A stretch of DNA of 64,000 bases from Haliclystus octoradiatus (lineage: Eukaryota; Cnidaria; Staurozoa; Stauromedusae; Haliclystidae): assembly GCA_916610825.1 (NCBI GenBank), contig OU744453.1, forward strand, positions 11,055,826 to 11,119,825, given 5' to 3'. Of this stretch, positions 1 through 64,000 are shown piece after piece. Within the stretch, counting starts at the first letter, position 1. Each line of letters opens with the position of its first letter. The position numbers were made by a program, and so were the translations under genes. The notes under the pieces are model-generated. The model searched no databases. It was not told where the DNA came from and was given only the letters and a program-made list of their open reading frames with translations.

Positions 1-1495
1 TCTAGACACTTGGCAAGATGTCTAGACGCCTATTGTCTGAAAAATGTCTGGCTTTTCGTCGAGACGTCTGGTTTTCTGTCTAGACGTCTTTTGTCTGAAA
101 ATTGTCTGGTTTTTCGTCTAGACACTAGGCAAGCTGTCTAGACGCTTATTGTGTGAAAATTGTTTGGTTTTACTTCTATACGACTGGTTTTCTGTCTAGA
201 CGTCTGGCAAGCTGTCTAGACGTCTTTTGTCTGAAAATTGTCTGGTTTTTCGTCTAGACCTCTGGCAAGCTGTCTAGACATCTTTTGTCTGAAAATTGTC
301 TGGTTTTTCGACAAGACACTTGGAAAGCTATCTAGACACCTATTGTCTGAAAATTTCTGGTTTTTCGTCTAGACGTCTGGTTTTTCGTCTAGACACTTGG
401 CAAGCTGTCTAGACGCCTATTGTCTGAAAATTATCTGGTTTTTCGTCTAAGTGTCTGGTTTTCTGTCTAGAAGTCTGGCAAAATGTCTAGACGCCTATTG
501 TTTGAAAATTGTCTGGTTTTTCGTCTAGACGTCTGGTTTTCTGTGTAGACGTCTGGCAAGCTGTCTAGACACCTATTGTTTGAAAACTGTCTGCATTTCC
601 GTCTGGACGTCTGGTTTTCTGTCTAAACGTCTGGTTTTCATTCTAGACGTATGGTTTTCTGTCAGGACGCCTATTGTTTGAAAACTGTCTGCTTTTCTGT
701 CTGGACGTCTGGTTTTCCGACGTCTGGGTTCTCGTCTAGACACTTGGCAAGCTGTCTAGACGCCTATTGTCTAAAAAATGTCTGGCTTTTTGTCTAGACG
801 TATGGTTTTCTGTCTAGACGTCTGGCAAGCTGTCTAGACGTCTTTTGTCTGAAAATTGTCTGGTTTTTCGTCTAGACGTCTGGTTTTCTGTCTAGACGTC
901 TAGGTTTCTGTCTAGACGTCTGGCACAGCTGTCTAGACACCTATTGTCTGAAAATTGTCGTGTTTTTTGTCTAGACGTCTGGCAAGCTGTCTAGACGCCT
1001 ATTGTCTGAAAATTGTCTGGTTTTCCTTGTATACGTCTTGTTTTCAGTCTAGACGTCTGGAAACCTGTCTAGACTCCTATTGTCTGAAAATTGTCTGGTT
1101 TTTCGTCTAGACGTCTGGCAAGCTGTCTAGACGTCTTTTGTCTGAAAATTGTCTGGTTTTTCGACAAGACAATTGGCAAGCTGTCTAGACGCCTATTGTC
1201 TGAAAATTTCTGATTTTTCGTCTAGACGTCTGGTTTCTCGTCTAGACACTAGGCAAGCTGTGTAGACGCCTGTTGTCTGAAAAAAGTCTGGCTTTTGGTC
1301 CAGACGTCTGGTTTTCTGTCTAGACACCTTTTGTCTGAAAATTGTCGTGTGTTTTGTCTAGACGTCTGGCAAGCTGTCTAGACGCCTATTTTCTGAAAAT
1401 TGTCTGGTTTTCCTTGTATACGTCTTGTTTTCAGTCTAGACGTCTGGATACCTGTCTAGACGCCTATTGTCTGAAAATTGTCTGGTTTTTCGTCT
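1..1495 (+). repeat. 1.5-kb block, copy 1
   Basis: This block recurs at 7,297, 12,097 and 17,566. An internal landmark CCGACGTCTGGG lies exactly 716 bp after the block start in all four copies (717, 8,013, 12,813, 18,282). Another landmark, CGTCTGGATACC, is at 1,441 here and 19,006 in copy 4, the same 17,565-bp offset as the block start, so there is no net length change. Similarity to copy 3 runs further, to about 1,630. The window edge cuts this copy, so it may start further left. Confidence 0.88.
820..897 (+). repeat. Representative 78-bp satellite unit (left sense)
   Basis: This unit reads module A (20 nt, GTCTGGCAAGCTGTCTAGAC), then an 18-nt linker variant beginning GTCTTTTGTCTGAAAATT, then a 20-nt T-tract module ending in GTCTAGAC, then module C (GTCTGGTTTTCTGTCTAGAC): 20+18+20+20 = 78. 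Dropping one 20-nt module gives the 58-bp form that alternates with it. The word GTCT recurs eight times in the unit, at spacings of 7 to 12 nt. It carries TCTAGA (XbaI) and GACGTC (AatII) sites, which should recur throughout both arrays. Confidence 0.93.
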
Positions 1496-2361
1496 AAACG
1501 TCTTGTTTTCTGTCTAGGAGTCTGGCAAGCTGTCTGGACGGCAAAGGTCTGAAAATTGTCTGTTTTTCGTGTAGAAGTCTTGTTTTCTGTGTAGACGTCT
1601 GGCAAGCTGTCTAGACGCCTATTGTTTGAAAACTCTCTGCTTTTCTATCTGGATGTCTGGTTTTCTGTCTAGACGTCTGGCAAGCTGTCTAAGCGTCTTT
1701 TGTCTGAAAATTGTCTGGTTTTTCGTCTAGACGTCTGGTTTTCTGTCTAGACGCCTATTGTCTGAAAAATGTCTGGCTTTTCGTCTAGACACTTGGCAAG
1801 CTGTCTAGAAGCCTATTGTCTGAAAATTGTCTGGTTTTCCTTGTATACGTCTTGTTTTCAGTCTAGACGTCTGGAAACCTGTCTAGACGCCTATTGTCTG
1901 AAAATTGTCTGGTTTTTTGTCTAGACGTCTGGTCTTTCCTGTAGACGTCTGGCAAGCTGTCTAGACGCCTATTGTCTGAAAATTGTCTGGTTTTCGTCTA
2001 GAAGTCTTGTTTTCTGTCTAGACGTCTGGCTAGCTGTCTAGACGCTTATTGTCTGAAAATTGTCTGGTTTTCCGTCTATACGTCTGGTTTTCTTCCTAGA
2101 CGTCCGGCAAGCTGTCTAGACGCCTATTGTTTGAAAACTCTCTGCTTTTCTGTCTGGATGTCTGGTTTTCTGTCTAGAAGTCTGGAAAGCTGTCTAGACG
2201 CCTATTGTTTGAAAATTGTCTGGTTTTTCCTCTAGACGTCTGGTTTTCTGTCTAGACGTCTGGCAAGCTGTCTAGACGTCTATTGTTTGAAAACTGTCTG
2301 GTTTTCCATCTGGACGTCTTGTTTTCCGTCTAAACGTCTGGTTTTCTGTCTAGACGTATGG

Positions 2362-2490
2362 TGTTTTGTCAAGACTTTTGTTTAGCTGTATAAATGGTAT
2401 TGTCTGAAAACTGTCTGGTTTTCCGTCAAGACGTATGGTTTCCTGTCAAGACGTTTGCTTAGCTGTATACACGACTATTATCTGAAAACT
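2362..2490 (+). repeat. Diverged marker modules: GTATAAATG type followed by GTATACACG type
   Basis: A module related to A has diverged to contain TTTAGCTGTATAAATGG (from 2,380), followed about 78 bp later by a sister with TTAGCTGTATACACGAC. The pair recurs in the left array with the first module at 4,360, 4,845, 5,117, 14,534 and 15,019. Neither form was seen on either strand of the right array. The TATAAAT string resembles a TATA box, but nothing else suggests a promoter. Confidence 0.75.
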
Positions 2491-3239
2491 GTCTGGTTTT
2501 TAGTCTAGACGTCTGGTTTCTCGTCTAGACACTTGGCAAGCTGTCTAGACGCCTATTGTCTGAAAAATGTCTGGCTTTTCGTCGAGACGTCTGGATTTCT
2601 GTCTAGACGTCTTTTGTCTGAAAATTGTCTGGTTTTTCGCCTTGACGTCTGGCATACTGTCTAGACGTCTTTTTTCTGAAAATTTTCTGGTTTTTCGACA
2701 AGACACTTGGCAAGCTGTCTAGACGCCTATTGTCTGAAAATTTCTGGTTTTTCGTCTAGACGTCTGGTTTCTCGTCTAGACACTTGGCAAGCTGTCTAGA
2801 CGCCTATTGTCTGAAAAATGTCTGGCTTTTCGTCGAGACGTCTGGTTTTCTGTCTAGACGTCTTTTGTCTGAAAATTGTCTGGTTTTTCGACAAGACACT
2901 TGGCAAGCTGTTTAGACGCCTATTGTCTGAATATTTCTGGTTTTTCGTCTAGACGTCTGGTTTCTCGTCTAGACACTTGGCAAGCTGTCTAGACGCCTAT
3001 TGTCTGAAAATTATCTGGTTTTTCGTCTAAATGTCTGGTTTTCTGTCTAGAAGTCTGGCAAGCTGTCTAGACGCCTATTGTTTGAAAATTGTCTGGTTTT
3101 CTGTCTAGACGTCTAGGTTTCTGTCTAGACGTCTGGCAAGCTGTCTAGACACCTATTGTTTGAAAACTGTCTGCATTTCCGTCTGGACGTCTGGTTTTCT
3201 GTCTAAACGTCTGGTTTTCATTCTAGACGTATGGTTTTC

Positions 3240-3275
3240 TGTCAGGACGTTTGTTTAGCTGTATACATGCCTATT
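3240..3275 (+). repeat. Diverged marker module GTATACATG type
   Basis: The sequence GTTTAGCTGTATACATGCC starts at 3,253 and recurs at 3,719, 5,603, 13,815, 15,505 and 19,478, always preceded by GTCAGGACGTTT. It aligns without gaps to module A plus the start of the linker, with seven substitutions in 28 nt, so it is a mutated module and not foreign DNA. It occurs only left of the gap. Confidence 0.75.
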
Positions 3276-3489
3276 GTCTGAAAACTGTCTGGTTTTCCCT
3301 CTAGACATTTGGCAACCTGTCTAGACGCCTATTGTCTGAAAACTGTCTGGTTTTCAGTCTAGACACTTGGCAAGCTGTCTAGACTCCTATTGTCTAAAAA
3401 TTGTCTGGTTTTCCGTCTATACGTCTGGTTTTATGTCTAGACGTCTGGGAAGCTGTCTAGACGCCTATTGTCTGACAATTGTCTGGTTT

Positions 3490-6400
3490 TCGTCTAAACG
3501 TCTTGTTTTCTGTCTAGGAGTCTGGCAAGCTGTCTGGACGGCAAAGGTCTGAAAATTGTCTGTTTTTCGTGTAGAAGTCTTGTTTTCTGTGTAGACGTCT
3601 GGCAAGCTGTCTAGACGCCTATTGTTTGAAAACTGACTGCTTTTCCGTCTGGACGTCTGGTTTTCTGTCTAAACGTCTGGTTTTCATTCTAGACGTATGG
3701 TTTTCTGTCAGGACGTTTGTTTAGCTGTATACATGCCTATTGTCTGAAAACTGTCTGGTTTTCCGTCTAGACACTTGGCAAGCTGGTTAGACGCCTAATG
3801 TCTGAAAACTGTCTGGTTTTCCGTCTAGACACTTGGCAAGCTGTTTAGACGCCTAATGTCTGTAAACTGTCTGGTTTTCCGTCTAGACACTTGGCAACCT
3901 GTCTAGACGCCTATTGTCTGAAAACTGTCTGGTTTTCAGTCTAGACACTTGGCAAGCTGTCTAGACTCCTATTGTCTGAAAATTGTCTGGTTTTCCGTCT
4001 ATACGTCTGGTTTTCTGTCTAGACGTCTGGCAAGCTGTCTAGACGCCTATTGTCTGAAAATTGTCTGGTTTTCGTCTAGAAGTCTGGTTTTCTGTCTAGA
4101 CGTCTGGCTAGCTGTCTAGACGCTTATTGTCTGAAAATTGTCTGGTTTTCCGTCTATACGTCTGGTTTTCTTCCTAGACGTCTGGCAAGCTGTCTAGACG
4201 CCTATTGTTTGAAAACTCTCTGCTTTTCTGTCTGGATGTCTGGTTTTCTGTCTAGAAGTCTGGAAAGCTGTCTAGACGTCTATTGTTTGAAAACTGTCTG
4301 GTTTTCCGTCTAAACGTCTGGTTTTCTGTCTGAACGTATGGTTTTTTGTCAAGACTTTTGTTTAGCTGTATAAATGGTATTGTCTGAAAACTGTCTGGTT
4401 TTCCGTCAAGACGTATGGTTTCCTGTCAAGACGTTTGCTTAGCTGTATACACGACTATTAACTGAAAACTGTCTGGTTTTCAGTCTAGACGTCAGGTTTT
4501 TCGTCTAGACAGTTGGCGAGCTGTTTAGACGCCTATTGTTTGAAATTTATCTGGTTTTTCGTCTAAATGTCTGGTTTTCTGTCTAGAAGTCTGGCAAGCT
4601 GTCTAGACGCCTATTGTATGAAAATTTCTGGTTTTTCGTCTAGACGTCTGGTTTCTCGTCTAGACACTTGGCAAGCTGTTTAGACGTCTTTTGTCTGAAA
4701 ATTGTCTGGTTTTTCGACAAGACACTTGGCAAGCTGTCCAGACGCCTATTGTCTGAAAATTTCTGGTTTTTCGTCTGGACGTCTTGTTTTCTGTCTAAAC
4801 GTCTGGTTTTCTGTCTAGATGTATGGTTTTTTGTCAAGACTTTTGTTTAGCTGTATAAATGGTATTGTCTGAAAACTGTCTGGTTTTCCGTCAAGACGTA
4901 TGGTTTCCTGTCAAGACGTTTGCTTAGCTGTATACACGACTATTATCTGAAAACTGTCTGGTTTTCCGTCTAGACGTCAGGTTTTTCGTCTAGACACTTG
5001 GCAAGCTGTTTAGACGTCTTTTGTCTGAAAATTTCTGGTTTTTCGTCTGGACGTCTTGTTTTCCGTCTAAACGTCTGGTTTTCTGTCTAGATGTATGGTT
5101 TTTTGTCAAGACTTTTGTTTAGCTGTATAAATGGTATTGTCTGAAAACTGTCTGGTTTTCCGTCAAGACGTATGGTTTCCTGTCAAGACGTTTGCTTAGC
5201 TGTATACACGACTATTATCTGAAAACTGTCTGGTTTTCCGTCTAGACGTCAGGTTTTTCGTCTAGACACTTGGCAAGCTGTTTAGACGTCTTTTGTCTGA
5301 AAATTGTCTGGTTTTTCGACAAGACACTTGGCAAGCTGTCCAGACGCCTATTGTCTGAAAATTTCTGGTTTTTCGTCTAGACGTCTGGTTTCTCGTCTAG
5401 ACACTTGGCAAGCTGTCTAGACGCCTATTGTCTGAAAATTGTCTGGTTTTTCATCTAAACGTCTGGTTTTCTGTCTTGAAGTCTGGCAAGCTGTCAAGAC
5501 GCCTATTGTTTGAAAACTGACTGCTTTTCCGTCTGGACGTCTGGTTTTCTGTCTAAACGTCTGGTTTTCATTCTAGACGTATGGTTTTCTGTCAGGACGT
5601 TTGTTTAGCTGTATACATGCCTATTGTCTGAAAACTGTCTGGTTTTCCGTCTAGACACTTGGCAAGCTGGTTAGACGCCTAATGTCTGAAAACTGTCTGG
5701 TTTTCCGTCTAGACACTTGGCAAGCTGTTTAGACGCCTAATGTCTGAAAACTGTCTGGTTTTCCGTCTAGACACTTGGCAACCTGTCTAGACGCCTATTG
5801 CCTGAAAACTGTCTGGTTTTCAGTCTAGACACTTGGCAAGCTGTCTAGACTCCTATTGTCTGAAAATTGTCTGGTTTTCCGTCTATACGTCTGGTTTTCC
5901 GTCTATACGTCTGGTTTTCTGTCTAGACGTCTGGCAAGCTGTCTAGACGCTTATTGTCTGACAATTGTCTGTTTTTCGTCTAGAAGTCTTGTTTTCTGTC
6001 TAGACGTCTGGCTAGCTGTCTAGACGCTAATGGTCTGAAAATTGTCTGGTTTTCCGTCTATACGTCTGGTTTTCTTCCTAGACGTCCGGCAAGCTGTCTA
6101 GACGCCTATTGTTTGAAAACTCTCTGCTTTTCTATCTGGATGTCTGGTTTTCTGTCTAGACGTCTGGCAAGCTGTCTAGGCGTCTTTTGTCTGAAAATTG
6201 TCTGGTTTTTCGTCTAGACGTCTGGTTTTCTGTCTAGACGCCTATTGTCTGAAAAATGTCTGGCTTTTCGTCTAGACACTTGGCAAGCTGTCTAGAAGCC
6301 TATTGTCTGAAAATTGTCTGGTTTTCCTTGTATACGTCTTGTTTTCAGTCTAGACGTCTGGAAACCTGTCTAGACGCCTATTGTCTGAAAATTGTCTGGT

Positions 6401-8080
6401 TTTTTGTCTAGACGTCTGGTCTTTCCTGTAGACGTCTGGCAAGCTGTCTAGACGCCTATTGTCTGAAAATTGTCTGGTTTTCCATGTATACGTCTTGTTT
6501 TCAGTCTAGACGTCTGGAAACCTGTCTAGACGCCTATTGTCTAGAAGTCTGGCAAAATGTCTAGACGCCTATTGTTTGAAAATTGTCTGGTTTTTCGTGT
6601 AGACGTCTGGTTTTCTGTCTAGACGTCTGGCACAGCTGTCTAGACACCTATTGTCTGAAAATTGTCTGGTTTTCCTTGTATACGTCTTGTTTTCAGTCTA
6701 GACGTCTGGAAACCTGTCTAGACTCCTATTGTCTGAAAATTGGCTGGTTTTTCGTCTAGACGTCTGGCAAGCTGTCTAGACGTCTTTTGTCTGAAAATTG
6801 TCTGGTTTTTCGACAAGACACTTGGCAAGCTGTCTAGACGCCTATTGTCTGAAAATTTCTGATTTTTCGTCTAGACGTCTGGTTTCTCGTCTAGACACTA
6901 GGCAAGCTGTGTAGACGCCTGTTGTCTGAAAAAAGTCTGGCTTTTGGTCCAGACGTCTGGTTTTCTGTCTAGACACCTTTTGTCTGAAAATTGTCGTGTG
7001 TTTTGTCTAGACGTCTGGTCTTTCCTCTAGACGTCTGGCAAGCTGTCTAGACGCCTATTTTCTGAAAATTGTCTGGTTTTCCTTGTATACGTCTTGTTTT
7101 CAGTCTAGACGTCTGGATACCTGTCTAGACGCCTATTGTCTGAAAATTGTCTGGTTTTTCGTCTACACTTCTGGCAAGCTGTCTAGACGTCTTTTGACTG
7201 AAAATTGGCTGGTTTTTCGACAAGACACTTGGCAAGCTGTCTAGACGCCTATTGTCTGAAAATTTCTGGTTTTTTGTCTAGACGTATGGTTTCTCGTCTA
7301 GACACTTGGCAAGATGTCTAGACGCCTATTGTCTGAAAAATGTCTGGCTTTTCGTCGAGACGTCTGCTTTTCTGTCTAGACGTCTTTTGTCTGAAAATTG
7401 TCTGGTTTTTCGTCTAGACACTAGGCAAGCTGTCTAGACGCTTATTGTGTGAAAATTGTTTGGTTTTACTTCTATACGACTGGTTTTCTGTCTAGACGTC
7501 TGGCAAGCTGTCTAGACGTCTTTTGTCTGAAAATTGTCTGGTTTTTCGTCTAGACCTCTGGCAAGCTGTCTAGACATCTTTTGTCTGAAAATTGTCTGGT
7601 TTTTCGACAAGACACTTGGAAAGCTATCTAGACACCTATTGTCTGAAAATTTCTGGTTTTTCGTCTAGACGTCTGGTTTTTCGTCTAGACACTTGGCAAG
7701 CTGTCTAGACGCCTATTGTCTGAAAATTATCTGGTTTTTCGTCTAAGTGTCTGGTTTTCTGTCTAGAAGTCTGGCAAAATGTCTAGACGCCTATTGTTTG
7801 AAAATTGTCTGGTTTTTCGTCTAGACGTCTGGTTTTCTGTGTAGACGTCTGGCAAGCTGTCTAGACACCTATTGTTTGAAAACTGTCTGCATTTCCGTCT
7901 GGACGTCTGGTTTTCTGTCTAAACGTCTGGTTTTCATTCTAGACGTATGGTTTTCTGTCAGGACGCCTATTGTTTGAAAACTGTCTGCTTTTCTGTCTGG
8001 ACGTCTGGTTTTCCGACGTCTGGGTTCTCGTCTAGACACTTGGCAAGCTGTCTAGACGCCTATTGTCTAAAAAATGTCTG
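3490..8080 (+). repeat. Long intra-array duplication, left copy (partner 13,586-18,349)
   Basis: Shared landmarks place this segment about 10 kb before a near copy: GGACGGCAAAGG at 3,536/13,632, GTATACATG modules at 3,719/13,815 and 5,603/15,505, GTATAAATG modules at 4,360/14,534 and 4,845/15,019, and CCGACGTCTGGG at 8,013/18,282. The offset changes stepwise: 10,096, 10,174, 9,902, 9,823, then 10,269. The first step is one 78-bp unit missing here near 4,275. The second is a 272-bp tandem duplication present only here. The last is about 446 bp missing here near 6,600. Confidence 0.85.
4846..5117 (+). repeat. 272-bp local tandem duplication (approximate limits)
   Basis: The GTATAAATG marker module occurs at 4,845 and again at 5,117, 272 bp apart, with the surrounding GTCTGGACGTCTTG context repeated. 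The equivalent place in the long duplicate (around 15,019) has only one. The length equals two 58-bp plus two 78-bp units. Exact breakpoints cannot be placed within the homologous sequence. Confidence 0.8.
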
Positions 8081-8632
8081 GTTTTCTGTCTAGACGTCTA
8101 GGTTTCTGTCTAGACGTCTGGCACAGCTGTCTAGACGCCTATTGTCTGAAAATTGTCTGGTTTTCCTTGTATACGTCTTGTTTTCAGTCTAGACGTCTGG
8201 AAACCTGTCTAGACTCCTATTGTCTGAAAATTGTCTGGTTTTTCGTCTAGACGTCTGGCAAGCTGTCTAGACGTCTTTTGTCTGAAAATTGTCTGGTTTT
8301 TCGACAAGACAATTGGCAAGCTGTCTAGACGCCTATTGTCTGAAAATTTCTGATTTTTCGTCTAGACGTCTGGTTTCTCGTCTAGACACTAGGCAAGCTG
8401 TGTAGACGCCTGTTGTCTGAAAAAAGTCTGGCTTTTGGTCCAGACGTCTGGTTTTCTGTCTAGACACCTTTTGTCTGAAAATTGTCGTGTGTTTTGTCTA
8501 GACGTCTGGCAAGCTGTCTAGACGCCTATTTTCTGAAAATTGTCTGGTTTTCCTTGTATACGTCTTGTTTTCAGTCTAGACGTCTGGATACCTGTCTAGA
8601 CGCCTATTGTCTGAAAATTGTCTGGTTTTTCG
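7297..8632 (+). repeat. 1.5-kb block, copy 2 (internally deleted)
   Basis: The first ~780 bp align to copy 1 at an offset of 7,296. The offset then falls to 7,198 at the TAGGTTTCTG landmark (901 versus 8,099) and to 7,140 at GGACGGCAAAGG (1,536 versus 8,676). The two steps are 98 bp and 58 bp. Both are sums of the basic lengths (78+20 and 58), as expected from unequal exchange in register with the modules. Confidence 0.86.
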
Positions 8633-8633
8633 T

Positions 8634-10355
8634 CTAAACGTCTTGTTTTCTGTCTAGGAGTCTGGCAAGCTGTCTGGACGGCAAAGGTCTGAAAATTGTC
8701 TGTTTTTCGTGTAGAAGTCTTGTTTTCTGTGTAGACGTCTGGCAAGCTGTCTAGACGCCTATTGTTTGAAAACTCTCTGCTTTTCTATCTGGATGTCTGG
8801 TTTTCTGTCTAGACGTCTGGCAAGCTGTCTAGGCGTCTTTTGTCTGAAAATTGTCTGGTTTTTCGTCTAGACGTCTGGTTTTCTGTCTAGACGCCTATTG
8901 TCTGAAAAATGTCTGGCTTTTCGTCTAGACACTTGGCAAGCTGTCTAGAAGCCTATTGTCTGAAAATTGTCTGGTTTTCCTTGTATACGTCTTGTTTTCA
9001 GTCTAGACGTCTGGAAACCTGTCTAGACGCCTATTGTCTGAAAATTGTCTGGTTTTCTGTCTAGACGTCTGGTCTTTCCTGTAGACGTCTGGCAAGCTGT
9101 CTAGACGCCTATTGTCTGAAAATTGTCTGGTTTTCCTTGTATACGTCTTGTTTTCAGTCTAGACGTCTGGAAACCTGTCTAGACGCCTATTGTCTAGAAG
9201 TCTGGCAAAATGTCTAGACGCCTATTGTTTGAAAATTGTCTGGTTTTTCGTGTAGACGTCTGGTTTTCTGTGTAGACGTCTGGCAAGCTGTCTAGACACC
9301 TATTGTTTGAAAACTGTCTGCATTTCCGTCTGGACGTCTGGTTTTCTGTCTAAACGTCTGGTTTTCATTCTAGACGTATGGTTTTCTGTCAGGACGCCTA
9401 TTGTTTGAAAACTGTCTGCTTTTCTGTCTGGACGTCTGGTTTTCCGACGTCTGGGTTCTCGTCTAGACACTTGGCAAGCTGTCTAGACGCCTATTGTCTA
9501 AAAAATGTCTGGCTTTTTGTCTAGACGTCTGGTTTTCTGTCTAGACGTCTGGCAAGCTGTCTAGACGTCTTTTGTCTGAAAATTGTCTGGTTTTTCGTCT
9601 AGACGTCTGGTTTTCTGTCTAGACGTCTAGGTTTCTGTCTAGACGTCTGGCACAGCTGTCTAGACACCTATTGTCTGAAAATTGTCGTGTTTTTTGTCTA
9701 GACGTCTGGCAAGCTGTCTAGACGCCTATTGTCTGAAAATTGTCTGGTTTTCCTTGTATACGTCTTGTTTTCAGTCTAGACGTCTGGAAACCTGTCTAGA
9801 CTCCTATTGTCTGAAAATTGGCTGGTTTTTCGTCTAGACGTCTGGCAAGCTGTCTAGACGTCTTTTGTCTGAAAATTGTCTGGTGTTTCGACAAGACACT
9901 TGGCAAGCTATCTAGACGCCTATTGTCTGAAAATTTCTGATTTTTCGTCTAGACGTCTGGTTTCTCGTCTAGACACTAGGCAAGCTGTGTAGACGCCTGT
10001 TGTCTGAAAAAAGTCTGGCTTTTGGTCCAGACGTCTGGTTTTCTGTCTAGACACCTTTTGTCTGAAAATTGTCGTGTGTTTTGTCTAGACGTCTGGTCTT
10101 TCCTCTAGACGTCTGGCAAGCTGTCTAGACGCCTATTTTCTGAAAATTGTCTGGTTTTCCTTGTATACGTCTTGTTTTCAGTCTAGACGTCTGGATACCT
10201 GTCTAGACGCCTATTGTCTGAAAATTGTCTGGTTTTTCGTCTTCACTTCTGGCAAGCTGTCTAGACGTCTTTTGACTGAAAATTGGCTGGTTTTTCGACA
10301 AGACACTTGGCAAGCTGTCTAGACGCCTATTGTCTGAAAATTTCTGGTTTTTTGT
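8634..10355 (+). repeat. 1,722-bp higher-order repeat, copy 1
   Basis: Five landmarks recur at exactly 1,722 bp in the next unit: GGACGGCAAAGG 8,676/10,398, GTCTAGAAGTCTGGCAAAATG-type junction 9,191/10,913, CCGACGTCTGGG 9,444/11,166, GTCTTCACTTCTGG 10,239/11,961, and the unit junction itself. Similarity begins at about 8,634 (GTCTAAACG) and ends where copy 2 reaches GACGTATGG. The two copies differ by only a few visible substitutions, for example one in the T-run near 9,056 versus 10,778, so the duplication looks recent. Confidence 0.88.
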
Positions 10356-12077
10356 CTAAACGTCTTGTTTTCTGTCTAGGAGTCTGGCAAGCTGTCTGGA
10401 CGGCAAAGGTCTGAAAATTGTCTGTTTTTCGTGTAGAAGTCTTGTTTTCTGTGTAGACGTCTGGCAAGCTGTCTAGACGCCTATTGTTTGAAAACTCTCT
10501 GCTTTTCTATCTGGATGTCTGGTTTTCTGTCTAGACGTCTGGCAAGCTGTCTAGGCGTCTTTTGTCTGAAAATTGTCTGGTTTTTCGTCTAGACGTCTGG
10601 TTTTCTGTCTAGACGCCTATTGTCTGAAAAATGTCTGGCTTTTCGTCTAGACACTTGGCAAGCTGTCTAGAAGCCTATTGTCTGAAAATTGTCTGGTTTT
10701 CCTTGTATACGTCTTGTTTTCAGTCTAGACGTCTGGAAACCTGTCTAGACGCCTATTGTCTGAAAATTGTCTGGTTTTTTGTCTAGACGTCTGGTCTTCC
10801 CTGTAGACGTCTGGCAAGCTGTCTAGACGCCTATTGTCTGAAAATTGTCTGGTTTTCCTTGTATACGTCTTGTTTTCAGTCTAGACGTCTGGAAACCTGT
10901 CTAGACGCCTATTGTCTAGAAGTCTGGCAAAATGTCTAGACGCCTATTGTTTGAAAATTGTCTGGTTTTTCGTGTAGACGTCTGGTTTTCTGTGTAGACG
11001 TCTGGCAAGCTGTCTATACACCTATTGTTTGAAAACTGTCTGCATTTCCGTCTGGACGTCTGGTTTTCTGTCTAAACGTCTGGTTTTCATTCTAGACGTA
11101 TGGTTTTCTGTCAGGACGCCTATTGTTTGAAAACTGTCTGCTTTTCTGTCTGGACGTCTGGTTTTCCGACGTCTGGGTTCTCGTCTAGACACTTGGCAAG
11201 CTGTCTAGACGCCTATTGTCTAAAAAATGTCTGGCTTTTTGTCTAGACGTCTGGTTTTCTGTCTAGACGTCTGGCAAGCTGTCTAGACGTCTTTTGTCTG
11301 AAAATTGTCTGGTTTTTCGTCTAGACGTCTGGTTTTCTGTCTAGACGTCTAGGTTTCTGTCTAGACGTCTGGCACAGCTGTCTAGACACCTATTGTCTGA
11401 AAATTGTCGTGTTTTTTGTCTAGACGTCTGGCAAGCTGTCTAGACGCCTATTGTCTGAAAATTGTCTGGTTTTCCTTGTATACGTCTTGTTTTCAGTCTA
11501 GACGTCTGGAAACCTGTCTAGACTCCTATTGTCTGAAAATTGGCTGGTTTTTCGTCTAGACGTCTGGCAAGCTGTCTAGACGTCTTTTGTCTGAAAATTG
11601 TCTGGTTTTTCGACAAGACACTTGGCAAGCTATCTAGACGCCTATTGTCTGAAAATTTCTGATTTTTCGTCTAGACGTCTGGTTTCTCGTCTAGACACTA
11701 GGCAAGCTGTGTAGACGCCTGTTGTCTGAAAAAAGTCTGGCTTTTGGTCCAGACGTCTGGTTTTCTGTCTAGACACCTTTTGTCTGAAAATTGTCGTGTG
11801 TTTTGTCTAGACGTCTGGTCTTTCCTCTAGACGTCTGGCAAGCTGTCTAGACGCCTATTTTCTGAAAATTGTCTGGTTTTCCTTGTATACGTCTTGTTTT
11901 CAGTCTAGACGTCTGGATACCTGTCTAGACGCCTATTGTCTGAAAATTGTCTGGTTTTTCGTCTTCACTTCTGGCAAGCTGTCTAGACGTCTTTTGACTG
12001 AAAATTGGCTGGTTTTTCGACAAGACACTTGGCAAGCTGTCTAGACGCCTATTGTCTGAAAATTTCTGGTTTTTTGT
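10356..12077 (+). repeat. 1,722-bp higher-order repeat, copy 2
   Basis: Tandem partner of 8,634-10,355 in the same orientation, with all landmarks at a constant offset. It runs directly into the third copy of the 1.5-kb block at 12,097. Confidence 0.88.
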
Positions 12078-12096
12078 CTAGACGTATGGTTTCTCG
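12078..12096 (+). repeat. Short satellite bridge
   Basis: One diverged module (GACGTATGGTTTCTCG type) links the 1,722-bp repeat to block copy 3. The same bridge precedes block copies 2 and 4 (before 7,297 and 17,566). Confidence 0.65.
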
Positions 12097-13726
12097 TCTA
12101 GACACTTGGCAAGATGTCTAGACGCCTATTGTCTGAAAAATGTCTGGCTTTTCGTCGAGACGTCTGGTTTTCTGTCTAGACGTCTTTTGTCTGAAAATTG
12201 TCTGGTTTTTCGTCTAGACACTAGGCAAGCTGTCTAGACGCTTATTGTGTGAAAATTGTTTGGTTTTACTTCTATACGACTGGTTTTCTGTCTAGACGTC
12301 TGGCAAGCTGTCTAGACGTCTTTTGTCTGAAAATTGTCTGGTATTTCGTCTAGACCTCTGGCAAGCTGTCTAGACATCTTTTGTCTGAAAATTGTCTGGT
12401 TTTTCGACAAGACACTTGGCAAGCTATCTAGACACCTATTGTCTGAAAATTTCTGGTTTTTCGTCTAGACGTCTGGTTTTTCGTCTAGACACTTGGCAAG
12501 CTGTCTAGACGCCTATTGTCTGAAAATTATCTGGTTTTTCGTCTAAGTGTCTGGTTTTCTGTCTAGAAGTCTGGCAAAATGTCTAGACGCCTATTGTTTG
12601 AAAATTGTCTGGTTTTTCGTGTAGACGTCTGGTTTTCTGTGTAGACGTCTGGCAAGCTGTCTAGACACCTATTGTTTGAAAACTGTCTGCATTTCCGTCT
12701 GGACGTCTGGTTTTCTGTCTAAACGTCTGGTTTTCATTCTAGACGTATGGTTTTCTGTCAGGACGCCTATTGTTTGAAAACTGTCTGCTTTTCTGTCTGG
12801 ACGTCTGGTTTTCCGACGTCTGGGTTCTCGTCTAGACACTTGGCAAGCTGTCTAGACGCCTATTGTCTAAAAAATGTCTGGCTTTTTGTCTAGACGTCTG
12901 GTTTTCTGTCTAGACGTCTGGCAAGCTGTCTAGACGTCTTTTGTCTGAAAATTGTCTGGTTTTTCGTCTAGACGTCTGGTTTTCTGTCTAGACGTCTAGG
13001 TTTCTGTCTAGACGTCTGGCACAGCTTTCTAGACACCTATTGTCTGAAAATTGTCGTGTTTTTTGTCTAGACGTCTGGCAAGCTGTCTAGACGCCTATTG
13101 TCTGAAAATTGTCTGGTTTTCCTTGTATACGTCTTGTTTTCAGTCTAGACGTCTGGAAACCTGTCTAGACTCCTATTGTCTGAAAATTGTCTGGTTTTTC
13201 GTCTAGACGTCTGGCAAGCTGTCTAGACGTCTTTTGTCTGAAAATTGTCTGGTTTTTCGACAAGACACTTGGCAAGCTGTCTAGACGCCTATTGTCTGAA
13301 AATTTCTGATTTTTCGTCTAGACGTCTGGTTTCTCGTCTAGACACTAGGCAAGCTGTGTAGACGCCTGTTGTCTGAAAAAAGTCTGGCTTTTGGTCCAGA
13401 CGTCTGGTTTTCTGTCTAGACACCTTTTGTCTGAAAATTGTCGTGTGTTTTGTCTAGACGTCTGGCAAGCTGTCTAGACGCCTATTTTCTGAAAATTGTC
13501 TGGTTTTCCTTGTATACGTCTTGTTTTCAGTCTAGACGTTTGGATACCTGTCTAGACGCCTATTGTCTGAAAATTGTCTGGTTTTTCGTCTAAACGTCTT
13601 GTTTTCTGTCTAGGAGTCTGGCAAGCTGTCTGGACGGCAAAGGTCTGAAAATTGTCTGTTTTTCGTGTAGAAGTCTTGTTTTCTGTGTAGACGTCTGGCA
13701 AGCTGTCTAGACGCCTATTGTTTGAA
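12097..13726 (+). repeat. 1.5-kb block, copy 3
   Basis: It aligns to 1-1,630 at a constant 12,096-bp offset: the CCGACGTCTGGG landmark is at 717 and 12,813, and GGACGGCAAAGG at 1,536 and 13,632. After about 13,726 the sequence stops matching the region after 1,630 and instead follows the region after 3,630. This is a breakpoint inside the satellite, where one block type switches to another. Confidence 0.87.
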
Positions 13727-16700
13727 AACTGACTGCTTTTCCGTCTGGACGTCTGGTTTTCTGTCTAAACGTCTGGTTTTCATTCTAGACGTATGGTTTT
13801 CTGTCAGGACGTTTGTTTAGCTGTATACATGCCTATTGTCTGAAAACTGTCTGGTTTTCCGTCTAGACACTTGGCAAGCTGGTTAGACGCCTAATGTCTG
13901 AAAACTGTCTGGTTTTCCGTCTAGACACTTGGCAAGCTGTTTAGACGCCTAATGTCTGTAAACTGTCTGGTTTTCCGTCTAGACACTTGGCAACCTGTCT
14001 AGACGCCTATTGTCTGAAAACTGTCTGGTTTTCAGTCTAGACACTTGGCAAGCTGTCTAGACTCCTATTGTCTGAAAATTGTCTGGTTTTCCGTCTATAC
14101 GTCTGGTTTTCTGTCTAGACGTCTGGCAAGCTGTCTAGACGCCTATTGTCTGAAAATTGTCTGGTTTTCGTCTAGAAGTCTTGTTTTCTGTCTAGACGTC
14201 TGGCTAGCTGTCTAGACGCTTATTGTCTGAAAATTGTCTGGTTTTCCGTCTATACGTCTGGTTTTCTTCCTAGACGTCTGGCAAGCTGTCTAGACGCCTA
14301 TTGTTTGAAAACTCTCTGCTTTTCTGTCTGGATGTCTGGTTTTCTGTCTAGAAGTCTGGAAAGCTGTCTAGACGCCTATTGTTTGAAAATTGTCTGGTTT
14401 TTCCTCTAGACGTCTGGTTTTCTGTCTAGACGTCTGGCAAGCTGTCTAGACGTCTATTGTTTGAAAACTGTCTGGTTTTCCGTCTAAACGTCTGGTTTTC
14501 TGTCTAGACGTATGGTTTTTTGTCAAGACTTTTGTTTAGCTGTATAAATGGTATTGTCTGAAAACTGTCTGGTTTTCCGTCAAGACGTATGGTTTCCTGT
14601 CAAGACGTTTGCTTAGCTGTATACACGACTATTATCTGAAAACTGTCTGGTTTTCCGTCTAGACGTGAGGTTTTTCGTCTAGACACTTGGCGAGCTGTTT
14701 AGACGCCTATTGTTTGAAAATTATCTGGTTTTTCGTCTAAATGTCTGGTTTTCTTTCTAGAAGTCTGGCAAGCTGTCTAGACGCCTATTGTATGAAAATT
14801 TCTGGTTTTTCGTCTAGACGTCTGGTTTCTCGTCTAGACACTTGGCAAGCTGTTTAGACGTCTTTTGTCTGAAAATTGTCTGGTTTTTCGACAAGACACT
14901 TGGCAAGCTGTCCAGACGCCTATTGTCTGAAAATTTCTGGTTTTTCGTCTGGACGTCTTGTTTTCCGTCTAAACGTCTGGTTTTCTGTCTAGATGTATGG
15001 TTTTTTGTCAAGACTTTTGTTTAGCTGTATAAATGGTATTGTCTGAAAACTGTCTGGTTTTCCGTCAAGACGTATGGTTTCCTGTCAAGACGTTTGCTTA
15101 GCTGTATACACGACTATTATCTGAAAACTGTCTGGTTTTCCGTCTAGACGTCAGGTTTTTCGTCTAGACACTTGGCAAGCTGTTTAGACGTCTTTTGTCT
15201 GAAAATTGTCTGGTTTTTCGACAAGACACTTGGCAAGCTGTCCAGACGCCTATTGTCTGAAAATTTCTGGTTTTTCGTCTAGACGTCTGGTTTCTCGTCT
15301 AGACACTTGGCAAGCTGTCGAGACGCCTATTGTCTGAAAATTATCTGGTTTTTCATCTAAATGTCTGGTTTTCTGTCTTGAAGTCTGGCAAGCTGTCAAG
15401 ACGCCTATTGTTTGAAAACTGACTGCTTTTCCGTCTGGACGTCTGGTTTTCTGTCTAAACGTCTGGTTTTCATTCTAGACGTATGGTTTTCTGTCAGGAC
15501 GTTTGTTTAGCTGTATACATGCCTATTGTCTGAAAACTGTCTGGTTTTCCGTCTAGACACTTGGCAAGCTGGTTAGACGCCTAATGTCTGAAAACTGTCT
15601 GGTTTTCCGTCTAGACACTTGGCAAGCTGTTTAGACGCCTAATGTCTGAAAACTGTCTGGTTTTCCGTCTAGACACTTGGCAACCTGTCTAGACTCCTAT
15701 TGTCTGAAAATTGTCTGGTTTTCCGTCTATACGTCTGGTTTTCTGTCTAGACGTCTGGCAAGCTGTCTAGACGCTTATTGTCTGACAATTGTCTGTTTTT
15801 CGTCTAGAAGTCTTGTTTTCTGTCTAGACGTCTGGCTAGCTGTCTAGACGCTAATGGTCTGAAAATTGTCTGGTTTTCCGTCTATACGTCTGGTTTTCTT
15901 CCTAGACGTCCGGCAAGCTGTCTAGACGCCTATTGTTTGAAAACTCTCTGCTTTTCTATCTGGATGTCTGGTTTTCTGTCTAGACGTCTGGCAAGCTGTC
16001 TAGGCGTCTTTTGTCTGAAAATTGTCTGGTTTTTCGTCTAGACGTCTGGTTTTCTGTCTAGACGCCTATTGTCTGAAAAATGTCTGGCTTTTCGTCTAGA
16101 CACTTGGCAAGCTGTCTAGAAGCCTATTGTCTGAAAATTGTCTGGTTTTCCTTGTATACGTCTTGTTTTCAGTCTAGACGTCTGGAAACCTGTCTAGACG
16201 CCTATTGTCTGAAAATTGTCTGGTTTTTTGTCTAGACGTCTGGTCTTTCCTGTAGACGTCTGGCAAGCTGTCTAGACGCCTATTGTCTGAAAATTGTCTG
16301 GTTTTCCTTGTATACGTCTTGTTTTCAGTCTAGACGTCTGGAAACCTGTCTAGACGCCTATTGTCTAGAAGTCTGGCAAAATGTCTAGACGCCTATTGTT
16401 TGAAAATTGTCTGGTTTTTCGTGTAGACGTCTGGTTTTCTGTGTAGACGTCTGGCAAGCTGTCTAGACACCTATTGTTTGAAAACTGTCTGCATTTCCGT
16501 CTGGACGTCTGGTTTTCTGTCTAAACGTCTGGTTTTCATTCTAGACGTATGGTTTTCTGTCAGGACGCCTATTGTTTGAAAACTGTCTGCTTTTCTGTCT
16601 GGACGTCTGGTTTTCCGACGTCTGGGTTCTCGTCTAGACACTTGGCAAGCTGTCTAGACGCCTATTGTCTAAAAAATGTCTGGCTTTTTGTCTAGACGTC

Positions 16701-18349
16701 TGGTTTTCTGTCTAGACGTCTGGCAAGCTGTCTAGACGTCTTTTGTCTGAAAATTGTCTGGTTTTTCGTCTAGACGTCTGGTTTTCTGTCTAGACGTCTA
16801 GGTTTCTGTCTAGACGTCTAGGTTTCTGTCTAGACGTCTGGCACAGCTGTCTAGACACCTATTGTCTGAAAATTGTCGTGTTTTTTGTCTAGACGTCTGG
16901 CAAGCTGTCTAGACGCCTATTGTCTGAAAATTGTCTGGTTTTCCTTGTATACGTCTTGTTTTCAGTCTAGACGTCTGGAAACCTGTCTAGACTCCTATTG
17001 TCTGAAAATTGGCTGGTTTTTCGTCTAGACGTCTGGCAAGCTGTCTAGACGTCTTTTGTCTGAAAATTGTCTGGTTTTTCGACAAGACACTTGGCAAGCT
17101 GTCTAGACGCCTATTGTCTGAAAATTTCTGATTTTTCGTCTAGACGTCTGGTTTCTCGTCTAGACACTAGGCAAGCTGTGTAGACGCCTGTTGTCTGAAA
17201 AAAGTCTGGCTTTTGGTCCAGACGTCTGGTTTTCTGTCTAGACACCTTTTGTCTGAAAATTGTCGTGTGTTTTGTCTAGACGTCTGGTCTTTCCTCTAGA
17301 CGTCTGGCAAGCTGTCTAGACGCCTATTTTCTGAAAATTGTCTGGTTTTCCTTGTATACGTCTTGTTTTCAGTCTAGACGTCTGGATACCTGTCTAGACG
17401 CCTATTGTCTGAAAATTGTCTGGTTTTTCGTCTACACTTCTGGCAAGCTGTCTAGACGTCTTTTGACTGAAAATTGGCTGGTTTTTCGACAAGACACTTG
17501 GCAAGCTGTCTAGACGCCTATTGTCTGAAAATTTCTGGTTTTTTGTCTAGACGTATGGTTTCTCGTCTAGACACTTGGCAAGATGTCTAGACGCCTATTG
17601 TCTGAAAAATGTCTGGCTTTTCGTCGAGACGTCTGGTTTTCTGTCTAGACGTCTTTTGTCTGAAAATTGTCTGGTTTTTCGTCTAGACACTAGGCAAGCT
17701 GTCTAGACGCTTATTGTGTGAAAATTGTTTGGTTTTACTTCTATACGACTGGTTTTCTGTCTAGACGTCTGGCAAGCTGTCTAGACGTCTTTTGTCTGAA
17801 AATTGTCTGGTTTTTCGTCTAGACCTCTAGCAAGCTGTCTAGACATCTTTTGTCTGAAAATTGTCTGGTTTTTCGACAAGACACTTGGCAAGCTATCTAG
17901 ACACCTATTGTCTGAAAATTTCTGGTTTTTCGTCTAGACGTCTGGTTTCTCGTCTAGACACTTGGCAAGCTGTCTAGACGCCTATTGTCTGAAAATTATC
18001 TGGTTTTTCGTCTAAGTGTCTGGTTTTCTGTCTAGAACTCTGGCAAAATGTCTAGACGCCTATTGTTTGAAAATTGTCTGGTTTTTCGTCTAGACGTCTG
18101 GTTTTCTGTGTAGACGTCTGGCAAGCTGTCTAGACACCTATTGTTTGAAAACTGTCTGCATTTCCGTCTGGACGTCTGGTTTTCTGTCTAAACGTCTGGT
18201 TTTCATTCTAGACGTATGGTTTTCTGTCAGGACGCCTATTGTTTGAAAACTGTCTGCTTTTCTGTCTGGACGTCTGGTTTTCCGACGTCTGGGTTCTCGT
18301 CTAGACACTTGGCAAGCTGTCTAGACGCCTATTGTCTAAAAAATGTCTG
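13586..18349 (+). repeat. Long intra-array duplication, right copy (partner 3,490-8,080)
   Basis: This is the partner of 3,490-8,080, matched by at least six ordered landmarks. Compared with that copy it keeps an additional 78-bp unit (about 14,376-14,453), lacks the 272-bp local duplication, and keeps about 446 bp (within about 16,400-16,900) that the other copy lacks. At about 16,800 a 20-nt module containing TAGGTTTCTG is doubled relative to the related segment after 11,166. The segment contains satellite modules only. Confidence 0.85.
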
Positions 18350-19060
18350 GCTTTTTGTCTAGACGTCTGGTTTTCTGTCTAGACGTCTGGCAAGCTGTCT
18401 AGACGTCTTTTGTTTGAAAATTGTCTGGTTTTTCGTCTAGACGTCTGGTTTTCTGTCTAGACGTCTAGGTTTCTGTCTAGACGTCTGGCACAGCTGTCTA
18501 GACACCTATTGTCTGAAAATTGTCGTGTTTTTTGTCTAGACGTCTGGCAAGCTGTCTAGACGCCTATTGTCTGAAAATTGTCTGGTTTTCCTTGTATACG
18601 TCTTGTTTTCAGTCTAGACGTCTGGAAACCTGTCTAGACTCCTATTGTCTGAAAATTGTCTGGTTTTTCGTCTAGACGTCTGGCAAGCTGTCTAGACGTC
18701 TTTTGTCTGAAAATTGTCTGGCTTTTCGACAAGACACTTGGCAAGCTGTCTAGACGCCTATTGTCTGAAAATTTCTGATTTTTCGTCTAGACGTCTGGTT
18801 TCTCGTCTAGACACTAGGCAAGCTGTGTAGACGCCTGTTGTCTGAAAAAAGTCTGGCTTTTGGTCCAGACGTCTGGTTTTCTGTCTAGACACCTTTTGTC
18901 TGAAAATTGTCGTGTGTTTTGTCTAGACGTCTGGCAAGCTGTCTAGACGCCTATTTTCTGAAAATTGTCTGGTTTTCCTTGTATACGTCTTGTTTTCAGT
19001 CTAGACGTCTGGATACCTGTCTAGACGCCTATTGTCTGAAAATTGTCTGGTTTTTCGTCT
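17566..19060 (+). repeat. 1.5-kb block, copy 4
   Basis: It matches copy 1 at a constant offset of 17,565 from start to the CGTCTGGATACC landmark (1,441 versus 19,006). It diverges at about 19,055, where copy 1 continues with CGTCTAAACG and this copy continues with CGTCTAGACCTCTGG. From there the sequence resembles about 17,815 onward (offset 1,240), so the block end is itself a tandem-duplication junction. Confidence 0.86.
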
Positions 19061-21087
19061 AGACCTCTGGCAAGGTGTCTAGACATCTTTTGTCTGAAAA
19101 TTGTCTGGTTTTTCGACAAGACACTTGGCAAGCTATCTAGACACCTATTGTCTGAAAATTTCTGGTTTTTCGTCTAGACGTCTGGTTTCTCGTCTAGACA
19201 CTTGGCAAGCTGTCTAGACGCCTATTGTCTGAAAATTATCTGGTTTTTCGTCTAAGTGTCTGGTTTTCTGTCTAGAAGTCTGGCAAGCTGTCTAGACGCC
19301 TATTGTTTGAAAATTGTCTGGTTTTTCGTCTAGACGTCTGGTTTTCTGTGTAGACGTCTGGCAAGCTGTCTAGACACCTATGGTTTGAAAACTGTCTGCA
19401 TTTCCGTCTGGACGTCTGGTTTTCTGTCTAAACGTCTGGTTTTCATTCTAGACGTATGGTTTTCTGTCAGGACGTTTGTTTAGCTGTATACATGCCCATT
19501 GTCTGAAAACTGTCTGGTTTTCCCTCTAGACATTTGGCAACCTGTCTAGACGCCTATTGTCTGAAAACTGTCTGGTTTTCAGTCTAGACACTTGGCAAGT
19601 TGTCTAGACTCCTATTGTCTGAAAATTGTCTGGTTTTCCGTCTATACGTCTGGTTTTCTGTCTAGATGTCTGGCAAGCTGTCTAGACGCCTATTGTCTGA
19701 CAATTGTCTGGTTTTCGTCTAAAGGTCTTGTTTTCTGTCTAGGAGTCTGGCAAGCTGTCTGGACGGTAAAGGTCTGAAAATTGTCTGTTTTTCGTCTAGA
19801 AGTCTTGTTTTCTGTCTAGACGTCTGGCTAGCTGTCTAGACGCTTATTGTCTGAAAATTGTCTGGTTTTCCGTCTATACGTCTGGTTCTCTTCCTAGACG
19901 TCCGGCAAGCTGTCTAGACGCCTATTGTTTGAAAACTGTCTGCTTTTCTGTCTGGACGTCTGGTTTTCCGACGTCTGGGTTCTCGTCTAGACACTTGGCA
20001 AGCTGTCTAGACGCCTATTGTCTAAAAAATGTCTAGCTTTTTGTCTAGACGTCTGGTTTTCTGTCTAGACGTCTGGCAAGCTGTCTAGACGTCTTTTGTC
20101 TGAAAATTGTCTCGTTTTTCGTCTAGACGTCTGGTTTTCTGTCTAAACGTCTAGGTTTCTGTCTAGACGTCTGGCACAGCTGTCTAGACACCTATTGTCT
20201 GAAAATTGTCGTGTTTTTTGTCTAGACGTCTGGTCTTTCCTCTAGACGTCTGGCAAGCTTTCTAGACGTCTTTTGTCTGAAAATTGTCTGGTTTTTCGAC
20301 AAGACACTTGGCAAGCTGTCTAGACGCCTATTGTCTGAAAATTGTCTGATTTTCCTTCTATACGTCTGGTTTTCTGTCTAAACGTCTGGCAAGCTGTCTA
20401 GACGTCTTTTGTCTGAAAATTGTCTGGTTTTTCGTTAGACGTCTGGTTTTCTGTCTAGACGTCTAGGTTTCTGTCTAGACGTCTGGCACAGCTGTCTAGA
20501 CACCTATTGTCTGAAAATTGTCGTGTGTTTTGTCTAGACGTCTGGTCTTTCCTCTAGACGTCTGGCAAGCTGTCTAGACGCCTATTGTCTGAAAATTGTC
20601 TGGTTTTCCTTGTATACGTCTTGTTTTCAGTCTAGACGTCTGGATACCTGTCTAGACGCCTATTGTCTGAAAATTGTCTGGTTTTTCGTCTAGACCTCTG
20701 GCAAGCTGTTTAGACGTCTTTTGTCTGAAAATTGTCTGGTTTTTCGACAAGACACTTGGCAAGCTGTCTAGACGCCTATTGTCTGAAAATTTCTGGTTTT
20801 TCGTCTAGACGTCTGGTTTCTCGTCTAGACACTTGGCAAGATGTTTAGACGCCTATTGTCTGAAAAATGTCTGGTTTTTCGTCTAGACACTTGGCAAGCT
20901 GTCTAGACGCTTATTGTTTGAAAATTGTTTGGCTTTTCGTCCAGACGTCTGGTTTTCTGTCTAGACGCCTTTTGTCTGAAAATTGTCTGGTTTTTCGTCT
21001 GGACACTTGGCAAGCTGTCTAGACGCCTATTGTCTGAAAATTGACTGATTTTCCTTCTATACGTCTGGTTTTCTGTCTAAACGTCTG
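19061..21087 (+). repeat. Gap-proximal end of the left array
   Basis: From 19,061 the sequence matches 17,821 onward (offset 1,240) for a few hundred bases, then matches 3,240-3,560 (marker module 19,478; variant GGACGGTAAAGG at 19,761 in place of GGACGGCAAAGG). From about 20,282 to 20,389 it is repeated 699 bp later, up to the gap: TGATTTTCCTTC occurs at 20,347 and 21,046. The array is cut by the N run inside a module, after CTAAACGTCTG. Confidence 0.82.
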
Positions 21088-21287
21088 NNNNNNNNNNNNN
21101 NNNNNNNNNNNNNNNNNNNNNNNNNNNNNNNNNNNNNNNNNNNNNNNNNNNNNNNNNNNNNNNNNNNNNNNNNNNNNNNNNNNNNNNNNNNNNNNNNNNN
21201 NNNNNNNNNNNNNNNNNNNNNNNNNNNNNNNNNNNNNNNNNNNNNNNNNNNNNNNNNNNNNNNNNNNNNNNNNNNNNNNNNNNNNNN
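21088..21287. other. Assembly gap, 200 N
   Basis: Exactly 200 consecutive N separate the two arrays. A round number suggests a placeholder inserted by a scaffolding program, so the true missing length is unknown. The repeat sense changes from + to - across it. Left flank ends CTAAACGTCTG; right flank begins AAACCAGACGTCTAG. Confidence 0.99.
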
Positions 21288-23013
21288 AAACCAGACGTCT
21301 AGAAAGAAAAGCAGACGTCTAAACGAAAACCAGACAATTCTATGACAATAGGCGTCTAGACAGCTTGCTAGTGTCTAGACCAAAAAGCAGACAATTTTCA
21401 GACAATAGGCCACTAGACAGCTTGCCAGACGTTTAAACAAAAAACCAGACGTCTAGACGAAAAACCAGACAATTTTCAGACAATAGGTGTCTAGACAGCT
21501 TGCCAGACGTCTAGACAGAAAACCAAGTGTCTAATCGAGAAGCTAGACAATTTTCAGACAATAGGCCACTAGACAGCTTGCCAGACGTTTTAAACAAAAA
21601 ACCAGACGTCTAGACGAAAAACCAGACATTTTTGAGACAATAGGCGTCTAGACAGCTTGACAGACGTCTAGACAGAAAACCAGACGAGTAGAGGAAAAAT
21701 CATACAATTTTCAGAAAATAAGCGTTTAGACAGAAAATCAGACGTCTAGACAGAAAACCAGACATCTAGACGAGAAACCAGATATATTTCAGACAAAAGA
21801 CGTCTAGACAGCTTTCCAGACGTCTAGACAGAAAACCAGACATCTAGACGAAAAACCAGGCAATTTTCAGACAATAGGCCACTGCACAGATTGCCAGACG
21901 TATAAACAAAAACCAGACGTCTAGACGAAAAACCAGACATATTTCAGACAAAAGACGTCTAGACAGCTTTCCAGACGTCTAGACAGAAAACCAGACATCT
22001 AGACGAAAAACCAGACAATTTTCAGACAATAGGCGTCTAGACAGCTTGCCAGACGTCTACAAAGAAAACCAGACGAATAAAGGGAACACCAGACAATTTT
22101 CAGAAAATAAGCGTGTAGACAGCTTGCCAGACATCTAGACAGAAAAGCAGACATATAGACGAAAAACAGACAATTTCTAGACAATAGACGTCTAGAAAGC
22201 TTTCAAGACGTCTAGACAGAAAACCAGACGAATAGAGGAAAAATCATACAATTTTCAGAAAATAAGCGTCTAGACAGAAAACCAGACGTCTAGACAGAAA
22301 ACCAGACATCTAGATAAAAAAGAGACAATTTTCAGACATAAGGCGTCTAGACAGCTTTCCAAGTGTCTAGACGAAAAACCAGACAATTTTCAGACAAAAG
22401 ACGTCTAGACAGCTTTCCAGACGCCTAGACAGAAAACCAGACGTCTAGACGAAAAACCAGACAATTTTCAGACAAAAACGTCTAGACAAATTGCCAGACG
22501 GCTAGACAGAAAACAGAACGTATGGCAGGAAAACCAAACAATTTTCAGAAAATAAGCGTGTAAACAGCTTACCAGACGTCTAAACAGAAAACCAGACGTC
22601 AGGACGAAAAGCCAGACATTTTTCAGACAATAGGCGTCTAGACAGAAAACCAGACGTCTAGAAAGAAAAGCAGACGTCTAGACGAAAACCAGAAAATTGT
22701 ATGACAATAGGCGTCTAGACAGCTTGCTAGTGTCTAGACGAAAAAGCAGACAATTTTCAGACAATAGGCCACTAGACAGCTTGCCAGACGTTTAAACAAA
22801 AACCAGACGTCTAGACGAAAAACCAGACAATTTTCAGACAATAGGCGTCTAGACAGGTTTCCAGACGTCTAGACAGAAAACCAGACGTCTGGACGAAAAG
22901 CAAGACATTTTTGAGACAATAGGCGTCTAGACAGCTTGCCAGACGTCTAGACAGAAAACCAGACGAGTAGAGGAAAAATCATACAATTTTCAGAAAATAA
23001 GCGTCTAGACAGA
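21288..23013 (-). repeat. 1,726-bp higher-order repeat, copy 1 (cut by gap)
   Basis: The first right-flank bases (AAACCAGACGTCTAG at 21,288) recur at 23,014, and a GGGAACACC-bearing segment beginning at 21,999 recurs at 23,725, both 1,726 bp apart. Copy 1 includes a one-base T insertion near 21,590 (CGTTTTAAAC, where the others read CGTTTAAAC) and a 5-A instead of 6-A run near 21,907. A related segment at 28,640-29,820 matches 21,288-22,468 at a constant 7,352-bp offset. Confidence 0.86.
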
Positions 23014-24739
23014 AAACCAGACGTCTAGAAAGAAAAGCAGACGTCTAAACGAAAACCAGACAATTCTATGACAATAGGCGTCTAGACAGCTTGCTAGTGT
23101 CTAGACCAAAAAGCAGACAATTTTCAGACAATAGGCCACTAGACAGCTTGCCAGACGTTTAAACAAAAAACCAGACGTCTAGACGAAAAACCAGACAATT
23201 TTCAGACAATAGGTGTCTAGACAGCTTGCCAGACGTCTAGACAGAAAACCAAGTGTCTAATCGAGAAGCTAGACAATTTTCAGACAATAGGCCACTAGAC
23301 AGCTTGCCAGACGTTTAAACAAAAAACCAGACGTCTAGACGAAAAATCAGACATTTTTGAGACAATAGGCGTCTAGACAGCTTGACAGACGTCTAGACAG
23401 AAAACCAGACGAGTAGAGGAAAAATCATACAATTTTCAGAAAATAAGCGTTTAGACAGAAAATCAGACGTCTAGACAGAAAACCAGACATCTAGACGAAA
23501 AACCAGACATATTTCAGACAAAAGACGTCTAGACAGCCTTCCAGACGTCTAGACAGAAAACCAGACATCTAGACGAAAAACCAGGCAATTTTCAGACAAT
23601 AGGCCACTGCACAGATTGCCAGACGTATAAACAAAAAACCAGACGTCTAGACGAAAAACCAGACATATTTCAGACAAAAGACGTCTAGACAGCTTTCCAG
23701 ACGTCTAGACAGAAAACCAGACATCTAGACGAAAAACCAGACAATTTTCAGACAATAGGCGTCTAGACAGCTTGCCAGACGTCTGGAAAGAAAACCAGAC
23801 GAATAAAGGGAACACCAGACAATTTTCAGAAAATAAGCGTCTAGACAGCTTGCCAGACATCTAGACAGAAAAGCAGACATATAGACGAAAAACAGACAAT
23901 TTCTAGACAATAGACGTCTAGAAAGCTTTCAAGACGTCTAGACAGAAAACCAGACGAATAGAGGAAAAATCATTCAATTTTCAGAAAATAAGCGTCTAGA
24001 CAGAAAACCAGACGTCTAGACAGAAAACCAGACATCCAGATAAAAAAGAGACAATTTTCAGACATAAGGCGTCTAGACAGCTTTCCAAGTGTCTAGACGA
24101 AAAACCAGACAATTTTCAGACAAAAGACGTCTAGACAGCTTTCCAGACGCCTAGACAGAAAACCAGACGTCTAGACGAAAAACCAGACAATTTTCAGACA
24201 AAAACGTCTAGACAAATGGCCAGACGGCTAGACAGAAAACAGAACGTATGGCAGGAAAACCAAACAATTTTCAGAAAATAAGCGTGTAAACAGCTTACCA
24301 GACGTCTAAACAGAAAACCAGACGTCAGGACGAAAAGCAAGACATTTTTCAGACAATAGGCGTCTAGACAGAAAACCAGACGTCTAGAAAGAAAAGCAGA
24401 CGTCTAGACGAAAACCAGAAAATTGTATGACAATAGGCGTCTAGACAGCTTGCTAGTGTCTAGACGAAAAAGCAGACAATTTTCAGACAATAGGCCACTA
24501 GACAGCTTGCCAGACGTTTAAACAAAAACCAGACGTCTAGACGAAAAACCAGACAATTTTCAGACAATAGGCGTCTAGACAGGTTTCCAGACGTCTAGAC
24601 AGAAAACCAGACGTCTGGACGAAAAGCAAGACATTTTTGAGACAATAGGCGTCTAGACAGCTTGCCAGACGTCTAGACAGAAAACCAGACGAGTAGAGGA
24701 AAAATCATACAATTTTCAGAAAATAAGCGTTTAGACAGA
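23014..24739 (-). repeat. 1,726-bp higher-order repeat, copy 2
   Basis: Tandem partner of the previous unit. Near its end (about 24,730) it switches from the GCGTCTAGACAG form to GCGTTTAGACAG and runs into a different set of modules instead of a third immediate copy. Confidence 0.84.
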
Positions 24740-25377
24740 AAATCAGACGTCTAGACAGAAAACCAGACATCTAGACGAAAAACCAGACATATTTCAGACA
24801 AAAGACGTCTAGACAGCTTTCCAGACGTCTAGACAGAAAACCAGACATCTAGACGAAAAACCAGACAATTTTCAGACAAAAACGTCTAGACAAATTGCCA
24901 GACGTCTAGACAGAAAACAGAACGTATGGCAGGAAAACCAAACAATTTTCGGAAAATAAGCGTGTAAACAGCTTACCAGACGTCTAAACAGAAAACCAGA
25001 CGTCTGGACGAAAAGCCAGACATTTTTCAGACAATAGGCGTCTAGACAGCTTGCCAAGTGTCTTGTCGAAAACTAGACAATTTTCAGACAAAAGACGTCT
25101 AGACAGAAAACCAGACGTCTGGACGAAAAGCCAGACATTTTTCTGACAATAGGCGTCTAGACAGCTTGCCAAGTGTCTTGTCAAAAACCAGACAATTTTC
25201 AGACAAAAGACGTCTAGACAGAAAACCAGACGTCTAGACAAAAACCAGACAATTTTCAGACAATAAGTGTCTAGACAGCTTGCCAGACGTCTAGACAGAA
25301 AACCAGACATCTAGACGAAAAACCAGACGAGTAGAGGAAAAATCATACAATTTTCAGAAAATAAGCGTCTAGACAGA
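24740..25377 (-). repeat. 638-bp interruption between higher-order units
   Basis: These modules separate copies 2 and 3 of the 1,726-bp unit: the 23,014 landmark reappears at 25,378, an interval of 2,364 = 1,726 + 638. They include the AAGTGTCTTGTC variant and closely match about 31,400-32,010 (equivalent open frames at 24,984 and 31,617, 6,633 bp apart). The interruption looks like a piece of the 1,686-bp higher-order repeat exchanged into this array. Confidence 0.76.
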
Positions 25378-28260
25378 AAACCAGACGTCTAGAAAGAAAA
25401 GCAGACGTCTAGACGAAAACCAGACAATTCTATGACAATAGGCGTCTAGACAGCTTGCTAGTGTCTAGACCAAAAAGCAGACAATTTTCAGACAATAGGC
25501 CACTAGACAGCTTGCCAGACGTTTAAACAAAAAACCAGACGTCTAGACGAAAAACCAGACAATTTTCAGACAATAGGTGTCTAGACAGCTTGCCAGACGT
25601 CTAGACAGAAAACCAAGTGTCTAATCGAGAAGCTAGACAATTTTCAGACAATAGGCCACTAGACAGCTTGCCAGACGTTTAAACAAAAAACCAGACGTCT
25701 AGACGAAAAACCAGACATTTTTGAGACAATAGGCGTCTAGACAGCTTGACAGACGTCTAGACAGAAAACCAGACGAGTAGAGGAAAAATCATACAATTTT
25801 CAGAAAATAAGCGTTTAGACAGAAAATCAGACGTCTAGACAGAAAACCAGACATCTAGACGAAAAACCAGACATATTTCAGACAAAAGACGTCTAGACAG
25901 CTTTCCAGACGTCTAGACAGAAAACCAGACATCTAGACGAAAAACCAGGCAATTTTCAGACAATAGGCCACTGCACAGATTGCCAGACGTATAAACAAAA
26001 AACCAGACGTCTAGACGAAAAACCAGACATATTTCAGACAAAAGACGTCTAGACAGCTTTCCAGACGTCTAGACAGAAAACCAGACATCTAGACGAAAAA
26101 CCAGACAATTTTCAGACAATAGGCGTCTAGACAGCTTGCCAGACGTCTAGAAAGAAAACCAGACGAATAAAGGGAACACCAGACAATTTTCAGAAAATAA
26201 GCGTCTAGACAGCTTGCCAGACATCTAGACAGAAAAGCAGACATATAGACGAAAAACAGACAATTTCTAGACAATAGACGTCTAGAAAGCTTTTAAGACG
26301 TCTAGACAGAAAACCAGACGAATAGAGGAAAAATCATTCAATTTTCAGAAAATAAGCGTCTAGACAGAAAACCAGACGTCTAGACAGAAAACCAGACATC
26401 TAGATAAAAAAGAGACAATTTTCAGACATAAGGCGTCTAGACAGCTTTCCAAGTGTCTAGACGAAAAACCAGACAATTTTCAGACAAAAGACGTCTAGAC
26501 AGCTTTCCAGACGCCTAGACAGAAAACCAGACGTCTAGACGAAAAACCAGACAATTTTCAGACAAAAACGTCTAGACAAATTGCCAGACGGCTAGACAGA
26601 AAACAGAACGTATGGCAGGAAAACCAAACAATTTTCAGAAAATAAGCGCGTAAACAGCTTACCAGACGTCTAAACAGAAAACCAGACGTCAGGACGAAAA
26701 GCCAGACATTTTTCAGACAATAGGCGTCTAGACAGAAAACCAGACGTCTAGAAAGAAAAGCAGACGTCTAGACGAAAACCAGAAAAATGTATGACAATAG
26801 GCGTCTAGACAGCTTGCTAGTGTCTAGACGAAAAAGCAGACAATTTTCAGACAATAGGCCACTAGACAGCTTGCCAGACGTTTAAACAAAAACCAGACGT
26901 CTAGACGAAAAACCAGACAATTTTCAGACAATAGGCGTCTAGACAGGTTTCCAGACGTCTAGACAGAAAACCAGACGTCTGGACGAAAAGCAAGACATTT
27001 TTGAGACAATAGGCGTCTAGACAGCTTGCCAGACGTCTGGACAGAAAACCAGACGAGTAGAGGAAAAATCATACAATTTTCAGAAAATAAGCGTTTAGAC
27101 AGAAAATCAGACGTCTAGACAGAAAACCAGACATCTAGACGAAAAACCAGACATATTTCAGACAAAAGACGTCTAGACAGCTTTCCAGACGTCTAGACAG
27201 AAAACCAGACATCTAGACGAAAAACCAGGCAATTTTCAGACAATAGGCCACTGCAAAGATTGCCAGACGTATAAACAAAAAACCAGACGTCTAGACGAAA
27301 AACCAGACATATTTCAGACAAAAGACGTCTAGAAAGCTTTCCAGACGTCTAGACAGAAAACCAGACATCTAGACGAAAATCCAGACAATTTTCAGACAAT
27401 AGGCGTGTAGACAGGTTTCCAGACGTCTAGACTGAAAACAAGAAGTATACAAGGAAAACCAGACAATTTTCAGACAATAGGCGTCTAGACAGCTTGCCAG
27501 ACGTCTAGACAGAAAACCAGACGTCTAGACGAAAATCCCGACAATTTTCAGACAATAGGCGTCTAGACAGGTTTCCAGACGTCTAGACAGAAAACCAGAC
27601 GTCTGGACGAAAAGCAAGACATTTTTGAGACAATAGGCGTCTACACAGCTTGCCAGACGTCTAGACAGAAAACCAGACGAGTAGAGGAAAAATCATACAA
27701 TTTTCAGAAAATAAGCGTTTAGACAGAAAATCAGACGTCTAGACAGAAAACCAGACATCTAGACGAAAAACCAGACATATTTCAGACAAAAGACGTCTAG
27801 ACAGCTTTCCAGATGTCTAGACAGAAAACCAGACATCTAGACGAAAAACCAGGCAATTTTCAGACAATAGGCCACTGCACAGATTGCCAGACGTATAAAC
27901 AAAAAACCAGACGTCTAGACGAAAAACCAGACATATTTCAGACAAAAGACGTCTAGACAGCTTTCCAGACGTCTAGACAGAAAACCAGACATCTAGACGA
28001 AAAACCAGACAATTTTCAAACAATAGGCGTCTAGACAGCTTTCCAGACGTCTACACAGAAAACCAGACGTCTAGACGAAAAACCAGACAATTTTCAGACG
28101 AAAACGTCTAGACAGCTTCCCAGACGTCTAGACAGAAAACCAAACGTATTGAAGGAAAACCAAACAATTTTCAGAAAATAAGCGTCTAAACAGCTTACCA
28201 GAAGTCTAGACAGAAAACCAGACGTCTGGACGAAAAGCCAGACATTTTTCAGACAATAGG
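25378..28260 (-). repeat. Third higher-order copy and following mosaic
   Basis: It begins as a third copy of the 1,726-bp unit (GGGAACACC segment at 26,089). From about 27,050 it becomes a mosaic with the ACTGCAAAG variant (27,250), the AAGTATACAAGG module (27,450) and a GAAGTCTAGAC variant near 28,200. The region is the right part of the long duplication whose other copy ends near 41,720. Confidence 0.8.
26067..26144 (-). repeat. Representative 78-bp satellite unit (right sense)
   Basis: Read on the minus strand, this unit is module A, linker GCCTATTGTCTGAAAATT, the TTTTTC module, then module C, exactly 78 bp. One internal GTCTAGAC is changed to GTCTAGAT. It shows that left and right arrays share the same unit in opposite orientation. 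Confidence 0.92.
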
Positions 28261-30118
28261 CGTCTAGACAGAAAACCAGACGTCTAGAAAGAAAAGCAGA
28301 CGTCTAGACGAAAACCAGAAAATTGTATGACGATAGGCGTCTAGACAGCTTGCTAGTGTCTAGACGAAAAAGCAGACAATTTTCAGACAATAGGCCACTA
28401 GACAGCTTGCCAGACGTTTAAACAAAAACCAGACGTCTAGACGAAAAACCAGACAATTTTCAGACAATAGGCGTCTAGACAGGTTTCCAGACGTCTAGAC
28501 AGAAAACCAGACGTCTGGACGAAAAGCAAGACATTTTTGAGACAATAGGCGTCTAGACAGCTTGCCAGACGTCTAGACAGAAAACCAGACGAGTAGAGGA
28601 AAAATCATACAATTTTCAGAAAATAAGCGTCTAGACAGAAAACCAGACGTCTAGAAAGAAAAGCAGACGTCTAAACGAAAACCAGACAATTCTATGACAA
28701 TAGGCGTCTTGACAGCTTGCTAGTGTCTAGACCAAAAAGCAGACAATTTTCAGACAATAGGCCACTAGACAGCTTGCCAGACGTTTAAACAAAAAACCAG
28801 ACGTCTAGACGAAAAACCAGACAATTTTCAGACAATAGGTGTCTAGACAGCTTGCCAGACGTCTAGACAGAAAACCAAGTGTCTAATCGAGAAGCTAGAC
28901 AATTTTCAGACAATAGGCCACTAGACAGCTTGCCAGACGTTTAAACAAAAAACCAGACATCTAGACGAAAAACCAGACATTTTTGAGACAATAGGCGTCT
29001 AGACAGCTTGACAGACGTCTAGACAGAAAACCAGACGAGTAGAGGAAAAATCATACAATTTTCAGAAAATAAGCGTTTAGACAGAAAATCAGACGTCTAG
29101 ACAGAAAACCAGACATCTAGACGAAAAACCAGATATATTTCAGACAAAAGACGTCTAGACAGCTTTCCAGACGTCTAGACAGAAAACCAGACATCTAGAC
29201 GAAAAACCAGGCAATTTTCAGACAATAGGCCACTGCACAGATTGCCAGACGTATAAACAAAAAACCAGACGTCTAGACGAAAAACCAGACATATTTCAGA
29301 CAAAAGACGTCTAGACAGCTTTCCAGACGTCTAGACAGAAAACCAGACATCTAGACGAAAAACCAGACAATTTTCAGACAATAGGCGTCTAGACAGCTTG
29401 CCAGACGTCTAGAAAGAAAACCAGACGAATAAAGGGAACACCAGACAATTTTCAGAAAATAAGCGTGTAGACAGCTTGCCAGACATCTAGACAGAAAAGC
29501 AGACATATAGACGAAAAACAGACAATTTCTAGACAATAGACGTCTAGAAAGCTTTCAAGACGTCTAGACAGAAAACCAGACGAATAGAGGAAAAATCATA
29601 CAATTTTCAGAAAATAAGCGTCCAGACAGAAAACCAGACGTCTAGACAGAAAACCAGACATCTAGACAAAAAAGAAACAATTTTCAGACATAAGGCGTCT
29701 AGACAGCTTTCCAAGTGTCTAGACGAAAAACCAGACAATTTTCAGACAAAAGACGTCTAGACAGCTTTCTAGACGCCTAGACAGAAAACCAGACGTCTAG
29801 ACGAAAAACAAGACAATTTTCAGAAGAAAACGTCTAGACAGCTTCCCAGACGTCTAGACAGAAAACCAAACGTATTGAAGGAAAACCAAACAATTTTCAG
29901 AAAATAAGCGTCTAAACAGCTTACCAGAAGTCTAGACAGAAAACCAGACGTCTGGACGAAAAGCCAGACATTTTTCAGACAATAGTTGTCTAGACAGCTT
30001 GCCGAGTGTCTTTTCGGAAACCAGACAATTTTCAGACAAAAGACGTCTAGACAGAAAACAAGACGTCTGGACGAAAAGCCAGACATTTTTCTGACAATAG
30101 GCGTCTAGACAGCTTGCC
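28261..30118 (-). repeat. Satellite mosaic with a copy of the gap-edge unit
   Basis: 28,261-28,620 matches 24,361-24,720 (offset 3,900). 28,640-29,820 then matches the gap edge at 21,288-22,468 (offset 7,352), including the GGGAACACC segment at 29,351. After 29,820 the two part: here CGTCTAGACAGCTTCCC, there CGTCTAGACAAATTGCC. The stretch 29,820-30,118 resembles 41,554-41,850 and 48,047-48,340. Confidence 0.8.
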
Positions 30119-30440
30119 AAGTGTTTTGTCAAAAACCAGACAATTTTCAGACAAAAGACGACTAGACAGAAAACCAGACGTCTAGACGAAAAACCAGACA
30201 ATTTTCAGACAATAGACGTCTAGACAGCTTGCCAAGTGTCTTGTCAAAAACCAGACAATTTTCAGACAAAAGACGTCTAGACAGAAAACCAGACGTCTAG
30301 ACGAAAAACCAGACAATTTTCAGACAATAGACGTCTAGACAGCTTGCCAAGTGTCTTGTCAAAAACCAGACAATTTTCAGACAAAAGACGTCTAGACAGA
30401 AAACCAGACGTCTAGACGAAAATCCAGACAATTTTCAGAC
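30119..30440 (-). repeat. 115-bp dimeric unit, about 2.8 tandem copies
   Basis: AAGTGT followed by TTGTCAAAAACC occurs at 30,119, 30,234 and 30,349, spaced 115 bp each. The unit joins two 58-bp-type monomers, with one module shortened to GTCTTGTCAAAAACC. The first copy differs by AAGTGTTTTGTC and by GACGACTAGAC. Related two-copy versions occur near 41,850, 46,190, 48,345 and 52,510, so local copy number varies between higher-order units. Confidence 0.84.
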
Positions 30441-30659
30441 AATAGGCGTGTAGACAGGTTTCCAGACGTCTAGACTGAAAACAAGAAGTATACAAGGAAA
30501 ACCAGACAATTTTCAGACAATAGGCGTCTAGACAGCTTGCCAGACGTCTAGACAGAAAACCAGACGTCTAGACGAAAATCCCGACAATTTTCAGACAATA
30601 GGCGTCTAGACAGGTTTCCAGACGTCTAGACAGAAAACCAGACGTCTGGACGAAAAGCA
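30441..30659 (-). repeat. Satellite segment with the AAGTATACAAGG module
   Basis: It carries the GACTGAAAACAAGAAG and AAGTATACAAGG variants and an AAATCCCGAC variant. The same order occurs near 27,420-27,600, 40,920-41,100, 42,060-42,230, 46,400-46,560, 48,540-48,720, 51,480-51,650 and later higher-order units. Confidence 0.75.
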
Positions 30660-32345
30660 AGACATCTTTTAGACAATAGGCGTCTAGACAGCTTGCCAGA
30701 CGTCTAGACAGAAAACCAGACGAGTAGAGGAAAAATCATACAATTTTCAGAAAATAAGCGTTTAGACAGAAAATCAGACGTCTAGACAGAAAACCAGACA
30801 TCTAGACGAAAAACCAAACATATTTCAGACAAAAGACGTCTAGACAGCTTTCCAGACGTCTAGACAGAAAACCAGACATCTAGACGAAAAACAAGGCAAT
30901 TTTCAGACAATAGGCCACTGCACAGATTGCCAGACGTATAAACAAAAAAACAGACGTCTAGACGAAAAACCAGACATATTTCAGACAAAAGACGTCTAGA
31001 CAGCTTTCCAGACGTCTAGACAGAAAACCAGACATCTAGACGAAAAACCAGACAATTTTCAAACAATAGGCGTCTAGACAGCTTGCCAGACGTCTAGACA
31101 GAAAACCAGACGAATAGTGGGAACACCGGACAATATTCAGAAAATAAGCGTCTAGACAGCTTGCCAGACATCTAGACAGAAAAGCAGACGTATAGACGAA
31201 AAACAGACAATTTCTAGACAATAGACGTCTAGAAAGCTTGCCAGACGTCTAGACAGAAAACCAGACGAATAGAGGAAAAATCATACAATTTTCAGAAAAT
31301 AAGCGTCTAGACAGAAAACCAGACGTCTAGACAGAAAACCAGACATCTAGACAAAAAAGAAACAATTTTCAGACATAAGGCGTCTAGACAGCTTTCCAAG
31401 TGTCTAGACGAAAAACCAGACAATTTTCAGACAAAAGACGTCTAGACAGCTTTCTAGACGCCTAGACAGAAAACCAGACGTCTAGACGAAAAACCAGACA
31501 ATTTTCAGACAAAAACGTCTAGACAAATTGCCAGACGTCTAGACAGAAAACAGAACGTATGGCAGGAAAACCAAACAATTTTCGGAAAATAAGCGTGTAA
31601 ACAGCTTACCAGACGTCTAAACAGAAAACCAGACGTCTGGACGAAAAGCCAGACATTTTTCAGACGATAGGCGTCTAGACAGCTTGCCAAGTGTCTTGTC
31701 GAAAACCAGACAATTTTCAGACAAAAGACGTCTAGACAGAAAACCAGACGTCTGGACGAAAAGCCAGACATTTTTCTGACAATAGGCGTCTAGACAGCTT
31801 GCCAAGTGTCTTGTCAAAAACCAGACAATTTTCAGACAAAAGACGTCTAGACAGAAAACCAGACGTCTAGACAAAAACCAGACAATTTTCAGACAATAAG
31901 TGTCTAGACAGCTTGCCAGACGTCTAGACAGAAAACCAGACATCTAGACGAAAAACCAGACGAGTAGAGGAAAAATCATACAATTTTCAGAAAATAAGCG
32001 TCTAGACAGAAAACCAGACGTCTAGAAAGAAAAGCAGACGTCTAGACGAAAACCAGACAATTCTATGACAATAGGCGTCTAGACGGATTGCTAGTGTCTA
32101 GACCAAAAAGCAGACAATTTTCAGACAATAGGCCACTAGACAGCTTGCCAGACGTTTAAACAAAAAACCAGACGTCTAGACGAAAAACCAGACAATTTTC
32201 AGACAAAAGACGTCTAGACAGCTTGCCAGACGTCTAGACAGAAAACCAAGTGTCTAATCGAGAAGCTAGACAATTTTCAGACAATAGGCCACTAGACAGC
32301 TTGCCAGACGTTTAAACAAAAAACCAGACGTCTAGACGAAAAACC
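30660..32345 (-). repeat. 1,686-bp higher-order repeat, copy 1
   Basis: The segments beginning at 31,036, 31,505 and 31,617 recur at 32,722, 33,191 and 33,303, all exactly 1,686 bp later. The start is placed where the two copies begin to align (about 30,660/32,346). The GGGAACACCGG form (class B) with CGTATAGAC appears here for the first time reading from the gap. Confidence 0.87.
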
Positions 32346-34031
32346 AGACATTTTTGAGACAATAGGCGTCTAGACAGCTTGACAGACGTCTAGACAGAAA
32401 ACCAGACGAGTAGAGGAAAAATCATACAATTTTCAGAAAATAAGCGTTTAGACAGAAAATCAGACGTCTAGACAGAAAACCAGACATCTAGACGAAAAAC
32501 CAAACATATTTCAGACAAAAGACGTCTAGACAGCTTTCCAGACGTCTAGACAGAAAACCAGACATCTAGACGAAAAACAAGGCAATTTTCAGACAATAGA
32601 CCACTGCACAGATTGCCAGACGTATAAACAAAAAAACAGACGTCTAGACGAAAAACCAGACATATTTCAGACAAAAGACGTCTAGACAGCTTTCCAGACG
32701 TCTAGACAGAAAACCAGACATCTAGACGAAAAACCAGACAATTTTCAAACAATAGGCGTCTAGACAGCTTGCCAGACGTCTAGACAGAAAACCAGACGAA
32801 TAGAGGGAACACCGGACAATTTTCAGAAAATAAGCGTCTAGACAGCTTGCCAGACATCTAGACAGAAAAGCAGACGTATAGACGAAAAACAGACAATTTC
32901 TAGACAATAGACGTCTAGAAAGCTTGCCAGACGTCTAGACAGAAAACCAGACGAATAGAGGAAAAATCATACAATTTTCAGAAAATAAGCGTCTAGACAG
33001 AAAACCAGACGTCTAGACAGAAAACCAGACATCTAGACAAAAAAGAAACAATTTTCAGACATAAGGCGTCTAGACAGCTTTCCAAGTGTCTAGACGAAAA
33101 ACCAGACAATTTTCAGACAAAAGACGTCTAGACAGCTTTCTAGACGCCTAGACAGAAAACCAGACGTCTAGACGAAAAACCAGACAATTTTCAGACAAAA
33201 ACGTCTAGACAAATTGCCAGACGTCTAGACAGAAAACAGAACGTATGGCAGGAAAACCAAACAATTTTCGGAAAATAAGCGTGTAAACAGCTTACCAGAC
33301 GTCTAAACAGAAAACCAGACGTCTGGACGAAAAGCCAGACATTTTTCAGACAATAGGCGTCTAGACAGCTTGCCAAGTGTCTTGTCGAAAACCAGACAAT
33401 TTTCAGACAAAAGACGTCTAGACAGAAAACCAGACGTCTGGACGAAAAGCCAGACATTTTTCTGACAATAGGCGTCTAGACAGCTTGCCAAGTGTCTTGT
33501 CAAAAACCAGACAATTTTCAGACAAAAGACGTCTAGACAGAAAACCAGACGTCTAGACAAAAACCAGACAATTTTCAGACAATAAGTGTCTAGACAGCTT
33601 GCCAGACGTCTAGACAGAAAACCAGACATCTAGACGAAAAACCAGACGAGTAGAGGAAAAATCATACAATTTTCAGAAAATAAGCGTCTAGACAGAAAAT
33701 CAGACGTCTAGAAAGAAAAGCAGACGTCTAGACGAAAACCAGACAATTCTATGACAATAGGCGTCTAGACGGATTGCTAGTGTCTAGACCAAAAAGCAGA
33801 CAATTTTCAGACAATAGGCCACTAGACAGCTTGCCAGACGTTTAAACAAAAAACCAGACGTCTAGACGAAAAACCAGACAATTTTCAGACAATAGGTGTC
33901 TAGACAGCTTGCCAGACGTCTAGACAGAAAACCAAGTGTCTAATCGAGAAGCTAGACAATTTTCAGACAATAGGCCACTAGACAGCTTGCCAGACGTTTA
34001 AACAAAAAACCAGACGTCTAGACGAAAAACC
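32346..34031 (-). repeat. 1,686-bp higher-order repeat, copy 2
   Basis: Tandem partner of the preceding unit without net length change across three checked landmarks. Visible differences are few: GACAATAGACCACTGC near 32,597 versus GACAATAGGCCACTGC, and GAATAGAGGG versus GAATAGTGGG. Confidence 0.87.
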
Positions 34032-35100
34032 AGACATTTTTGAGACAATAGGCGTCTAGACAGCTTGACAGACGTCTAGACAGAAAACCAGACGAGTAGA
34101 GGAAAAATCATACAATTTTCAGAAAATAAGCGTTTAGACAGAAAATCAGACGTCTAGACAGAAAACCAGACATCTAGACGAAAAACCAGATATATTTCAG
34201 ACAAAAGACGTCTAGACAGCTTTCCAGACGTCTAGACAGAAAACCAGACATCTAGACGAAAAACCAGGCAATTTTCAGACAATAGGCCACTGCACAGATT
34301 GCCAGACGTATAAACAAAAAACCAGACGTCTAGACGAAAAACCAGACATATTTCAGACAAAAGACGTCTAGACAGCTTTCCAGACGTCTAGACAGAAAAC
34401 CAGACATCTAGACGAAAAACCAGACAATTTTCAGACAATAGGCGTCTAGACAGCTTGCCAGACGTCTAGAAAGAAAACCAGACGAATAAAGGGAACACCA
34501 GACAATTTTCAGAAAATAAGCGTCTAGACAGCTTGCCAGACATCTAGACAGAAAAGCAGACATATAGACGAAAAACAGACAATTTCTAGACAATAGACGT
34601 CTAGAAAGCTTTCAAGACGTCTAGACAGAAAACCAGACGAATAGAGGAAAAATCATACAATTTTCAGAAAATAAGCGTCTAGACAGAAAACCAGACGTCT
34701 AGACAGAAAACCAGACATCTAGATAAAAAAGAGACAATTTTCAGACATAAGGCGTCTAGACAGCTTTCCAAGTGTCTAGACGAAAAACCAGACAATTTTC
34801 AGACAAAAACGTCTAGACAAATTGCCAGACGGCTAGACAGAAAACAGAACGTATGGCAGGAAAACCAAACAATTTTCAGAAAATAAGCGTGTAAACAGCT
34901 TACCAGACGTCTAAACAGAAAACCAGACGTCAGGACGAAAAGCCAGACATTTTTCAGACAATAGGCGTCTAGACAGAAAACCAGACGTCTAGAAAGAAAA
35001 GCAGACGTCTAGACGAAAACCAGAAAATTGTATGACAATAGGCGTCTAGACAGCTTGATAGTGTCTAGACGAAAAAGCAGACAATTTCAGACAATAGGCC
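34032..35100 (-). repeat. Partial third 1,686-bp copy and junction
   Basis: The 1,686-bp register continues to the segment at 34,408, but that segment is class A (GGGAACACCAG), unlike copies 1 and 2 (class B). After about 34,800 one set of modules is missing and the sequence passes into modules resembling 26,600-26,860. It ends next to the second copy of the long duplication. Confidence 0.72.
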
Positions 35101-38100
35101 ACTAGACAGCTTGCCAGACGTTTAAACAAAAAACCAGACGTCTAGACGAAAAACCAGACATTTTTGAGACAATAGGCGTCTAGACAGCTTGACAGACGTC
35201 TAGACAGAAAACCAGACGAGTAGAGGAAAAATCATACAATTTTCAGAAAATAAGCGTTTAGACAGAAAATCAGACGTCTAGACAGAAAACCAGACATCTA
35301 GACGAAAAACCAGATATATTTCAGACAAAAGACGTCTAGACAGCTTTCCAGACGTCTAGACAGAAAACCAGACATCTAGACGAAAAACCAGGCAATTTTC
35401 AGACAATAGGCCACTGCACAGATTGCCAGACGTATAAACAAAAAACCAGACGTCTAGACGAAAAACCAGACATATTTCAGACAAAAGACGTCTAGACAGC
35501 TTTCCAGACGTCTAGACAGAAAACCAGACATCTAGACGAAAAACCAGACAATTTTCAGACAATAGGCGTCTAGACAGCTTGCCAGACGTCTAGAAAGAAA
35601 ACCAGACGAATAAAGGGAACACCAGACAATTTTCAGAAAATAAGCGTGTAGACAGCTTGCCAGACATCTAGACAGAAAAGCAGACATATAGACGAAAAAC
35701 AGACAATTTCTAGACAATAGACGTCTAGAAAGCTTTCAAGACGTCTAGACAGAAAACCAGACGAATAGAGGAAAAATCATACAATTTTTCAGAAAATAAG
35801 CGTCTAGACAGAAAACCAGACGTCTAGACAGAAAACCAGACATCTAGATAAAAAAGAGACAATTTTCAGACATAAGGCGTCTAGACAGCTTTCCAAGTGT
35901 CTAGACGAAAAACCAGACAATTTTCAGACAAAAGACGTCTAGACAGCTTTCCAGACGCCTAGACAGAAAACCAGACGTCTAGACGAAAAACCAGACAATT
36001 TTCAGACAAAAACGTCTAGACAAATTGCCAGACGGCTAGACAGAAAACAGAACGTATGGCAGGAAAACCAAACAATTTTCAGAAAATAAGCGTGTAAACA
36101 GCTTACCAGACGTCTAAACAGAAAACCAGACGTCAGGACGAAAAGCCAGACATTTTTCAGACAATAGGCGTCTAGACAGAAAACCAGACGTCTAGAAAGA
36201 AAAGCAGACGTCTAGACGAAAACCAGAAAATTGTATGACAATAGGCGTCTAGACAGCTTGCTAGTGTCTAGACGAAAAAGCAGACAATTTTCAGACAATA
36301 GGCCACTAGACAGCTTGCCAGACGTTTAAACAAAAACCAGACGTCTAGACGAAAAACCAGACAATTTTCAGACAATAGGCGTCTAGACAGGTTTCCAGAC
36401 GTCTAGACAGAAAACCAGACGTCTGGACGAAAAGCAAGACATTTTTGAGACAATAGGCGTCTAGACAGCTTGCCAGACGTCTAGACAGAAAACCAGACGA
36501 GTAGAGGAAAAATCATACAATTTTCAGAAAATAAGCGTCTAGACAGAAAACCAGACGTCTAGAAAGAAAAGCAGACGTCTAAACGAAAACCAGACAATTC
36601 TATGACAATAGGCGTCTAGACAGCTTGCTAGTGTCTAGACCAAAAAGCAGACAATTTTCAGACAATAGGCCACTAGACAGCTTGCCAGACGTTTAAACAA
36701 AAAACCAGACGTCTAGACGAAAAACCAGACAATTTTCAGACAATAGGTGTCTAGACAGCTTGCCAGACGTCTAGACAGAAAACCAAGTGTCTAATCGAGA
36801 AGCTAGACAATTTTCAGACAATAGGCCACTAGACAGCTTGCCAGACGTTTAAACAAAAAACCAGACGTCTAGACGAAAAATCAGACATTTTTGAGACAAT
36901 AGGCGTCTAGACAGCTTGACAGACGTCTAGACAGAAAACCAGACGAGTAGAGGAAAAATCATACAATTTTCAGAAAATAAGCGTTTAGACAGAAAATCAG
37001 ACGTCTAGACAGAAAACCAGACATCTAGACGAAAAACCAGACATATTTCAGACAAAAGACGTCTAGACAGCCTTCCAGACGTCTAGACAGAAAACCAGAC
37101 ATCTAGACGAAAAACCAGGCAATTTTCAGACAATAGGCCACTGCACAGATTGCCAGACGTATAAACAAAAAACCAGACGTCTAGACGAAAAACCAGACAT
37201 ATTTCAGACAAAAGACGTCTAGACAGCTTTCCAGACGTCTAGACAGAAAACCAGACATCTAGACGAAAAACCAGACAATTTTCAGACAATAGGCGTCTAG
37301 ACAGCTTGCCAGACGTCTGGAAAGAAAACCAGACGAATAAAGGGAACACCAGACAATTTTCAGAAAATAAGCGTCTAGACAGCTTGCCAGACATCTAGAC
37401 AGAAAAGCAGACATATAGACGAAAAACAGACAATTTCTAGACAATAGACGTCTAGAAAGCTTTCAAGACGTCTAGACAGAAAACCAGACGAATAGAGGAA
37501 AAATCATTCAATTTTCAGAAAATAAGCGTCTAGACAGAAAACCAGACGTCTAGACAGAAAACCAGACATCTAGATAAAAAAGAGACAATTTTCAGACATA
37601 AGGCGTCTAGACAGCTTTCCAAGTGTCTAGACGAAAAACCAGACAATTTTCAGACAAAAGACGTCTAGACAGCTTTCCAGACGCCTAGACAGAAAACCAG
37701 ACGTCTAGACGAAAAACCAGACAATTTTCAGACAAAAACGTCTAGACAAATGGCCAGACGGCTAGACAGAAAACAGAACGTATGGCAGGAAAACCAAACA
37801 ATTTTCAGAAAATAAGCGTGTAAACAGCTTACCAGACGTCTAAACAGAAAACCAGACGTCAGGACGAAAAGCCAGACATTTTTCAGACAATAGGCGTCTA
37901 GACAGAAAACCAGACGTCTAGAAAGAAAAGCAGACGTCTAGACGAAAACCAGAAAATTGTATGACAATAGGCGTCTAGACAGCTTGCTAGTGTCTAGACG
38001 AAAAAGCAGACAATTTTCAGACAATAGGCCACTAGACAGCTTGCCAGACGTTTAAACAAAAACCAGACGTCTAGACGAAAAACCAGACAATTTTCAGACA

Positions 38101-41100
38101 ATAGGCGTCTAGACAGGTTTCCAGACGTCTAGACAGAAAACCAGACGTCTGGACGAAAAGCAAGACATTTTTGAGACAATAGGCGTCTAGACAGCTTGCC
38201 AGACGTCTAGACAGAAAACCAGACGAGTAGAGGAAAAATCATACAATTTTCAGAAAATAAGCGTTTAGACAGAAAATCAGACGTCTAGACAGAAAACCAG
38301 ACATCTAGACGAAAAACCAGACATATTTCAGACAAAAGACGTCTAGACAGCTTTCCAGACGTCTAGACAGAAAACCAGACATCTAGACGAAAAACCAGAC
38401 AATTTTCAGACAAAAACGTCTAGACAAATTGCCAGACGTCTAGACAGAAAACAGAACGTATGGCAGGAAAACCAAACAATTTTCGGAAAATAAGCGTGTA
38501 AACAGCTTACCAGACGTCTAAACAGAAAACCAGACGTCTGGACGAAAAGCCAGACATTTTTCAGACAATAGGCGTCTAGACAGCTTGCCAAGTGTCTTGT
38601 CGAAAACCAGACAATTTTCAGACAAAAGACGTCTAGACAGAAAACCAGACGTCTGGACGAAAAGCCAGACATTTTTCTGACAATAGGCGTCTAGACAGCT
38701 TGCCAAGTGTCTTGTCAAAAACCAGACAATTTTCAGACAAAAGACGTCTAGACAGAAAACCAGACGTCTAGACAAAAACCAGACAATTTTCAGACAATAA
38801 GTGTCTAGACAGCTTGCCAGACGTCTAGACAGAAAACCAGACATCTAGACGAAAAACCAGACGAGTAGAGGAAAAATCATACAATTTTCAGAAAATAAGC
38901 GTCTAGACAGAAAACCAGACGTCTAGAAAGAAAAGCAGACGTCTAGACGAAAACCAGACAATTCTATGACAATAGGCGTCTAGACAGCTTGCTAGTGTCT
39001 AGACCAAAAAGCAGACAATTTTCAGACAATAGGCCACTAGACAGCTTGCCAGACGTTTAAACAAAAAACCAGACGTCTAGACGAAAAACCAGACAATTTT
39101 CAGACAATAGGTGTCTAGACAGCTTGCCAGACGTCTAGACAGAAAACCAAGTGTCTAATCGAGAAGCTAGACAATTTTCAGACAATAGGCCACTAGACAG
39201 CAGCCTTGCCAGACGTTTAAACAAAAAACCAGACGTCTAGACGAAAAACCAGACATTTTTGAGACAATAGGCGTCTAGACAGCTTGACAGACGTCTAGAC
39301 AGAAAACCAGACGAGTAGAGGAAAAATCATACAATTTTCAGAAAATAAGCGTTTAGACAGAAAATCAGACGTCTAGACAGAAAACCAGACATCTAGACGA
39401 AAAACCAGACATATTTCAGACAAAAGACGTCTAGACAGCTTTCCAGACGTCTAGACAGAAAACCAGACATCTAGACGAAAAACCAGGCAATTTTCAGACA
39501 ATAGGCCACTGCACAGATTGCCAGACGTATAAACAAAAAACCAGACGTCTAGACGAAAAACCAGACATATTTCAGACAAAAGACGTCTAGACAGCTTTCC
39601 AGACGTCTAGACAGAAAACCAGACATCTAGACGAAAAACCAGACAATTTTCAGACAATAGGCGTCTAGACAGCTTGCCAGACGTCTAGAAAGAAAACCAG
39701 ACGAATAAAGGGAACACCAGACAATTTTCAGAAAATAAGCGTCTAGACAGCTTGCCAGACATCTAGACAGAAAAGCAGACATATAGACGAAAAACAGACA
39801 ATTTCTAGACAATAGACGTCTAGAAAGCTTTTAAGACGTCTAGACAGAAAACCAGACGAATAGAGGAAAAATCATTCAATTTTCAGAAAATAAGCGTCTA
39901 GACAGAAAACCAGACGTCTAGACAGAAAACCAGACATCTAGATAAAAAAGAGACAATTTTCAGACATAAGGCGTCTAGACAGCTTTCCAAGTGTCTAGAC
40001 GAAAAACCAGACAATTTTCAGACAAAAGACGTCTAGACAGCTTTCCAGACGCCTAGACAGAAAACCAGACGTCTAGACGAAAAACCAGACAATTTTCAGA
40101 CAAAAACGTCTAGACAAATTGCCAGACGGCTAGACAGAAAACAGAACGTATGGCAGGAAAACCAAACAATTTTCAGAAAATAAGCGTGTAAACAGCTTAC
40201 CAGACGTCTAAACAGAAAACCAGACGTCAGGACGAAAAGCCAGACATTTTTCAGACAATAGGCGTCTAGACAGAAAACCAGACGTCTAGAAAGAAAAGCA
40301 GACGTCTAGACGAAAACCAGAAAAATGTATGACAATAGGCGTCTAGACAGCTTGCTAGTGTCTAGACGAAAAAGCAGACAATTTTCAGACAATAGGCCAC
40401 TAGACAGCTTGCCAGACGTTTAAACAAAAACCAGACGTCTAGACGAAAAACCAGACAATTTTCAGACAATAGGCGTCTAGACAGGTTTCCAGACGTCTAG
40501 ACAGAAAACCAGACGTCTGGACGAAAAGCAAGACATTTTTGAGACAATAGGCGTCTAGACAGCTTGCCAGACGTCTGGACAGAAAACCAGACGAGTAGAG
40601 GAAAAATCATACAATTTTCAGAAAATAAGCGTTTAGACAGAAAATCAGACGTCTAGACAGAAAACCAGACATCTAGACGAAAAACCAGACATATTTCAGA
40701 CAAAAGACGTCTAGACAGCTTTCCAGACGTCTAGACAGAAAACCAGACATCTAGACGAAAAACCAGGCAATTTTCAGACAATAGGCCACTGCAAAGATTG
40801 CCAGACGTATAAACAAAAAACCAGACGTCTAGACGAAAAACCAGACATATTTCAGACAAAAGACGTCTAGAAAGCTTTCCAGACGTCTAGACAGAAAACC
40901 AGACATCTAGACGAAAATCCAGACAATTTTCAGACAATAGGCGTGTAGACAGGTTTCCAGACGTCTAGACTGAAAACAAGAAGTATACAAGGAAAACAAG
41001 ACAATTTTCAGACAATAGGCGTCTAGACAGCTTGCCAGACGTCTAGACAGAAAACCAGACGTCTAGACGAAAATCCCGACAATTTTCAGACAATAGGCGT

Positions 41101-41720
41101 CTAGACAGGTTTCCAGACGTCTAGACAGAAAACCAGACGTCTGGACGAAAAGCAAGACATTTTTGAGACAATAGGCGTCTACACAGCTTGCCAGACGTCT
41201 AGACAGAAAACCAGACGAGTAGAGGAAAAATCATACAATTTTCAGAAAATAAGCGTTTAGACAGCTTTCCAGACGTCTAGACAGAAAACCAGACATCTAG
41301 ACGAAAAACCAGGCAATTTTCAGACAATAGGCCACTGCACAGATTGCCAGACGTATAAACAAAAAACCAGACATCTAGACGAAAAACCAGACATATTTCA
41401 GACAAAAGACGTCTAGACAGCTTTCCAGACGTCTAGACAGAAAACCAGACATCTAGACGAAAAACCAGACAATTTTCAAACAATAGGCGTCTAGACAGCT
41501 TGCCAGACGTCTACACAGAAAACCAGACGTCTAGACGAAAAACCAGACAATTTTCAGACGAAAACGTCTAGACAGCTTCCCAGACGTCTAGACAGAAAAC
41601 CAAACGTATTGAAGGAAAACCAAACAATTTTCAGAAAATAAGCGTCTAAACAGCTTACCAGAAGTCTAGACAGAAAACCAGACGTCTGGACGAAAAGCCA
41701 GACATTTTTCAGACAATAGG
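35101..41720 (-). repeat. 6.6-kb intra-array duplication, second copy
   Basis: Partner of 21,568-28,260. It includes the tandem 1,727-bp units (class A segments at 35,532 and 37,259), a 2,368-bp interval to 39,627, and the same 638-bp interruption around 38,274-38,911. A 4-bp insertion (CAGC type) near 39,201 breaks CACTAGACAGCTTGCC into CACTAGACAGCAGCCTTGCC and makes this copy identifiable. The copies diverge after about 41,720. Confidence 0.88.
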
Positions 41721-43964
41721 TGTCTAGACAGCTTGCCGAGTGTCTTGTCGGAAACCAGACAATTTTCAGACAAAAGACGTCTAGACAGAAAACAAGACGT
41801 CTGGACAAAAAGCCAGACATTTTTCTGACAATAGGCGTCTAGACAGCTTGCCAAGTGTCTTGTCAAAAACCAGACAATTTTCAGACAAAAGACGTCTAGA
41901 CAGAAAACCAGACGTCTAGACGAAAAACCAGACAATTTTCAGACAATAGACGTCTAGACAGCTTGCCAAGTGTCTTGTCAAAAACCAGACAATTTTTTGA
42001 CAAAAGACGTCTAGATAGAAAACCAGACGTCTAGACGAAAATCCAGACAATTTTCAGACAACAGGCGTGTAGACAGGTTTCCAGACGTCTAGACTGAAAA
42101 CAAGAAGTATACAAGGAAAACCAGACAATTTTCAGACAATAGGCGTCTAGACAGCTTGCCAGACGTCTAGACAGAAAACCAGACGTCTAGACCAAAATCC
42201 CGACAATTTTCAGACAATAGGCGTCTAGACAGGTTTCCAGACGTCTAGACAGAAAACCAGACATCTAGACGAAAAACCAGACATATTTCAGACAAAAGAC
42301 GTCTAGACAGCTTTCCAGACGTCTAGACAGAAAACCAGACATCTAGACGAAAAACCAGGCAATTTTCAGACAATAGGCCACTGCACAGATTGCCAGACGT
42401 ATAAACAAAAAAACAGACGTCTAGACGAAAAACCAGACATATTTCAGACAAAAGAAGTCTAGACAGCTTTCCAGACGTGTAGACAGAAAACCAGACATCT
42501 AGACGAAAAACCAGACAATTTTCAAACAATAGGCGTCTAGACAGCTTGCCAGACGTCTAGACAGAAAACCAGACGAATAGAGGGAACACCGGACAATTTT
42601 CAGAAAATAAGCGTCTAGACAGCTTGCCAGACATCTAGACAGAAAAGCAGACGTATAGACGAAAAACAGACAATTTCTAGACAATAGACGTCTAGAAAGC
42701 TTGCCAGACGTCTAGACAGAAAACCAGACGAATAGAGGAAAAATCATACAATTTTCAGAAAATAAGCGTCTAGACAGAAAACCAGACGTCGAGACAGAAA
42801 ACCAGACATCTAGACAAAAAAGAGACAATTTTCAGACATAAGGCGTCTAGACAGCTTTCCAAGTGTCTAGACGAAAAACCAGACAATTTTCAGACAAAAG
42901 ACGTCTAGACAGCTTTCTAGACGCCTAGACAGAAAACCAGACGTCTAGACGAAAAACCAGACAATTTTCAGACAAAAACGTCTAGACAAATTGCCAGACG
43001 TCTAGACAGAAAACAGAACGTATCGCAGGAAAACCAAACAATTTTCGGAAAATAAGCGTGTAAACAGCTTACCAGACGTCTAAACAGAAAACCAGACGTC
43101 TGGACGAAAAACAAGGCAATTTTCAGACAATAGGCCACTGCACAGATTGCCAGACGTATAGACAAAAAACCAGACGTCCAGACGAAAAACCAGACATATT
43201 TCAGACAAAAGACGTCTAGACAGCTTTCCAGACGTCTAGACAGAAAACCAGACATCTAGACGAAAAACCAGACAATTTTCAGACAATAGGCGTCTAGACA
43301 GCTTGCCAGACGTCTAGACAGAAAACCAGACGAATTAAGGGAACACCAGACAATTTTCAGAAAATAAGCGTCTAGACAGAAAAGCAGACATATAGACGAA
43401 AAACAGACAATTTCTAGACAATAGACGTCTAGAAAGCTTTCAAGACGTCTAGACAGAAAACCAGACGAATAGAGGAAAAATCATACAATTTTCAGAAAAT
43501 AAGCGTCTAGACAGAAAACCAGACGTCTAGACAGAAAACCAGACATCTAGACAAAAAAGAGACAATTTTCAGAAATAAGGCGTCTAGACAGAAAACAGAA
43601 CGTATGGCAGGAAAACCAAACAATTTTCAGAAAATAAGCGTGTAAACAGCTTACCAGACGTCTAAACAGAAAACCAGACGTCAGGACGAAAAGCCAGACA
43701 TTTTTCAGACAATAGGCGTCTAGACAGAAAACCAGACGTCTAGAAAGAAAAGCAGACGTCTAGACGAAAACCAGAAAATTGTATGACAATAGGCGTCTAG
43801 ACAGCTTGATAGTGTCTAGACGAAAAAGCAGACAATTTTCAGACAATAGGCCACTAGACAGCTTGCCAGACGTTTAAACAAAAAACCAGACGTCTAGACG
43901 AAAAACCAGACAATTTTCAGACAATAGGTGTCTAGACAGCTTGCCAGACGTCTAGACAGAAAAC
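41721..43964 (-). repeat. Satellite mosaic with the first B-A pair
   Basis: It contains a class B segment at 42,499 followed 757 bp later by a class A segment at 43,256, the arrangement that becomes regular after 48.9 kb. The A segment is shortened: GCGTCTAGACAG runs directly into AAAAGCAG near 43,375, losing one 20-nt module. The region also holds a 115-bp-type dimer near 41,851-41,965 and a variant with a T-run (AATTTTTTGAC) near 41,992. Confidence 0.76.
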
Positions 43965-44950
43965 CAAGTGTCTAGACGAGAAGCTAGACAATTTTCAGAC
44001 AATAGGCGTCTAGACAGCTTTCCAAGTGTCTAGACGAAAAACCAGACAATTTTCAGACAAAAGACGTCTAGACAGCTTTCCAGACGCCTAGACAGAAAAC
44101 CAGACGTCTAGACGAAAAACCAGACAATTTTCAGACAAAAACGTCTAGACAAATTGCCAGACGGCTAGACAGAAAACAGAACGTATGGCAGGAAAACCAA
44201 ACAATTTTCAGAAAATAAGCGTGTAAACAGCTTACCAGACGTCTAAACAGAAAACCAGACGTCAGGACGAAAAGCCAGACATTTTTCAGACAATAGGCGT
44301 CTAGACAGAAAACCAGACGTCTAGAAAGAAAAGCAGACGTCTAGACGAAAACCAGAAAATTGTATGACAATAGGCGTCTAGACAGCTTGCTAGTGTCTAG
44401 ACGAAAAAGCAGACAATTTTCAGACAATAGGCCACTAGACAGCTTGCCAGACGTTTAAACAAAAACCAGACGTCTAGACGAAAAACCAGACAATTTTCAG
44501 ACAATAGGCGTCTAGACAGGTTTCCAGACGTCTAGACAGAAAACCAGACGTCTGGACGAAAAGCAAGACATTTTTGAGACAATAGGCGTCTAGACAGCTT
44601 GCCAGACGTCTAGACAGAAAACCAGACGAGTAGAGGAAAAATCATACAATTTTCAGAAAATAAGCGTTTAGACAGAAAATCAGACGTCTAGACAGAAAAC
44701 CAGACATCTAGACGAAAAACCAGACATATTTCAGACAAAAGACGTCCTGACAGCTTTCCAGACGTCTAGACAGAAAACCAGACATCTAGACGAAAAACCA
44801 GGCAATTTTCAGACAATAGGCCACTGCAAAGATTGCCAGACGTATAAACAAAAAACCAGACGTCTAGACGAAAAACCAGACGTATTTCAGACAAAAGACG
44901 TCTAGAAAGCTTTCCAGACGTCTAGACAGAAAACCAGACATCTAGACGAA
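43965..44950 (-). repeat. 970-bp tandem unit, copy 1 (approximate limits)
   Basis: TCCAAGTGTC at 44,021 recurs at 44,991; GTGTAAACAG at 44,221 recurs at 45,191; the TATTTCAG segment at 44,881 recurs at 45,851. All are 970 bp apart. Differences include GACGTCCTGACAG near 44,743 and CGTATTTCAG for CATATTTCAG. Confidence 0.85.
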
Positions 44951-45930
44951 AATCCAGACAATTTTCAGACAATAGGCGTCTAGACAGCTTTCCAAGTGTC
45001 TAGACGAAAAACCAGACAATTTTCAGACAAAAGACGTCTAGACAGCTTTCCAGACGCCTAGACAGAAAACCAGACGTCTAGACGAAAAACCAGACAATTT
45101 TCAGACAAAAACGTCTAGACAAATTGCCAGACGGCTAGACAGAAAACAGAACGTATGGCAGGAAAACCAAACAATTTTCAGAAAATAAGCGTGTAAACAG
45201 CTTACCAGACGTCTAAACAGAAAACCAGACGTCAGGACGAAAAGCCAGACATTTTTCAGACAATAGGCGTCTAGACAGAAAACCAGACGTCTAGAAAGAA
45301 AAGCAGACGTCTAGACGAAAACCAGAAAATTGTATGACAATAGGCGTCTAGACAGCTTGCTAGTGTCTAGACGAAAAAGCAGACAATTTTCAGACAATAG
45401 GCCACTAGACAGCTTGCCAGACGTTTAAACAAAAACCAGACGTCTAGACGAAAAACCAGACAATTTTCAGACAATAGGCGTCTAGACAGGTTTCCAGACG
45501 TCTAGACAGAAAACCAGACGTCTGGACGAAAAGCTAGACATTTTTGAGACAATAGGCGTCTAGACAGCTTGCCAGACGTCTAGACAGAAAACCAGACGAG
45601 TAGAGGAAAAATCATACAATTTTCAGAAAATAAGCGTTTAGACAGAAAATCAGACGTCTAGACAGAAAACCAGACATCTAGACGAAAAACCAGACATATT
45701 TCAGACAAAAGACGTCTAGACAGCTTTCCAGACGTCTAGACAGAAAACCAGACATCTAGACGAAAAACCAGGCAATTTTCAGACAATAGGCCACTGCACA
45801 GATTGCCAGACGTATAAACAAAAAACCAGACGTCTAGACGAAAAACCAGACATATTTCAGACAAAAGACGTCTAGACAGCTTTCCAGACGTCTAGACAGA
45901 AAACCAGACATCTAGACGAAAAACCAGACA
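44951..45930 (-). repeat. 970-bp tandem unit, copy 2 (approximate limits)
   Basis: Tandem partner of the previous unit. At its end (about 45,920) it joins a TTTTTCTGACAATAGG variant instead of beginning a third copy. Confidence 0.85.
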
Positions 45931-47840
45931 TTTTTCTGACAATAGGCGTCTAGACAGCTTGCCAAGTGTCTTGTCAAAAACCAGACAATTTTCAGACAAA
46001 AGACGTCGAGACAGAAAACCAGACATCTAGACAAAAAAGAGACAATTTTCAGACATAAGGCGTCTAGACAGCTTTCCAAGTGTCTAGACGAAAAACCAGA
46101 CAATTTTCAGACAAAAGACGTCTAGACAGAAAACAAGACGTCTGGACAAAAAGCCAGACATTTTTCTGACAATAGGCGTCTAGACAGCTTGCCAAGTGTC
46201 TTGTCAAAAACCAGACAATTTTCAGACAAAAGACGTCTAGACAGAAAACCAGACGTCTAGACGAAAAACCAGACAATTTTCAGACAATAGACGTCTAGAC
46301 AGCTTGCCAAGTGTCTTGTCAAAAACCAGACAATTTTCAGACAAAAGACGTCTAGATAGAAAACCAGACGTCCAGACGAAAATCCAGACAATTTTCAGAC
46401 AACAGGCGTGTAGACAGGTTTCCAGACGTCTAGACTGAAAACAAGAAGTATACAAGGAAAACCAGACAATTTTCAGACAATAGGCGTCTAGACAGCTTGC
46501 CAGACGTCTAGACAGAAAACCAGACGTCTAGACCAAAATCCCGACAATTTTCAGACAATAGGCGTCTAGACAGGTTTCCAGACGTCTAGACAGAAAACCA
46601 GACATCTAGACGAAAAACCAGGCAATTTTCAGACAATAGGCCACTGCACAGATTGCCAGACGTATAAACAAAAAAACAGACGTCTAGACGAAAAACCAGA
46701 CATATTTCAGACAAAAGACGTCTAGACAGCTTTCCAGACGTCTAGACAGAAAACCAGACATCTAGACGAAAGACCAGACAATTTTCAAACAATAGGCGTC
46801 TAGACAGCTTGCCAGACGTCTAGACAGAAAACCAGACGAATAGAGGGAACACCGGACAATTTTCAGAAAATAAGCGTCTAGACAGCTTGCCAGACATCTA
46901 GACAGAAAAGCAGACGTATAGACGAAAAACAGACAATTTCTAGACAATAGACGTCTAGAAAGCTTGCCAGACGTCTAGACAGAAAACCAGACGAATAGAG
47001 GAAAAATCATACAATTTTCAGAAAATAAGCGTCTAGACAGAAAACCAGACGTCGAGACAGAAAACCAGACATCTAGACAAAAAAGAAACAATTTTCAGAC
47101 ATAAGGCGTCTAGACAGCTTTCCAAGTGTCTAGACGAAAAACCAGACAATTTTCAGACAAAAGACGTCTAGACAGCTTTCTAGACGCCTAGACAGAAAAC
47201 CAGACGTCTAGACGAAAAACCAGACAATTTTCAGACAAAAACGTCTAGACAAATTGCCAGACGTCTAGACAGAAAACAGAACGTATGGCAGGAAAACCAA
47301 ACAATTTTCGGAAAATAAGCGTGTAAACAGCTTACCAGACGTCTAAACAGAAAACCAGACGTCTGGACGAAAAGCCAGACATTTTTCAGACAATAGGCGT
47401 CTAGACAGCTTGCCAAGTGTCTTGTCGAAAACCAGACAATTTTCAGACAAAAGACGTCTAGACAGAAAACCAGACGTCTAGACGAAAATCCCGACAATTT
47501 TCAGACAATAGGCGTCTAGACAGGTTTCCAGACGTCTAGACAGAAAACCAGACGTCTGGACGAAAAGCAAGACATTTTTGAGACAATAGGCGTCTAGACA
47601 GCTTGCCAGACGTCTAGACAGAAAACCAGACGAGTAGAGGAAAAATCATACAATTTTCAGAAAATAAGCGTTTAGACAGAAAATCAGACGTCTAGACAGA
47701 AAACCAGACATCTAGACGAAAAACCAGACATATTTCAGACAAAAGACGTCTAGACAGCTTTCCAGACGTCTAGACAGAAAACCAGACATCTAGACGAAAA
47801 ACAAGGCAATTTTCAGACAATAGGCCACTGCACAGATTGC
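45931..47840 (-). repeat. Satellite mosaic preceding the regular higher-order array
   Basis: It includes a class B segment at 46,762 and a stretch from about 47,231 whose order and spacing (816 bp to the segment at 48,047) match 59,082-59,898 and 62,630-63,446. Part of the later 3,548-bp unit is therefore already present here. A GACGTCGAGACAG variant near 46,000 and 47,050 is shared with 42,790 and 53,450. Confidence 0.75.
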
Positions 47841-50800
47841 CAGACGTATAAACAAAAAAACAGACGTCTAGACGAAAAACCAGACATATTTCAGACAAAA
47901 GACGTCTAGACAGCTTTCCAGACGTCTAGACAGAAAACCAGACATCTAGACGAAAAACCAGACAATTTTCAAACAATAGGCGTCTAGACAGCTTGCCAGA
48001 CGTCTACACAGAAAACCAGACGTCTAGACGAAAAACCAGACAATTTTCAGACGAAAACGTCTAGACAGCTTCCCAGACGTCTAGACAGAAAACCAAACGT
48101 ATTGAAGGAAAACCAAACAATTTTCAGAAAATAAGCGTCTAAACAGCTTACCAGAAGTCTAGACAGAAAACCAGACGTCTGGACGAAAAGCCAGACATTT
48201 TTCAGACAATAGGTGTCTAGACAGCTTGCCGAGTGTCTTTTCATAAACCAGACAATTTTCAGACAAAAGACGTCTAGACAGAAAACAAGACGTCTGGACG
48301 AAAAGCCAGACATTTTTCTGACAATAGGCGTCTAGACAGCTTGCCAAGTGTCTTGTCAAAAACCAGACAATTTTCAGACAAAAGACGTCTAGACAGAAAA
48401 CCAGACGTCTAGACGAAAAACCAGACAATTTTCAGACAATAGACGTCTAGACAGCTTGCCAAGTGTCTTGTCAAAAACCAGACAATTTTCAGACAAAAGA
48501 CGTCTAGATAGAAAACCAGACGTCTAGACGAAAATCCAGACAATTTTCAGACAACAGGCGTGTAGACAGGTTTCCAGACGTCTAGACTGAAAACAAGAAG
48601 TATACAAGGAAAACCAGACAATTTTCAGACAATAGGCGTCTAGACAGCTTGCCAGACGTCTAGACAGAAAACCAGACGTCTAGACCAAAATCCCGACAAT
48701 TTTCAGACAATAGGCGTCTAGACAGGTTTCCAGACGTCTAGACAGAAAACCAGACATCTAGACGAAAAACCAGACATATTTCAGACAAAAGACGTCTAGA
48801 CAGCTTTCCAGACGTCTAGACAGAAAACCAGACATCTAGACGAAAAACCAGGCAATTTTCAGACAATAGGCCACTGCACAGATTGCCAGACGTATAAACA
48901 AAAAAACAGACGTCTAGACGAAAAACCAGACATATTTCAGACAAAAGACGTCTAGACAGCTTTCCAGACGTCTAGACAGAAAACCAGACATCTAGACGAA
49001 GAACCAGACAATTTTCAAACAATAGGCGTCTAGACAGCTTGCCAGACGTCTAGACAGAAAACCAGACGAATAGAGGGAACACCGGACAATTTTCAGAAAA
49101 TAAGCGTCTAGACAGCTTGCCAGACATCTAGACAGAAAAGCAGACGTATAGACGAAAAACAGACAATTTCTAGACAATAGACGTCTAGAAAGCTTGCCAG
49201 ACGTCTAGACAGAAAACCAGACGAATAGAGGAAAAATCATACAATTTTCAGAAAATAAGCGTCTAGACAGAAAACCAGACGTCTAGACAGAAAACCAGAC
49301 ATCTAGACAAAAAAGAGACAATTTTCAGACATAAGGCGTCTAGACAGCTTTCCAAGTGTCTAGACGAAAAACCAGACAATTTTCAGACAAAAGACGTCTA
49401 GACAGCTTTCTAGACGCCTAGACAGAAAACCAGACGTCTAGACGAAAAACCAGACAATTTTCAGACAAAAACGTCTAGACAAATTGCCAGACGTCTAGAC
49501 AGAAAACAGAACGTATAGCAGGAAAACCAAACAATTTTCGGAAAATAAGCGTGTAAACAGCTTACCAGACGTCTAAACAGAAAACCAGACGTCTGGACGA
49601 AAAACCAGGCAATTTTCAGACAATAGGCCACTGCACAGATTGCCAGACGTATAAACAAAAAACCAGACGTCCAGACGAAAAACCAGACATATTTCAGACA
49701 AAAGACGTCTAGACAGCTTTCCAGACGTCTAGACAGAAAACCAGACATCTAGACGAAAAACCAGACAATTTTCAGACAATAGGCGTCTAGACAGCTTGCC
49801 AGACGTCTAGACAGAAAACCAGACGAATAAAGGGAACACCAGACAATTTTCAGAAAATAAGCGTCTAGACAGCTTGCCAGACATCTAGACAGAAAAGCAG
49901 ACATATAGACAAAAAACAGACAATTTCTAGACAATAGACGTCTAGAAAGCTTTCCAGACGTCTAGACAGAAAACCAGACGAATAGAGGAAAAATCATACA
50001 ATTTTCAGAAAATAAGCGTCTAGACAGAAAACCAGACGTCTAGACAGAAAACCAGACATCTAGACAAAAAAGAAACAATTTTCAGACATAAGGCGTCTAG
50101 ACAGAAAACAGAACGTATGGCAGGAAAACCAAACAATTTTCAGAAAATAAGCGTGTAAACAGCTTACCAGACGTCTAAACAGAAAACCAGACGTCAGGAC
50201 GAAAAGCCAGACATTTTTCAGACAATAGGCGTCTAGACAGAAAACCAGACGTCTAGAAAGAAAAGCAGACGTCTAGACGAAAACCAGAAAATTGTATGAC
50301 AATAGGCGTCTAGACAGCTTGATAGTGTCTAGACGAAAAAGCAGACAATTTTCAGACAATAGGCCACTAGACAGCTTGCCAGACGTTTAAACAAAAAACC
50401 AGACGTCTAGACGAAAAACCAGACAATTTTCAGACAATAGGTGTCTAGACAGCTTGCCAGACGTCTAGACAGAAAACCAAGTGTCTAGACGAGAAGCTAG
50501 ACAATTTTCAGACAATAGGCGTCTAGACAGCTTTCCAAGTGTCTAGACGAAAAACCAGACAATTTTCAGACAAAAGACGTCTAGACAGCTTTCCAGACGC
50601 CTAGACAGAAAACCAGACGTCTAGACGAAAAACCAGACAATTTTCAGACAAAAACGTCTAGACAAATTGCCAGACGGCTAGACAGAAAACAGAACGTATG
50701 GCAGGAAAACCAAACAATTTTCAGAAAATAAGCGTGTAAACAGCTTACCAGACGTCTAAACAGAAAACCAGACGTCAGGACGAAAAGCCAGACATTTTTC

Positions 50801-52010
50801 AGACAATAGGCGTCTAGACAGAAAACCAGACGTCTAGAAAGAAAAGCAGACGTCTAGACGAAAACCAGAAAATTGTATGACAATAGGCGTCTAGACAGCT
50901 TGCTAGTGTCTAGACGAAAAAGCAGACAATTTTCAGACAATAGGCCACTAGACAGCTTGCCAGACGTTTAAACAAAAACCAGACGTCTAGACGAAAAACC
51001 AGACAATTTTCAGACAATAGGCGTCTAGACAGGTTTCCAGACGTCTAGACAGAAAACCAGACGTCTGGACGAAAAGCAAGACATTTTTGAGACAATAGGC
51101 GTCTAGACAGCTTGCCAGACGTCTAGACAGAAAACCAGACGAGTAGAGGAAAAATCATACAATTTTCAGAAAATAAGCGTTTAGACAGAAAATCAGACGT
51201 CTAGACAGAAAACCAGACATCTAGACGAAAAACCAGACATATTTCAGACAAAAGACGTCTAGACAGCTTTCCAGACGTCTAGACAGAAAACCAGACATCT
51301 AGACGAAAAACCAGGCAATTTTCAGACAATAGGCCACTGCACAGATTGCCAGACGTATAAACAAAAAACCAGACGTCTAGACGAAAAACCAGACATATTT
51401 CAGACAAAAGACGTCTAGAAAGCTTTCCAGACGTCTAGACAGATAACCAGACATCTAGACGAAAATCCAGACAATTTTCAGACAATAGGCGTGTAGACAG
51501 GTTTCCAGACGTCTAGACTGAAAACAAGAAGTATACAAGGAAAACCAGACAATTTTCAGACAATAGGCGTCTAGACAGCTTGCCAGACGTCTAGACAGAA
51601 AACCAGACGTCTAGACGAAAATCCCGACAATTTTCAGACAATAGGCGTCTAGACAGGTTTCCAGACGTCTAGACAGAAAACCAGACGTCTGGACGAAAAG
51701 CAAGTAATTTTTGAGACAATAGGCGTCTACACAGCTTGCCAGACGTCTAGACAGAAAACCAGACGTCTAGACGAAAAACCAGACAATTTTCAGACAATAG
51801 ACGTCTAGACAGCTTGCCAAGTGTCTTGTCAAAAACCAGACAATTTTCAGACAAAAGACGTCTAGATAGAAAACCAGACGTCTAGACGAAAATCCAGACA
51901 ATTTTCAGACAACAGGCGTGTAGACAGGTTTCCAGACGTCTAGACTGAAAACAAGAAGTATACAAGGAAAACCAGACAATTTTCAGACAATAGGCGTCTA
52001 GACAGATTGC
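47841..52010 (-). repeat. Terminal higher-order array, unit 1 (4,170 bp)
   Basis: Units are framed on CAGACGTATA in the ACTGCACAGATTGCC module. Segments at 48,047, 48,159, 48,992, 49,461 and 49,749 all recur 4,170 bp later. The unit contains the B-A pair (48,992 and 49,749, 757 bp apart). Near 51,766 it switches to modules of the AAGTGTCTTGTC type before the next unit begins. Confidence 0.87.
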
Positions 52011-55000
52011 CAGACGTATAAACAAAAAACCAGACGTCTAGACGAAAAACCAGACATATTTCAGACAAAAGACGTCTAGACAGCTTTCCAGACGTCTAGA
52101 CAGAAAACCAGACATCTAGACGAAAAACCAGACAATTTTCAAACAATAGGCGTCTAGACAGCTTGCCAGACGTCTACACAGAAAACCAGACGTCTAGACG
52201 AAAAACCAGACAATTTTCAGACGAAAACATCTAGACAGCTTCCCAGACGTCTAGACAGAAAACCAAACGTATTGAAGGAAAACCAAACAATTTTCAGAAA
52301 ATAAGCGTCTAAACAGCTTACCAGAAGTCTAGACAGAAAACCAGACGTCTGGACGAAAAGCCAGACATTTTTCAGACAATAGGTGTCTAGACAGCTTGCC
52401 GAGTGTCTTGTCGGAAACCAGACAATTTTCAGACAAAAGACGTCTAGACAGAAAACAAGACGTCTGGACGAAAAGCCAGACATTTTTCTGACAATAGGCG
52501 TCTAGACAGCTTGCCAAGTGTCTTGTCAAAAACCAGACAATTTTCAGACAAAAGACGTCTAGACAGAAAACCAGACGTCTAGACGAAAAACCAGACAATT
52601 TTCAGACAATAGACGTCTAGACAGCTTGCCAAGTGTCTTGTCAAAAACCAGACAATTTTCAGACAAAAGACGTCTAGATAGAAAACCAGACGTCTAGACG
52701 AAAATCCAGACAATTTTCAGACAATAGGCGTGTAGACAGGTTTCCAGACGTCTAGACTGAAAACAAGAAGTATACAAGGAAAACCAGACAATTTTCAGAC
52801 AATAGGCGTCTAGACAGCTTGCCAGACGTCTAGACAGAAAACCAGACGTCTAGACGAAAATCCCGACAATTTTCAGACAATAGGCGTCTAGACAGGTTTC
52901 CAGACGTCTAGACAGAAAACCAGACATCTAGACGAAAAACCAGACATATTTCAGACAAAAGACGTCTAGACAGCTTTCCAGACGTCTAGACAGAAAACCA
53001 GACATCTAGACGAAAAACAAGGCAATTTTCAGACAATAGGCCACTGCACAGATTGCCAGACGTATAAACAAAAAAACAGACGTCTAGACGAAAAACCAGA
53101 CATATTTCAGACAAAAGACGTCTAGACAGCTTTCCAGACGTCTAGACAGAAAACCAGACATCTAGACGAAAAACCAGACAATTTTCAAACAATAGGCGTC
53201 TAGACAGCTTGCCAGACGTCTAGACAGAAAACCAGACGAATAGAGGGAACACCGGACAATTTTCAGAAAATAAGCGTCTAGACAGCTTGCCAGACATCTA
53301 GACAGAAAAGCAGACGTATAGACGAAAAACAGACAATTTCTAGACAATAGACGTCTAAAAAGCTTGCCAGACGTCTAGACAGAAAACCAGACGAATAGAG
53401 GAAAAATCATACAATTTTCAGAAAATAAGCGTCTAGACAGAAAACCAGACGTCGAGACAGAAAACCAGACATCTAGACAAAAAAGAGACAATTTTCAGAC
53501 ATAAGGCGTCTAGACAGCTTTCCAAGTGTCTAGACGAAAAACCAGACAATTTTCAGACAAAAGACGTCTAGACAGCTTTCTAGACGCCTAGACAGAAAAC
53601 CAGACGTCTAGACGAAAAACCAGACAATTTTCAGACAAAAAAGTCTAGACAAATTGCCAGACGTCTAGACAGAAAACAGAACGTATAGCAGGAAAACCAA
53701 ACAATTTTCGGAAAATAAGCGTGTAAACAGCTTACCAGACGTCTAAACAGAAAACCAGACGTCTGGACGAAAAACCAGGCAATTTTCAGACAATAGGCCA
53801 CTGCACAGATTGCCAGACGTATAAACAAAAAACCAGACGTCCAGACGAAAAACCAGACATATTTCAGACAAAAGACGTCTAGACAGCTTTCCAGACGTCT
53901 AGACAGAAAACCAGACATCTAGACGAAAAACCAGACAATTTTCAGACAATAGGCGTCTAGACAGCTTGCCAGACGTCTAGACAGAAAACCAGACGAATTA
54001 AGGAAACACCAGACAATTTTCAGAAAATAAGCGTCTAGACAGCTTGCCAGACATCTAGACAGAAAAGCAGACATATAGACGAAAAACAGACAATTTCTAG
54101 ACAATAGACGTCTAGAAAGCTTTCAAGACGTCTAGACAGAAAACCAGACGAATAGAGGAAAAATCATACAATTTTCAGAAAATAAGCGTCTAGACAGAAA
54201 ACCAGACGTCTAGACAGAAAACCAGACATCTAGACAAAAAAGAGACAATTTTCAGACATAAGGCGTCTAGACAGAAAACAGAACGTATGGCAGGAAAACC
54301 AAACAATTTTCAGAAAATAAGCGTGTAAACAGCTTACCAGACGTCTAAACAGAAAACCAGACGTCAGGACGAAAAGCCAGACATTTTTCAGACAATAGGC
54401 GTCTAGACAGAAAACCAGACGTCTAGAAAGAAAAGCAGACGTCTAGACGAAAACCAGAAAATTGTATGACAATAGGCGTCTAGACAGCTTGATAGTGTCT
54501 AGACGAAAAAGCAGACAATTTTCAGACAATAGGCCACTAGACAGCTTGCCAGACGTTTAAACAAAAAACCAGACGTCTAGACGAAAAACCAGACAATTTT
54601 CAGACAATAGGTGTCTAGACAGCTTGCCAGACGTCTAGACAGAAAACCAAGTGTCTAGACGAGAAGCTAGACAATTTTCAGACAATAGGCGTCTAGACAG
54701 CTTTCCAAGTGTCTAGACGAAAAACCAGACAATTTTCAGACAAAAGACGTCTAGACAGCTTTCCAGACGCCTAGACAGAAAACCAGACGTCTAGACGAAA
54801 AACCAGACAATTTTCAGACAAAAACGTCTAGACAAATTGCCAGACGGCTAGACAGAAAACAGAACGTATGGCAGGAAAACCAAACAATTTTCAGAAAATA
54901 AGCGTGTAAACAGCTTACCAGACGTCTAAACAGAAAACCAGACGTCAGGACGAAAAGCCAGACATTTTTCAGACAATAGGCGTCTAGACAGAAAACCAGA

Positions 55001-56143
55001 CGTCTAGAAAGAAAAGCAGACGTCTAGACGAAAACCAGAAAATTGTATGACAATAGGCGTCTAGACAGCTTGCTAGTGTCTAGACGAAAAAGCAGACAAT
55101 TTTCAGACAATAGGCCACTAGACAGCTTGCCAGACGTTTAAACAAAAACCAGACGTCTAGACGAAAAACCAGACAATTTTCAGACAATAGGCGTCTAGAC
55201 AGGTTTCCAGACGTCTAGACAGAAAACCAGACGTCTGGACGAAAAGCAAGACATTTTTGAGACAATAGGCGTCTAGACAGCTTGCCAGACGTCTAGACAG
55301 AAAACCAGACGAGTAGAGGAAAAATCATACAATTTTCAGAAAATAAGCGTTTAGACAGAAAATCAGACGTCTAGACAGAAAACCAGACATCTAGACGAAA
55401 AACCAGACATATTTCAGACAAAAGACGTCTAGACAGCTTTCCAGACGTCTAGACAGAAAACCAGACATCTAGACGAAAAACCAGGCAATTTTCAGACAAT
55501 AGGCCACTGCACAGATTGCCAGACGTATAAACAAAAAACCAGACGTCTAGACGAAAAACCAGACATATTTCAGACAAAAGACGTCTAGAAAGCTTTCCAG
55601 ACGTCTAGACAGATAACCAGACATCTAGACGAAAATCCAGACAATTTTCAGACAATAGGCGTGTAGACAGGTTTCCAGACGTCTAGACTGAAAACAAGAA
55701 GTATACAAGGAAAACCAGACAATTTTCAGACAATAGGCGTCTAGACAGCTTGCCAGACGTCTAGACAGAAAACCAGACGTCTAGACGAAAATCCTGACAA
55801 TTTTCAGACAATAGGCGTCTAGACAGGTTTCCAGACGTCTAGACAGAAAACCAGACGTCTGGACGAAAAGCAAGACATTTTTGAGACAATAGGCGTCTAG
55901 ACAGCTTGCCAGACGTCTAGACAGAAAACCAGACGAGTAGAGGAAAAATCATACAATTTTCAGAAAATAAGCGTTTAGACAGAAAATCAGACGCCTAGAC
56001 AGAAAACCAGACGTCTAGACGAAAAACCAGACATATTTCAGACAAAAGACGTCTAGACAGCTTTCCAGACGTCTAGACAGAAAACCAGACATCTAGACGA
56101 AAAACCAGGCAATTTTCAGACAATAGGCCACTGCACAGATTGC
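52011..56143 (-). repeat. Terminal higher-order array, unit 2 (4,133 bp)
   Basis: Segments at 52,217, 52,329 and 53,162 recur 4,133 bp later in unit 3. The B-A pair is at 53,162 and 53,919. Small private changes include GACAAAAAAGTC near 53,637 and GGAAACACC for GGGAACACC near 54,003. Confidence 0.87.
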
Positions 56144-59100
56144 CAGACGTATAAACAAAAAACCAGACGTCTAGACGAAAAACCAGACATATTTCATACA
56201 AAAGACGTCTAGACAGCTTTCCAGACGTCTAGACAGAAAACCAGACATCTAGACGAAAAACCAGACAATTTTCAAACAATAGGCGTCTAGACAGCTTGCC
56301 AGACGTCTACACAGAAAACCAGACGTCTAGACGAAAAACCAGACAATTTTCAGACGAAAACGTCTAGACAGCTTCCCAGACGTCTAGACAGAAAACCAAA
56401 CGTATTGAAGGAAAACCAAACAATTTTCAGAAAATAAGCGTCTAAACAGCTTACCAGAAGTCTAGACAGAAAACCAGACGTCTGGACGAAAAGCCAGACA
56501 TTTTTCAGACAATAGGTGTCTAGACAGCTTGCCGAGTGTCTTGTCGGAAACCAGACAATTTTCAGACAAAAGACGTCTAGACAGAAAACAAGACGTCTGG
56601 ACGAAAAGCCAGACATTTTTCTGACAATAGGCGTCTAGACAGCTTGCCAAGTGTCTTGTCAAAAACCAGACAATTTTCAGACAAAAGACGTCTAGACAGA
56701 AAACCAGACGTCTAGACGAAAAACCAGACAATTTTCAGACAATAGACGTCTAGACAGCTTGCCAAGTGTCTTGTCAAAAACCAGACAATTTTCAGACAAA
56801 AGACGTCTAGATAGAAAACCAGACGTCTAGACGAAAATCCAGACAATTTTCAGACAACAGGCGTGTAGACAGGTTTCCAGACGTCTAGACTGAAAACAAG
56901 AAGTATACAAGGAAAACCAGACAATTTTCAGACAATAGGCGTCTAGACAGCTTGCCAGACGTCTAGACAGAAAACCAGACGTCTAGACCAAAATCCCGAC
57001 AATTTTCAGACAATAGGCGTCTAGACAGGTTTCCAGACGTCTAGACAGAAAACCAGACATCTAGACGAAAAACCAGACATATTTCAGACAAAAGACGTCT
57101 AGACAGCTTTCCAGACGTCTAGACAGAAAACCAGACATCTAGACGAAAAACCAGGTAATTTTCAGACAATAGGCCACTGCACAGATTGCCAGACGTATAA
57201 ACAAAAAAACAGACGTCTAGACGAAAAACCAGACATATTTCAGACAAAAGACGTCTAGACAGCTTTCCAGACGTCTAGACAGAAAACCAGACATCTAGAC
57301 GAAAAACCAGACAATTTTCAAACAATAGGCGTCTAGACAGCTTGCCAGACGTCTAGACAGAAAACCAGACGAATAGAGGGAACACCGGACAATTTTCAGA
57401 AAATAAGCGTCTAGACAGCTTGCCAGACATCTAGACAGAAAAGCAGACGTATAGACGAAAAACAGACAATTTCTAGACAATAGACGTCTAGAAAGCTTGC
57501 CAGACGTCTAGACAGAAAACCAGACGAATAGAGGAAAAATCATACAATTTTCAGAAAATAAGCGCCTAGACAGAAAACCAGACGTCTAGACGAAAAACCA
57601 GACAATTTTCAGACAAAAACGTCTAGACAAATTGCCAGACGTCTAGACAGAAAACAGAACGTATCGCAGGAAAACCAAACAATTTTCGGAAAATAAGCGT
57701 GTAAACAGCTTACCAGACGTCTAAACAGAAAACCAGACGTCTGGACGAAAAACCAGGCAATTTTCAGACAATAGGCCACTGCACAGATTGCCAGACGTAT
57801 AAACAAAAAACCAGACGTCCAGACGAAAAACCAGACATATTTCAGACAAAAGACGTCTAGACAGCTTTCCAGACGTCTAGACAGAAAACATGACATCTAG
57901 ACGAAAAACCAGACAATTTTCAGACAATAGGCGTCTAGACAGCTTGCCAGACGTCTAGACAGAAAACCAGACGAATTAAGGGAACACCAGACAATTTTCA
58001 GAAAATAAGCGTCTAGACAGCTTGCCAGACATCTAGACAGAAAAGCAGACATATAGACGAAAAACAGACAATTTCTAGACAATAGACGTCTAGAAAGCTT
58101 TCAAGACGTCTAGACAGAAAACCAGACGAATAGAGGAAAAATCATACAATTTTCAGAAAATAAGCGTCTAGACAGAAAACCAGACGTCTAGACAGAAAAC
58201 CAGACATCTAGACAAAAAAGAGACAATTTTCAGACATAAGGCGTCTAGACAGAAAACAGAACGTATGGCAGGAAAACCAAACAATTTTCAGAAAATAAGC
58301 GTGTAAACAGCTTACCAGACGTCTAAACAGAAAACCAGACGTCAGGACGAAAAGCCAGACATTTTTCAGACAATAGGCGTCTAGACAGAAAACCAGACGT
58401 CTAGAAAGAAAAGCAGACGTCTAGACGAAAACCAGAAAATTGTATGACAATAGGCGTCTAGACAGCTTGATAGTGTCTAGACGAAAAAGCAGACAATTTC
58501 AGACAATAGGCCACTAGACAGCATGCCAGACGTTTAAACAAAAAACCAGACGTCTAGACGAAAAACCAGACAATTTTCAGACAATAGGTGTCTAGACAGC
58601 TTGCCAGACGTCTAGACAGAAAACCAAGTGTCTAGACGAGAAGCTAGACAATTTTCAGACAATAGGCGTCTAGACAGCTTTCCAAGTGTCTAGACGAAAA
58701 ACCAGACAATTTTCAGACAAAAGACGTCTAGACAGCTTTCCAGACGCCTAGACAGAAAACCAGACGTCTAGACGAAAAACCAGACAATTTCTAGACAATA
58801 GACGTCTAGACAGCTTGCCAGACGTCTAGACAGAAAACCAGACGAATAGAGGAAAAATCATACAATTTTCAGAAAATAAGCGTCTAGACAGAAAACCAGA
58901 CGTCTAGACAGAAAACCAGACATCTAGACAAAAAAGAAACAATTTTCAGACATAAGGCGTCTAGACAGCTTTCCAAGTGTCTAGACGAAAAACCAGACAA
59001 TTTTCAGACAAAAGACGTCTAGACAGCTTTCTAGACGCCTAGACAGAAAACCAGACGTCTAGACGAAAAACCAGACAATTTTCAGACAAAAACGTCTAGA

Positions 59101-59691
59101 CAAATTGCCAGACGTCTAGACAGAAAACAGAACGTATGGCAGGAAAACCAAACAATTTTCGGAAAATAAGCGTGTAAACAGCTTACCAGACGTCTAAACA
59201 GAAAACCAGACGTCTGGACGAAAAGCCAGACATTTTTCAGACAATAGGCGTCTAGACAGCTTGCCAAGTGTCTTGTCGAAAACCAGACAATTTTCAGACA
59301 AAAGACGTCTAGACAGAAAACCAGACATCTAGACGAAAATCCCGACAATTTTCAGACAATAGGCGTCTAGACAGGTTTCCAGACGTCTAGACAGAAAACC
59401 AGACGTCTGGACGAAAAGCAAGACATTTTTGAGACAATAGGCGTCTACACAGCTTGCCAGACGTCTAGACAGAAAACCAGACGAGTAGAGGAAAAATCAT
59501 ACAATTTTCAGAAAATAAGCGTTTAGACAGAAAATCAGACGTCTAGACAGAAAACCAGACATCTAGACGAAAAACCAGACATATTTCAGACAAAAGACGT
59601 CTAGACAGCTTTCCAGACGTCTAGACAGAAAACCAGACATCTAGACGAAAAACCAGGCAATTTTCAGACAATAGGCCACTGCACAGATTGC
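56144..59691 (-). repeat. Terminal higher-order array, unit 3 (3,548 bp)
   Basis: Segments at 56,350, 56,462, 57,295, 57,609, 57,897 and 59,082 recur exactly 3,548 bp later. The B-A spacing is 602 bp instead of 757. The 155 bp lost lie near 57,570, where AAGCGCCTAGACAG joins directly to modules that are further apart in units 1 and 2. The unit is 585 bp shorter than unit 2 in all. Confidence 0.9.
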
Positions 59692-62600
59692 CAGACGTAT
59701 AAACAAAAAAACAGACGTCTAGACGAAAAACCAGACATATTTCAGACAAAAGACGTCTAGACAGCTTTCCAGACGTCTAGACAGAAAACCAGACATCTAG
59801 ACGAAAAACCAGACAATTTTCAGACAATAGGTGTCTAGACAGCTTGCCAGACGTCTACACAGAAAACCAGACGTCTAGACGAAAAACCAGACAATTTTCA
59901 GACGAAAACGTCTAGACAGCTTCCCAGACGTCTAGACAGAAAACCAAACGTATTGAAGGAAAACCAAACAATTTTCAGAAAATAAGCGTCTAAACAGCTT
60001 ACCAGAAGTCTAGACAGAAAACCAGACGTCTGGACGAAAAGCCAGACATTTTTCAGACAATAGGTGTCTAGACAGCTTGCCGAGTGTCTTTTCGGAAACC
60101 AGACAATTTTCAGACAAAAGACGTCTAGACAGAAAACAAGACGTCTGGACGAAAAGCCAGACATTTTTCTGACAATAGGCGTCTAGACAGCTTGCCAAGT
60201 GTCTTGTCAAAAACCAGACAATTTTCAGACAAAAGACGTCTAGACAGAAAACCAGACGTCTAGACGAAAAACCAGACAATTTTCAGACAATAGACGTCTA
60301 GACAGCTTGCCAAGTGTCTTGTCGAAAACCAGACAATTTTCAGACAAAAGACGTCTAGATAGAAAACCAGACGTCTAGACGAAAATCCAGACAATTTTCA
60401 GACAACAGGCGTGTAGACAGGTTTCCAGACGTCTAGACTGAAAACAAGAAGTATACAAGGAAAACCAGACAATTTTCAGACAATAGGCGTCTAGACAGCT
60501 TGCCAGACGTCTAGACAGAAAACCAGACGTCTAGACCAAAATCCCGACAATTTTCAGACAATAGGCGTCTAGACAGGTTTCCAGACGTCTAGACAGAAAA
60601 CCAGACATCTAGACGAAAAACCAGACATATTTCAGACAAAAGACGTCTAGACAGCTTTCCAGACGTCTAGACAGAAAACCAGACATCTAGACGAAAAACC
60701 AGGCAATTTTCAGACAATAGGCCACTGCACAGATTGCCAGACGTATAAACAAAAAAACAGACGTCTAGACGAAAAACCAGACATATTTCAGACAAAAGAC
60801 GTCTAGACAGCTTTCCAGACGTCTAGACAGAAAACCAGACATCTAGACGAAAAACCAGACAATTTTCAAACAATAGGCGTCTAGACAGCTTGCCAGACGT
60901 CTAGACAGAAAACCAGACGAAATGAGGGAACACCGGACAATTTTCAGAAAATAAGCGTCTAGACAGCTTGCCAGACATCTAGACAGAAAAGCAGACGTAT
61001 AGACGAAAAACAGACAATTTCTAGACAATAGACGTCTAGAAAGCTTGCCAGACGTCTAGACAGAAAACCAGACGAATAGAGGAAAAATCATACAATTTTC
61101 AGAAAATAAGCGCCTAGACAGAAAACCAGACGTCTAGACGAAAAACCAGACAATTTTCAGACAAAAACGTCTAGACAAATTGCCAGACGTCTAGACAGAA
61201 AACAGAACGTATCGCAGGAAAACCAAACAATTTTCGGAAAATAAGCGTGTAAACAGCTTACCAGACGTCTAAACAGAAAACCAGACGTCTGGACGAAAAA
61301 CCAGGCAATTTTCAGACAATAGGCCACTGCACAGATTGCCAGACGTATAAACAAAAAACCAGACGTCCAGACGAAAAACCAGACATATTTCAGACAAAAG
61401 ACGTCTAGACAGCTTTCCAGACGTCTAGACAGAAAACCAGACATCTAGACGAAAAACCAGACAATTTTCAGACAATAGGCGTCTAGACAGCTTGCCAGAC
61501 GTCTAGACAGAAAACCAGACGAATTAAGGGAACACCAGACAATTTTCAGAAAATAAGCGTCTAGACAGCTTGCCAGACATCTAGACAGAAAAGCAGACAT
61601 ATAGACGAAAAACAGACAATTTCTAGACAATAGACGTCTAGAAAGCTTTCAAGACGTCTAGACAGAAAACCAGACGAATAGAGGAAAAATCATACAATTT
61701 TCAGAAAATAAGCGTCTAGACAGAAAACCAGACGTCTAGACAGAAAACCAGACATCTAGACAAAAAAGAAACAATTTTCAGACATAAGGCGTCTAGACAG
61801 AAAACAGAACGTATGGCAGGAAAACCAAACAATTTTCAGAAAATAAGCGTGTAAACAGCTTACCAGACGTCTAAACAGAAAACCAGACGTCAGGACGAAA
61901 AGCCAGACATTTTTCAGACAATAGGCGTCTAGACAGAAAACCAGACGTCTAGAAAGAAAAGCAGACGTCTAGACGAAAACCAGAAAATTGTATGACAATA
62001 GGCGTCTAGACAGCTTGATAGTGTCTAGACGAAAAAGCAGACAATTTCAGACAATAGGCCACTAGACAGCTTGCCAGACGTTTAAACAAAAAACCAGACG
62101 TCTAGACGAAAAACCAGACAATTTTCAGACAATAGGTGTCTAGACAGCTTGCCAGACGTCTAGACAGAAAACCAAGTGTCTAGACGAGAAGCTAGACAAT
62201 TTTCAGACAATAGGCGTCTAGACAGCTTTCCAAGTGTCTAGACGAAAAACCAGACAATTTTCAGACAAAAGACGTCTAGACAGCTTTCCAGACGCCTAGA
62301 CAGAAAACCAGACGTCTAGACGAAAAACCAGACAATTTCTAGACAATAGACGTCTAGACAGCTTGCCAGACGTCTAGACAGAAAACCAGACGAATAGAGG
62401 AAAAATCATACAATTTTCAGAAAATAAGCGTCTAGACAGAAAACCAGACGTCTAGACAGAAAACCAGACATCTAGACAAAAAAGAAACAATTTTCAGACA
62501 TAAGGCGTCTAGACAGCTTTCCAAGTGTCTAGACGAAAAACCAGACAATTTTCAGACAAAAGACGTCTAGACAGCTTTCTAGACGCCTAGACAGAAAACC

Positions 62601-63239
62601 AGACGTCTAGACGAAAAACCAGACAATTTTCAGACAAAAACGTCTAGACAAATTGCCAGACGTCTAGACAGAAAACAGAACGTATGGCAGGAAAACCAAA
62701 CAATTTTCGGAAAATAAGCGTGTAAACAGCTTACCAGACGTCTAAACAGAAAACCAGACGTCTGGACGAAAAGCCAGACATTTTTCAGACAATAGGCGTC
62801 TAGACAGCTTGCCAAGTGTCTTGTCGAAAACCAGACAATTTTCAGACAAAAGACGTCTAGACAGAAAACCAGACATCTAGACGAAAATCCCGACAATTTT
62901 CAGACAATAGGCGTCTAGACAGGTTTCCAGACGTCTAGACAGAAAACCAGACGTCTGGACGAAAAGCAAGACATTTTTGAGACAATAGGCGTCTACACAG
63001 CTTGCCAGACGTCTAGACAGAAAACCAGACGAGTAGAGGAAAAATCATACAATTTTCAGAAAATAAGCGTTTAGACAGAAAATCAGACGTCTAGACAGAA
63101 AACCAGACATCTAGACGAAAATCCAGACATATTTCAGACAAAAGACGTCTAGACAGCTTTCCAGACGTCTAGACAGAAAACCAGACATCTAGACGAAAAA
63201 CCAGGCAATTTTCAGACAATAGGCCACTGCACAGATTGC
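59692..63239 (-). repeat. Terminal higher-order array, unit 4 (3,548 bp)
   Basis: Same length and order as unit 3, including the 155-bp deletion (B at 60,843, A at 61,445, 602 bp apart), so the shortened form has itself been duplicated. A visible difference is GACGAAATGAGGG near 60,918 for GACGAATAGAGGG. Confidence 0.9.
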
Positions 63240-64000
63240 CAGACGTATAAACAAAAAACCAGACGTCTAGACGAAAAACCAGACATATTTCAGACAAAAG
63301 ACGTCTAGACAGCTTTCCAGACGTCTAGACAGAAAACCAGACATCTAGACGAAAAACCAGACAATTTTCAAACAATAGGCGTCTAGACAGCTTGCCAGAC
63401 GTCTACACAGAAAACCAGACGTCTAGACGAAAAACCAGACAATTTTCAGACGAAAACGTCTAGACAGCTTCCCAGACGTCTAGACAGAAAACCAAACGTA
63501 TTGAAGGAAAACCAAACAATTTTCAGAAAATAAGCGTCTAAACAGCTTACCAGAAGTCTAGACAGAAAACCAGACGTCTGGACGAAAAGCCAGACATTTT
63601 TCAGACAATAGGTGTCTAGACAGCTTGCCGAGTGTCTTTTCATAAACCAGACAATTTTCAGACAAAAGACGTCTAGACAGAAAACAAGACGTCTGGACGA
63701 AAAGCCAGACATTTTTCTGACAATAGGCGTCTAGACAGCTTGCCAAGTGTCTTGTCAAAAACCAGACAATTTTCAGACAAAAGACGTCTAGACAGAAAAC
63801 CAGACGTCTAGACGAAAAACCAGACAATTTTCAGACAATAGACGTCTAGACAGCTTGCCAAGTGTCTTGTCGAAAACCAGACAATTTTCAGACAAAAGAC
63901 GTCTAGATAGAAAACCAGACGTCTAGACGAAAATCCAGACAATTTTCAGACAACAGGCGTGTAGACAGGTTTCCAGACGTCTAGACTGAAAACAAGAAGT
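63240..64000 (-). repeat. Terminal higher-order array, unit 5 (partial, runs off window)
   Basis: It continues the 3,548-bp register (segments 63,446 and 63,558 correspond to 59,898 and 60,010) and is cut by the window end, so the array extends further. It carries TTTTCATAAACC near 63,640, where unit 4 has TTTTCGGAAACC. Confidence 0.88.

Follow-up and report, generated by a model that had tools for sequence, protein, structure and literature searches.

Reversal of a satellite array at two assembly gaps in Haliclystus octoradiatus, probably caused by contigs placed backwards

Contig misorientation is a counted class of error in Hi-C scaffolding (PMC9848053, PMC11249255). The YaHS paper tallies what it calls 'inversions (misorientated contigs)' and, for a test assembly, gives 21 for YaHS and 55 for SALSA2 (PMC9848053). 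In human assemblies, 22.3% of contig ends are reported to lie in it, and the same source describes 38 misorientations of which 31 overlapped known inversion polymorphisms, most being flanked by segmental duplications (PMC10234299). Genuine inversions within satellite arrays have also been described (PMC11062924). Here we examine a tandem satellite of Haliclystus octoradiatus in which the orientation of the repeat switches at a gap. It is highly probable, in our assessment, that the contig to the right of this gap is a satellite contig that was placed backwards, an assembly error; the data are the assembled sequence. The switch is probably an error to correct and not a real feature.

The window, that is, the whole stretch of 64,000 nucleotides that was analysed, corresponds to C10:11,055,826–11,119,825 and belongs to an array near the middle of C10 (20,733,292 bases); the genome searched comprises 262 Mb in 33 sequences. 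It contains one run of N, a placeholder of 200 N rather than sequence, at window positions 21088–21287 (C10:11,076,913–11,077,112). On both sides of the gap the sequence is tandem satellite with periods of 20, 58 and 78 bases. The 21,087 bases to the left (window 1–21087), the right end of the left contig, are in + sense and carry the variants that we call L-type; the 42,713 bases to the right (window 21288–64000), the left end of the probably reversed contig, are in − sense and carry M1-type variants. GC content per 2 kb is 0.415–0.433 left of the gap and 0.397–0.413 right of it. The repeat includes an 8-base palindrome, GTCTAGAC, with 1,283 exact copies in window 1–64000, on average one per 50 bases.

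Seven repeat motifs, counted on both strands of the window, occur in + sense alone to the left of the gap and in − sense alone to the right, with zero minority-sense matches on either side for all seven; the motif TGTCTGAAAA, for instance, has 186 + and 0 − matches on the left and 0 + and 292 − matches on the right. As placed, the two sides have no distinct 16-mers and 14 distinct 12-mers in common, compared with 450 and 478, respectively, after one side is reverse-complemented, and they therefore represent one family in opposite orientations. The switch at a 200-N gap, and the lack of mixed-orientation units on either side of it, had been recognized in the initial annotation, and both observations are borne out. 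Its lengths of 21 kb in + and 43 kb in − sense are right within the window; the blocks themselves run to 124,663 bases (+) and to about 11,329,980 (−).

Reading was continuous over C10:10,940,000–11,199,825, which includes the window, and consisted of spots and stretches beyond. Within the − block, 10 kb of 11,199,826–11,316,099 was read (11,279,000–11,288,999) and the other ~106 kb was seen as two spots; further right, the 10 kb at 11,346,400–11,356,399 was seen as one 100-base spot, in + sense. One array near the middle of C10 is divided among four pieces. The satellite of the left contig (L, +) extends from ~10,952,250 to 11,076,912 (124.7 kb). This contig, read throughout from 10,940,000 to 11,076,912, contains no N in that interval, and its satellite joins non-satellite sequence on the left, near 10,952,200, without an N between them. 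The large satellite contig (M, −) occupies C10:11,077,113–11,318,704, which is 241.6 kb if its unread parts hold no gap. A 500-N gap (C10:11,318,705–11,319,204) splits the − block, and the small satellite contig that follows (m, −; 11,319,205–11,335,607, 16.4 kb) carries satellite to about 11,329,980 and, unlike the parts of M that were read, ends in a BEL/Pao retrotransposon. Beyond a second 200-N gap (C10:11,335,608–11,335,807) the array is + again: the right piece (R) starts at 11,335,808, is in + sense at 11,340,000 and 11,360,000, and its satellite stops at ~11,365,900 in non-satellite sequence. M may contain further gaps within its ~106 kb seen as two spots. The gap lengths are probably placeholders, and unread array could therefore hide real breakpoints.

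The orientation within each piece is uniform. Nine motifs gave 17,578 matches across seven satellite stretches (290,848 bases), with 8,711 + matches in L and R and 8,867 − matches in M and m, and no opposite-sense match inside any of the seven contiguous stretches. Nowhere in these 290,848 bases are monomers of opposite sense joined in one resolved sequence, the gaps and ~116 kb of array being outside the scan (106 kb in the − block, 10 kb in R). A 40-base pattern searched over the whole genome with up to 2 mismatches has at least 706 + sense places, as counts of this pattern are lower bounds; 608 are in L, 33 and 33 are in the read parts of R, and 32 are left over. This remainder is about what is expected for the unread 10 kb of R, so little or no + sense remains for the unread part of M. 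Everything read between the two 200-N gaps is thus −, the outer pieces are +, and both changes fall at N gaps: the first at the 200-N gap in the window and the second across a transposon that abuts a 200-N gap.

At this second place, − satellite stops at ~11,329,980 and + satellite starts at 11,335,808, with the retrotransposon and the gap between them; the 5.6-kb element separates the last − satellite from the gap and, strictly, the change is somewhere across the two. We considered and rejected insertion of the retrotransposon as the cause of the second switch. A transposon insertion leaves the orientation of its flanks unchanged, and the element abuts the 200-N gap, to which we assign the change. 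The BEL/Pao-type element (C10:11,330,000–11,335,607), beside the satellite, has a frame on the − strand that is cut by the gap. Separate pieces of it exceed the Pfam cut-offs for Peptidase_A17 (Pao), DUF1759 and Integrase_H2C2, and matches to the integrase core and to two aspartyl protease models fall below them; the present part of the element has no direct repeats of at least 40 bases. Broken frames on the − strand at C10:10,950,000–10,952,247, which stop at the array's left edge, presumably resemble a Gypsy-like element's reverse transcriptase and integrase.

Other repeats were observed in and around the array. A different tandem repeat, with a unit of ~209 bases (C10:10,940,410–10,943,454), lies some 9 kb away from the array in the left flank. 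The start of R (C10:11,335,808–11,346,399) has a higher-order repeat, for which an ungapped comparison at a lag of 4,083 bases gives 82% matching positions; the other six stretches tested, one of them further right in R, have no equally strong long period, the values for m being 0.62 at a lag of 488 and 0.61 at 1,928. TTAGGG arrays among the matches listed are on C1, at its start, near 39,976,265 (~39.976 Mb) and, as a short array, at 4,089,029–4,089,094.

Variants of the repeat (25- and 31-mers) divide the array into three classes, L-type, R-type and M1-type, the last of them being that of the window's right side. An M1-type 60-mer has at least 32 exact matches, all in − sense, at 11,078,210–11,258,043, and an R-type 80-mer has at least 33, with 10 in m (−) and 23 in R (+). 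Of the L-type patterns, a 60-mer has at least 73 exact matches, 45 in L (+) and 28 at 11,287,713–11,317,752 (−), and an 80-mer has at least 48, of which 45 are in L and the other 3 at 11,288,988–11,318,365. The far end of M, in − sense, thus has the class of the left contig. An exact genome-wide search with these four class-specific patterns, in which repeat counts may be incomplete, found no match outside the C10 array. Variants private to each side of the window gap, on which the initial annotation had remarked, are real, but the left class returns at the far end of the − block.

The change of class within M was captured in the 10 kb at C10:11,279,000–11,288,999, which were read whole, contain no N and are all in − sense. 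Up to ~11,286,500 the private 25-mers are mostly M1-type (7 to 40% per 500 bases, compared with at most 4% R-type and at most 3% L-type), in a somewhat diverged form of that class; from ~11,287,500 L-type takes over (41 to 67%, with M1-type below 1%). The M1-like sequence therefore gives way to L-type at ~11,286,500–11,287,500 within gap-free sequence of − sense, and it follows that, in the repeat's own sense, L-type precedes M1-type. The left contig, itself L-type, runs in + sense toward the window gap. The ends that now meet there have few private variants in common.

These observations suggest that M, and probably m with it, was placed in reverse. If M were turned round in place, the array would be + across the window gap and the L-type end of M would stand against the L-type left contig, giving, in order, the L-type satellite of L, the gap, the L-type satellite of M and then M1-type; if m were turned round too, the remainder of the array would be +. 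The reversal would come from scaffolding or curation and not from the chromosome. Misplacement of M and m is the simplest account of what is observed, as one kind of error, affecting contigs with little in them to indicate a direction, explains both switches, their coincidence with gaps and the presence of L-type satellite at the wrong end of M. The stretches of M that were read are all satellite, with no unique sequence to fix their direction, and ~106 kb of the − block was seen as two spots. If a gap exists between the right side of the window and 11,279,000, support for the flip applies to the contig that contains the transition, and the flip would extend by inference to the contig in the window.

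We compared the far end of M with the left contig in finer detail. The outer 2.6 kb contain 1,255 distinct 25-mers that are absent from M1 and R as far as these were read; of them, 416 occur in the gap-facing (right) half of L only, 20 in the left half only, 420 in both and 399 in neither. A 1.5-kb L-type piece beside the transition has 931 such 25-mers, of which 258 are in the right half only, 0 in the left half only, 383 in both and 290 in neither. When all shared 25-mers are counted, the right-to-left numbers are 494 to 24 for the outer piece and 289 to 3 for the inner piece. Overlapping k-mers are not independent, and we therefore give separate runs beside them (48 to 4 and 21 to 2, respectively). 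For seven control pieces the ratios are 1.5 to 3.3 for 25-mers and 0.9 to 2.0 for runs, and within L as a whole 4,392 25-mers are confined to the right half and 3,516 to the left.

The share of outer-piece 25-mers rises unevenly along L: it is 0.255 over the first 5 kb and peaks at 0.565 over the last 4.7 kb. For the outer piece there is a trend toward the gap (Spearman's ρ = 0.85; 0.74 corrected for window diversity), with the peak of the trend count in window 23 of 26, the windows ending 3.4 kb before the gap. It is weak for the inner piece (Spearman's ρ = 0.35, P = 0.08; 0.10 corrected), and the seven controls range from 0.10 to 0.46 uncorrected (P < 0.05 in three of seven) and from −0.27 to 0.14 corrected. 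BLAST separates the variant classes much less: the best-scoring matches of the outer 2.6 kb of M are 81.2% over 2,702 columns in L, 80.5% over 2,543 in M1 and 79.9% over 2,492 in R, so that by this measure the outer end of M is just modestly closer to L. The continuity case for a flipped M depends on the private k-mers. With M flipped, continuity with the left contig is regained at the window gap (416 to 20); the other end of M, which now stands at the window gap, has no gradient toward R-type. Within the last 2 kb of L, 1.4–3.1% of 25-mers are M1-private (0 in the preceding 6 kb) and 0.4–1.4% are R-private, a faint hint in favour of the present neighbour and not of the flip.

The initial annotation also doubted the join itself. 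The two ends now facing each other across the window gap are indeed probably not neighbours, but M probably belongs beside the left contig all the same, by its other end. M or m could instead be foreign between these contigs, as an alternative-haplotype copy or as a piece of array from elsewhere that was placed here for lack of a better position, which we consider very improbable. The scarcity of private variants common to the ends at the window gap would fit such an origin, as would the unnatural look of the 500-N join, at which L-type satellite adjoins R-type; the class-specific exact patterns, however, matched just this array on C10 (with repeat counts that are possibly incomplete), the far end of M is closer to the gap-facing half of the left contig than to its other half, as expected of a neighbour, and, for a copy of the left contig from the other haplotype, a match far above the 80–86% seen for the outer 2.6 kb of M would be expected.

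Similarity between ends was also considered in other arrangements. An overlap of contig ends at the window gap was rejected, as there is no near-identical overlap in either arrangement: ten 500-base pieces from the last 5 kb of the left contig are 77–88% similar to M1, m and R, and similarity between the far end of M and the left contig reaches 86% over 1.8 kb. We also rejected an arrangement in which M, in its present direction, adjoins R by its right end, because the R-type sequence there is the separate piece m, beyond the 500-N gap. As scaffolded, R-type m adjoins R-type R, and 500-base pieces of the two are up to 98–99% similar; this similarity is real but, m being separate, it says nothing about M. 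M1-private k-mers go up and down along m without a clear trend, and we therefore draw nothing from them on its direction. The 500-N gap at 11,318,705–11,319,204 lies between L-type and R-type satellite of the same orientation, unlike the two 200-N gaps, and the join of the L-type end of M to R-type m seems wrong whichever way round it is taken. Tools differ in whether they insert gaps of 200 N or 500 N, but gap size gave no usable fingerprint of the software here and we place no weight on it.

A real inversion or a contig placed the wrong way round had been offered as the two explanations of the switch. We favour the misplaced contig, given that M as read is satellite only, that the satellite on either side of the − block is + and that the far end of M has the left contig's variants, chiefly those of the gap-facing half, and retain the inversion as an unlikely alternative. 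The M block, together with m, would have been inverted in the chromosome or in one homologue after the classes had formed, with breakpoints in the gaps. The breakpoints of a heterozygous inversion could themselves have broken the assembly there; that the individual has, perhaps in one homologue, a real inversion of ~240–260 kb or larger whose heterozygous breakpoints did so has a low probability in our view. The variant map is equally compatible with an inversion after differentiation and with a flipped contig, and the known satellite inversions make the former possible (PMC11062924). The overlap of human misorientations with inversion polymorphisms noted above (PMC10234299) is a reason for keeping it in view. 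Against it, both changes coincide with an N gap or with a transposon abutting one, and none is inside the satellite bases scanned. Inversion of M and m as one block would also imply a starting order with R-type m between L and the L-type end of M, in which the order of variants is broken, and separate inversions of M and m would require two events ending at three gaps.

With the misplaced contig as the preferred explanation, the importance of the locus is for assembly rather than biology. Studies of satellite inversions, centromere structure or strand switches that include it would probably count a false inversion. The locus also indicates that, where a contig lacks unique sequence, the variant classes of its satellite can hint at its direction.

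Two described systems are close to what is found here. The misoriented contigs of Hi-C scaffolds made by YaHS, SALSA2 and similar tools are alike in that a contig is reversed between N gaps (PMC9848053); here the reversal is inferred from satellite variants rather than from a truth assembly. Inversions in primate alpha satellite are alike in having a block of monomers of opposite orientation inside one array; their breakpoints, as described, were confirmed by native ultra-long reads, whereas here both changes are at unsequenced gaps, one with a transposon beside it (PMC11062924).
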